This document shows, piece by piece, positions 1 through 45,556 of a DNA stretch of 45,556 nt. A model generated the notes under the pieces. It had not been told where the DNA came from, did not search any database, and worked only from the letters and a program-made list of their open reading frames with translations. Numbering within the stretch: position 1 is the first letter of the stretch; every line of letters starts with the position of its first letter. This stretch comes from Candidatus Ruthenibacterium merdigallinarum (GTDB taxonomy: Bacteria > Bacillota > Clostridia > Oscillospirales > Ruminococcaceae): contig DXGT01000115.1 of assembly GCA_019113785.1 (NCBI GenBank), positions 1 to 45,556 on the forward strand. The letters are read 5' to 3'. The position numbers and the translations under genes were made by a program.

Positions 1-266
1 AGGTTCGTGCGGCGCGCGGCCAGCACCTTTTCGCTGTTCGTGGTGATCTCCATGCCCTCGCTGACGGGGTACACGCAGGCCGTGACAAGGCTCTTCGCGC
101 CCTTGACCTCCACCACGCAGATGCGGCACGCGCCGATGGCGTTGATCTCTTTCAAATAGCACAGCGTCGGGATCTCAATGCCCGCGCTGTGGGCGGCCTC
201 CAGAATGGTGGAGCCGGCCGGCGCCTCACAGGCGATGCCGTTGATTTTGATGTGTACTGTTTCCAT
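1..266 (-). CDS. [FeFe]-hydrogenase catalytic subunit, N-terminal 2Fe-2S domain (truncated by window edge)
   Basis: Reverse strand encodes METVHIKINGIACEAPAGSTILEAAHSAGIEIPTLCYLKEINAIGACRICVVEVKGAKSLVTACVYPVSEGMEI..., with a plant-type 2Fe-2S motif; directly downstream of the NuoF-like gene. Confidence 0.85.
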   Translation of the reverse strand, partial: METVHIKINGIACEAPAGSTILEAAHSAGIEIPTLCYLKEINAIGACRICVVEVKGAKSLVTACVYPVSEGMEITTNSEKVLAARRTN

Positions 267-281
267 TCGTTACGCTCCTCC

Positions 282-2072
282 TCAACCCTTGCTGATGGCG
301 CCGAACCGGCACTTCTCCATGCAGGCGCCGCACTTGATGCATTTGGCGGTGTCGATGACGTGCGGCTGGCGCACCGTGCCGCTGATGGCCCCGGCCGGGC
401 AGGCGCGCGCGCAGGCCGTGCAGCCCTTGCACTTGACGGGGTCGATCTTATAGTTCAGCAGCGCTTTGCACACGCCGGCGGGGCAGCGCTTGTTGACGAT
501 GTGCTCGACATATTCGTCGCGGAAGTAGCGCAGCGTGGACAGCACGGGGTTGGGGGCCGTCTGGCCGAGGCCGCACAGGCTGTTGGCCTTGATGAACTCG
601 GCCAGCTCGGTGATCTTGTCGAGATCCTCCATCGTGCCGTTGCCGTCCGTGATCTTGTTCAGTAGCTCCAGCAGGCGCTTGGTGCCCACGCGGCACGGCG
701 TGCACTTGCCGCAGCTCTCGTCCACGGTGAACTCCAGGAAGAACTTCGCGATGTCCACCATGCAGGTGTCCTCGTCCATGACGATCAGGCCGCCGGAGCC
801 CATCATCGAGCCGATGGCGAGAAGGTTGTCATAGTCGATGGGCGTGTCGATGAGGCTGGCCGGGATGCACCCGCCGGAGGGGCCGCCCGTCTGGGCCGCC
901 TTGAACTTCTTGCCGCCGGGGATACCGCCGCCGATCTCCTCCACGATGGTGCGCAGCGTGGTGCCCATCGGGATCTCGACAAGGCCCGTGTTCTTGATCT
1001 TGCCGCCCAGCGCGAACACCTTGGTGCCCGGGCTCTTTTCGGTGCCCATCGAGCGGAACCACTCGGCCCCGTTCAGGATGATGCGCGGCACGTTGGCGTA
1101 CGTCTCGACGTTGTTGAGGATGGTGGGCTTGCCGAACAGGCCCTTCACCGCCGGGAACGGCGGGCGGGGGCGCGGCTCGCCGCGCTTGCCCTCGATGGAG
1201 GTCATCAGCGCGGTCTCCTCGCCGCACACGAACGCGCCGGCGCCCAGCTTGATGTCCAGATCGAAGCAAAAGCCCGTGCCGAAGATGTCCTTGCCCAGCA
1301 GGCCGTACTCGCGCGCCTGCTCGATGGCGATCTGCAAACGGTGCACGGCGATGGGATACTCCGCGCGGATGTACACATAGCCCTGCGTGGCGCCGATGGC
1401 GTAAGCCGCGATGGCCATGGCCTCGATGACGACGTGCGGGTCGCCCTCGAGGATGGAGCGGTCCATGAACGCGCCGGGGTCGCCCTCGTCGGCGTTGCAG
1501 CACACATATTTCTGGTCGGCCTGGTTGCCGGCGGCAAAGCGCCACTTCAGGCCCGTGGGGAAGCCCGCGCCGCCGCGGCCGCGCAGGCCGGAGTCGAGCA
1601 CCGTCTGGATGACCTGCTCGGGCGTCATCTCGGTGAGCACCTTGCCCAGCGCCTGATAGCCGTCGAACGCGATGTACTCCTCGATGTTCTCGGGGTTGAT
1701 GACGCCGCAGTTGTGCAGCGCCACGCGCTTCTGCTTTTTATAGAACGCCGTGTCGTCCAGGCTCTTGACGGTGTTGTCGGCCGCGACGGTCTCGTCGTAC
1801 AAAAGGCGCGTGACGGGACGGCCCTTGAGCAGATGCTCGTCGACGATCTCCTTGACGTCCTCTTCCTTGACCATGCTGTAGAACGAGCCCTCGGGATAGA
1901 TGACCACGATGGGCCCCAGCGCGCACAGGCCGAAGCAGCCCGTGCGGATGACCTTCACCTCGTCCTGCAGGCCGGTTGCGGTGATCTCGGCGTCAAAGGC
2001 CGCCGCGATCTTATCGCTGTTGGACGATGTGCAGCCCGTGCCGCCGCACACCATGACATGACTTCTGTACAT
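282..2072 (-). CDS. NuoF-like NADH/NADP-binding subunit of a (bifurcating-type) [FeFe]-hydrogenase (HndC/HydB family)
   Basis: 596 aa; N-terminal thioredoxin-like 2Fe-2S domain, GLRGRGGAGFPTGLKW FMN/NAD motif, ESCGKCTPCRVGT 4Fe-4S motif, C-terminal 2x4Fe-4S ferredoxin domain. Confidence 0.95.
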   Translation of the reverse strand: MYRSHVMVCGGTGCTSSNSDKIAAAFDAEITATGLQDEVKVIRTGCFGLCALGPIVVIYPEGSFYSMVKEEDVKEIVDEHLLKGRPVTRLLYDETVAADNTVKSLDDTAFYKKQKRVALHNCGVINPENIEEYIAFDGYQALGKVLTEMTPEQVIQTVLDSGLRGRGGAGFPTGLKWRFAAGNQADQKYVCCNADEGDPGAFMDRSILEGDPHVVIEAMAIAAYAIGATQGYVYIRAEYPIAVHRLQIAIEQAREYGLLGKDIFGTGFCFDLDIKLGAGAFVCGEETALMTSIEGKRGEPRPRPPFPAVKGLFGKPTILNNVETYANVPRIILNGAEWFRSMGTEKSPGTKVFALGGKIKNTGLVEIPMGTTLRTIVEEIGGGIPGGKKFKAAQTGGPSGGCIPASLIDTPIDYDNLLAIGSMMGSGGLIVMDEDTCMVDIAKFFLEFTVDESCGKCTPCRVGTKRLLELLNKITDGNGTMEDLDKITELAEFIKANSLCGLGQTAPNPVLSTLRYFRDEYVEHIVNKRCPAGVCKALLNYKIDPVKCKGCTACARACPAGAISGTVRQPHVIDTAKCIKCGACMEKCRFGAISKG

Positions 2073-2094
2073 TCTCTGTGTTCCCCCTCTTCTG

Positions 2095-2463
2095 TCAGCG
2101 CACCGCGCCGATGGTGTATTCGGTCACCGGCTTGCCGCCGATGAGATGTTCGGCCACCACGCGGCGCGCCTTGTCCGGGGTCATCTTCACATAGGTCACC
2201 TTTTCCTGGCCCGGCATGGTCACCTCGACGATCGGCTCGTACTGGCACATGCCGATGCAGCCCGTCTGCGTGACCAGCACGCCGTGCAGCTCGCGGCGGG
2301 CGATCTCCTCGGTGAACGCGTTCAGCACCGGGCGCGCGCCCGCGGCGATGCCGCAGGTGGCCATGCCCACCACCACGCGCGTGGTGTCGTGCGCGGCCTC
2401 GCGCGTGTCGACGATGCGTTTCATCTTGTCGCGGATGGCGGCAAGCTCCTGCAAACTCTTCAT
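2095..2463 (-). CDS. 2Fe-2S thioredoxin-like ferredoxin subunit (HndB-like)
   Basis: 122 aa; CGIAAGARPV...VTQTGCIGMCQYEPIVEV cysteine pattern; located between hydrogenase subunits. Confidence 0.88.
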   Translation of the reverse strand: MKSLQELAAIRDKMKRIVDTREAAHDTTRVVVGMATCGIAAGARPVLNAFTEEIARRELHGVLVTQTGCIGMCQYEPIVEVTMPGQEKVTYVKMTPDKARRVVAEHLIGGKPVTEYTIGAVR

Positions 2464-3017
2464 ACGATCTCGCTCCTTTGCAACATTGGCTGTATGTTCT
2501 CATCGATGTATGCGCGCAGCCACTGCGCCACGGCCGGCTCGCTCAGCGGCACGCCGCCCAGCACCTCGCGCATCTCGCGCGTGTCGGCCGTGAACTCCTC
2601 GCCGCCCACGCGCACGGTAAAGACGAAGTCGATGTCGGGGCTGCACTGCACAAGGCCCGCCGCCGTGGACGCAAGGTCGCCCAGCGGGGCGCGGTCAATG
2701 TGCCGCAAGCCGAAGCGCGCGCACACGCGCGTGCCCTTGCCCGGCTGCGAGGCGATCTCCAGCGCGCCGCCCGTCATCTGGGCCGCCATCTGCAACAGCG
2801 GCAGCCCCAGGCCCACCTTGCGCGTGGTGCGCGTGGTGTAGAACGGGTCGGTCACGCGGCGGACGGTCTCCTCGTCCATCCCCTTGCCGTCGTCCTCCAC
2901 CACCAGCGCCAGCGTGTCGGCGCCGGGCTGGGCGTCCAGCGTGATCCGGATCAGCTTCGCGCCCGCGGCCACGGAGTTCTGGGCCACGTCCAGCACGTTC
3001 ATCGACAGCTCCTGCAT
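2460..3017 (-). CDS. HATPase_c-type ATP-binding protein encoded inside the hydrogenase operon
   Basis: 185 aa; ELSMNVLDVAQNSVAAGA (N box), VEDDGKGMDEETV (G1), GLGLPLLQ (G2); overlaps the next gene by 4 nt. Confidence 0.88.
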   Translation of the reverse strand: MQELSMNVLDVAQNSVAAGAKLIRITLDAQPGADTLALVVEDDGKGMDEETVRRVTDPFYTTRTTRKVGLGLPLLQMAAQMTGGALEIASQPGKGTRVCARFGLRHIDRAPLGDLASTAAGLVQCSPDIDFVFTVRVGGEEFTADTREMREVLGGVPLSEPAVAQWLRAYIDENIQPMLQRSEIV

Positions 3018-3029
3018 CGTATCCCTCTT

Positions 3030-3518
3030 TTAATATTTGGCCAGAATGTCGTCCAGCTCGTCGCCGGTCAGGCGGCCGTAGACGTCGTCGTTGACCGTCA
3101 TCACCGGGGCCAGGCCGCACGCGCCGATGCAGCGGCACGCGTCCAGGCTGAACTTGCCGTCCGGCGTGCACTCGCCGCCGCCGATGCCCAGCTTCTGGCT
3201 GAGTTTTTCGTAGATCTTGCCGCTGCCCTTGACGTAGCACGCCGTGCCCAGGCACACGCTGATCTTGTACGCGCCCTTCGGGCACAGGCTGAACTGCGCG
3301 TAGAACGTGGAGATGCCGTAGATCTCCGCCAGCGGCTTGCCCAGTGTGTCGGCCACGATGCGCTGCACTTCAATGGGCAGGTATCCGTAGATCTCCTGCG
3401 CCTTCTGCAGTGCGGGCATGGCGACGCCGGGCATGTCCTTGTGCTGCTCGAGCCACTCGGTGAGCTCGCGCTCCTGCTCCTTCGTGCCTCGGAAGGGCAC
3501 GCTGGAAAAACGCCTCAT
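3030..3518 (-). CDS. NuoE-like 2Fe-2S subunit (HndA/HydC-like)
   Basis: CLGTACYVKGSG...CRCIGACGLAPVM NuoE signature; the track ORF begins at 3569, but ATG at 3518 (MRRFSS...) has a better upstream GGGGGA. Confidence 0.93.
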   Translation of the reverse strand: MRRFSSVPFRGTKEQERELTEWLEQHKDMPGVAMPALQKAQEIYGYLPIEVQRIVADTLGKPLAEIYGISTFYAQFSLCPKGAYKISVCLGTACYVKGSGKIYEKLSQKLGIGGGECTPDGKFSLDACRCIGACGLAPVMTVNDDVYGRLTGDELDDILAKY

Positions 3519-3553
3519 AAAACCAGTCCCCCAAATTCTAAACTTTTGCAATA

Positions 3554-3571
3554 TTGATGAAAAATTCACAA
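3554..3571. promoter_or_regulatory. Rex-like imperfect palindrome TTGATGA-AAAA-TTCACAA in hydrogenase operon 5' region
   Basis: 11 of 14 half-site positions match TTGTTAA-N4-TTAACAA by eye; lies between a minus-strand TATAAT (3595-3600) and the nuoE-like start. Confidence 0.35.
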
Positions 3572-3594
3572 TATGTTGGATTCTATTATAGCAG

Positions 3595-3600
3595 ATTTCA
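3595..3600 (-). promoter_or_regulatory. -10 element (TATAAT) of hydrogenase operon promoter
   Basis: ATTATA on plus strand is TATAAT on minus strand, about 80 nt upstream of the 3518 start; the -35 is weak. Confidence 0.5.
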
Positions 3601-3775
3601 AACGAAAAGACGACAGCCAGTTTCTGTTTTTCGCTGTCAGGACGTAAAATAAAGCGTAAAAAAACTGTGCAAATTGCACATGTGCTTTTCCACCGCCATG
3701 CATTATAATGGTTGTATCGAGGCGGCTGCGGCCGCCGTCCTGTGCTCTCACACCTGCCGAGGAGTTGATTTTGCC

Positions 3776-4123
3776 ATGACGATATCCCAGATCATCACCG
3801 CGCTGGACGCGACCCTGCTCACCCCCGACGCCGACTGCGCGCGCGAAGTGCACACCGCGTGCGGCAGCGACATGATGAGCGACGTGTTGGCCTACGTGAA
3901 GGACCAGGCCGTCCTGCTGACGGGCCTGAACAACCCGCAGGTGGTGCGCACCGCCGATATGATGGACATGATCTGCATCGTGTTCGTGCGCGGCAAGCGC
4001 CCGGACGCGTCGCTTCTGGCGCTGGCCGACGCACGCGACATCGCCGTGATGACCACCGACAAGACCATGTTCACCGCCTGCGGCCTGCTGTACGAACAGG
4101 GCCTGCGCGGGGGAGGGATGTGA
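3776..4123 (+). CDS. DRTGG domain protein
   Basis: 115 aa; NNPQVVRTADMMDMICIVFVRGKRPDASLLALADARDIAVMTTDKTMFTACGLLY, typical of the DRTGG family; good GAGGAG RBS. Confidence 0.85.
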   Translation: MTISQIITALDATLLTPDADCAREVHTACGSDMMSDVLAYVKDQAVLLTGLNNPQVVRTADMMDMICIVFVRGKRPDASLLALADARDIAVMTTDKTMFTACGLLYEQGLRGGGM

Positions 4124-4124
4124 C

Positions 4125-4547
4125 ATGCCCGGCATCCACCTGCACTACACCGTGCCCGGCGACGACTTCACCCGCGCGGGCGAGGCGAGCGCCGACGTTA
4201 AGGCGCGCCTGAAAAAGCTGGGCCTTCCGCCCGAGACCATCCGCAAGGTGTCCATCGCGCTGTACGAGGGCGAGATCAACCTGGCCATCCACGCGGGCGG
4301 CGGCGACGTGGACGTGGACATCACCGACAGCGCCGTGCACATGCGCCTGACGGACGAGGGCCCGGGCATCGCCGACATCGCCCTTGCGATGAGCGCCGGC
4401 TATTCCACCGCGCCCGACGAGGTGCGCAGCCTGGGCTTCGGCGCGGGCATGGGCCTGCCCAACATGAAAAAGTACTCCGACGAGTTTTCCATCCAGTCCG
4501 CCGTGGGCGTCGGCACCACGGTGGAGATGACCGTGCGCACCGCGTAA
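4125..4547 (+). CDS. anti-sigma-factor-like serine/threonine kinase (HATPase) protein
   Basis: 140 aa; EGEINLAIHAGGGDVDVDI, LTDEGPGIADI and GFGAGMGLPNMKKYSDEF motifs. Confidence 0.88.
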   Translation: MPGIHLHYTVPGDDFTRAGEASADVKARLKKLGLPPETIRKVSIALYEGEINLAIHAGGGDVDVDITDSAVHMRLTDEGPGIADIALAMSAGYSTAPDEVRSLGFGAGMGLPNMKKYSDEFSIQSAVGVGTTVEMTVRTA

Positions 4548-4590
4548 AGCGCGGGATCATTACCAAGGGAAAGGGAGGGAGGCTGCGCCT

Positions 4591-5874
4591 ATGGAACGGC
4601 CCATCATCCACTCCGTCACGCTCGACCGCGACGCGTGCAAAGGCTGCATCAACTGCATCAAGCGCTGCCCCACCGAGGCCATCCGCGTGCGGGACGGCAA
4701 GGCCGCCATCATCTCCGAGCGCTGCGTCGACTGCGGCGAGTGCATCCGCATCTGCCCGCACCACGCAAAGCGCGCCGTGTCCGACCCGCTGGACGTCCTC
4801 GAGCGCTACGCCTATTCCATCGCCCTGCCGCCGCCCAGCCTGTACGCCCAGTTCAACAATCTGGACGACCCGGACATGGTGCTGGCCGGGCTTTTGCAGC
4901 TGGGCTTTGACAGCGTGTTCGAGGTGTCGCGCGCGGCCGAGCTCATCAGCGAGGCCACGCGCCGCCTGCTGCAGGAGGGCTCGCTGCCGCGCCCGGTCAT
5001 CAGCTCGGCGTGCCCGGCCGTCACGCGGCTGATCTGCGTGCGCTTCCCGCAGCTGATCGGCCACGTGCTGCCGCTTTTGTCCCCGATGGAGCTGGCCGCG
5101 CGCATGGCCAAGGCCGAGGCCGCGCAGAAGACCGGCCTTGCGCCCGAGCAGATCGGCTGCGTGTTCATTACGCCATGCCCGGCCAAGGTGTCGGCCGTCC
5201 GCGCGCCGCTGGGCAGCGAAAAAAGCGCGGTGGACGCCGCCGTCGCCGTGAAGGACGTCTACCCCAAACTGCTGGGCGCCATGAAAAAAGTGGCCCATGT
5301 GGACTACCTCGCCGGCGCCGGGCGCATCGGCCTGGGCTGGGGCGAGAGCGGCGGCGAGGCCGCCGGTCTGATGGTCACCGAACGCTATCTCGCCGCGGAC
5401 GGCGTCGAGAACGTCATCCGCGTGTTGAGCGACCTCGAGGACGAAAAATACCCGAACCTCGACTTTGTGGAGCTGAACGCCTGCGCCGGCGGCTGCGTGG
5501 GCGGCGTGTTGCAGGTGGAAAACCCCTACATCGCCAAGGCGAAGATGAAGCATCTGCGCCGCACAATGCCCGTGAGCCTGAACCACCTGACCGAGGCCTC
5601 GGCCGGGCTTGTGCACTGGGACAAAGCCCTCGCCTACAACCCCGTGATGGAGCTGGGCGCCACGAACAGCGAGCGCTTTGCCCGCTACGCGCGCATGGAG
5701 GAGCTGACGGCCGCGCTGCCCGGGCTGGACTGCGGCTCGTGCGGGGCGCCGACGTGCGAGGCGCTGGCCGAGGACATCGTGCGCGGCACCGCGCGCCTGG
5801 ACGACTGCACCGTGCTGATGCGCCGCCGCATGGAGGCGGTGCTGCGCGCGCTGGGAAAGGATGGTACCACATGA
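4591..5874 (+). CDS. sensory-type [FeFe]-hydrogenase-like protein (2x4Fe-4S + hydrogenase large C-terminal domain + C-terminal 4Fe-4S domain)
   Basis: 427 aa; CKGCINCIKRCP and CVDCGECIRICP; H-cluster-like SSACPAV, TPCPAK and NACAGGCVGG; C-terminal LDCGSCGAPTCEALAEDIVRG. Confidence 0.92.
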   Translation: MERPIIHSVTLDRDACKGCINCIKRCPTEAIRVRDGKAAIISERCVDCGECIRICPHHAKRAVSDPLDVLERYAYSIALPPPSLYAQFNNLDDPDMVLAGLLQLGFDSVFEVSRAAELISEATRRLLQEGSLPRPVISSACPAVTRLICVRFPQLIGHVLPLLSPMELAARMAKAEAAQKTGLAPEQIGCVFITPCPAKVSAVRAPLGSEKSAVDAAVAVKDVYPKLLGAMKKVAHVDYLAGAGRIGLGWGESGGEAAGLMVTERYLAADGVENVIRVLSDLEDEKYPNLDFVELNACAGGCVGGVLQVENPYIAKAKMKHLRRTMPVSLNHLTEASAGLVHWDKALAYNPVMELGATNSERFARYARMEELTAALPGLDCGSCGAPTCEALAEDIVRGTARLDDCTVLMRRRMEAVLRALGKDGTT

Positions 5875-6203
5875 CGAACACCGAATTGGGCCGCGCGTGC
5901 GGCTTTTCCCCCGCCACGGACGGCGACGAGCGCGCCGTGACGGGCATTTTCACGGGCGACCTGCTCTCGTGGGCGATGGGCCGCGCGAAGGAGGGCGACG
6001 CCTGGTTCACCGTGATGGGCAACGTGAACACGGTGGCCGTGGCCGCCCTGGCCGACTGCGCGTGCGTGGTGCTGTGCCACGGCGCGCAGTGGGACGAAGC
6101 CGCTTTGCAGCGCGCCGGCGCCCAGGGCGTGGCGCTGTACACCGCCGAGGCGCCGGAATTTGAGGCGAGCCTGGCGGCCGCGAAGGCGCTGGGCATGGCC
6201 TGA
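5871..6203 (+). CDS. DRTGG-like domain protein, second paralogue in cluster
   Basis: 110 aa; VTGIFTGDLLSWAMGRAKEGDAWFTVMGNVNTVAVAALADCACVVL; starts in ATGA overlap with the upstream stop. Confidence 0.8.
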   Translation: MTNTELGRACGFSPATDGDERAVTGIFTGDLLSWAMGRAKEGDAWFTVMGNVNTVAVAALADCACVVLCHGAQWDEAALQRAGAQGVALYTAEAPEFEASLAAAKALGMA

Positions 6204-6289
6204 CGCGCCCTGCGCGGCGATCTTGGAACATGCGCAAAGCCGGCGCGGCGCGCCGGCTGCGTCCGTTTGCCCGAAAGGAGGTGCGCGCC

Positions 6290-6985
6290 GTGCGCCTTTG
6301 CTGCGATCTGCACATCCACTCGTGCCTGTCGCCCTGCGCCGAGGACGACATGACGCCCGCCACCATCGCGGGGCTGGCGAAGCTGGCCGGGGCGGACGTC
6401 ATCGCCGTCACCGACCACAACAGCGCGCGCAACCTGCCCGCGGCCCTCGCCGCCTGCCGCGCATACGGCGTGCGGCTGCTGCCCGGGCTGGAGGTGAACA
6501 CCGCCGAGGAGATCCACCTGCTCTGCTACTTCGGCAGCGTCGAGACGGCGCTGCGCTTCGGCGAGCGGCTGTACGCAGCGCTGCCCGCCTTCCCCTACGA
6601 CGAGGCCATCTGGGGCCGCCAGCTGGTGATGGACGAGGAGGACCGCATCCTCGACGCCGTGCCGCGCCTTCTGACGGGCGCCGTGACGCTGACGCTGGCC
6701 CAGACGGCCGCGCTGTGCCGCGAGATGGGCGGCATCCCCGTGCCCGCCCACGCCGACGCGGACAGCTACTCCCTCTTCTCCGTGCTGGGCGGCTGGCCGA
6801 TGGACGTGGATTTTACGCATTACGAGGTCAAGCGCCCCGAAAAGGCGGAAAGACTGACGGCCGCGGGGCTGCTGCCAAAGGGCCGGCGCGTGCTGCGCTC
6901 GTCCGACGCGCACTGCATCCCCGACGTCGCCGCCGTCATCACGCAGCTGGACGAAAACGACCCGCTGCTGCGCCTGCTTGGCTGA
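6290..6985 (+). CDS. PHP-domain metal-dependent phosphoesterase
   Basis: CDLHIHSCLSPCAEDDMTP, VTDHNSARN, GLEVNTAEEIHLLCYF; GTG start at 6290 preceded by AAAGGAGG. Confidence 0.9.
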   Translation: MRLCCDLHIHSCLSPCAEDDMTPATIAGLAKLAGADVIAVTDHNSARNLPAALAACRAYGVRLLPGLEVNTAEEIHLLCYFGSVETALRFGERLYAALPAFPYDEAIWGRQLVMDEEDRILDAVPRLLTGAVTLTLAQTAALCREMGGIPVPAHADADSYSLFSVLGGWPMDVDFTHYEVKRPEKAERLTAAGLLPKGRRVLRSSDAHCIPDVAAVITQLDENDPLLRLLG

Positions 6986-7016
6986 CGCGGGCCGCGGCGC
7001 GGCAAAAGAAAAAGAG

Positions 7017-7060
7017 CCCGGCCCCTTTTTGCGCAAACCGTGCGGAAGGGGCCGGGTTTT
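7017..7060. terminator. bidirectional intrinsic terminator between PHP and dynamin genes
   Basis: CCCGGCCCCTT...AAGGGGCCGGG followed by TTTT; flanking A/T tracts on both sides. Confidence 0.85.
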
Positions 7061-7092
7061 CGTATGGTTTCTTCGCGCAGGGCCGCGCTTCG

Positions 7093-9192
7093 TCACAGCA
7101 GCCGGCGCGCCGTCTCGATGAACTCCTGGCAGTGCGCGCGCTCGCGGCGCGCGGCGTCCGCCGCCTGCTGCGCGCGGCGGCGCTCCTCCTCCAGCGGGGC
7201 CAGCAGCTGGCTGCAAAACTCCTCCTGCGCGCCGTGCACCGTGCGCACGAAGCGCTGCGCGCCGTCCTCCAGCGCGCGGCGCGCCGCCTGCGCCGCCTCG
7301 TCCGCCGCGGCGCGGCACGCCTGCTCCAGCGCGGCGCGCTCGGCCTCGTTGGCCGCGCGCTCGGGAAAGCGCGCGCGCAGGCTCTCGCACAGCGCCTGCG
7401 TGCCCAGCGACATGCGCGGCGCGCAGATGTGCGCCAGCGCGCGGCGCACCATCTCCAGCACCGCCTCGCCCTGCGCCGGGCGGCCGATGGCCTCCAGCGC
7501 GCGCCGCGCGTACAAAACCAGATGGTTCTGTAAGCGCGCCGTGTCCATCATCGGGGCGTACACGCCGTCCCACACGAGCGCCGCCTCCTGCGGGAACTGC
7601 TTCAAAAAGTCGATCGTGTCCTGCGCTTCCCAGTACGGGCGCGCGCTCTCGCGCACGGAGTACTCCCGGTGCTTGCGCCCCCAGGTCCAGGGCTTCCACA
7701 GCGTGGCGTCCGACACGGTGACCGCCTCGCTGTGCAGCGTGACGTCCGCGCGCTCGGCCGGCGCGGGGGAAATGCGCCCCATCTCGTCCAGCGTGCGGCG
7801 CGCTTCGGCCAGCAGCGCCTCAAAGGGCTCGAGATATTCGTTGAACAGCGCCTCGCTCTGCGCGCGGATGCGCCGCGCGTCGGCCGCCAGCTGCGCGCCG
7901 CGCTCGTCCGTCCGGCGCGCCTCGGCGTCCAGCGCCTCGCTGCGCGCGCGCCGGCGGCGGCACAGCTCGTCCACAAGGCCGCGCGCCTCGGCCTGCGCCA
8001 CGGCGGCAAAGCTGTCGGCCTTGGCCGCCAGCGTCGCGTCCTTTTCGGCGGCGAAGCGGTCAAAGCAGGTGCGCACCTCGCCGAAATTGCCCACCGCGGC
8101 CAGCGCGGCCGCGTCCGGCGCGCTCTCGCCGAACAAACTGTGCGCAATGGCCCACTCGTCGGGCGTATAGTCCTCGGGCGCCTTGCCCGCCATGCGGTGC
8201 GCCGCGGCCGACACGAACACCGGCACGCGGCAGCTTCGCACCACCTCCAGCACGGGCGCGGGCGCGCCCGCGCGCTGCATCGTGCGCAGCACGCCATCCA
8301 GCTTTTCGGCGGCGCGCGCCGTCATCTCGGCGCGCACCCGGGCCGCGTCGGCCGGCGCGCCCGCGTTGGCCAGCGCCAGCGCGCCGTCGAACCGGCTGGC
8401 CACCAGGCACAGCCGGCGCACGCCCTTCTGCGGCAATTGCGACGCCAGCAGCGCCAGATCGTTTTCGTCGAGGAAATAGCCGCTGTGGCTCAAAAAGAAC
8501 GCGGCGTCGCACGCGCCGAGGTATTCGCGCGTGCGCTGCGAGCGCGAGAGCACCGGGTCGTTGAGGCCGGGCGTGTCCACGACGGACACGCCGCGCAGCT
8601 CGTCCCGGCAAAGGCCCAGCGTCACGCTTTTGACAAACGGCGCCTCCGCGCCGCGCCCGCCCGCCGTCTGCTCCAGCAGGTCGCCCAGCGCGCGCTCATC
8701 CGGGCAGGCGAACGACTGCGCGCCCTGCTCTGCGCAGCGCACGCGCGTGGCCTCCAGCCCCTCGCCCGCGCGCAGGATGTCGCGCGCGCCGCGCGCCGCC
8801 GGGCTCTCCAGCGGCACGGCCGCCGCCTTGCGCAGCTGCGCCCAGTCCTCCTCGGTGTAATATTCCACCGTCAGGCGCGCCTCCTGCGCGTATTCCAGCC
8901 GCGTGAGCACGGCCGTCTTCGGGCTGGCGGCCTGCGGCAGCAGGTCCTGCCCGCCGAACAAAAGCGTGTTCAAAAACGTGGATTTGCCCGCCTTCACCTG
9001 GCCGATCACCGCCAGGCTGAACGTGTGGCCCGCGTCGAAAAACGCGCGGCTGCTGCGGGCGTACGCGTCGCGCAGCTCGCACGCGGCGGCCTCCTCCTCG
9101 GGCCAGGGGGCCAGCTGCGCGCACAGCTCGTCCAGCGTGCGGGCAAAGCTGTCGGCGCGCCTGCGCGCCGCCTGCATCCTGTCAAACTGCAT
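7093..9192 (-). CDS. dynamin-like GTPase (second gene of tandem pair)
   Basis: 699 aa; G1 GQVKAGKSTFLN, G3 VVDTPGLND; long helical C-terminus. Confidence 0.88.
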   Translation of the reverse strand: MQFDRMQAARRRADSFARTLDELCAQLAPWPEEEAAACELRDAYARSSRAFFDAGHTFSLAVIGQVKAGKSTFLNTLLFGGQDLLPQAASPKTAVLTRLEYAQEARLTVEYYTEEDWAQLRKAAAVPLESPAARGARDILRAGEGLEATRVRCAEQGAQSFACPDERALGDLLEQTAGGRGAEAPFVKSVTLGLCRDELRGVSVVDTPGLNDPVLSRSQRTREYLGACDAAFFLSHSGYFLDENDLALLASQLPQKGVRRLCLVASRFDGALALANAGAPADAARVRAEMTARAAEKLDGVLRTMQRAGAPAPVLEVVRSCRVPVFVSAAAHRMAGKAPEDYTPDEWAIAHSLFGESAPDAAALAAVGNFGEVRTCFDRFAAEKDATLAAKADSFAAVAQAEARGLVDELCRRRRARSEALDAEARRTDERGAQLAADARRIRAQSEALFNEYLEPFEALLAEARRTLDEMGRISPAPAERADVTLHSEAVTVSDATLWKPWTWGRKHREYSVRESARPYWEAQDTIDFLKQFPQEAALVWDGVYAPMMDTARLQNHLVLYARRALEAIGRPAQGEAVLEMVRRALAHICAPRMSLGTQALCESLRARFPERAANEAERAALEQACRAAADEAAQAARRALEDGAQRFVRTVHGAQEEFCSQLLAPLEEERRRAQQAADAARRERAHCQEFIETARRLL

Positions 9193-10687
9193 CGTCCGCT
9201 CCCCCTTCTGCGCCGGTCAGCGCCGTCAGGGCCTCGAGGTCGGCCTGCAGCTCCTCCAGCGTGTGCCGGTGCGCCTCGTCCTCGGCGCTCTGCTCGCGGC
9301 GCGTGTCCTCCAGCGCCTTCTGCTGCGAGTCGAACTGCCCGTACAGCGGGCCCGACAGCGTCTCGCTCAGCGCGCGGAAGGCGGCCTGCCCGCCCTCGGA
9401 AAGGCAGCGGCCCACCAGCGCGCACAGCGCGTCGGCCAGCGCCTGCGGCCCCGCGGCCCCCGCGGCGGCAAACAGCGCCGCCGTGCCGCCGAACGCGCCG
9501 TCCACGGCCGTCTGCGCAAGGTCGGGCGGCGTCTCGGGCAGCGTCAGGCCGTACAGGCTCGCCAGCCGCCGCATGCCCTTTTCGTACATCTCCAGCACGG
9601 GGAACACGCGGCTGCGCGCCTCGGCGCGCACCACGCACAGCACCGCGCCGTCCGCGTACAGCGCCGGGTCCTGCCCGGCGGCGATCATGTCCGCCAGCGG
9701 CCCGGTGAGCGGCGAGAGCGTATCGCGGCTGTGCGCCGCGCCCTCCTCGGCGCCTTCGCGCACCAGCGCCGCGCCGCGCTCGTCCAGCGTGCGCACCGTG
9801 TCGTGCAGTTTTGCCAGCCGCGCGTCCATCACCTCGGCCTTGCGCGCCAGTTCCGGCGCGAGCAGGCGGCTGTTCTGCACGCGCGCCGCCAGATAGCGCG
9901 CCAGCGGCGCGGCCCCGTCGGCGAGCAGGCGGCGCGCCTGCGCGGCGCGCAGCGCGTCTGCGCGCTGCGCCTGCGCGCGGACGAACTGCGCCGCGGGCGG
10001 CGCGCCCTGCGCGCGGTACACGCGGCAGATCTGCGCGCCGGCAAGGCCCAGCTGGCGCCGGGCGCTCTCGCGCAGGTACCCCTCCATGCGCCCGAGCGCC
10101 GCCTCGCTGAACAGGTCGCACTTGGTCAAAACGCACAGCACGGGCCGCTCTTTTAGCGGCAGCGTCGACAAAAACGCCGCCATGCTCTCGGTGATGACGG
10201 GCGCGTCGGCCCCGAACACCAGGATGTACGCGCCCGCCTCGCGCGCGAGCTCGGCCGTCTGCGCATCCGTGCCGTGCGCGCCGATGCCGGGCGTGTCCAG
10301 CAGGCTGACGCCGGGCGTATCCTCCAGCGCCGGCAGCGGCAGGCCGGCGCGCGCCAGCTGCGCGCCGGCCAGCGCCTCGCCCACGCCGCGCAGCGCCGAC
10401 GGGTCGGCCCGGCACACGCGCCCGCCGCGCAGCACCTCCACGCCCTGTGTTCCGTAAAACAGCTCCACGGGCACGCGCGTCTCGCGGCACAGCGACACAT
10501 CCATCAGCTGCGCGCCGGCCAGCGCGTTCACCAGCGCGCTTTTGCCGGTGTTGAACGCGCCCAGCACCGCCACGCACACGCGGAACTGGCGCACGGCATC
10601 TGCGCCGCGCGTCAGCGCCTCGTCCGAAAGGCCGTATTTGCGGCACAGCCGCGCCGCCGCTTCCATGTTCTGCAAAAGCCCGTCCAT
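9182..10687 (-). CDS. dynamin-like GTPase (first gene of tandem pair)
   Basis: G1 GAFNTGKSALVN, G3 LLDTPGIG, G4 TKCD; start at 10687 (MDGLLQNMEAAARL) with GAGGG upstream; overlaps next gene by 11 nt. Confidence 0.88.
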   Translation of the reverse strand: MDGLLQNMEAAARLCRKYGLSDEALTRGADAVRQFRVCVAVLGAFNTGKSALVNALAGAQLMDVSLCRETRVPVELFYGTQGVEVLRGGRVCRADPSALRGVGEALAGAQLARAGLPLPALEDTPGVSLLDTPGIGAHGTDAQTAELAREAGAYILVFGADAPVITESMAAFLSTLPLKERPVLCVLTKCDLFSEAALGRMEGYLRESARRQLGLAGAQICRVYRAQGAPPAAQFVRAQAQRADALRAAQARRLLADGAAPLARYLAARVQNSRLLAPELARKAEVMDARLAKLHDTVRTLDERGAALVREGAEEGAAHSRDTLSPLTGPLADMIAAGQDPALYADGAVLCVVRAEARSRVFPVLEMYEKGMRRLASLYGLTLPETPPDLAQTAVDGAFGGTAALFAAAGAAGPQALADALCALVGRCLSEGGQAAFRALSETLSGPLYGQFDSQQKALEDTRREQSAEDEAHRHTLEELQADLEALTALTGAEGGADDAV

Positions 10688-10735
10688 GCGCGCACCCTCC
10701 CTCTCGCGCGGCGCCGCCGCGCTCTCCTGTTTCCT

Positions 10736-10764
10736 ATTATACTCCACGCGCGCGCATAAGCCAA
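10736..10764 (-). promoter_or_regulatory. promoter of dynamin operon
   Basis: Minus strand TTGGCT-17 nt-TATAAT. Confidence 0.6.
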
Positions 10765-10872
10765 TCCCAACCGGAAAGGTTTGCACTCGGCGCGGTTTCG
10801 TGATAGAATAAGCAGACAGAAAGCGCCGGGTTCCCGGCGCTGTACACAACAGCCAAAAGGGGGAAGCGCCGC

Positions 10873-11607
10873 ATGGATACGCCTGTTTTTTCCATCGCCC
10901 TGTGCGACGACGACCCCGCCGACCTGCGCGCGGCCGAGACGCTCACCCGCAGCATCCTCGCCGAAAAGGGCGCGGCCTTCCGCCTGCGCTGCTTCTCCTC
11001 GCCGCGCGCGCTGCTGGACGCGCTGCGCGCCGACCCGCAGCAGTTCCACATGCTCCTGCTGGACATCATGATGGACTCCCTGGACGGCATGACGCTGGCC
11101 GAGACGCTGCGCCGCGAAAAAGTGGCCGCGCGCATCGTGTTCGTCACCAGCAACACCGAGCTGTCCATGGCGGCGCGCGGCTACGAGGTGCAGGCCAGCC
11201 GCTACCTCTCCAAGCCCCTGCAGCGCGAGCGCCTGCGCGAGGCGCTGGAGCACTGCTACGCCGCCTCGTTTCAAAAAAAAGAGATCCTTGTGTACGCCGA
11301 AGGCGGCCATCACAGGATCTCGGTGAGCGATATCCAGTACATCGAGGTGCAGGGGCGCGGCACCGTGTTCGTGTCGGCCTCGGGCCGGCTTGTGACGCAC
11401 AACAAGATCTCGGACCTCGAAAACCTGTCCGCCCTGGCGGATTTCGCGCGCTGCCACCAGAGCTTCCTCGTCAACTTGGAGCAGTTGGTCAGCGTGCGCC
11501 GCTACACCGCCGTTCTGTGCGGCGGCGTGGAGGTGCCCGTCAGCAAGCAGCGCTACGACGCCACGCGCCGCCGCCTGCTGGATTATCTCAATCAGGACGT
11601 GCGCTGA
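10873..11607 (+). CDS. LytTR-family response regulator
   Basis: 244 aa; IALCDDDPADL, LLDIMMDSLDGM, C-terminal IQYIEVQGRGTVFVSASGRLVTHNKISDLE and FARCHQSFLVNLEQL (LytTR). Confidence 0.93.
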   Translation: MDTPVFSIALCDDDPADLRAAETLTRSILAEKGAAFRLRCFSSPRALLDALRADPQQFHMLLLDIMMDSLDGMTLAETLRREKVAARIVFVTSNTELSMAARGYEVQASRYLSKPLQRERLREALEHCYAASFQKKEILVYAEGGHHRISVSDIQYIEVQGRGTVFVSASGRLVTHNKISDLENLSALADFARCHQSFLVNLEQLVSVRRYTAVLCGGVEVPVSKQRYDATRRRLLDYLNQDVR

Positions 11608-13529
11608 GCGCCGTCCCCCGCCGGCAGCGCCAGGCGCAGCCGGAAGCGCCCGTTTTCGCGCCGGATGTCCAGCAGGCCGCCGCAGCGCTCGGTGACCTGC
11701 TCGATGATCTTGAGCCCATAGCCATGCTCCGGCATGGCTTTTTCTGTTTCCTCCTCGCGCGCGGGGGCGGCCGCGGCGCGGCAGGTGTTCTCGCACCAGA
11801 AGCAGAAAAATCCGTTTTTCATGTGCATGTCCAGCGTGATGTGCGGCGCTTCGCTCTCGGCGGCCGCCGCACAGGCGTTTTCCAGCGCGTTCATCAGCAG
11901 GCTGCACAGATCCTGGTCGCTGATGGGCAGGCGCGCGGGCGCCGCGGCGCTGCGCACCTCCACCGCCACGCCGGCGTGCGCCGCGTCGGACAGGCGGCTG
12001 TTCACGATCACGTCGATCATATAATTGCCCGTGTTCACATAGCGCGGGATGGCCTCGTCGCGCTTCACCAGCTCGCGCACATAGTCGGCCGCGCGCGCGG
12101 TCTCGCCGCCGTCCAGCATGGCCGCCAGCGCCGTGAGGTGGTGGCGCATGTCGTGGCGCAGCATCATCACCTGCTCGTCGCGCTCGCGCAGGTCGCGGTA
12201 GCTCTGCTGCGCCAGCGCGTACTGCATGTTCAGCACGCGCATCTCCGTGCCGCGGCGCACGATGTCGCGCACGGTGGTGATGACCACCGCCAGCACGCTG
12301 CCCGTCAGCAGCAGCACGCGTGTGACGATGAGCACCGCGTGCGGCGAGCGCTGGCGCACCGCCGCGCGGATGGCCCCGAGGGCCGCCGTGCCCTGCAGCG
12401 GAGTGAACGCGCCGCCCGACGCGATCATCAAGACGAACAAAATGGCCCACAGCGCCGCCAGCGCGGCGATGGTGGCGGTCACCACGCGGAAGAACGGCGT
12501 GCCGGCGCGCGCCTCCAGCGCGCCGAACACGATGGCCGCCCACAGGCACGCGATGCGGCACAGCATGGCCGCGCCGTCCACCCACGCGGGCGCAACGCCC
12601 GCGCTGGCCGCCCAGGCCGCGGGGATGCTGACCGCCATCAGCGCCACCACCGCCCAGAAGGGCTTTTGCAGCCGGCGCATGCGCGAGAGCAGGAACAAAA
12701 GCAGCGCCAGCAGGCTGAGGTACGGGTTGAGGTACACGCTGAGCCGGCTCAGCATGTCCGCGCCGGGATATTCGCTGAAGAGCGGCGCCTGCGTCACCGC
12801 GTCGCCCGCCCACAGCAGCGCGAACAGCGACAGGAACACAAGCCCCGCGTCGAACACGCCCTTATAGGCCTGGTACAAAAACAGCGCGATGCCCATCAGG
12901 CACACGGCGGACAGCGCCGTCGTGAACGCCGACGTCTGCGCCGCGCTCGCGGCCAGCTGGCCGTGCGCGGGGTCAGTGGCGTACAGCGTCACCGCGCAGG
13001 CCACGGCGTCGTCCGGATAGCCGGGCTTTTCGCCCACGCTCGCGCCCTGGGCGATGGTCAGCGTCTTGCCGACATACCCGTCCGGCAGCGACAGGCGCAG
13101 CGGCTCGCGCCGGTCGCTCTCGTGCATGGGCAGCACGACATAGCCGATGCGGTTGTCGGCCTCGGGCGCGTCCGTGTACAGCAGCGCGCCGTCCAAGAAA
13201 ACAGCCACGCTGCGGTTGGCGGCGTCGATCTCCAGCAGCGCTCCGTCCATCTCCTGCGTCAGCGTATATTCATAATAAAAAGTCTGGCCCGGCTCGGTCA
13301 GGCCCTGGTACACGCCGCCGCTCACCCGCGTCAGCGGCGTCTCCTCGCCGGCTTCGTCCGTGTAAAAGCGCCAGCCCTCGTCGCTGCCGGCGCTCAGCAG
13401 GGCGACGCTCTCGCTGGGCGCGGCGCGCCAGTACATCGTCATCGAGGGGATCAGCGCGGCCAAAAGCAGCAGCGACAGGAAGAGCGCCGCGGCGAATTTC
13501 TTTTTCACGGGGCACCCCTCCTTGCACAC
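11592..13529 (-). CDS. 7TM/GHKL sensor histidine kinase (AgrC/NatK type)
   Basis: 645 aa; extracellular domain, multiple TMs, LRHDMRHHLTALAAML phospho-acceptor region, C-terminal GHKL ATPase (GYGLKIIEQ). Confidence 0.9.
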   Translation of the reverse strand: MCKEGCPVKKKFAAALFLSLLLLAALIPSMTMYWRAAPSESVALLSAGSDEGWRFYTDEAGEETPLTRVSGGVYQGLTEPGQTFYYEYTLTQEMDGALLEIDAANRSVAVFLDGALLYTDAPEADNRIGYVVLPMHESDRREPLRLSLPDGYVGKTLTIAQGASVGEKPGYPDDAVACAVTLYATDPAHGQLAASAAQTSAFTTALSAVCLMGIALFLYQAYKGVFDAGLVFLSLFALLWAGDAVTQAPLFSEYPGADMLSRLSVYLNPYLSLLALLLFLLSRMRRLQKPFWAVVALMAVSIPAAWAASAGVAPAWVDGAAMLCRIACLWAAIVFGALEARAGTPFFRVVTATIAALAALWAILFVLMIASGGAFTPLQGTAALGAIRAAVRQRSPHAVLIVTRVLLLTGSVLAVVITTVRDIVRRGTEMRVLNMQYALAQQSYRDLRERDEQVMMLRHDMRHHLTALAAMLDGGETARAADYVRELVKRDEAIPRYVNTGNYMIDVIVNSRLSDAAHAGVAVEVRSAAAPARLPISDQDLCSLLMNALENACAAAAESEAPHITLDMHMKNGFFCFWCENTCRAAAAPAREEETEKAMPEHGYGLKIIEQVTERCGGLLDIRRENGRFRLRLALPAGDGAQRTS

Positions 13530-13688
13530 GATCCTTTACTAAAAAGAGTAACAGCCGCAGGGGCGGATGTCAACCGCCGCGGCGGCGCAAAACGTCCCGT
13601 TTTTGCACGCTGTTTCCCAAATGTGCAAAAACGGCCGAAATGGGCAAAACGGCGCTGTGCGCCGCACGCCTTTCGCGCGCTGCGCGCC

Positions 13689-13718
13689 TTGACAGCGCCG
13701 CGCGCAGCGTGCTATAAT
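13689..13718 (+). promoter_or_regulatory. consensus sigma-70/A promoter TTGACA-18-TATAAT
   Basis: TTGACA 13689-13694, TATAAT 13713-13718; about 220 nt upstream of the ECF gene. Confidence 0.9.
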
Positions 13719-13724
13719 CATGCC

Positions 13725-13897
13725 CAGAGCAAACGGGCGGCACGAAGCCGCCTTTCGCCCCGCAGACGGGGCCTGCGGCCGCTTTGTCGCGGCTGCGCGC
13801 CGGGCCTTGCCCGGCAGGAAAATATGCGTTCACTCGAACCGGGCGTCACGAAGGCGCCGGCGCGCGGGGCAGCCCCCTGCGCACCGGCGCCTTTTTT
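13725..13897 (+). ncRNA. candidate cis-regulatory leader RNA (riboswitch/attenuator) of ECF transporter operon
   Basis: Hairpins at 13736-13752 (GGCGGC-ACGAA-GCCGCC), 13756-13771 (GCCCCG-CAGA-CGGGGC), about 13773-13797 and about 13799-13815; then GGCGTC-ACGAA-GGCGCC (13842-13858), whose 3' arm is also the 5' arm of a terminator (13851-13897). Confidence 0.7.
13851..13897 (+). terminator. intrinsic terminator within ECF leader
   Basis: AAGGCGCCGG...CCGGCGCCTTTTTT. Confidence 0.9.
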
Positions 13898-13937
13898 CAT
13901 CCCGCCGCAGTGCGCAGCGAGAAAGGAAGACCATCCG

Positions 13938-14477
13938 ATGAATCCGAACATGAAAAAGCTGACCTACTCGGCGCTGTTTCTGGCGCTGGCCTTCATCCTG
14001 CCGTTCTTCACGGGGCAGATCCCGCAGATCGGCAGCATGCTCAGCCCGATGCACCTGCCGGTGATGCTGTGCGGCTTTGTGTGCGGCGGGCCGTGGGGGC
14101 TGGCCGTGGGCTTTGCCGCGCCGCTGCTGCGCAGCCTGACGCTGGGCATGCCGCCGCTGTTCCCCACCGCGCTGGCCATGGCGTTCGAGCTGGCGGCATA
14201 CGGGCTGTTCTGCGGCGTGTTTTACGACCTGCTGCGCAAAAAGTGCTCCTCGCTCAAGGCGTGCTACATCGCGCTGGCCGGCGCCATGCTGGCCGGCCGC
14301 CTGGTGTGGGGGGCCGCGCAGTTCGTGCTGCTGGGCGTCAGCGGCGGCAGCTTCACCTTTTCGGCGTTCCTGGCCGGGGCGTTCTTCAACGCCGTGCCGG
14401 CCATCGTGGTGCAGCTCGCCCTTGTGCCGGCCATCGTGACGCTGCTCGAGCGCGCGGGCGCGCGGGCCCGCACATGA
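13938..14477 (+). CDS. ECF transporter S component
   Basis: 179 aa; MKKLTYSALFLALAFILPFFTGQIPQIGSMLSPMHLPVMLCGFVCGGPWGLAVGF, typical S-component fold; RBS GAAAGGAAG. Confidence 0.85.
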   Translation: MNPNMKKLTYSALFLALAFILPFFTGQIPQIGSMLSPMHLPVMLCGFVCGGPWGLAVGFAAPLLRSLTLGMPPLFPTALAMAFELAAYGLFCGVFYDLLRKKCSSLKACYIALAGAMLAGRLVWGAAQFVLLGVSGGSFTFSAFLAGAFFNAVPAIVVQLALVPAIVTLLERAGARART

Positions 14478-15568
14478 GCGTCTTTGCGCCCGAGGCGCTG
14501 GCGCGCACATTGGCGGACCATGCGCGGCGCTATCCGCTGATGGAGGCCGCCGACGCCGTCAAGCTGTGCCACCAGGCCGCCTTCGGCGCGGCGCATTTCT
14601 GCGCGGGCGAGGCCGAGGCGCTCGCGGCGCTCATCGCCGAGAGCGCACCGGTGACGCCAGACGCCGCCGCGCCGCTGTGCGAAGCGCTGGGCGGGCCCGC
14701 CGCCGCGTGCCGCGTGTCGCTGGCGGCGGCAAAGGCGCAGGGCCTTTCGGCCGGCACGCTGGCGCGCCTGTTTGCGCTTTCGGCCAGCGCGCCGCAGCCC
14801 GAGGGCGCGAAGGAGTGGTTCGCCGCGGCGCTGGACGCGCTGCCAGCATTGGCGCAGAGCGTCCCGCTGCCCTTCACCGCGCAGCAGGCGGTCGAGGCCG
14901 TCGCGCGCTGGCGCGCCGCAGGCTGCGGCGTGCCGCGCCATTCGCAGCGCTACCGGCAGGCTTATGCGCCGCACTACCGCGTGCTGTCCGGCCCGGCGGC
15001 CCGCCTTGCGCCGCTGGCCGCCGCCGTGGACGCGCGCGCCGCGCGCCTTTCGCCCGGCCGGCGGCTGAGCGTGGCGATGGACGGCTTTGCCGCCGCCGGC
15101 AAAACGACAGCCGCCGGCCTTCTGGGCGCGGTGTTTTCGGCGGACGTCGTGCACATGGACCATTTCTTTTTGCCAAAAGAGCTGCGCACGCCGCAGCGGC
15201 TGGCCCAGCCGGGCGGCAACGTGCATTACGAGCGCTTTGCCGCGCAGGTGGCGCCGCACCTTGCGCGGCGCGAGGCGTTTTGCTACGATATTTTCGACTG
15301 CGCGCGCATGGAGACGGCCGGGGCCGCCCGCATCGGCGACGGGCCCGTGCTGTTTGTGGAGGGCGCGTACGCCATGCACCCCGCGTGCGGCGGCGAATAC
15401 GGCGTGACGGCCTTTTTCGACGCCGGCGAAGCCACCCAACGCGCGCGCATTCTGGCGCGCAACGGCGAAGACTGCTGGCCGCGCTTTCGCGACAAATGGA
15501 TCCCGCTCGAGCGCGCGTACGAGCGCGCGTTCGGCGTCATGTGCCGCGCGCAGATGGTCGTGCGCTGA
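14474..15568 (+). CDS. P-loop (uridine-kinase-like) kinase with N-terminal helical domain
   Basis: ATGA overlap with the ECF gene; SVAMDGFAAAGKTTAAGLLG Walker A, VVHMDHFFLPKELRTPQRLAQPGGNVHYERF, FVEGAYAMHP. Confidence 0.8.
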   Translation: MSVFAPEALARTLADHARRYPLMEAADAVKLCHQAAFGAAHFCAGEAEALAALIAESAPVTPDAAAPLCEALGGPAAACRVSLAAAKAQGLSAGTLARLFALSASAPQPEGAKEWFAAALDALPALAQSVPLPFTAQQAVEAVARWRAAGCGVPRHSQRYRQAYAPHYRVLSGPAARLAPLAAAVDARAARLSPGRRLSVAMDGFAAAGKTTAAGLLGAVFSADVVHMDHFFLPKELRTPQRLAQPGGNVHYERFAAQVAPHLARREAFCYDIFDCARMETAGAARIGDGPVLFVEGAYAMHPACGGEYGVTAFFDAGEATQRARILARNGEDCWPRFRDKWIPLERAYERAFGVMCRAQMVVR

Positions 15569-15596
15569 CGGCGCGCGATTCCCGCGCCGTTTTTTG
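15567..15596 (+). terminator. intrinsic terminator
   Basis: ACGGCGCG...CGCGCCGTTTTTT directly after the kinase stop. Confidence 0.85.
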
Positions 15597-15608
15597 TGAA
15601 AAATGGTA

Positions 15609-15637
15609 TTGACTTTTTCGCAGAAAGAGAATATAAT
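15609..15637 (+). promoter_or_regulatory. tRNA promoter TTGACT-17-TATAAT
   Basis: Near-consensus elements about 30 nt upstream of the tRNA. Confidence 0.85.
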
Positions 15638-15666
15638 AATTCTCGTCGCTGAAAGCGGCGCGATAT

Positions 15667-15742
15667 TCCTCCTTAGCTCAGTTGGCAGAGCATGCGGCTG
15701 TTAACCGCAGGGTCGTTGGTTCGAGCCCAACAGGGGGAGCCA
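15667..15742 (+). tRNA. tRNA-Asn (anticodon GTT), CCA encoded
   Basis: TCCTCCTTAGCTCAGTTGGCAGAGCATGCGGCTGTTAACCGCAGGGTCGTTGGTTCGAGCCCAACAGGGGGAGCCA; complete cloverleaf. Confidence 0.98.
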
Positions 15743-15744
15743 CT

Positions 15745-15778
15745 TATCCCGGATGCCCAGGCATCCGGGATTTTTCTT
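15745..15778 (+). terminator. intrinsic terminator after tRNA
   Basis: ATCCCGGATGCCCAGGCATCCGGGATTTTTCTTTTT. Confidence 0.92.
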
Positions 15779-15859
15779 TTTCCCGCTTTCCCGCCCTGTG
15801 TCCCCTCCCCTGCGGGCCGCCGGCGCGGAACGCGCCAAGGCAAGAAAGGATGCTGCACG

Positions 15860-16825
15860 ATGTATGATGTGACCGCTTTAGGCGAGCTTTTGATCGATTT
15901 TGCGGCCCGCTCCGCCGACGGCGCGGGCTACCCCACCATGGCCGCGAACCCCGGCGGCGCGCCCTGCAACCTGCTGGCCGCGCTGAGCGCCTACGGCTGC
16001 CGGACGGCGTTCCTGGGCAAAGTGGGCGACGACGTCTTCGGCCGCCTGCTTGTGAACACGCTGCGAGAGGCCGGCATCGAGACATCCGGCGTCGTGTTGG
16101 ACGCGGGCGTCTTCACCACGCTGGCCTTCGTCACCTTCTCCGCCGGCGGCGAGCGCTCGTTCTCCTTCGCGCGCAAGCCCGGCGCCGACACGCAGCTGCG
16201 CTTTGACGAGCTGGACCTTGCGCTCATCGACGGCTGCCGCGATTTCCACTTCGGCACGCTCAGCCTCACCGACGAGCCGGCCCGCACCGCCACGCAAAAG
16301 GCCGTGGCCCGCGCAAAGGGGCAGGGTAAGTGGATCTCGTTCGACCCGAACCTGCGCACGCCGCTGTGGCAGAGCCCCGCGCAGGCCCGCGAGGCGATGC
16401 TGTGGGGCCTTGCGCAGGCCGACATCGTGAAGATCAGCGACGAGGAGACGTCGTTTTTGTGGGGCGACGTCTCGCCCGAGGACGCCGCGCGCAGATTGCA
16501 CGAGGCCGGCGCAGCGGCGGCCTTCATCACGCTGGGCGCGCGCGGGTGCTATTACAGCCTGCGCGGCGACGGCGGCTTCGTGGCCGCCCCGGCGGGCATC
16601 CGGCCCGTCGACACCACGGGCGCGGGCGACATTTTCGGCGGCAGCGCCCTGAGCCGCCTTTTGAAGACGGGCCGGCCGCTGGCCGGCCTCACGTGCGGGG
16701 ACATGCAGGCCGCCGCGCGCTTTGCCTGCTGCGCCGCCTCGCTGTCCACCCAGGCGCCGGGCGGCATGTCCAGCGTGCCGGCCGAGGGCGACGTGCTGGC
16801 CCTCGTGGCGCGCACATACCCGTGA
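15860..16825 (+). CDS. PfkB-family carbohydrate kinase (fructokinase-like)
   Basis: 321 aa; NPGGAPCNLLAALSAYGCRTAFLGKVGDDVFG and DTTGAGDIFGGSALSRLL. Confidence 0.95.
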   Translation: MYDVTALGELLIDFAARSADGAGYPTMAANPGGAPCNLLAALSAYGCRTAFLGKVGDDVFGRLLVNTLREAGIETSGVVLDAGVFTTLAFVTFSAGGERSFSFARKPGADTQLRFDELDLALIDGCRDFHFGTLSLTDEPARTATQKAVARAKGQGKWISFDPNLRTPLWQSPAQAREAMLWGLAQADIVKISDEETSFLWGDVSPEDAARRLHEAGAAAAFITLGARGCYYSLRGDGGFVAAPAGIRPVDTTGAGDIFGGSALSRLLKTGRPLAGLTCGDMQAAARFACCAASLSTQAPGGMSSVPAEGDVLALVARTYP

Positions 16826-16871
16826 CCGTCAGGCGCGGCGCGCCTTTCCGGTTTTTTCTTGTTTTCGTATA

Positions 16872-16918
16872 ACGCACAAGCGGGCGCGGCCTTTCGGCCG
16901 CGCCCGCTTGCGTTTTTT
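16872..16918. terminator. bidirectional intrinsic terminator
   Basis: AAGCGGGCGCGGCCTTTCGGCCGCGCCCGCTTGCGTTTTTT. Confidence 0.9.
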
Positions 16919-16921
16919 CTG

Positions 16922-17818
16922 TCAGTCGTCCAGCTCCTGGCTGTAGCTGAGGATCTCGCCCGTGGCGGCGTCGATCTCGTATTCATACTCCGTAAAGCCG
17001 ATCTGCCAGCTGAACTCGTACACCTCGCGCCCGTGCTCGCGGTCGCGGTCCATCTCCATGCGGCCCGCGTCGGCCTCGCTCACGCCCGCGTGCGCCAGCG
17101 CGATCTGCTTTGCCTGCTCGGCCGTCACCGCCGCGCCGGACACGCTCTGGGCGGGCGTGTAATACTCGGCGTCAAAATCGTACGACAGCACCTCGCCCGT
17201 GGCGGCGTCGATCTCATAGTCGTACTCCGTGCTGTCCAGCCAGAACTCCACGTCGTACACCATGCGCCCGTCGTCGCGCTCGAGCTTGACGCGCGCAAAC
17301 TGCACCGCGCTGTTGCCCGCAAGGCCCGCGTGATCCAGCGCCGCCTGCTTCGCGGCCTCCTCGCCGATCGTGCCGTCCGCCGCGCCGGACGCCGCGGACG
17401 AGGCGGCGGACGCTGTCTGCCCCGCGCCCCCGGCGCGGTACTCGGCCTCTCGGTCCATCGAGAGCACGTCGCCCGTCACGGCGTCGATCTCATAGTCGTA
17501 TTCGTCGGCGCCGACCACAAATTCCACGTCGTACACGGCGCGCCCGTCGTCGTAATCCAGCCGCACCCACAGCCACTGCGCGTCGGCCTCGGCCAGCCCC
17601 GCGTTGCCGAACGCGGCGTCCTTGGCCTGCTGCTCGGTGATATAGCCGCTGCCGGACTGTGCGCTGCCCGCGATGCCCGCCGACACATTGTTCGAGGGCG
17701 AGGCCACCGGCGCCACGCCGGAGCCGGACGCCGCGGCGGACGCGCCCTGCGCCGTGCAGGCCGCCAGCGCCGCCGCGCACGCGGCCGCGCAGATCACAGT
17801 CCAAACCTTCTCCGTCAT
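16922..17818 (-). CDS. PepSY-repeat lipoprotein (three tandem PepSY-like units)
   Basis: MTEKVWTVICAAACAAALAACTAQG lipobox; three repeats of the type (EQAK/EEAAKQAAL)...DDGRxVYDVEF...YDYEIDAxTGEVLS. Confidence 0.9.
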   Translation of the reverse strand: MTEKVWTVICAAACAAALAACTAQGASAAASGSGVAPVASPSNNVSAGIAGSAQSGSGYITEQQAKDAAFGNAGLAEADAQWLWVRLDYDDGRAVYDVEFVVGADEYDYEIDAVTGDVLSMDREAEYRAGGAGQTASAASSAASGAADGTIGEEAAKQAALDHAGLAGNSAVQFARVKLERDDGRMVYDVEFWLDSTEYDYEIDAATGEVLSYDFDAEYYTPAQSVSGAAVTAEQAKQIALAHAGVSEADAGRMEMDRDREHGREVYEFSWQIGFTEYEYEIDAATGEILSYSQELDD

Positions 17819-17977
17819 CGTCGTTTCCTCCCTTTGGTTTTCGCGGCCGCTTGGGGCCGGGTTTTGCTCTCCTTTGACTACAGTATACCGCCCGCGCATT
17901 AAAGGCGTATTAAAGAAAGGCTTTGGCGACAAAAAATTTCCCCCGCGCATCCCCGCCGCCCTGCCCGCGCGCGCAAA

Positions 17978-18022
17978 AGCGCCCGGCGCGCCGCTTTGCG
18001 CGGCCCTGCGCCGGGCGCTTTG
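17978..18022 (-). terminator. intrinsic terminator between histidine kinase and PepSY gene
   Basis: GCGCCCGGCGC...GCGCCGGGCGC; minus strand runs into CGCTTTTGC. Confidence 0.6.
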
Positions 18023-18032
18023 CCCCAAAGGT

Positions 18033-19394
18033 TTATTCTTTTTTGCGGCGGCACGGCAGCGTGAACGTGAACGCGCTGCCCTCGCCCGGCGCGCCGTCGA
18101 CGGTGATGTCGCCGCCGTGCGCCTGCACAATCCAGCGCACCATCGACAGCCCCAGCCCCGCGCCGCCGGCGCTGCGCGCCGCGTCCGCCCGCCAGAACCG
18201 CTTCCAGATGTTCTCGCGGTCCTCGGGCGCGATGCCCTCGCCGTTGTCGGCGACGCAGCCCACGGCCGCCTCGCCCTGCCGGCGCAGCGTCACGCGCACC
18301 CAGCCGCCCTCGCGGCCGTACTTGACGGCGTTTTCCACCAGATTGATCAGCATGCGCGTCAGCAGCGTCTCGTCGCCCTCCACGCACACGTCCGGCTCGA
18401 TGTCCGTGTGCACGGCGATATTTCGGCGCGCCGCGCTCTCGGCCAGCTGCTCGGCCACGGCCTGCGCCGCCACGCTCAAGTCCACCGTCTCCAGCGCCAG
18501 GGCCTGGCGGCCCTGGTCGGCGCGCGCCAACAGCAGCAGCTGGCTCAGCAGCGCGGCCATGCGACGCGCCTGCGCCAGCACGTCCTCGAGCGCCGCGCGC
18601 GCCTCCTGCTCGGTGTGCGTGTGCGCCAGCGCGTACTCGCACTGCGAGATAATCACCGCCACGGGCGTGCGCAGCTCGTGCGAGGCGTCGGCCGTGAAGC
18701 GCTTTTCGTTTTCAAACGCCTGCTCCAGCCGCTCGAACATGCGGTCGAACTCGGCGGCCAGCTGGTGGATCTCGTCGCGGCCCTGTTCCAGCGCGATGCG
18801 CCGCGACAGATCGTTGCTCTCGCCGATGTCGCGCGCGGTCTGCGCGATGCGCCGCACCGGCGCGAACGCGCGCCGCGTGATGAACCAGCCCCCGGCCGCC
18901 GCCAGCGCGATGAACGCCGGCATCGCCACGAGCGCCAGCTTCTCCAGCTGGCTGAGCGCGGCGTCCGCCGTGTCCTCGCGCGCGACGGCGCGCACCCAGA
19001 CGTCGCCCACCCCCTCCACCGGCACGCGCACGTCGTACAGCTGCCAGCGCACGCCGGACGAGACGACCGCGCGCAGCACGCCGTCCTCAAATACGGCGGC
19101 GTTGTCGAACGCGCGCGGCACCATGCCGTACAGCGGCACGCCCGCGGCGTCGTACACCGACAGGTACACCCCGTCGCGGAACGCCTCGAGGTCGTTGTCC
19201 ACCTCCAGCGCGCCGTCCCGCACGCGGAATTCCGTCTCGGCGCCCGCGGCCATCTCCGCCATCAGGCTGCGCGTGGACGCCCGCGCCGACTGCGCGCCCG
19301 CGTAGAACAGCAGCCCCAGCGCCACGCAGCCCAGCAGCGCCATCAAAAGCGTGTACCAGAGCGTGACGCGGAATGTGATCGTCGTGCGTTTCAT
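18033..19394 (-). CDS. HAMP-domain sensor histidine kinase
   Basis: 453 aa; two TMs, HAMP, DASHELRTPVAVIISQCEYAL, NLVENAVKYG, GAGLGLSMVRWIVQAHGG. Confidence 0.95.
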   Translation of the reverse strand: MKRTTITFRVTLWYTLLMALLGCVALGLLFYAGAQSARASTRSLMAEMAAGAETEFRVRDGALEVDNDLEAFRDGVYLSVYDAAGVPLYGMVPRAFDNAAVFEDGVLRAVVSSGVRWQLYDVRVPVEGVGDVWVRAVAREDTADAALSQLEKLALVAMPAFIALAAAGGWFITRRAFAPVRRIAQTARDIGESNDLSRRIALEQGRDEIHQLAAEFDRMFERLEQAFENEKRFTADASHELRTPVAVIISQCEYALAHTHTEQEARAALEDVLAQARRMAALLSQLLLLARADQGRQALALETVDLSVAAQAVAEQLAESAARRNIAVHTDIEPDVCVEGDETLLTRMLINLVENAVKYGREGGWVRVTLRRQGEAAVGCVADNGEGIAPEDRENIWKRFWRADAARSAGGAGLGLSMVRWIVQAHGGDITVDGAPGEGSAFTFTLPCRRKKE

Positions 19395-20068
19395 ACGTCC
19401 TCCCGCAGTGTGTAGCCCGCGCCGCGCACGGTGTGGATGAGCTTTTTCTCAAACGGGTCGTCCACTTTGCGGCGCAGATAGCGGATGTACACGTCCACCA
19501 TGTTGGAGCCGCCCTCGTAGTCGTAATTCCACACGCACTGGCCGATGCGCTCGCGCGAGACGACGGCCCCCGCATGGCTGGCCAGGCACTCGAGGATGGC
19601 GAACTCCCGGTTCGAGAGCTTCAGCGGCTGCCCGGCCCGGCTGGCCGTGTGCGCGGCGGTGTCGAGCGCAAGGTCGCCCACGGTGATGACGTCGCCCGCG
19701 CGCCCGCCTGCCCCGCGGCGGATCAGCACGCGCAGGCGCGCGGCCAGCTCATCGAACGCAAAGGGCTTGACAAGATAATCGTCCGCGCCGGCGTCCAGGC
19801 CGCGCACGCGGTCCTCGATGCTGTCGCGCGCCGTCAAAAGCAGCACAGGGGTCTTGTCGCCGCGCCCGCGCATGCCGCGCAGAAGCTCCAGCCCGCTGAC
19901 GCCGGGCAGCATGATGTCCAGCACCACGGCGTCGTACTGCGCGCAGGCCAGATAGTCCTGCGCGTCGCGCCCATTCAGGCACGCGTCCACGCTGTAGTGC
20001 GCCGCCGTCAGCTGTTTTTCCAGCAGCCTGTTCAGCGCCGGCTCGTCCTCCACGATCAGCACACGCAC
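19391..20068 (-). CDS. OmpR/PhoB-family response regulator
   Basis: 225 aa; MRVLIVEDEPALNRLLEKQL, DIMLPGVSGLELL, winged helix ending VRGAGYTL. Confidence 0.96.
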   Translation of the reverse strand: MRVLIVEDEPALNRLLEKQLTAAHYSVDACLNGRDAQDYLACAQYDAVVLDIMLPGVSGLELLRGMRGRGDKTPVLLLTARDSIEDRVRGLDAGADDYLVKPFAFDELAARLRVLIRRGAGGRAGDVITVGDLALDTAAHTASRAGQPLKLSNREFAILECLASHAGAVVSRERIGQCVWNYDYEGGSNMVDVYIRYLRRKVDDPFEKKLIHTVRGAGYTLREDV

Positions 20069-20138
20069 AAAACCGCCTCCCCCTGATTGTTTTGCTGTTT
20101 TTATTATAGCAGAAAGAAGATGAAAGAAACATGAAAAA

Positions 20139-20178
20139 ACGCCCCGCGCCTTCTTTTTGCAAAGAAAGCGCGGGGCGC
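20139..20178 (-). terminator. intrinsic terminator downstream of DHHW gene
   Basis: Minus strand GCCCCGCGC...GCGCGGGGCGTTTTTTC. Confidence 0.85.
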
Positions 20179-20189
20179 GGGTTGTCCGG

Positions 20190-21368
20190 TCATTCCGCGG
20201 CTGCGGGCTGCGCCGCGCCCACCGCGATGCGGCTGGCGAGGTTCACGTCCGTGGAGAAGCCCTGGAAGCTGTACAAGATCAGCACGCTGTCGTAGTCGCC
20301 GGCGGCGAGGATGTCGTCGATGCGCTGGTAATTCGCGCGGAAATCGACAATGGCGATCGTCTCATAGTCCGCCACGAGGTACGGCACGAAGGAGTTGGCG
20401 TAGCTGTCCTTCACGACGAGCACGCTGCCCTCGCCGTCGCCCTCGAGCAGCGAGAATGCGTGGTTGCCGCGCAAAAACGCGCGGTACTTGTCGCGCGTTG
20501 CAAAGTACGATTCCTCGTACAGCGGCCCGGTCACATCGCGCACTTCGCCGTCCGCCTGCTGCTCGCCCACGATCGTCAGCTGGTTGGGCAGGTCGGGGTA
20601 TTCGATCACGTCCGGCACGGTGCCGAGCTTGCGCGCCTTCGAGTAGTTCGTGCCGTAAAAGTCCGGCACGGTCTTCCACGCGACGCTGTCGGGGTCGAAC
20701 ACGGGCAGGCCCTTCGCCTCGGCGTAGGCCTTGTAGGCGTAATACGCGCCCTCGGCCGTCCAGTGGTGGTCGGTGCGGTAATAGATATATTCGTCCTTAT
20801 GCGCCCCCAGCGTCTCGCGCATGTCGTAAACGTTCGCCTTGCCCGCAAGGCGCGCGGCCAGCTCGTCCAGGCAGGCGCCCTCGTCGGCCGCCGGCGCGTG
20901 GGCCGGCAGGCGGTCGGCCTGCACCAGGCTGGCCGAGGGCACGATCATCACGTCCACCAGGCCGGGATGGCGCTCGCACATGCGCTCGATGGCCGTGAGG
21001 TTGCGCTCGAAATACCCGCCGATGGACAGCGCCTTTGCGAACATCGTGTCGTCGCGCCCGTACCACACGCCGTTGTTCTCGGTCTTGAGCAGCACGGCCT
21101 CCATCGCGCTCTTCAGGTTGATCCACTCGTCGCGGAAGGCCACCTGGTCCTGCGTGTAGGTGTTGTACTTTGCCATCCACGTCTCGCTGGTGTCCTCCTC
21201 CAGAAGCGACGCGAGCGTCAGCTGCGGGCGCTGGGCCAGCTCGCGGTTCTCCATCTCGGAGTAATCGCGCTTGGGCCACAGCTCATCCAGCACGGCAAAG
21301 CCCATCAGAAACACCATAAAGGCGATGACGATGGGATATTTTTTCAGGGCCTTCAGATTCTCTTTCAT
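20190..21368 (-). CDS. DHHW-family / AlgX-AlgJ-like acyltransferase accessory protein
   Basis: 392 aa; N-terminal TM, YYRTDHHWTAEGAYYAYKAY motif, VVKDSYANSFVPYLVADYETIAIVDFR; ATG 21368 with AAAGGAGGG. Confidence 0.88.
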   Translation of the reverse strand: MKENLKALKKYPIVIAFMVFLMGFAVLDELWPKRDYSEMENRELAQRPQLTLASLLEEDTSETWMAKYNTYTQDQVAFRDEWINLKSAMEAVLLKTENNGVWYGRDDTMFAKALSIGGYFERNLTAIERMCERHPGLVDVMIVPSASLVQADRLPAHAPAADEGACLDELAARLAGKANVYDMRETLGAHKDEYIYYRTDHHWTAEGAYYAYKAYAEAKGLPVFDPDSVAWKTVPDFYGTNYSKARKLGTVPDVIEYPDLPNQLTIVGEQQADGEVRDVTGPLYEESYFATRDKYRAFLRGNHAFSLLEGDGEGSVLVVKDSYANSFVPYLVADYETIAIVDFRANYQRIDDILAAGDYDSVLILYSFQGFSTDVNLASRIAVGAAQPAAAE

Positions 21369-21383
21369 CCTCGGCACCCTCCT

Positions 21384-22790
21384 TTAAAAGCGGAAATACA
21401 AGAACGGGCTGTTCGTCGCGTCCACCATATAGGCGACGGTCACGATGAACACCGCTGCCAGCACGAGCGCGCGCGCCAGGGTGTGGCGCTTGAGCCAGGC
21501 GTAGATCTTCGTCATCAGCGGCGTGCACGCAAGCGCGCACACCACCAGCAGCACGCCGTAGTTGCGCAGGTAGTACAGCGCGCTCGCGCCGGCCGAAGGC
21601 ACGAACATCTTCTGCAAAAGCAGCGGCAGCGAGACGCCGTAGTCGTTGCCGACGAACAGCGCCCAGCCGACGACCACCAGCAGCATCGTGTAGATGTGCG
21701 GCCAGACGCGCCCCTTTTGCAGATGCGGCAGCAGCCAGATCTTCTCGACGATCAAAAGCACGCAGTAGTACACGCCCCAGAAGATGAAGTTCCAGTTGGC
21801 GCCGTGCCAGAAGCCCGTCAAGAACCAGACGATGGCGATGTTGATGATCTGGCGGCGCAGGCCCTTGCGGTTGCCGCCCAGCGGGATATACACATACTCG
21901 CGGAACCAGCCCGACAGCGTCATGTGCCAGCGGCGCCAGAACTCGGTGATGCTCTTCGAGATGTAGGGCAGGTTGAAGTTGTCCGGGAAGTCGAAACCCA
22001 GCATCTTGCCCATGCCGATGCCCATCAGGGAATAGCCCGAAAAGTCGAAATAGATCTGGAACGCATAGGCGATGATGCCCAGCCACACCAGCGGCGTGGA
22101 GGCGTTCGCAAGGCCGATGGCCTCCTCGCCCGCCTGGCCGACGACGTCGTACCACAGCTTCGAGATGCCGTCCGCCAAGAGCACCTTCTTCGCAAGGCCG
22201 AAGATGAACAGCGAGATGCCCTCGTCCACGCGGTCGAGCGTGACGCGGCCGTGGTAGATGTGCAGCCGGTCGGACACGTCGCGGTACTTGACGATGGGCC
22301 CCGCGATCAGCTGCGGGAACATGACGACATACGCGCCGAAATCGATGATGTTGTGCTCGGTTTCCACATCGCCGCGGTACACGTCGATGGCGTAGCTCAT
22401 CGTCTGGAACGTGTAGAAGCTGATGCCCAGCGGCAAAACGATCCAGTCGAGCGTGCCGATCCCCGCGCCCGTCAGCGCGTTGATGTTGTCGATGAAGAAG
22501 TTCGTGTATTTGAAAAAGCCCAGCATGCCCAGGCTGCCCACGATGCTGTAGATCAGAAACGCCTTGCGCATCTTTTGGCTGTGGGCGAATTTCTCCATGC
22601 CCAGGCCCGCGGTGTAGTTGATGAGGATGGCCGCGGCCATCACGGGGAACAGGCGCACCTCGCCCCAGGAGTAGAAAATGAGGCTGCACAAAAACAGCGC
22701 CGTGTTCTTCCACTTGCCGGGCGCCAGATAATACAGCGCCAGCGTGATGGGCAGAAAGCGGAACACAAAGAGGATCGTGCTGAAAACCAT
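21384..22790 (-). CDS. MBOAT-family O-acyltransferase (AlgI/PatA/DltB-like)
   Basis: MVFSTILFVFRFLPITLALYYLAPGKWKNTALFLCSLIFYSWGE; FWRRWHMTLSGWFREYVYIPLGGNRKG; GFWHGANWNFIFWG. Confidence 0.95.
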   Translation of the reverse strand: MVFSTILFVFRFLPITLALYYLAPGKWKNTALFLCSLIFYSWGEVRLFPVMAAAILINYTAGLGMEKFAHSQKMRKAFLIYSIVGSLGMLGFFKYTNFFIDNINALTGAGIGTLDWIVLPLGISFYTFQTMSYAIDVYRGDVETEHNIIDFGAYVVMFPQLIAGPIVKYRDVSDRLHIYHGRVTLDRVDEGISLFIFGLAKKVLLADGISKLWYDVVGQAGEEAIGLANASTPLVWLGIIAYAFQIYFDFSGYSLMGIGMGKMLGFDFPDNFNLPYISKSITEFWRRWHMTLSGWFREYVYIPLGGNRKGLRRQIINIAIVWFLTGFWHGANWNFIFWGVYYCVLLIVEKIWLLPHLQKGRVWPHIYTMLLVVVGWALFVGNDYGVSLPLLLQKMFVPSAGASALYYLRNYGVLLVVCALACTPLMTKIYAWLKRHTLARALVLAAVFIVTVAYMVDATNSPFLYFRF

Positions 22791-22899
22791 GCGTTTCTCC
22801 TTGCAAAAAAGATTTTCGCGCGCCGGAGCCGCCGCCGCAAAGGGCGTATGCGTCCCCGGCGCGCACACAGCCGGGCCGCGCACGGCGGGCATTTCGCCG

Positions 22900-23523
22900 T
22901 CAGGAGTTCTTCATCACGGCGCTCTCCACGCCGTCGGCCACGTGCTCGCACGCGTCGGCGCATTTCTCCAGATAGTCGTAGATCTCGCGCCAGGCGATGA
23001 TGTGCAGCGCGTCCGCGCCCTCCTCGTGCAGACGGCGCATGCAGTCCACATACATCTTGTCGGATTTTTCCTCCAGCGCGTTGATGCGGATGATGCGCTC
23101 CTTGAGGGTCTTGGAGTGGCGGAAGTCCTCAAAGTCCCCCAGCAGCGCGCACAGCTCCTCGCAGCATTCGATCACCACGTCCAGCATCGTCAGCGCGTCC
23201 GGGCGGATGAGCTTGACGTTGTTGATGTACACGCGGATCAGCACGTCCTCGAGCTTATCCGTCACCTCGTCGATGGTCTGGCTGAGCAGCAGGATGTCCT
23301 CGCGCTCGATGGGCGTGATGAACGCCTTGGCCAGCCGGTCGGTGATCAGGTGCTTTTTCTCGTCGGCGCGGTGCTCGATCTCGTGCAGCTTCTGCAAACT
23401 GTCGTACAGATGCGCGGGGTCGAAATCGGTCAGCGCGGCGCGCAGAAGGCGCGCCTCCTCCAGCGCGTCCTGCGCGCTGGCCATCAGGGTCTCAAAATAG
23501 AATGCGTCCTGTTTCTTTGACAT
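22900..23523 (-). CDS. DUF47 (PhoU-like) protein, PiT partner
   Basis: 207 aa; FITPIEREDILLLSQTIDEVTDKLEDV is typical of DUF47; followed by PiT. Confidence 0.93.
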   Translation of the reverse strand: MSKKQDAFYFETLMASAQDALEEARLLRAALTDFDPAHLYDSLQKLHEIEHRADEKKHLITDRLAKAFITPIEREDILLLSQTIDEVTDKLEDVLIRVYINNVKLIRPDALTMLDVVIECCEELCALLGDFEDFRHSKTLKERIIRINALEEKSDKMYVDCMRRLHEEGADALHIIAWREIYDYLEKCADACEHVADGVESAVMKNS

Positions 23524-23565
23524 ATACGTCTCTCCCTGTCTGTTTTCTCGTCCTTAGTGTGCGTC

Positions 23566-24618
23566 TCAGAAGATGGCCATAAACAGCTTGGCCATCACAA
23601 AGCTGATCAGGCCGCAGCCCGGGAACGTGAAGATCCAGGTGAGCACCATGTCCTTCACAACGCTGAAATTGATGGCCGACAGGCGCTTGACCGCGCCCAC
23701 GCCCATGATGGCGCTGGTTTTGGTGTGCGTGGTGGACACCGGGATGCCGAACAAACTGGAATACAAAAGGCACAGCGCGCCGCTCAAATCGGCGGCAAAG
23801 CCCTGATAGCGCTCCAGCTTCACCATGTCCATGCCGACGGATTTGATGATCTTCTCGCCGCCGACGCTCGTGCCCAGGGCCATCACCACGCTGCACAGCA
23901 GCATCAGCCACACGGGGATCTGCATGCCGGACACATCGCTCTGCCCGCCGGCAAACGCCATGCCCAAGAACAGCACGCCGATGAATTTCTGGCCGTCCTG
24001 CGCGCCGTGCATGAAGCTCATGGCCGCGGCGCCCGCGATCTGCGCCCAGCGGAAAAAGCTGTTTGCCGCGCGCCGCTCGACATTGCGGCACACCACCGTC
24101 AGCAGCTTGCACACCGCCCAGCCCGTTGCGAAGCCCAGCACGAGGCTGAGCACCAGGCCGTACAGCACCTTGACCCACTCGTCCATGTTGATGCCGCCCA
24201 CGCCCTGCTGGATGGCGATGGCCGCGCCGGACAAACCGGCGATCAGACTGTGGCTCTCGCTGGTGGGGATGCCGAAGAACGACGCCGTGACGCTGTACAC
24301 CACAATGGACAAAAGCGCCGCGCACAGCGCGATCAGCGCCTCGTGCGTGTTTGTGCCGAAGTCCACCATGTTGCTGATGGTCGAGGCCACCGAGCTGTTG
24401 ATCTGCGTCATGATGAACACGCCCAGGAAGTTGAACGCAGCGCTCATCCAGATGGCGCCGCGCACGCTCATGCAGCGTGTGGTGACGCATGTGGCGATGG
24501 CGTTGGGCGCGTCGGTCCAGCCGTTGACGAAGATGACGCCCAGCGTGAACATGATGGTGACGAACAGCACCGGGCTCGAGGTCATCGCCTGCCAGAAGTA
24601 AGTAAGAGAAACGTCCAT
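23566..24618 (-). CDS. inorganic phosphate transporter (PiT family)
   Basis: 350 aa; NGWTDAPNAIATCVTTRCMSVRGA and SFMHGAQDGQKFIGVLFLG motifs. Confidence 0.95.
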   Translation of the reverse strand: MDVSLTYFWQAMTSSPVLFVTIMFTLGVIFVNGWTDAPNAIATCVTTRCMSVRGAIWMSAAFNFLGVFIMTQINSSVASTISNMVDFGTNTHEALIALCAALLSIVVYSVTASFFGIPTSESHSLIAGLSGAAIAIQQGVGGINMDEWVKVLYGLVLSLVLGFATGWAVCKLLTVVCRNVERRAANSFFRWAQIAGAAAMSFMHGAQDGQKFIGVLFLGMAFAGGQSDVSGMQIPVWLMLLCSVVMALGTSVGGEKIIKSVGMDMVKLERYQGFAADLSGALCLLYSSLFGIPVSTTHTKTSAIMGVGAVKRLSAINFSVVKDMVLTWIFTFPGCGLISFVMAKLFMAIF

Positions 24619-24631
24619 AGGCGCCCTCCCG

Positions 24632-25303
24632 TCAGTCGTCGATGCTGTCTTCGAACTGATCCATCTTCTCGGCGTCGCCGATGACGATGATCATGTCCTC
24701 CGGCACAAATCGGTAGCTGGGAACGATGTCCGTCGTGGTTTTTTCGCGGTTCTCGATGGCGATGATGTTCAGCCCGTAGCGGCGGCGGATCTGGATCTCC
24801 TCCACGCTTTTGCCGATCAGGTGCTCGGGCACCTTGATGGTGCGGATCTCGACGTTGTTGTCCAGCGTGACGATGTCCAGCAGGTTCTTGCTGGTGAGCT
24901 TGCGGCCCAGCCACAGCGCCATATCCTTCTCGGGATAGATCACGCGCGCGCCGATCTTCTCGAGCACCATGCCGTGCTCGGAGCTGATGGCCTTGCTCAT
25001 CACCACGGGCACGCCCATTTTGATGACGCTCATCGTGGTGAGGATGCTCGCGTCGATGCGCTCGCCGATGCACACCACCACCACGTCGCAGTTCTGCAGG
25101 CCGATCTCGCGCAGCGTCTCGATGTTCAGGCTGTTGGCGACGTAGGCGTAGTCGGTGTACTGGCGCGCCTCGCGCACGAGGCTTTCGTTCTTGTCGATGA
25201 CGATGACGTCCTTGCCGGCCTTTGCCAGCGTCTGCGCCAGCGCGGTGCCGAAACGCCCCAGGCCGACGATGCCGAACAGTGTCGCTTGGCTCTCTTTTTT
25301 CAT
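24632..25303 (-). CDS. TrkA/KtrA-family K+ uptake regulatory protein
   Basis: FGIVGLGRFGTALAQTLAKAGKDVIVIDKNE RCK_N plus RCK_C domain; ATG 25303 has AAGGAG. Confidence 0.95.
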   Translation of the reverse strand: MKKESQATLFGIVGLGRFGTALAQTLAKAGKDVIVIDKNESLVREARQYTDYAYVANSLNIETLREIGLQNCDVVVVCIGERIDASILTTMSVIKMGVPVVMSKAISSEHGMVLEKIGARVIYPEKDMALWLGRKLTSKNLLDIVTLDNNVEIRTIKVPEHLIGKSVEEIQIRRRYGLNIIAIENREKTTTDIVPSYRFVPEDMIIVIGDAEKMDQFEDSIDD

Positions 25304-25334
25304 CTTCGATTTCTCCTTCACTTACTCGTTCCCG

Positions 25335-26645
25335 TCAGCCGATGGTGACGGACTCCTCCGTAAAGCGGACATTGGGTTCCGGGTGGTTGATCCACATGGA
25401 CAGCAGCGTCATCGCGCCCACGCGGCCCGTGAACATGACCAGGACGATGACGAATTTGCCGGCGTCGCACAAGTCCGGCGTGATGCCGGTGGACAGGCCC
25501 ACGGTGCCGAACGCCGACACCACCTCGAACAGAAGCTGGATCAGGCTGTACTCCGGCTCCAGCACGCACATGATGAACGTGCTCACGCACACCACCGACA
25601 GAGACAGCACCGTCACCGTGTAGGCGCTGAAGATATTGCCGTGCGGGATGGTGCGCCGGAACGCGCCGGCCGGGCGCTTTGTGAACGCGCTGCGCGCCGA
25701 TTGCAGCATCACGAAGAACGTGCTGGTTTTGATACCGCCGCCCGTAGAACCCGGCGACGCGCCGATGAACATCAGGATGCACAGCACGAACAGGCCGGCG
25801 TTTGTGAACGAGCCGATGGGATAGGTGGAAAAGCCCGCGGTGCGCGCCGAGACGCTGTGGAACAGCGCGCCCAGCCAGGTGACGTCCTCGGTGAGCTTCA
25901 AAAGCACCGTGCCCGCGACGATGAGCGCCGCGCTGGTGGTGAGCACCACCTTCGAATGCAGCGCCAGCTTGCGGAAGCTGCGGTGCTTGAGAATGTCCAG
26001 AATCACCAGAAAGCCGATGCCGCCGAAGAAGATCAGGCCGCAGGTGGTCAGGTTCAAAAGCACGTTCGACTGGTACGGGATCAGGTTTTGCAGCCCGCCT
26101 AAAATGTCGAAGCCCGAGTTGTTGAACGCGGCGATCGAGTGGAAGATGCTGATCCACAAGGCGTGCAGAGGCGGATAGTCGCGGCTGAACACCAGAAAGC
26201 TCAGCGCGGCGCCCACCAGCTCGAACACGAGCGTGAGCGTCAAAACCGACTTGACCAGCTTGACGATGCCCTTGTAGCTGTCGATGTTCAGCGCCTCTTT
26301 CACCAAAAGGCGGCTGCGGATGCCCACGCGCTTGCCCGCCGCGATGATGAGCCCCGCGCCCACAGACGTGACGCCCAGGCCGCCCACCTGGATGAGCATG
26401 GCCACGACCGCCTGCCCGACGGGGGTGAAGTGGTCGGCCGTGTCGATGGCGATCAGGCCCGTGACGCACACGGCGCTGGTGGAGGTGAACAGCGCGTCGA
26501 TGAAGCGCACCGTCTGCCCCGGTCGCACACAGATGGGCAGCATCAGCAAAAGCGAGCCCGTCAGGATCACCAGCGCGAAGCCGGCGGCGATCAGCCGCCC
26601 GGGCGGCTGATGCTTGAGCATGGTTTTTACAGGATGTTTCTTCAT
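25335..26645 (-). CDS. TrkH/KtrB-family K+ uptake permease
   Basis: 436 aa; TSTSAVCVTGLIAIDTADHFTPVGQAVVAMLIQVGGLG, ASPGSTGGGIKTST. Confidence 0.96.
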   Translation of the reverse strand: MKKHPVKTMLKHQPPGRLIAAGFALVILTGSLLLMLPICVRPGQTVRFIDALFTSTSAVCVTGLIAIDTADHFTPVGQAVVAMLIQVGGLGVTSVGAGLIIAAGKRVGIRSRLLVKEALNIDSYKGIVKLVKSVLTLTLVFELVGAALSFLVFSRDYPPLHALWISIFHSIAAFNNSGFDILGGLQNLIPYQSNVLLNLTTCGLIFFGGIGFLVILDILKHRSFRKLALHSKVVLTTSAALIVAGTVLLKLTEDVTWLGALFHSVSARTAGFSTYPIGSFTNAGLFVLCILMFIGASPGSTGGGIKTSTFFVMLQSARSAFTKRPAGAFRRTIPHGNIFSAYTVTVLSLSVVCVSTFIMCVLEPEYSLIQLLFEVVSAFGTVGLSTGITPDLCDAGKFVIVLVMFTGRVGAMTLLSMWINHPEPNVRFTEESVTIG

Positions 26646-26991
26646 ACGGACAGATTCCTCACTTTTTCTTCACAGAGCGTGCCACGCAAAGAAAGCACCG
26701 CCCGCGCCCGGCCCGCCCGGGGCCCGGCGCAAACAGTGCCTTTTATCCGAAAAATAAAACGGCGCCGCCGCCCGGCGCGCAGCCTTGCGCGCCAGAACTT
26801 CGGAATTCACTTGCCGCCAGGCAGCCGGGACGAGTCATCGCCGTTTTCCTCCGCATCTTCTTGATGTGACACAATATGCGAATACACCGTTATCATAGCG
26901 CACACCCTCGGCGGCTGTCAATACATATTCTTTACAAGACCGTTCCTTTCGTCATCCTGCAAAAGGAATTTCCCTTTTCGCGCGTTTTTTC

Positions 26992-27020
26992 TTGACAAAG
27001 GGCGAATTTTTGCTTATTTT
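26992..27020 (+). promoter_or_regulatory. promoter of NCS2 permease leader
   Basis: TTGACA 26992-26997, 17 nt, TATTTT 27015-27020. Confidence 0.7.
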
Positions 27021-27024
27021 AGAA

Positions 27025-27096
27025 GGGTGAAAAGCGGCACGTCGCTGTGCCGCTTTTCCTGTTTTCACCCGCAAAGGGGGCCGCGCGGCCCTTTTT
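27025..27096 (+). ncRNA. structured 5' leader with terminator-like hairpin upstream of NCS2 permease
   Basis: GGGTGAAAA-GCGGCAC-GTCGCT-GTGCCGC-(TTTTCCTG)-TTTTCACCC hairpin, then AAAGGGGGCC-GCGC-GGCCCTTTTT just before the RBS. Confidence 0.55.
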
Positions 27097-27118
27097 GCCA
27101 AAAAGAAGGAGGAAGTTC

Positions 27119-28534
27119 ATGTCTCAATTCTTCAAGCTCAAGGAAAACGGGACGAACGTCGGCACCGAGATCACCGCCGGCCTGACCACGTTTTTCGCCA
27201 TGTCGTACATCATTTTCGTCAACCCGTCGATGCTCAGCCAGACGGGCATGCCCTTCGGCGCGGTGTTCCTCTCGACGATCATTGCGGCGGTCGTCGGCAC
27301 GCTGGTGATGGGCCTGTTCGCCAACGTGCCCTATGCGCTGGCGCCGGGCATGGGCCTGAACGCGTTCTTCACGTTCACGGTCGTGTTCGCGCTGGGCTTC
27401 TCCTGGCAGGAGGCGCTGGCGATGGTGTTCATCTGCGGCCTCGTCAACATCCTCATCACCGTCACGAAGCTGCGCAAATCCATCATCAAGGCCATCCCCG
27501 CCAGCCTGCAGAACGCCATCGGCGGCGGCATCGGCGTGTTCATCGCCTACACGGGCCTGAAAAACGCCGGCATCCTGCAATTCACATCTGATCCGGGCAC
27601 CTATGTGCTCGAGGAGTCCGGCACGGTGGTGGCCTCCTCGTCGGCCACGCCGGCCATCGTCGCGCTGAACACGAGCGGCGTGCTGCTGTTCCTCATCGGC
27701 CTGGCGCTGGTGGTTGTGCTGCTGGTGCTCAACGTCAAGGGCGCCATCCTCATCGGTATCATCGCCACCACGCTGCTGGGCATCCCCATGGGCGTGGTGG
27801 ACCTGTCCGGCATCAGCCTCACGCAGGGCGTGGTCTCGTCCTTCGCCGAGCTGGGCCAGACCTTCGGCGCCGCCTTCACGCAGGGCATGCCGGCGCTGTT
27901 TGCCGACGCCGCGCGCCTGCCGCTGGTGCTGATGACCATCTTCGCGTTCAGCCTGTCCGACACGTTCGACACCATCGGCACCTTCATCGGCACGGGCCGG
28001 CGCACGGGCATCTTCTCCGCCGAGGACGAGGCCGCGATGGAGAGCGGCTCCGGCTTCCGCTCGAAGATGGACAAGGCCCTGTTCGCCGACTCCATCGCCA
28101 CGTCCATCGGCGCCGTGTTCGGCACCTCGAACACCACCACCTATGTCGAGAGCGCCGCGGGCATCGGCGCGGGCGGCCGCACAGGCCTGACCAGCGTCGT
28201 GACAGCGCTGTGCTTCGCGCTGTGCATCCTGCTGTCGCCCATCGCGGGGGCCATCCCCTCGGCCGCCACGGCGCCCGCGCTCGTGGTGGTGGGCTGCATG
28301 ATGCTCAGCTCCTTCGCCGAGATCCGCTGGGCCGATCTCGACGAGGCCGTGCCCGCCTTCTTCGCGGGCATCTTCATGGCGCTGTGCTATTCCATCAGCT
28401 ACGGCATCGCCGCCGGCTTCGTCTTCTATTGCCTCATCAAGGTGTGCAAAAAACAGGCGAAGGACATCCACCCCATCCTGTGGGTAGCCACGGCGCTGTT
28501 CGTGCTGAACTTCGTCATCCTGGCCGTCCTGTAA
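27119..28534 (+). CDS. NCS2-family purine permease (AdeP/AdeQ/GhxP-type)
   Basis: MSQFFKLKENGTNVGTEITAGLTTFFAMSYIIFVNPSMLSQTGMPFGAVF; FDTIGTFIGTGRRTG; TSNTTTYVESAAGIGAGGRTGLTSVV. Confidence 0.96.
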   Translation: MSQFFKLKENGTNVGTEITAGLTTFFAMSYIIFVNPSMLSQTGMPFGAVFLSTIIAAVVGTLVMGLFANVPYALAPGMGLNAFFTFTVVFALGFSWQEALAMVFICGLVNILITVTKLRKSIIKAIPASLQNAIGGGIGVFIAYTGLKNAGILQFTSDPGTYVLEESGTVVASSSATPAIVALNTSGVLLFLIGLALVVVLLVLNVKGAILIGIIATTLLGIPMGVVDLSGISLTQGVVSSFAELGQTFGAAFTQGMPALFADAARLPLVLMTIFAFSLSDTFDTIGTFIGTGRRTGIFSAEDEAAMESGSGFRSKMDKALFADSIATSIGAVFGTSNTTTYVESAAGIGAGGRTGLTSVVTALCFALCILLSPIAGAIPSAATAPALVVVGCMMLSSFAEIRWADLDEAVPAFFAGIFMALCYSISYGIAAGFVFYCLIKVCKKQAKDIHPILWVATALFVLNFVILAVL

Positions 28535-28545
28535 GCCGCATATAA

Positions 28546-28584
28546 GGCGGCGCGCTCTTTTGACACAGAGCGCGCCGCCTTTTC
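28546..28584 (+). terminator. intrinsic terminator after NCS2 permease
   Basis: GGCGGCGCGCTC...GAGCGCGCCGCCTTTT. Confidence 0.92.
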
Positions 28585-28683
28585 CTGTTTTTTGCCGTTT
28601 TTTCACATGCGGATGGTTGATTGCGCGGCGAAAGCGTGCGATAATCAAGGCCAGAGACTACCGCGCAAGGAGGCTGCGCCGCC

Positions 28684-29430
28684 ATGGAGTACTTCTGGTA
28701 CACGAAATTCACGATCCCCGACGGGCACGGCTTTGCCCTGTTCGGCCCGCAGCACCTCGCCTGGCTGGCGGCCGCCGCGGCCGTGTGCCTTGTGATGGGC
28801 CGGCTGTACAGCCGCTGGGACGAACGCACACGCGCGCGCTGCCGGCTGGCCGTGGGCGTGCTGCTGCTCGCCGACGAGCTGTTCAAGGACGTCGCCTCGC
28901 TGGCCACGGGGCAGTTCCGGCTCGACTTTTTGCCCTTCCATCTGTGCAGCATCAACATCTTCGTCGTCTGGGCGGACATCCTGCGCCCCGGCCCCGCCAA
29001 AAAAGAGGTGCTGTACGCCGCGTGCCTGCCGGGGGCCGTGGCGGCGCTGCTGTTCCCCTCGTGGACGAAAACGCCCGTGTGGAACTTCATGGCGCTGCAC
29101 AGCTTCACCGTGCACATCCTGCTTTTGCTGTATCCCGCGCTGCTTTTGGCCGGCGGTTTCCGGCCCCGCTTTGCCAACCTGCGGCGCGCGGCGGCGCCCG
29201 CCGCGCTGTGCGTCGCCGGCGTGTTCGCGCTCAACAAGCTGCTGGGCACGAACTTCATGTTTTTGAACGGCGCGGGCGAGGGCAACCCGCTGACGCTGTT
29301 CGAGCAGTGGCTGGGCGACCCGGGCTATCTGGCCGCCTACCCGTTTTTGATCGCGCTGGTGTGGGCCGTTTTGTACCTGCCGTGGGCGCTTGCGCGCCGG
29401 CGCGCAAAAGAAAAAACGCCCGCGCGCTGA
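28684..29430 (+). CDS. TIGR02206/YwaF-type (TMEM164-like) membrane protein
   Basis: 248 aa polytopic; FGPQHLAWLAAAAAVCL, LDFLPFHLCSINIF, LGTNFMFLNGAGEGNPL. Confidence 0.82.
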   Translation: MEYFWYTKFTIPDGHGFALFGPQHLAWLAAAAAVCLVMGRLYSRWDERTRARCRLAVGVLLLADELFKDVASLATGQFRLDFLPFHLCSINIFVVWADILRPGPAKKEVLYAACLPGAVAALLFPSWTKTPVWNFMALHSFTVHILLLLYPALLLAGGFRPRFANLRRAAAPAALCVAGVFALNKLLGTNFMFLNGAGEGNPLTLFEQWLGDPGYLAAYPFLIALVWAVLYLPWALARRRAKEKTPAR

Positions 29431-29447
29431 GCGGCGCGCAAGGCAAC

Positions 29448-29559
29448 AAAATCCCCGGCGTCCCGTTCCGGGGCGTCCCCGCCGGTCATACAGTATATCG
29501 CACTGTATACTGTTTCACTTTGCGGGGCCGCCTCCCATGGGAAACGCCGGGGATTTTTT
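29448..29559. other. compact multi-stem inverted-repeat element between convergent genes
   Basis: Outer arms AAAATCCCCGGCGT (29448-29461) and ACGCCGGGGATTTT (29544-29557) enclose CCCG-TTC-CGGG, CCCCGC/GCGGGG, ACAGTATA/TATACTGT and TCCCATGGGA. Confidence 0.75.
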
Positions 29560-30654
29560 CTACTTTTCCACCGCCTGTGCGGCGCCGGCCGCAAGCTCCA
29601 GCATGCGCGCCGCGGGCGCAGGGCCGGGCGCGCACGCCTCGATCACCCGTTCAAGATGGTTTTGCCGCGTTAGCCTGCGCCGCGCGCGGGCCGAACCGTG
29701 CACCGGCGCGACGCACAGGCCGGCGCGCCCCGCCTCCAGCAGCCGCGCCGCGTAGCCGCCCAGCGCGGAATGCGAGGTCAACAGGATGCGGCCGCCCGCG
29801 CGCAGGACGCCGCGCGCGCAGCGCTGCGATGCGGGCGAGCGCAGCTGTGGGTCGCTGACAAACACGGCGCAGCCGCCTTCAGCAGGCGCTGCGGGCGCAA
29901 GATCGATCGCCTGCAGCACCTCCGCGGCGGCCGGGCGCAGCCAACCCGGCTCCTGCAGGGCCTGACGCAGCTGGCGCGCGAAATGGGCGTCGCCGCACAG
30001 CGGCAGCTGCGGCTGCGCGTGCGCCAGCGCCAGCGCCAACTCCAGCCCGCAGCCGTACTTCGGCACCGGCAGCAGCAGCGGGCCGCCCGCTTGCAGCGCC
30101 TGCTGCGCCGCGCGCAGGAAATCGGCGCGCAGCGCCGCCGCCTCGCCCACGGCGGGGCCGAACGAACCGTCCAGAACGGCCAGCTGCGCCCGCTCGCCCC
30201 GGATCGGGTCGGTGCGGCAGACGGCGGCGTTTTCGATGTATGCCCCGCAAAACAGCAGCGGCACGCCTTCTGCTTCGATCGCGTACCACACGCTGCCCAC
30301 GCAGTGCCCGCTTTTCCCCCAGCGCACCGACAGGCCCGCCGGCGGATGGAACCGCTCGAGCGGGACCGCTTTGACCGGCGCAAACGGCAGCTGCCGCAGC
30401 GTGGGCCTTGACGCCACCACCGTGCCGGTGAATCCGTTGTAGCGCAGCCACGTGAACGCCCCTGTGTGCGCGGGGTGCGAATGCGTCAGGAACACATAGC
30501 GCGCGCCTGCAATCTCCTGCGGGCTCAGGCGCGGGTACGGCGCGTCGTCGTCCTCCTGCAGGCCGCAGTCCACCAGAAATGCCGTGCGCTCGCCGCGCAC
30601 GAAAAAGCAGCTGCGGCCCGTCTCGGCCACACCGCCCGCCAACTTGACAATCAT
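29560..30654 (-). CDS. MBL-fold metallo-hydrolase (beta-CASP/CPSF-like architecture)
   Basis: FLVDCGLQEDDDAPYPRL, FLTHSHPAHTGAFTWL, GHCVGSVWYAIEAEGVPLLFCGAYI; start at 30654 (MIVKLAGG). Confidence 0.85.
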   Translation of the reverse strand: MIVKLAGGVAETGRSCFFVRGERTAFLVDCGLQEDDDAPYPRLSPQEIAGARYVFLTHSHPAHTGAFTWLRYNGFTGTVVASRPTLRQLPFAPVKAVPLERFHPPAGLSVRWGKSGHCVGSVWYAIEAEGVPLLFCGAYIENAAVCRTDPIRGERAQLAVLDGSFGPAVGEAAALRADFLRAAQQALQAGGPLLLPVPKYGCGLELALALAHAQPQLPLCGDAHFARQLRQALQEPGWLRPAAAEVLQAIDLAPAAPAEGGCAVFVSDPQLRSPASQRCARGVLRAGGRILLTSHSALGGYAARLLEAGRAGLCVAPVHGSARARRRLTRQNHLERVIEACAPGPAPAARMLELAAGAAQAVEK

Positions 30655-30842
30655 ACGCCTCTCGCGCGGCGCCGCGCGGCGCATAAGCACCGGTTTGCCA
30701 CGCCTTTTCCCCCTCTTGCCGAACGCTTTTCCCGTTTGCTTTCAGCATAGCGCGATTTTGCCGGGGCAACTACCGCAAGCGTCCAAAATCTCTGTAAACG
30801 ATATGTGAATTCGACCGTTTTCCCGCTGTGCGGCGCACACGC

Positions 30843-30879
30843 AAAAACGGCGCGCCGCCGCGCGCCGTTTTCTTTTTTT
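30843..30879. terminator. bidirectional intrinsic terminator
   Basis: AAAAACGGCGCGC-CGCC-GCGCGCCGTTTTCTTTTTTT. Confidence 0.85.
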
Positions 30880-30892
30880 GCGCAAAGCGCCG

Positions 30893-31957
30893 TCATTGCA
30901 GCGCCGCGATGATCTGCTCCATCGCCGCGTATTCCGGCATGGGAGCCACCTGCGTGACCTCCGGCGCAAGGTACGGCACATCGAAGCGCTGGGCGTCCTG
31001 CGCCGTGCCGGCCACGCCCGTGCGGAAGCCGTGCTGCTCCCACGCGAGGCGCTGCACTTCTTCGTCCATCAGCGCGTCGATGCCCGCCGCGCCCTTCTCG
31101 TCCAGCGCGATGAACACGTGCGACGACCACACGGTCGGCGTGGGGTAGATCATCACGATCTCGTCTTTCAGCTGCGCCCAGTCGTCCGGGTTCTGCACGG
31201 CGAACTCCAGCAGCTGGCTCTCATAGCCGGCCACGAGCGGCTTTGCGCCCATGCCCGTCTTGAGGAACTGGTCGAACAGATCGGAGGAGGACGTCTCCAT
31301 ATAGCCGAGATTTTCAAAGATCGTCTGCAGCCGGCCCAGCACATCGCGCACATTGCTCTCGTCGGCCACACCGCCGCACAGCACATTGGCCAGAAGCCCC
31401 GCGAACATATTGCCGGAATTCGATTTTGCCGGGTCGGTGGTATTGACGGCGAACGTCCCGTACAGCTGCGGCAGGCCCAGCTCCTCCCATCGTGTGCCCC
31501 GCTCCAGCTCCGCGGCCAGCCGCTCCATGTCCATGTAGTAGCAGCCGTCCCGCTCGCGCACCATGCCGGCGGCCTCCAGCGCCTCCAGCACCGGCCGGCG
31601 CGTATACAGCACCAGCGGCGTGTTGAACACGATCTCGCTCTTGGCCGGCGAACCGTGCCGCTGCTCGTAGTATTCCAGCGCCGTCTGGCTGGAGGGGAAC
31701 AGGAAATCCCGCCCGTCGAGGTCAGCCGTCACCATATCCAGCGAGCCGGCCTTCACCCAGTCGAGCGTGATATGGTATTTGCGCGCGAGGATTTTCCCGA
31801 TCTCCTCGTCCTCCAGCACGCCGATCTTCTCGCCGCCGACATAGCCGCGCAGCTCGCTGGTCTCGGCTGCGCCGGACAGCAGCATGTACGCCGCCGAACA
31901 CGCCATCACGGCCAGCAGGATCAGCAGGCCGGCCAACTTGGGATTCACCTTCATCAC
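30893..31957 (-). CDS. extracellular solute-binding-protein-like (membrane-anchored) protein
   Basis: 354 aa; signal anchor, Type II SBP-like pattern incl. TDPAKSNSGNMFAGLLANVL; ATGA coupling with the XpaC-like gene. Confidence 0.8.
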   Translation of the reverse strand: MMKVNPKLAGLLILLAVMACSAAYMLLSGAAETSELRGYVGGEKIGVLEDEEIGKILARKYHITLDWVKAGSLDMVTADLDGRDFLFPSSQTALEYYEQRHGSPAKSEIVFNTPLVLYTRRPVLEALEAAGMVRERDGCYYMDMERLAAELERGTRWEELGLPQLYGTFAVNTTDPAKSNSGNMFAGLLANVLCGGVADESNVRDVLGRLQTIFENLGYMETSSSDLFDQFLKTGMGAKPLVAGYESQLLEFAVQNPDDWAQLKDEIVMIYPTPTVWSSHVFIALDEKGAAGIDALMDEEVQRLAWEQHGFRTGVAGTAQDAQRFDVPYLAPEVTQVAPMPEYAAMEQIIAALQ

Positions 31958-32565
31958 AACCCCTCCGATTGCAGCATGTTTTCAATGACGGTCATGTCCG
32001 CCTCCACGTCAAAGCGCTCGTCCTCCATCAGGTGCGCGAACTGCCGGTCGAACGCATCGTCCAGTTTCGGCAGCAGCGCGCGGGCCTTCTCCTGAAACGC
32101 CAGCACCTGCTGCGTCTCCAGGCCGGACTGCTGAAATTTGACGTACTGGCGCACGATCTTGCCCGTCGTGTCGATGAAATAGGTGAGGAAGCGCCGCGCC
32201 GGCATGATCTTCTGCGGGTGCTCGCGCAGGTAAGCGAGGATTTTTTCGCCCGTGGCAGCCAGGTGGAGCGCCTCCTGCTGCATTTGCCGGTCCCGGATGC
32301 GCTGGGCCGACAGACGGACCTCGTGCAGATCGTGCGCAGCCTCCTCCAGCATCGCCGCCAGATCGGCCGCATCGCCGCGCGCATCGAGATAGGCCTCCCT
32401 GCTGCCGGGCGCCGGCGACGTCAGCAGCCACACGGCCAGATAGATGCCTATGCCCAGCGCCATGCACACCAGCAGGTTCCAGTGCAGCGCCGCCGCCGGC
32501 ACAAAAAACGCCGCTGCCGCCGCGGCCAGGGCCGCCAGCATCCGCGCAAGCTGTCTTTTCTGCAT
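31954..32565 (-). CDS. XpaC-family (5-bromo-4-chloroindolyl phosphate hydrolysis) protein
   Basis: 203 aa; two N-terminal TMs, ILAYLREHPQKIMPARRFLTYFIDTTGKIVRQY, EDERFDVEADMTVIENMLQSEGL. Confidence 0.82.
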   Translation of the reverse strand: MQKRQLARMLAALAAAAAAFFVPAAALHWNLLVCMALGIGIYLAVWLLTSPAPGSREAYLDARGDAADLAAMLEEAAHDLHEVRLSAQRIRDRQMQQEALHLAATGEKILAYLREHPQKIMPARRFLTYFIDTTGKIVRQYVKFQQSGLETQQVLAFQEKARALLPKLDDAFDRQFAHLMEDERFDVEADMTVIENMLQSEGL

Positions 32566-34172
32566 CAGTTGTACCCCTTCACGCTGCGGAACGCCGCCAC
32601 CAGATCCTCGCGCCCGTCGAACACGCGCGCATTGGTCAGCTCCGCCAGCGCCTCCAGCTGCCCGGGCTCGGCCGAGCCGAACATGATCGAGAACACCGGC
32701 ACGTCTGCGCCCATCGCCTCGTAGGCGCGGGCAAACGCGCTCTCGCTGCCGCCGGACGCGCCGTCCGTCAGAAGGATGACCGCCGGCGTATACTGCGACA
32801 GATCGTACTGCTGCAGCTGGCGCAGCGCCTCCATCGCCGCCCTGTACATATCGGTGCCGCCGCCCACAGGCTCGTTTTCCACTACGCTGTACAGCGCTTC
32901 CAGCTGCTCGCCGTTGCCCTGCGCCGTGTGCGTCTCGCGCACGTCGCCGTCGAACGGGATCAGGATGTTCACCTCATTTTCGGACGCCTGCAGAAAATGC
33001 TGCGCGGCGTTTTCCTGCAAAAGAACCTGCGCCATCGCGTCCACCAGCTGGCTGTGGCCCGTGCCGCTCATGCTGCCGGAATAGTCGAGGCAATACACGG
33101 TCAGCGAGGGCTTGCGCAGCTGCGTCTGGTACAGGCTGAGGCACTGGAACAGCACATCGGTGTCCGGCATGCGGATGGGCGAGAGCACGCGGTCGGGCTG
33201 TACGCCCCAATCGGCGCGAAACACGTCGCCGTTCTCCGGCGAGACGCCCGCATAGCCCGTGCGCCGTCCCGTGCGCTGGATCTCATCCTGCACCTCGTCG
33301 GACAGAAGATATTCCTGCAGCTCCAGGAAGGCCTTCTCCTTGTCGTCGCCGCTGCCGTCCACAAAGCCGAGGGGCGAGTCGGCCAGAGAGAGGCCGTCGT
33401 ACGGATACACGACATACAGCGTCTCCTCGCCGCGCTCCTCCAGCGTCTGGTTCGCGCTGATGATGAGGCATTCATAATTCACCATCGCATCGTAGTCTCC
33501 GGCGAGGAACATATCCTTGAGCCAGTCCGAGCTGCCGGACGAGCGGTCGACGCCGGCCAGCAGCGCCTGCATCTGCCCGGCCAGCTGCGGCGAGGCCAGA
33601 TCCTCGGCAGTGATGACGTCCGGGTTGCCCAAGAGCGCATACAAAAAGCCGATGTAAGCGCTGGCGCCGGAGTTCGACTGCGTGGCGGAAGTCATGCAGA
33701 ACTGCAGCCTGCCCTCGCGCGTGGCGTCCAGAATGTCCGACACGGACACCTCGCGCCCGACGAAGCCCAGCTCCTCGGCCAGCGATTGGCGGATGCCGAA
33801 CACGACGGGCGTCACCGAGACCGACTGCGCGTGCTTGACGCGGTGGTCCGTGTCGCCCGCGGTCAGCCACAGGCTGCTGGCGGGCCAGACGGCGTCGAAA
33901 TCCGTTGCGCCGCTTTGCAGCGCGCGCATGATATCCAGCGACCCCTGATATTCCATGGCGATGTTGATCCTGTGCTCTTTGGCGAATGCATCCAGGATGG
34001 GCTCCAGCTCGCGGTTTTCCGAGCCGGACAAAATGCGCAGCGTCACGCGGCCGCCGTAGTCGAAAACGCCGTCCGCGCCGGCCTCCTCTTCGACGGACGA
34101 GCAGGCGGCCAGCGACACCCCCAGCGCCAGCGCGCACAGCGCCGCCGCCCATTGCCGCAGGCGTTTTTTCAT
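32565..34172 (-). CDS. lipoprotein fusion of solute-binding domain and C-terminal von Willebrand factor A domain
   Basis: 535 aa; LAACSSVEEE lipobox, SBP region TSATQSNSGASAYIGFLYALLG, VWA MIDAS DYSGSMSG...GGGTDMYRA...LLTDGASG. Confidence 0.9.
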   Translation of the reverse strand: MKKRLRQWAAALCALALGVSLAACSSVEEEAGADGVFDYGGRVTLRILSGSENRELEPILDAFAKEHRINIAMEYQGSLDIMRALQSGATDFDAVWPASSLWLTAGDTDHRVKHAQSVSVTPVVFGIRQSLAEELGFVGREVSVSDILDATREGRLQFCMTSATQSNSGASAYIGFLYALLGNPDVITAEDLASPQLAGQMQALLAGVDRSSGSSDWLKDMFLAGDYDAMVNYECLIISANQTLEERGEETLYVVYPYDGLSLADSPLGFVDGSGDDKEKAFLELQEYLLSDEVQDEIQRTGRRTGYAGVSPENGDVFRADWGVQPDRVLSPIRMPDTDVLFQCLSLYQTQLRKPSLTVYCLDYSGSMSGTGHSQLVDAMAQVLLQENAAQHFLQASENEVNILIPFDGDVRETHTAQGNGEQLEALYSVVENEPVGGGTDMYRAAMEALRQLQQYDLSQYTPAVILLTDGASGGSESAFARAYEAMGADVPVFSIMFGSAEPGQLEALAELTNARVFDGREDLVAAFRSVKGYN

Positions 34173-34195
34173 CGCGATCGCTCCTCTCCTCTGCT

Positions 34196-36265
34196 TCACT
34201 CCGCGTGCGCGGGCAGGCGGTGCGCCGTGCGGTACGCCTCGTCGTACAGCCAGTCCTGGCAGGCCAGCGGGGCGTCCCCGTTGGGCATGCGGCGCACATA
34301 GCTGCCGTCGGGCTGCTGGTCGCGCGCCTGGCGGTTGTCGCGCCACATCACGTCGAAAATGTTTGCAAGGCGCCTTTGCAGCGCCGGGTCGTACACGGGC
34401 GCGGCCACCTCCACGCGGCGCAGCGTGTTGCGCGTCATCCAGTCGGCGCTGCCGATGTAATAGCGCGCAGCCTCGCCTTTGCCGAAGATGTAGATGCGCG
34501 AGTGCTCGAGATAGCGCCCCACCACGCTGACGACGTGCAAATTCTCCGTCTTGCCCGGCACGCCGCCGCGCAAACAGCAGATGCCGCGCACGATCATCTC
34601 GATATGCACGCCCGCGCAGCTCGCCTCGATGAGCTTGTCGATCAGCGCCTTGCTGCTCAGGCTGTTGATCTTGATGCGCAGAAAGCCCTCGCCGCCCGCG
34701 CGCACCTTGCTGATCTCGTCGTCGATCATGTCCAGCAGCTTGTTCTGCAAACAGTGCGGCGCCACCAGCAGGCGCTGGGTGTGGTCCACCGTCTCGCCCA
34801 GCGTCAGCGCCGCGAACACGGCCGCAGCCTCGGCGCCCAGCTCCGGCCGGGCGGTCATCAGCGAGAGGTCGGTGTACAGACGGCTCGTTTTTTCGTTGTA
34901 GTTTCCCGTGCCGATCTGCGTGATATACTGCACGCCCTGCGGCGTTTTGCGCGTGATGAGACACAGTTTGCTGTGCACCTTCAGCCCGCTGAGGCCGTAG
35001 ATCACATGGCAGCCCGCGCGCTCGAGCCGGCGGCTCCACGCAATGTTGTTCGCCTCGTCGAAGCGGGCCTTCAGCTCCACCAGCACGTCCACCTGCTTGC
35101 CGTTTTCGGCCGCCTCCACCAGCGCCTCCACCACCTTGCTGTCGCGCGCCAGGCGGTACAGCGTCATTTTGATGGACACCACCTGCTCGTCGCGCGCCGC
35201 CTCGCTCAGCAGCTGCAAAAACGGGCGGATGCTCTGGTACGGGTAATGCAGCAGGATGTCGCGCTCGGCGATCTGCTCGCAAATCGGCCGGCGCAGATCG
35301 ACGTCCGGGCTGTCCTGCGGGTGGCGCGGCGCGTAGAACAGCTCGCCGTGGCCGCGCAGCTCGTCGCGGATCTCGTATAAGAACGCAAGGTCCAGCGGCG
35401 CGTCGTACTCGAACACCTGCTTTTCCTCGAGCTGCAGCTGGGCGCACAGCGTCTCGATCACCTCGATGTCGATGGCGCGGCTCAGCTCCAGGCGCACCGG
35501 GCACAGCCGGCGGCGCAGCTTGATGACCTCCTCCATGTGGTCGCGGTAGTTCAGGTCCTCGTCGTAGATGCTGTCGGCGTCGATGTCGGCGTTGCGCGTG
35601 ATGCGCGCCAGCGTTTTGCTGGTGATCTTATAGCGCGGGAACAGCGCGGGCAGGCAGTGGAGGATCAGCTCCTCGGCCAGGATGTAGCAGCCCGCGCGCT
35701 CCGGCACGGGGATCAGCCGCGGGAACACGCCGCTGGCGCACGGGATGATGCCGATCTTCTTTTTCTCTGCTTTCGTGCTGAGCACGGCGATGGCGTAGAT
35801 GTCCTTGTTCGCCAGGAACGGGAACGACTGCTTTTTGCCCACGATGAACGTGGACAAAAGCGGCATGAACTCGCGGCGGAACATCGCCTCGAGATATTGT
35901 TCCGATTCGGGCCCGATGCTGTGGAAATCGACGATGGTGACGCCCTGCTCGGCCAGCTGGCCCATCAGGGCGGCGTAGGCCGCGTCGCGCCGCCGGCACA
36001 GCGCGCGCACGCGCTCGAGCGCGGCGTCGATCTGCTCGCCGGGCGTCATGTTCGTCTTGTTCTCGCGGCTCTCCCGGTCCAGCAGCATCTGGTCGTGCAG
36101 GCTGCCGATGCGCACCATGAAAAATTCGTCGAGATTGCTCTGGAAGATCGACAGAAACGACAGCCGCTCGCACAGCGGCACGCGCACGTCCTCCGCCTCT
36201 TCCAGCACGCGCTCGTTGAAACGCAGCCAGGACAGCTCCCGGTTTTCAAAACAGGTCTGCTCCAT
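34196..36265 (-). CDS. ppk1: polyphosphate kinase 1
   Basis: NRELSWLRFNERVLEEA, SNLDEFFMVRIGSL, DILLHYPYQSI, IGTGNYNEKTSRLYTDLSL, IYIFGKGEAARYYIGSADWMTRNTLRRVEVAAPV. Confidence 0.97.
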   Translation of the reverse strand: MEQTCFENRELSWLRFNERVLEEAEDVRVPLCERLSFLSIFQSNLDEFFMVRIGSLHDQMLLDRESRENKTNMTPGEQIDAALERVRALCRRRDAAYAALMGQLAEQGVTIVDFHSIGPESEQYLEAMFRREFMPLLSTFIVGKKQSFPFLANKDIYAIAVLSTKAEKKKIGIIPCASGVFPRLIPVPERAGCYILAEELILHCLPALFPRYKITSKTLARITRNADIDADSIYDEDLNYRDHMEEVIKLRRRLCPVRLELSRAIDIEVIETLCAQLQLEEKQVFEYDAPLDLAFLYEIRDELRGHGELFYAPRHPQDSPDVDLRRPICEQIAERDILLHYPYQSIRPFLQLLSEAARDEQVVSIKMTLYRLARDSKVVEALVEAAENGKQVDVLVELKARFDEANNIAWSRRLERAGCHVIYGLSGLKVHSKLCLITRKTPQGVQYITQIGTGNYNEKTSRLYTDLSLMTARPELGAEAAAVFAALTLGETVDHTQRLLVAPHCLQNKLLDMIDDEISKVRAGGEGFLRIKINSLSSKALIDKLIEASCAGVHIEMIVRGICCLRGGVPGKTENLHVVSVVGRYLEHSRIYIFGKGEAARYYIGSADWMTRNTLRRVEVAAPVYDPALQRRLANIFDVMWRDNRQARDQQPDGSYVRRMPNGDAPLACQDWLYDEAYRTAHRLPAHAE

Positions 36266-36401
36266 GTTTTCCCCTCGCTTTTCCCCCGTCAAAAAACGCT
36301 GCGGCCGCCTTTCGCGGCCGCCCCTGCCGGGCAGGGCTCTCCTTATCAGTATAGAGAGCGCCGGCGCGCAGCGTCTACCAGCTTTTGGAAAAGAGCGACC
36401 A

Positions 36402-36445
36402 AAATCTGTGTAAAATTTTTTCGCCGCCGGGTTTTACACAGATTT
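36402..36445. repeat. perfect 14-bp inverted repeat AAATCTGTGTAAAA-16 nt-TTTTACACAGATTT
   Basis: Read directly; lies upstream of both ppk1 (minus strand) and the 2-TM ORF leader. Confidence 0.9.
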
Positions 36446-36502
36446 CACCGGATATTGATTGTTTGTTTGACAGCCCGCGGCCTACAATGAAAGCAGAAAA
36501 GC

Positions 36503-36591
36503 GGCGCATAAAAGCGCGGTGCAATAAGAAAGCAAAGGTTTTGCGGCGTTTTCTTATGGAACCGCGCGTAAAGGGCATGCCTTTTATGCGC
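36503..36591 (+). ncRNA. candidate rod-like structured RNA / leader
   Basis: Nested stems GCGCATAAAAG/CTTTTATGCGC, CGCGGT/ACCGCG, ATAAGAAA/TTTCTTAT and GCAAA/TTTGC, with TTGTTT...TACAAT just upstream. Confidence 0.65.
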
Positions 36592-36651
36592 GCCGAACGG
36601 CCCGCGCCCCGGGCACGCCCGGGAGAACATGCGCGCGGGCGGCATTTTTCT
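36592..36651 (+). terminator. branched intrinsic terminator following rod-like RNA
   Basis: GCCG(aacgg)CCCGCGC ...CCCGGGCACGCCCGGG... GCGCGGGCGGC ATTTTTCTTTT. Confidence 0.6.
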
Positions 36652-36675
36652 TTTGCAAAGGAGCTGTCAAACGCG

Positions 36676-36879
36676 ATGGACTGGGTCTTTCTGTGCCAGG
36701 TTCTGTTCCCCGTCTTTTTTGCGGCGGGCCTGCTGCTGGCGGGCGCGTACTGCGCGGGCCATATCAAGCCGTATGCCTTTTCGGCCCTGCGCGCGCTGCA
36801 CCGGTGGGAGCCGTACCTCGCCGCAGCCGCGTTCGCGTGCGCGGGCCTGTGCTACACCTGCGCGCTGCTGGCGGCATGA
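36676..36879 (+). CDS. small two-TM membrane protein (67 aa)
   Basis: MDWVFLCQVLFPVFFAAGLLLAGAYCAGHIKPYAFSALRALHRWEPYLAAAAFACAGLCYTCALLAA; AAAGGAG upstream. Confidence 0.65.
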   Translation: MDWVFLCQVLFPVFFAAGLLLAGAYCAGHIKPYAFSALRALHRWEPYLAAAAFACAGLCYTCALLAA

Positions 36880-36987
36880 CGGGGCAAACCAAGCCGGCTG
36901 CGTGATCCCCGTGATCTACCTTGTGTGCGCGCTGGGCATGAAGAACCAGAGCAGCACCGGCGCCAACTGAATTTCCCCGCCAGACAG

Positions 36988-37018
36988 GCCGCGCGGCAAA
37001 ACGCCGCGCGGCTTTTTT
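36988..37018 (+). terminator. intrinsic terminator
   Basis: GCCGCGCGGC-AAAAC-GCCGCGCGGCTTTTTT. Confidence 0.92.
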
Positions 37019-37041
37019 GTTGACAAGTACAAATGGGCAAA

Positions 37042-37076
37042 AAAACGGCGCGCTGCACCCGGCAGCGCGCCGTTTT
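37042..37076. terminator. intrinsic terminator of metallopeptidase gene (bidirectional form)
   Basis: AAAACGGCGCGCTGC-ACCCG-GCAGCGCGCCGTTTT. Confidence 0.85.
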
Positions 37077-37082
37077 CCCAGT

Positions 37083-37910
37083 TCAGGTGTCGTAGATGGA
37101 GGGCGGGGCGGTGTAGGCCTCCTCCTCCGGCTCCGGCAGGGGGATGCCCGCAAACGCCATCTGCTCCTCATACAGGCGGATGGCCGTGTCCGCGTTGTAG
37201 CCGTACGTCAGCAGCACGTCCATCAGGTAGGGCGAATACGGCAGGTTGTTCAGCTCTCGCGCGAAGGCCATGGCCGCGATCTCGCCCAGGCAGGCGATGG
37301 TCGAGCGGTTGCGCAAAAACGGCAGGCTGGGCAGGTCCACCTTCTCGGTGCGGGTGAAGATCTCGGTCTTGTACTTCTCCTCCACGAAGTGGAACAGCTC
37401 GTGCGCCAGCAACAGGCGCTCGATGTCCAGCTCCGGCGTCACCGCGCGGCGCACGCCCGGCCGCTCCAGCGAGGCGTTGGCCTTGTTCACGGCGTCCATG
37501 TACAAAAAGATCTTGTCCGGCACTTTGAACTCGGCGAACAATACGCGCATGCCGTCCTTGGGCGTGTCGGGCCGGCTGACCTTCATGCCCATGCGCGCGG
37601 CCAGCTCCAGCGGGTCGCGCGTGCCGTACTCGCTCGCCACGCGCTGGGCGTACTCGCGCCCGCAGGCGTTGGCCTTTTCGGTCAGCGTGTTTTTCTGCTC
37701 CTCGGTGAAGCGGCGCACCAGCGGGTCGCGGCTGAAAGCGTAGCGCCCCCAGGCCAGATCGTCCACCGCGCGCAAATCGCGCATCATCTGCCCCAGCGGG
37801 CGCGGCTGCACCGGCGGCAGCTGCTGGTCGCGCCGCATGGTCGGCTTGCCGAACAGCCCGCGGACAAACGGCTCAAAATAGCTTTTCAGCTGTTCCTTGA
37901 TATCGCTCAT
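37083..37910 (-). CDS. ImmA/IrrE-like HExxH metallopeptidase-domain protein
   Basis: 275 aa; LLAHELFHFVEEKYKTEIFTRTEKVDLPSLPFLRNRSTIACLGEIAAMAFARELNNLPYSP (HELFH plus downstream E); start at 37910 MSDIKEQLKSYF. Confidence 0.65.
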   Translation of the reverse strand: MSDIKEQLKSYFEPFVRGLFGKPTMRRDQQLPPVQPRPLGQMMRDLRAVDDLAWGRYAFSRDPLVRRFTEEQKNTLTEKANACGREYAQRVASEYGTRDPLELAARMGMKVSRPDTPKDGMRVLFAEFKVPDKIFLYMDAVNKANASLERPGVRRAVTPELDIERLLLAHELFHFVEEKYKTEIFTRTEKVDLPSLPFLRNRSTIACLGEIAAMAFARELNNLPYSPYLMDVLLTYGYNADTAIRLYEEQMAFAGIPLPEPEEEAYTAPPSIYDT

Positions 37911-38043
37911 TGAAACCTCCGTGCTCTTGGCGCGGCCGGCCGGCCGCGCGGAACTTGCCGGCATTTTCGTGCCGAAAAAAGGCGGAAACGCGGGAGCCGC
38001 GTTTCCGCCTTTGCCTTGTTTTATCCCGATATCGGCAACGTCA

Positions 38044-40179
38044 TCAGCGGATGTCGTTGATGGCGCCGACCACGATCAGCTCTTCCTCCGGATCGCGGTC
38101 CATGATGTCCATCTCCATCAGCAGGATGTTCTGCTCCAGCTCGACGGCGGCGTAGTCGCAGACACGCGGGCCGACGCAGATGAAGTAGTCAGGACGCAGG
38201 ACGGAGTCGGTCTTGAAGGTCGCCAGCTCCTGCCACATGCGGGAGACGACGTCCTTGTAGTCCTTCGCCTTGCAGCGCTCCACGGCAGCGTGCGAGCACT
38301 GCACCTTGATGAAGCCCTTGCGGTCGACCACACGGATGGGGTGCTTGCCGTCGCGGTCGCCGGTGAAGACGTAGAACTTGTCGGTCTTCTCGGCCAGGTG
38401 CACGTTGGACACCTTCGGGCCGAAGTCGTCGGCGGCCAGCTGCTGGGCCTCCTCGTCGGTGCACTCGCCCAGCAGGTCGGTCGTCTTGACCTCGGTGGAA
38501 CCCGTGGCGATGGCCGTGATCTTGCTGGTCTGGGCGTCGATCTCGATATGGACCTCGACGGTGTCGGGCGCAGCGCCGGAGCTGATGGCCGCGTCGACAG
38601 CCTCTTTCTTGATGTCGGCGATGTCCTTCTGGGTGGGGTTGGGCACGATACGCTCGACAACGTCGCGCACCATGGCCAGCGCCACGCCGATGGAGGAAAT
38701 GACCTCGGCGTTCTCGGGGATGGAGTACGGAACTTCCATCTTGTTGGCGCAGTAGCAGATCAGCGCAGCAGCGCCGCCGCCGCAGCCGACCAGCTTGATC
38801 TGGTCGTGCTCGAGCTCGTACTTCTCAGCCAGGTCGTTGATGCACTTGTTGACCTTCTCGAAGGACTTATCCATGATCTTGGTCGCCAGCTCTTCCACCG
38901 TGATGTGCAGGCGGTCGGCGACGGGCTGCATGGCCTTGCGGGCGGCGTTGGCGTTGCCGTGCGCGAAGTACTGCGGCTCCACCAGGCCCAGCACGTTGGC
39001 CGCGCAGGTGTTGGTGATGGTGATGCGCTTGCCGCTCTTCAGGCGGATGACGACATAGTCGGCGGGGTCGCCGGGCTTCGGGCTGACCAGCTCGATCTGC
39101 GGATCGACGATCTCCTCCTCCGGCGTAAAGACGGCGTACTCGCAGCCGGCGATGTGCGCGGAACGCGGGCCGACGTCGACGACGTCGCTGTTGTTGATAC
39201 GGACCATGGAACCGCCGGCGGTGCCGAGGATGCGCACGTCCAGAGAGTTGATGTAAGTGGGGTGGCCGCCGATGATGGCGTAGTCAACGCCGGGACGGCC
39301 GTTCTTGATGACGCCGATGTTCGTGGTGGTGCCGCCGACCTCGAAGTAGATGGCGTTCGAGGCGCGCAGATACATCAGCGAGCCCATGACGGAGGCCGCG
39401 GGGCCGGACATGGCGGTCAGGATGGGACGCTTGCGCATCTCGCTGATCTCCATAACGCCGCCGTCGCCGCGCATGATCATCAGGGGCACCGTGACGCCCG
39501 CGGCGCGCACGGAGCTCTCGGTGGCGTTGGCGGTGGCCATCATCTTGGGCAGGATGGCCGCGTTGATGGCCGCGGTGCGGGTGCGGCGGGTCAGGCCGTA
39601 CAGCTTGGTGATGTCGGAGGCCATCGTGACGGGGATGCCCTTCTTCTCGGCGCGGTCGTGGATCATGGCCTCTTCCGTGCCGCTGTCGACGCCGAACGCC
39701 ATGGAGGCGACGACGACTTCCGCGCCCTTGCCCTTCAGGCTTTCGATGGCGGCGTCGATGCTCTGGTCACTGAGGGCCTTTTTCTTGATGAACTCGTTGT
39801 GCACGGTGATCTTGCGGCCGACCTTCTCGTCCAGGATGATGTCCTTCAGGTTCAGCTGCGGTTTGGCCAGCCAGCCCTCGAGGCCGCCGCCGGCCACGCC
39901 GATGACGCCGACCTGCGCCACGTCGCCCTCGATGAAGGCGTTGGTGGCCTGCGTGGTGGAGTGCGCCACGAACACGACGTCTTCGGGGGCGATATTGTTC
40001 TCGCGCAGGCAGTTCTCAAAGCACTGCACAACGCCGGCCGCAACGCCCTGCTCGTGATCGTGGGTGGTTTTCACCTCGTTTTTGCCGATGATCTCGTGGG
40101 TCAGGTTGTCGATGGCGACGGCCTTGGTGTGGGTGCCGCCAACGTCAATGCCCATACGGACTTTTCTGTGCTCCGCCAT
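38044..40179 (-). CDS. hydantoinase/oxoprolinase family protein
   Basis: 711 aa; MGIDVGGTHTKAVAIDN, AHSTTQATNAFIEGDVAQVGVIG, FEVGGTTTNIGVIKNGRPGVDYA; RBS GGAGGAG before the 40179 ATG. Confidence 0.93.
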   Translation of the reverse strand: MAEHRKVRMGIDVGGTHTKAVAIDNLTHEIIGKNEVKTTHDHEQGVAAGVVQCFENCLRENNIAPEDVVFVAHSTTQATNAFIEGDVAQVGVIGVAGGGLEGWLAKPQLNLKDIILDEKVGRKITVHNEFIKKKALSDQSIDAAIESLKGKGAEVVVASMAFGVDSGTEEAMIHDRAEKKGIPVTMASDITKLYGLTRRTRTAAINAAILPKMMATANATESSVRAAGVTVPLMIMRGDGGVMEISEMRKRPILTAMSGPAASVMGSLMYLRASNAIYFEVGGTTTNIGVIKNGRPGVDYAIIGGHPTYINSLDVRILGTAGGSMVRINNSDVVDVGPRSAHIAGCEYAVFTPEEEIVDPQIELVSPKPGDPADYVVIRLKSGKRITITNTCAANVLGLVEPQYFAHGNANAARKAMQPVADRLHITVEELATKIMDKSFEKVNKCINDLAEKYELEHDQIKLVGCGGGAAALICYCANKMEVPYSIPENAEVISSIGVALAMVRDVVERIVPNPTQKDIADIKKEAVDAAISSGAAPDTVEVHIEIDAQTSKITAIATGSTEVKTTDLLGECTDEEAQQLAADDFGPKVSNVHLAEKTDKFYVFTGDRDGKHPIRVVDRKGFIKVQCSHAAVERCKAKDYKDVVSRMWQELATFKTDSVLRPDYFICVGPRVCDYAAVELEQNILLMEMDIMDRDPEEELIVVGAINDIR

Positions 40180-40297
40180 GAATTTCTCCTCCAGTTTCTT
40201 CATTTTTGGGAACCCCGGCAGCCTCTTCGCCGCAAAAACAGCGAATACGGCCCCTATGAATATCCCCCTGCGTATTTACACCCCTCATTGTATATAA

Positions 40298-40313
40298 AAA
40301 TTGTGAACAATTT
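40298..40313. promoter_or_regulatory. palindromic operator candidate AAATTGT-GA-ACAATTT upstream of hydantoinase gene
   Basis: Perfect 7-bp arms, next to a minus-strand TACAAT. Confidence 0.5.
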
Positions 40314-40358
40314 ATGAAGATTTGTAAAAAACGCCGGGGTTTCTTCCGTTTTTCTCAC

Positions 40359-40393
40359 AAAGCGCCGCTGCCGCAAGCGGCAGCGGCGCTTTT
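40359..40393. terminator. bidirectional intrinsic terminator
   Basis: AAAGCGCCGCTGCCGCAAGCGGCAGCGGCGCTTTT. Confidence 0.9.
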
Positions 40394-40443
40394 GTCCGCG
40401 CAAGCCGATGAAAGTTACAAGCCGATTTCCGTTATCGGAGCGC

Positions 40444-41835
40444 TCAGATGAACCATTCCGCACCCAAACCGCTCATCGTGAACATCGTCAGGACGTACAG
40501 GACGGCGGAGATGATGTACGTGGTGGGGATGGACATCTTCAGATAGTCCTTCGATTCGACCTTCGTGTACGCAAGGCCCCAGGCCACCCAGCTCTGCGTG
40601 ATGCACGAGCCGATGTTACCGGTGATGGTGGGGATGGCGAACACGCAGTACAGGAACGGCACCGAGAAGCTGGCCACGTTGCTGAGCACGCCCAGCGTGG
40701 CGGCGCCGCAGCCGACCAGCGTCAGCGGGCCGCGGAACAGGCCCAGGCACGCCAGCACCGCGAACGCGATGCACACGACGAGCTCGGTGCGGGGCATCAC
40801 GGAGCCGAGGATGGCCTTGAAGTACGGGGAGGCCAGGTTCGCCACCTGGTTGAACATGGGCAGCGTCAGCAGGAAGCCGACCAGCGGCGCGGTGTCCACG
40901 ACGCCGTCGTAGTACAGCTTGTTGACCAGCTGGCAGCTGGCCACGAAGCCGCCCTTCATCTTGCCGCACAGGAACAGCGCCAGGAAACCGGCGATGACAA
41001 AGCCGCCGATGACGGAGAAGTCCAGCGCGATCTTCAGCACGACGGGCACAATGGGCAGCACCAGCGTGTAGAAGGGCGCGTCCTTGACGGCGGCCTCAGC
41101 GGGCTGCGGCGTCTGCGCGGCCCAGGCGTGGCTGGTTTTCGCGCGCTTGAGGAAGAACGCGGCCAGCAGCGTGGTGAGCACCAGCGCGATGATCAGCGCC
41201 CACAGGCCCCAGCGCATGGTGTACCAGCCCAGCGTGAAGTCCGGCATTTCCTCGGTGGTGATGAAGAACGCGCGGTACTGCGCGAAGTTCACCGGATTGA
41301 GGTAGATGCCGGCCGCAACCGACTCCATGAACGTGAACAGCGCGATGGGCTTGGGGATGCCCAGGCTCATCAGGATGGGCAGCACGATAACGCCGATGGC
41401 GATGACGGGGCCCGCGCCGGTCATGGCGGTGAAAATAACGGACGTGACGATGTTCAAAAGCGCCATCGTGATGACCGGGCGGTCGCCGCCCAGCTCGACC
41501 GTTTTGCGGATGAGCGTGGCCGCGATGCCCGTCTCCATCAGCACGCGGCCGAACCAGGCGCCCCAGCACACGTTGACGAGCGTGGTGCCCCAGCCCTCCG
41601 GCGCGGACTGATAGATGCCGTTGAGCGTGGCGATCAGCCCGTCAAACCCGTCGAACTGCAAAACGGCGTTGTCCGCGATAAACGCGTCGCTGGCGCCCAG
41701 CGTGCCCAACAGCGGCAGCACCGTCCAGATGATGGTGATGACAAGGAAGCCGATCATCAGGTTGTGTCCCTTGATACAGTAGTATGCAAGGCCGAAGAAT
41801 GTGAGAAGAAGCAGTACACCAATTACATATTCCAC
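40444..41835 (-). CDS. polytopic transporter (citrate/gluconate-type ion-transporter superfamily)
   Basis: 463 aa, about 11-12 hydrophobic segments; VFTAMTGAGPVIAIGVIVLPILMSLGIPKPIALFTFMESVAAGIYLNPVNF. Confidence 0.75.
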   Translation of the reverse strand: MEYVIGVLLLLTFFGLAYYCIKGHNLMIGFLVITIIWTVLPLLGTLGASDAFIADNAVLQFDGFDGLIATLNGIYQSAPEGWGTTLVNVCWGAWFGRVLMETGIAATLIRKTVELGGDRPVITMALLNIVTSVIFTAMTGAGPVIAIGVIVLPILMSLGIPKPIALFTFMESVAAGIYLNPVNFAQYRAFFITTEEMPDFTLGWYTMRWGLWALIIALVLTTLLAAFFLKRAKTSHAWAAQTPQPAEAAVKDAPFYTLVLPIVPVVLKIALDFSVIGGFVIAGFLALFLCGKMKGGFVASCQLVNKLYYDGVVDTAPLVGFLLTLPMFNQVANLASPYFKAILGSVMPRTELVVCIAFAVLACLGLFRGPLTLVGCGAATLGVLSNVASFSVPFLYCVFAIPTITGNIGSCITQSWVAWGLAYTKVESKDYLKMSIPTTYIISAVLYVLTMFTMSGLGAEWFI

Positions 41836-41865
41836 AGCAAAACCTCCTCAAAGTCAAAATCATTT

Positions 41866-42618
41866 TTATGCGCGGAAATCGGTGACGGTTTGGGGGCGCA
41901 GGTCCTCCTGCGCAAAGTAAGAGGGGAACAGATCCCGCAGGCGCTGCAAATCGCGCTCGAATTCGCCAAGGCTCTCGTGCACAAGGCGGCGGGCCGCGTC
42001 CTGGTCGTGGGCGGCCAGCGCGTCGAACAGCATCCGCTGGCCCACAAGATGGTACTCAAGGCCCATGCGCAGCGCGGGCGACTGGCGGTAATAGAACGTC
42101 TGCATGCGCAGGTACTGCACGCGTATGGCGTCCGGCAGCAAAAAGCGGTAGGCGTTCCACACGGCCGCGCGCCCGCAAAAGCGGTAGATGCGCGCGTTGT
42201 ACGCCAGCTCGCAGCGCAGGAACGCCAGCGTGTCGTTCTTTTCAAAAAAAGCCTGCTGGCGGCGCAGCAGCTCGCGCAGCGCCTTTTCCAGCGCGCCGTC
42301 GCAGCGCGCCGCCGCCGTGCCGACCACGGCCGTCTCCAGCACGCGGCGCATAAACAGCAGCTGGCGCACGCGGTCCGCCGAAATGCGGGACACCGCGCTG
42401 CCGCGCTGCGGGAACACCTCCACAAGCCCCTCGTCCGACAGGCGCGCCAGCGCGTCGCGCACGGGCGTGCGGCTGACGCCGAAGCGCTGCGCCAGCGCAT
42501 TTTCGCTCAAAGGCTCGCCGGGCTTGTAATCCGCCCCGAGGATCGCATCCCGCAGCCGGCGGTACAAATCCGCCCGCGCGGGGCTTCCCTGCCTGGCCGC
42601 TCTTTCCCCCTGCCTCAT
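41866..42618 (-). CDS. GntR-family transcriptional regulator (FCD/FadR subgroup)
   Basis: 250 aa; LYRRLRDAILGADYKPGEPLSENALAQRFGVSRTPVRDALARLSDEGLVEVFPQRGSAVSRI. Confidence 0.95.
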   Translation of the reverse strand: MRQGERAARQGSPARADLYRRLRDAILGADYKPGEPLSENALAQRFGVSRTPVRDALARLSDEGLVEVFPQRGSAVSRISADRVRQLLFMRRVLETAVVGTAAARCDGALEKALRELLRRQQAFFEKNDTLAFLRCELAYNARIYRFCGRAAVWNAYRFLLPDAIRVQYLRMQTFYYRQSPALRMGLEYHLVGQRMLFDALAAHDQDAARRLVHESLGEFERDLQRLRDLFPSYFAQEDLRPQTVTDFRA

Positions 42619-42708
42619 CAGCTTTGTCCTTCCTCCCTGGCCCGCACCGGCGCGCCTTGCGCGGCGCCGGGTACTGGCCGTGTTCTAAAAATATCATATT
42701 TTATTCAC

Positions 42709-42745
42709 AAAATCAATAGCGTTTCCTGCGAAACTTATTGATTTT
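42709..42745. promoter_or_regulatory. large inverted repeat in divergent GntR-GntR intergenic region
   Basis: AAAATCAATA-gc-GTTTC-ctgc-GAAAC-t-TATTGATTTT; a third TATTGATT at 42765-42772. Confidence 0.8.
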
Positions 42746-42766
42746 ATCTAAAATCACATTTGCATA

Positions 42767-42795
42767 TTGATTCTTTTTGGGATAGATGCTAACAT
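42767..42795 (+). promoter_or_regulatory. promoter TTGATT-17-TAACAT for plus-strand GntR gene
   Basis: Spacing and sequence; CATAC-AA-GTATG palindrome overlaps the -10 and start region (42793-42804). Confidence 0.55.
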
Positions 42796-42861
42796 ACAAG
42801 TATGCAGTAAATCTGCGCGCCGCGCGCTGTGCGGCGCAGCCCAAAGAGAGGAGACCACGCC

Positions 42862-43617
42862 GTGAACGAGCCGTGGAGCGAGCGCCGGCCCGCCGCGCAG
42901 GACGCGCGGGAGTACGCGTACGAGGCGATCAAACAGAATATCCTCAGCATGTCCCTTGTCCCCGGCGACCAGCTCAGCGAAGCGGCGATGGCCGAGCGGC
43001 TGAACGTCAGCCGCACGCCCGTGCACGATGCCTTTGCGCGGCTTGTGCAGGAGGGCCTTGTGTACGCGCTGCCCCAGCGCGGCACCATCGTGGCCCCGCT
43101 GAGCGCCGAGCGCATCGAGCAGGGCGCGTTCATGCAGCTGCACCTGGGCCGCGCCGTGGCCGACCGGCTGGACCGCGCCGGCCTGCCCGAGGAGCTGATG
43201 TTCTTTTTGGAGAGCAGCGTGAACCGGCAGTTCTACACGCTGGGCAGCGGCCGCTATGGCGCGCTGGACGAGATGGACGCGCAGTTCCACGCCGCTTTGT
43301 ACGCCGCGTGCGGGCTGCCGCTGGTGTGGCGCTCGCTTTCGGTGGCGTGCGCCGACATCACGCGCATGATGGCCGTCACGCTGGACCCGGACGCCTGGCA
43401 CGACCTTGTGTACGAGCACTCGGAGCTGGTGGGCGCGCTGCGCCGGCGCGACGACGAGGCGGCCGGCGCCATCCTGGAGCGGCATTTCGGCCACACGCTG
43501 GACTGGCTTGTCGCCGCCCGGATGCGCTTTCCCTCCTACTTCTCGCTGCCGGAGGGCATCCCCGCGCCGCCGGACGAAAAAAGCCTTGCGGCGGACGGCG
43601 CCGATCTATTAGAATAA
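42862..43617 (+). CDS. GntR-family transcriptional regulator (FCD subgroup)
   Basis: YAYEAIKQNILSMSLVPGDQLSEAAMAERLNVSRTPVHDAFARLVQEGLVYALPQRGTIVAPL; GTG 42862 preceded by AGAGGAG. Confidence 0.93.
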   Translation: MNEPWSERRPAAQDAREYAYEAIKQNILSMSLVPGDQLSEAAMAERLNVSRTPVHDAFARLVQEGLVYALPQRGTIVAPLSAERIEQGAFMQLHLGRAVADRLDRAGLPEELMFFLESSVNRQFYTLGSGRYGALDEMDAQFHAALYAACGLPLVWRSLSVACADITRMMAVTLDPDAWHDLVYEHSELVGALRRRDDEAAGAILERHFGHTLDWLVAARMRFPSYFSLPEGIPAPPDEKSLAADGADLLE

Positions 43618-43766
43618 AGAGGGACGCGCGCTTTTGCGCGCCTTTCGCGCGGGCGCGGCTTTGACCGCGCAGCCCGACGCGGCGCGCCTCTTTCCTGCGC
43701 GCGTCCTTACTTTTAATAGTCAGCATCTGTAAAAATCAGAGAAATCATCAGAAAGGTGGACACGCA

Positions 43767-44687
43767 ATGAAGATCACAGTCATCGGCGCGGGCGCGATGG
43801 GCTCGCTGATCGGCGGGTACCTGTCGCGCGCGAACGAGGTCACGCTCATCGACACCACGCAGGACAAAGTGGACGCCATCAACGCGCACGGCCTTGTCAT
43901 CCAGGAGACGGACGGCAGCGAGACGCACGTCGCCCCGCGCGCGGCCGTCTCCAGCGAGGGCCTTGCGCAGCAGGACCTTGTGATCCTGTTCGTCAAATCG
44001 CTGTTTTCGCGCGCGGCGCTCGATGCCAACCGGGCGCTGTTCGGGCCGGACACCTTCGTGCTGACGCTGCAAAACGGCGCGGGCCACGACGAGATCCTGC
44101 GCGAGTTCGTTTCGCCCGAGCGCATCGTCATCGGCACCACCCAGCACAACGCGGCCTTCCTTGCGCCGGGGCGCGTGCGCCACGGCGGCAGCGGCGTCAC
44201 GTGCATCGGCGGCGTGTGCGGCAACGACGGCCTGCAGGCCGTCGCGGACGCCTTTGCGGCCGGCGGCCTCGCGTGCGAAGTGTCGGACAACGTGCAGAAG
44301 CTGATCTGGCACAAGCTGTTCACGAACGTGTCCGTCAGCGCGCTGACGGGCGTATTGCAGATGAAAATGGGCTACATGCTGGACGACGCGCACGGCTGGT
44401 GGCTGTGCGAGCGGCTCATTCGCGAGGCGGTGGCCGTGGCCAACGGCGACGGCATGGGCTTTGACGCCGAGGAAATCGTGGACGAGATCCGCCGGCTGCT
44501 GGTGACCTCGCACGAGGGCTACACCTCCATTTACGCCGATCTGCGCGACGGGCGGCGCACCGAGGTGGACACCATCAGCGGCGCGGTCGTCAGCGCTTCG
44601 CACCGCAACGGCGTGCCCGCGCCCAGCCACGAGTTCATCGTCCATCTGGTGCACGCCATGGAGGGCCGCGCCGCCTACGAGGGCTGA
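43767..44687 (+). CDS. ketopantoate reductase family (PanE/ApbA) protein
   Basis: 306 aa; MKITVIGAGAMGSLIGGYLSRANEVTLID, LIWHKLFTNVSVSALTGVL, PAPSHEFIVHLVHAMEG. Confidence 0.93.
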   Translation: MKITVIGAGAMGSLIGGYLSRANEVTLIDTTQDKVDAINAHGLVIQETDGSETHVAPRAAVSSEGLAQQDLVILFVKSLFSRAALDANRALFGPDTFVLTLQNGAGHDEILREFVSPERIVIGTTQHNAAFLAPGRVRHGGSGVTCIGGVCGNDGLQAVADAFAAGGLACEVSDNVQKLIWHKLFTNVSVSALTGVLQMKMGYMLDDAHGWWLCERLIREAVAVANGDGMGFDAEEIVDEIRRLLVTSHEGYTSIYADLRDGRRTEVDTISGAVVSASHRNGVPAPSHEFIVHLVHAMEGRAAYEG

Positions 44688-44756
44688 CGGACGTATGTCT
44701 GCGGGCCGGCCGGCCCGCCTGTCATAGATTCACAACATCGAAAGGAGAAAACCCCT

Positions 44757-45446
44757 ATGAACCCTGTTTACGAGCTGAACGGCCTGCGCGTCGTCGACCT
44801 GACCAAGCAGCTGGACCCGTCCACTGAGACGCGCCGCTGCCATCTGTACCGCTTCAACACGGGCGGCCCCATCCCCGACTTCCACACCATCATGGACCTG
44901 ACCAGCCATCTGGGCACCCACGCCGAGTGCCCGTACCACCACGACGACAACTGGCCCAGCGTCGCCGAGCTGCCCCTCACCACGTTCGTGGGCCGCGGCA
45001 TCTACGTCAGCTTCGACTTCAAAGAGCCCAACACCTACATCACGAAGGCCGATCTGGACCGTGCCTGCGGCGGCTGGATGAAGGAGGGCGACGTCGTCAT
45101 CATCGACAGCCCCTACAAGCTGACGCCGTTCACGCCCGACACCAACACCGAAAAGGACAAACGCCTGTTCGTCAACGGCGAGACCGCCGAGTGGTTCCGC
45201 GACCACAAGGCCAAGGCCGTGGGCTTCGGCGACGGCGTGTCCATCGAGAACTGCAACGAGGACGTCAAGCCCTTCCATGACATCCTGCTGGCCGAGAACA
45301 TCATCTTCCTGGAGGTTCTCAAAAACCTGGACCAGCTGCAAAAGCGCGTGTTCTTCATGAGCTACGCGCCGCTGCCCATCCTGGGGCTCGATTCCTGCCC
45401 GGTGCGCGCGTACGCCATCGAGGGCCTGAGCGAGTTCTCGGAGTAA
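44757..45446 (+). CDS. cyclase family (kynurenine formamidase-like) metal-dependent hydrolase
   Basis: 229 aa; VVDLTKQLDPSTE, LTSHLGTHAECPYHH, GRGIYVSFDF. Confidence 0.9.
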   Translation: MNPVYELNGLRVVDLTKQLDPSTETRRCHLYRFNTGGPIPDFHTIMDLTSHLGTHAECPYHHDDNWPSVAELPLTTFVGRGIYVSFDFKEPNTYITKADLDRACGGWMKEGDVVIIDSPYKLTPFTPDTNTEKDKRLFVNGETAEWFRDHKAKAVGFGDGVSIENCNEDVKPFHDILLAENIIFLEVLKNLDQLQKRVFFMSYAPLPILGLDSCPVRAYAIEGLSEFSE

Positions 45447-45458
45447 GCCGCTCGCCGT

Positions 45459-45488
45459 GCCGCCTGCGCAATTGTGCGCAGGCGGCAT
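45459..45488 (+). terminator. intrinsic terminator-like hairpin after cyclase gene
   Basis: GCCGCCTGCGCA-ATTG-TGCGCAGGCGGC. Confidence 0.75.
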
Positions 45489-45495
45489 ATTTCCT

Positions 45496-45524
45496 TTGAC
45501 AAATGCCCCTTAAAAGGCTATAAT
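45496..45524 (+). promoter_or_regulatory. consensus promoter TTGACA-17-TATAAT at right edge
   Basis: Exact consensus hexamers with 17-nt spacing; its gene lies beyond the window. Confidence 0.85.
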
Positions 45525-45556
45525 GAAAAAAGAATCTCACCATTTTATCTGTTTTT

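Follow-up and report, generated by a model that had tools for sequence, protein, structure and literature searches.

A family of GAA-loop hairpin leaders, apparently acting by antitermination, upstream of ECF transporter S-component and nickel-related genes in gut Clostridia

Introduction

Aptamers can be as small as tandem hairpins with conserved loops, as in the guanidine-II class, and the targets of CsrA include arrays of A(N)GGA loops. The NiCo riboswitch is a multi-helix junction aptamer located upstream of efflux genes. Antitermination sites recognized by ANTAR proteins have hexanucleotide loops with A at position 1 and G at position 4 (PMC3369931). For the ANTAR protein EutV, it has been proposed that Met172 precludes binding of tetraloops, and lengthening the linker between the hairpins by 20 nt abolishes antitermination (PMC8934654). 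NikABCDE and other nickel uptake genes are controlled by NikR (PMC2667541).

Here we describe a leader in a 45,556-nt stretch of DNA from Candidatus Ruthenibacterium merdigallinarum (hereafter the window), which was compared with the leaders of related genes and with the systems above. With somewhat guarded confidence, we regard it as a diverged member of a family of cis-acting antitermination RNAs that control genes for nickel acquisition and nickel cofactors in Bacillota, and that are probably read by an RNA-binding protein.

Results

The window leader is preceded by a sigma-70 promoter, TTGACA-18-TATAAT with an extended -10 element, at 13689–13718 on the forward strand, on which all leader features described below also lie. 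It matched the consensus at 12 of 12 positions, in agreement with an earlier note made from this sequence; one such promoter was found versus 0.1 in shuffles, and the orthologue leaders had a promoter in the equivalent position. Hairpin H1, recognized in the sequence and by fold prediction, is GGCGGC-ACGAA-GCCGCC (13735–13753, core 13736–13752) and is homologous to H1 of the congeners L015 and L017, with an ATGAA loop, and L009, with an AGGAA loop. In the linker, folding gave three additional GC-rich hairpins within 13757–13815 (13757–13772, 13774–13797, and 13799–13815). L015 and L009 have a plain linker at this place and L017 one GC-rich hairpin; judging from these sequences, the additional hairpins are for the most part lineage-specific. 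The four stacked hairpins of the earlier note therefore hold for the window sequence but not for the family, since the three in the linker mostly lack a counterpart in congeners. The antiterminator hairpin H3, GGCGTC-ACGAA-GGCGCC, also found in sequence and fold, occupies 13842–13858 and may reach 13839–13860, with a gap of 89 nt from H1. The intrinsic terminator (13850–13897) consists of an outer stem of 11 bp (13850–13860/13884–13894), an inner stem of 8 bp (13862–13869/13875–13882), and T6 (13892–13897). As the earlier note had proposed, the 3' arm of H3 is part of the 5' arm of the terminator, and both the stems and the folding calculations indicated that the two folds are mutually exclusive. 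A ribosome-binding site, AAAGGAAG, was read in the sequence at 13922–13929.

The fold of the window leader had a z-score of -4.2. In fold prediction, RNA truncated at 13860 formed H3 and the full-length RNA formed the terminator, with energies of -8.9 kcal/mol for H3 and -38.7 kcal/mol for the terminator. The same note had correctly placed two 6-bp hairpins with an identical 5-nt loop at 13736–13752 and 13842–13858. When the sequence was shuffled 3000 times with dinucleotides preserved, such a pair never arose, and 0.13% of the shuffles contained a GAA-loop hairpin with one arm in common with a terminator.

A 32-nt copy of the promoter stretch, 94% identical, was present upstream of a DUF362-like gene in the same genome (L002 1501–1531; G000:C39:20290–20320), and DUF362-like genes seem to lie upstream of the S component in some relatives (e.g., L012 and L081). 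At 10873–13529 of the window, a LytTR response regulator gene (+) and a GHKL sensor kinase gene (-) are convergent with overlapping ends, whereby the kinase gene and the S-component operon point away from each other.

The relatives of the S component were collected by protein similarity alone, and their leaders therefore provided an unbiased test. In the orthologue leaders of 80 named loci, we found 62 hairpins with a loop ending in GAA and followed by G, compared with 0.7 (sd 0.9) in shuffles, an enrichment of about 85-fold, and 17 cases of strict overlap between antiterminator and terminator, compared with 0.08 in shuffles. L015 repeated the design of the window with GCGCGGC-ATGAA-GCCGCGC followed by GATGCT-ATGAA-GGTATC overlapping GGTATCTTTTTTT, and L017 and L009 had a design like that of L015. 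The family consensus consists of H1 with an NGAA or ANGAA loop, an optional H2 with an AGAA loop, and H3 with an ANGAA loop, which excludes the terminator. The full form has an H1 of 7 bp with NGAA and, after a further 3–4 nt, an H2 of 5 bp with AGAA. A linker then leads to H3 (GATACT-ANGAA-GGTGTC) and to the terminator, in which the apical loop is itself often NGAA. Among 61 family sequences, the H3 loop ended in GAA in 92% and H2 was detected in 48. The H1–H2 gap was almost constant in the family alignment (2–5 nt), and the H1–H3 gap was 31–97 nt in the relatives as aligned by the model. Loops were 4–5 nt long (ACGAA in the window; AGAA, TGAA, or ANGAA in the 61 relatives), and conservation was confined to the loops and their closing pairs, with freely varying stems. 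In L006, L007, L013, and L026, CAA or ACAA loops replaced NGAA in all hairpins of some leaders; from sequence comparison, a joint change of loop and reader in these lineages seems conceivable.

The main covariation counts were obtained from an 18-sequence alignment that was independent of any structure model. Of the 24 pairs in the H1/H2/H3/H4 fold, 15 showed two-sided changes, as did 20 of the 27 in the H1/H2/terminator fold; all shuffles stayed below these values, and pairing in slid controls dropped to 42–61%. In this set H3 alone showed only one-sided variation, which is expected because its arm is common to two folds. Over 61 sequences, 23 of 24 pairs covaried, in an alignment that was made by the model and hence leans towards the structure. 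The exchange of U-G for G-C between H1 and H3 that the earlier note had taken as internal covariation is real but weak evidence alone, the strong evidence being the covariation among orthologues. The comparison of orthologous leaders that it had recommended revealed GAA-loop hairpins that were present and covarying, and its proposal of an antitermination leader controlling the S component and a coupled kinase agreed with this conservation.

The covariance model R1 was trained solely on S-component leaders. Neither R1 nor R2 matched the window leader in a 45-kb scan; an unfiltered local scan gave 22.2 bits in a shifted register, and the congeners L015 and L017 scored 38.2 and 28.1 bits, respectively. 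The presumed membership of the window leader in the family rests on its anatomy, on the same downstream gene and synteny, and on its congeners. It has H1 and H3 with (N)NGAA loops closed by C/U-G and an H3 whose 3' arm is common to the terminator, and would be a diverged, GC-rich family member that lacks a canonical H2. In Rfam 15, neither the window nor any of 14 loci carrying orthologue leaders gave a match at the gathering threshold. When the window leader and two strong family members were searched at E ≤ 10, nothing came near the threshold, in line with the earlier note, which had found no fit to the TPP, FMN, THF, cobalamin, or preQ1 consensus. No nickel- or Lar-linked RNA element was described within the limited set of papers searched. 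The leader family has apparently not been described so far.

Beyond the S-component genes, genome matches of R1 were found upstream of larB and larE-larB operons, a NikA-type substrate-binding protein (SBP) gene, a CbiM-CbiQ-CbiO operon, and a BtuCD-type ABC transporter, with LarB, LarE, and LarC scoring above the NCBIfam cut-offs. The class- and phylum-level matches of R2 included NikA-D/E-B-C-larE-larB-larC (L239), in which NikABCDE and lar share one operon, as well as ABC-SBP-larE-larB-larC (L237), memA-memB-larE-larB-larC (L247), NikA with 586 bits against a cut-off of 393 (L256), a further CbiQ operon (L257), and a CbiA/MinD-type P-loop ATPase that is probably CooC-like (L250). Sorted by downstream gene, the 87 genome matches, whose E-values are rough and whose genome sets are samples, comprised 56 for the S component/kinase, 17 for lar or memA/memB, 5 of NikA type, 3 of BtuCD/siderophore type, 2 for CbiMQ, and one each for the CooC-like gene, a methyltransferase with an Opp/Nik ABC transporter, alaS (at a contig end), and no recognized gene; 85 of the 87 were upstream of S-component/kinase, Lar, metal-transport, or CooC-like genes. 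Because the element precedes larB/larE/larC, NikABCDE, CbiMQO, and other metal-transport operons, the common theme is nickel, and the downstream gene set points to a nickel regulon. To judge from these matches, many gut Clostridia carry the element upstream of nickel-uptake and nickel-cofactor genes. NikR was not found in 59 of 61 element-bearing genomes.

Two small membrane-like proteins were encoded between the element and larB/larE/larC at L155, L159, L161, L182, L184, L185, L188, L189, L247, and L248. One begins MACF, has about 140 residues, and contains FEHVWHGE; the other begins MTLLT and has about 105 residues. Neither had a Pfam or NCBIfam match. They hold the slot taken elsewhere by NikABCDE or BtuCD-type transporters and are candidates for a nickel transporter or a cofactor partner. 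At L243 (G226:C59, contig end), a leader of the S-component type, copied almost exactly and most like that of L073, lies upstream of an apparent alanyl-tRNA synthetase gene and represents either recruitment or an assembly chimera. In some genomes (e.g., G150, G268, G360, G601, G723, and G761), larB/C/E operons were under the element and no LarA was recognizable.

The gene regulated by the window leader (13938–14477, forward strand) encodes an ECF transporter S component of 179 residues (PF12822, E = 2e-14), which belongs to a family that, at E ≤ 1e-25, was present in 191 of the 394 genomes from the order; no solved structure similar by sequence was found. It overlaps by 4 nt with a gene on the same strand (14474–15568) for a two-domain protein of 364 residues, the structure model of which had a pLDDT of 95.8. 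The C-terminal domain is a P-loop kinase domain resembling kinases of the uridine kinase/phosphoribulokinase/NRK superfamily. The N-terminal domain (window 14474–15000) is helical, with a conserved YQxxFGxGH motif and a pLDDT of about 95; it gave no Pfam match and no clear partner by PDB sequence profile or fold search. This domain was a stand-alone ORF in some genomes (L187 and L198). To our knowledge, the S component/kinase pair itself has not been linked to nickel. The presence of a nucleoside-type kinase beside an S component within a nickel regulon suggests that the pair salvages a nickel-pincer nucleoside, which we offer as a hypothesis because the co-occurrence with LarA was weak. By hand count, any PF09861 match was found in 24 of 39 S-positive and 14 of 39 S-negative genomes, a weak correlation; two weak PF09861 matches (G000 and G005) are presumably ferredoxin-containing DUF362-type proteins rather than LarA. 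Queuosine salvage by the pair was dropped once the Lar/Nik regulon emerged.

Discussion

In all but one of 31 leaders, the terminator surpassed H3 in stability, with medians of -20.2 and -4.5 kcal/mol, respectively, and read-through therefore needs something that holds H3. We propose that by default the nascent RNA would fold the terminator and transcription would end upstream of the S-component/kinase operon. The GAA-G loops would be read in trans by a factor that binds H1, H2 where present, and H3 and is most likely an RNA-binding protein, either dimeric or multivalent; the bound factor would keep H3 closed and block the terminator, so that the operon is on, probably when nickel or the nickel cofactor is short. 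The existence of this factor and its protein nature are inferred; conservation limited to loops and closing pairs, freely varying stems, an optional H2, and an H1–H3 gap of 31–97 nt are the signature of repeated protein sites, of which ANTAR targets are an example. The direction of the signal would follow from the genes, because binding would mean expression of nickel uptake and cofactor genes, for which shortage is the sensible signal, and an RNA-binding protein acting in its apo-form is therefore favored. No regulator gene was linked to the element-bearing operons, and no candidate reader protein was found.

A modular layout of this kind is no less compatible with a protein target than with a riboswitch. 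Still, direct binding of Ni2+, the nickel-pincer nucleotide, or a precursor of the latter by the GAA-loop hairpins is possible, if on the unlikely side; the hairpins would then set the choice between H3 and terminator with no protein. What unites the regulon is nickel and its cofactor and not a linked regulator gene, NikR is absent from nearly all of the genomes (59 of 61), and the nearly fixed H1–H2 spacing of 2–5 nt would allow H1 and H2 to form a compact aptamer, for which the tandem hairpins of guanidine-II are a precedent. Against this, H2 is optional and the H1–H3 linker varies threefold; stabilization of H3 would turn genes on, which is odd for uptake genes if nickel is the ligand; and a kissing dimer like that of guanidine-II is unavailable because most loops are not self-complementary. 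The fuller version, a new riboswitch class that senses Ni2+ or the nickel-pincer nucleotide through the GAA-loop array and controls the uptake of nickel, the synthesis of the cofactor by LarBEC, and nickel-pincer nucleoside salvage by the S component and kinase, seems to us rather doubtful.

It is quite improbable that the element is a canonical target of an ANTAR protein of the EutV/NasR/AmiR type with shortened loops. The arrangement matches in that hairpins occur in tandem and the second lies within a terminator, the eut consensus C-AANGRR-G (PMC3369931) has some likeness to the loop C-ANGAA-G, and the genome of the window encodes one ANTAR protein, adjoining a glutamine synthetase-like gene. 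However, the loops have 4–5 nt in place of the ANTAR hexanucleotides with A1 and G4, and such loops and an H1–H3 gap of 31–97 nt conflict with the role proposed for Met172 and with the effect of linker length in EutV (PMC8934654). Of 50 near-complete element-bearing genomes, 22 have an ANTAR domain and 28 have none, and on loop length, linker, and missing protein we rejected ANTAR proteins as the general factor. A constitutive promoter-proximal terminator with incidental GC-rich hairpins and no regulation, which the GC-rich genome and strong terminator might suggest, is contradicted by the loop enrichment, the covariation, and the regulon specificity, and is very improbable. The least credible reading is a variant of guanidine-II (mini-ykkC) or another Rfam class (THF, NiCo, preQ1, or TwoAYGGAY): ACGAA is superficially like ACGR, but there was no Rfam match and the regulated genes differ, and the echo of guanidine-II in the earlier note was mistaken, since the loops found in orthologues (AGAA, TGAA, and ANGAA) for the most part have no CG core. 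CsrA targets were considered and set aside, as most loops here lack GGA.

Because NikR is missing from almost all tested element-bearing genomes, an antitermination RNA family of the kind we favor would fill a gap in nickel regulation in gut Clostridia. It extends tandem-hairpin antitermination by a new loop code, and the regulon offers a handle on what a very common ECF S component and the nucleoside-kinase-like protein paired with it have as their ligand, on the two co-regulated small membrane proteins, and on the loop-reading factor. Should the element prove to be a riboswitch instead, its class would be either the second related to nickel or the first one known for the nickel-pincer cofactor.

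Among the known systems, the targets of EutV, NasR, and AmiR share with the present family two small hairpins in which the loops are conserved and the stems vary, a second hairpin that overlaps and excludes the terminator, and termination by default. The present elements differ from them in having NGAA or ANGAA loops and no A1/G4 hexaloops, a linker of 31–97 nt, up to four hairpins, and nickel genes rather than nitrogen or ethanolamine genes, and more than half of the genomes lack an ANTAR protein. Guanidine-II RNAs (RF01068) likewise have tandem short hairpins with conservation limited to the loops, but their loops are ACGR with a CG kissing core, whereas those of the present family are mostly without CG, the second hairpin is built into a terminator, and the genes are different. 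The NiCo riboswitch (czcD motif) is, like the element described here, an RNA tied to nickel genes; the present element, however, is a linear series of hairpins upstream of uptake, cofactor, and possibly salvage genes, and has no Rfam match. NikR is likewise tied to nickel uptake genes, but it is a DNA-binding protein, unlike the RNA element of this study.
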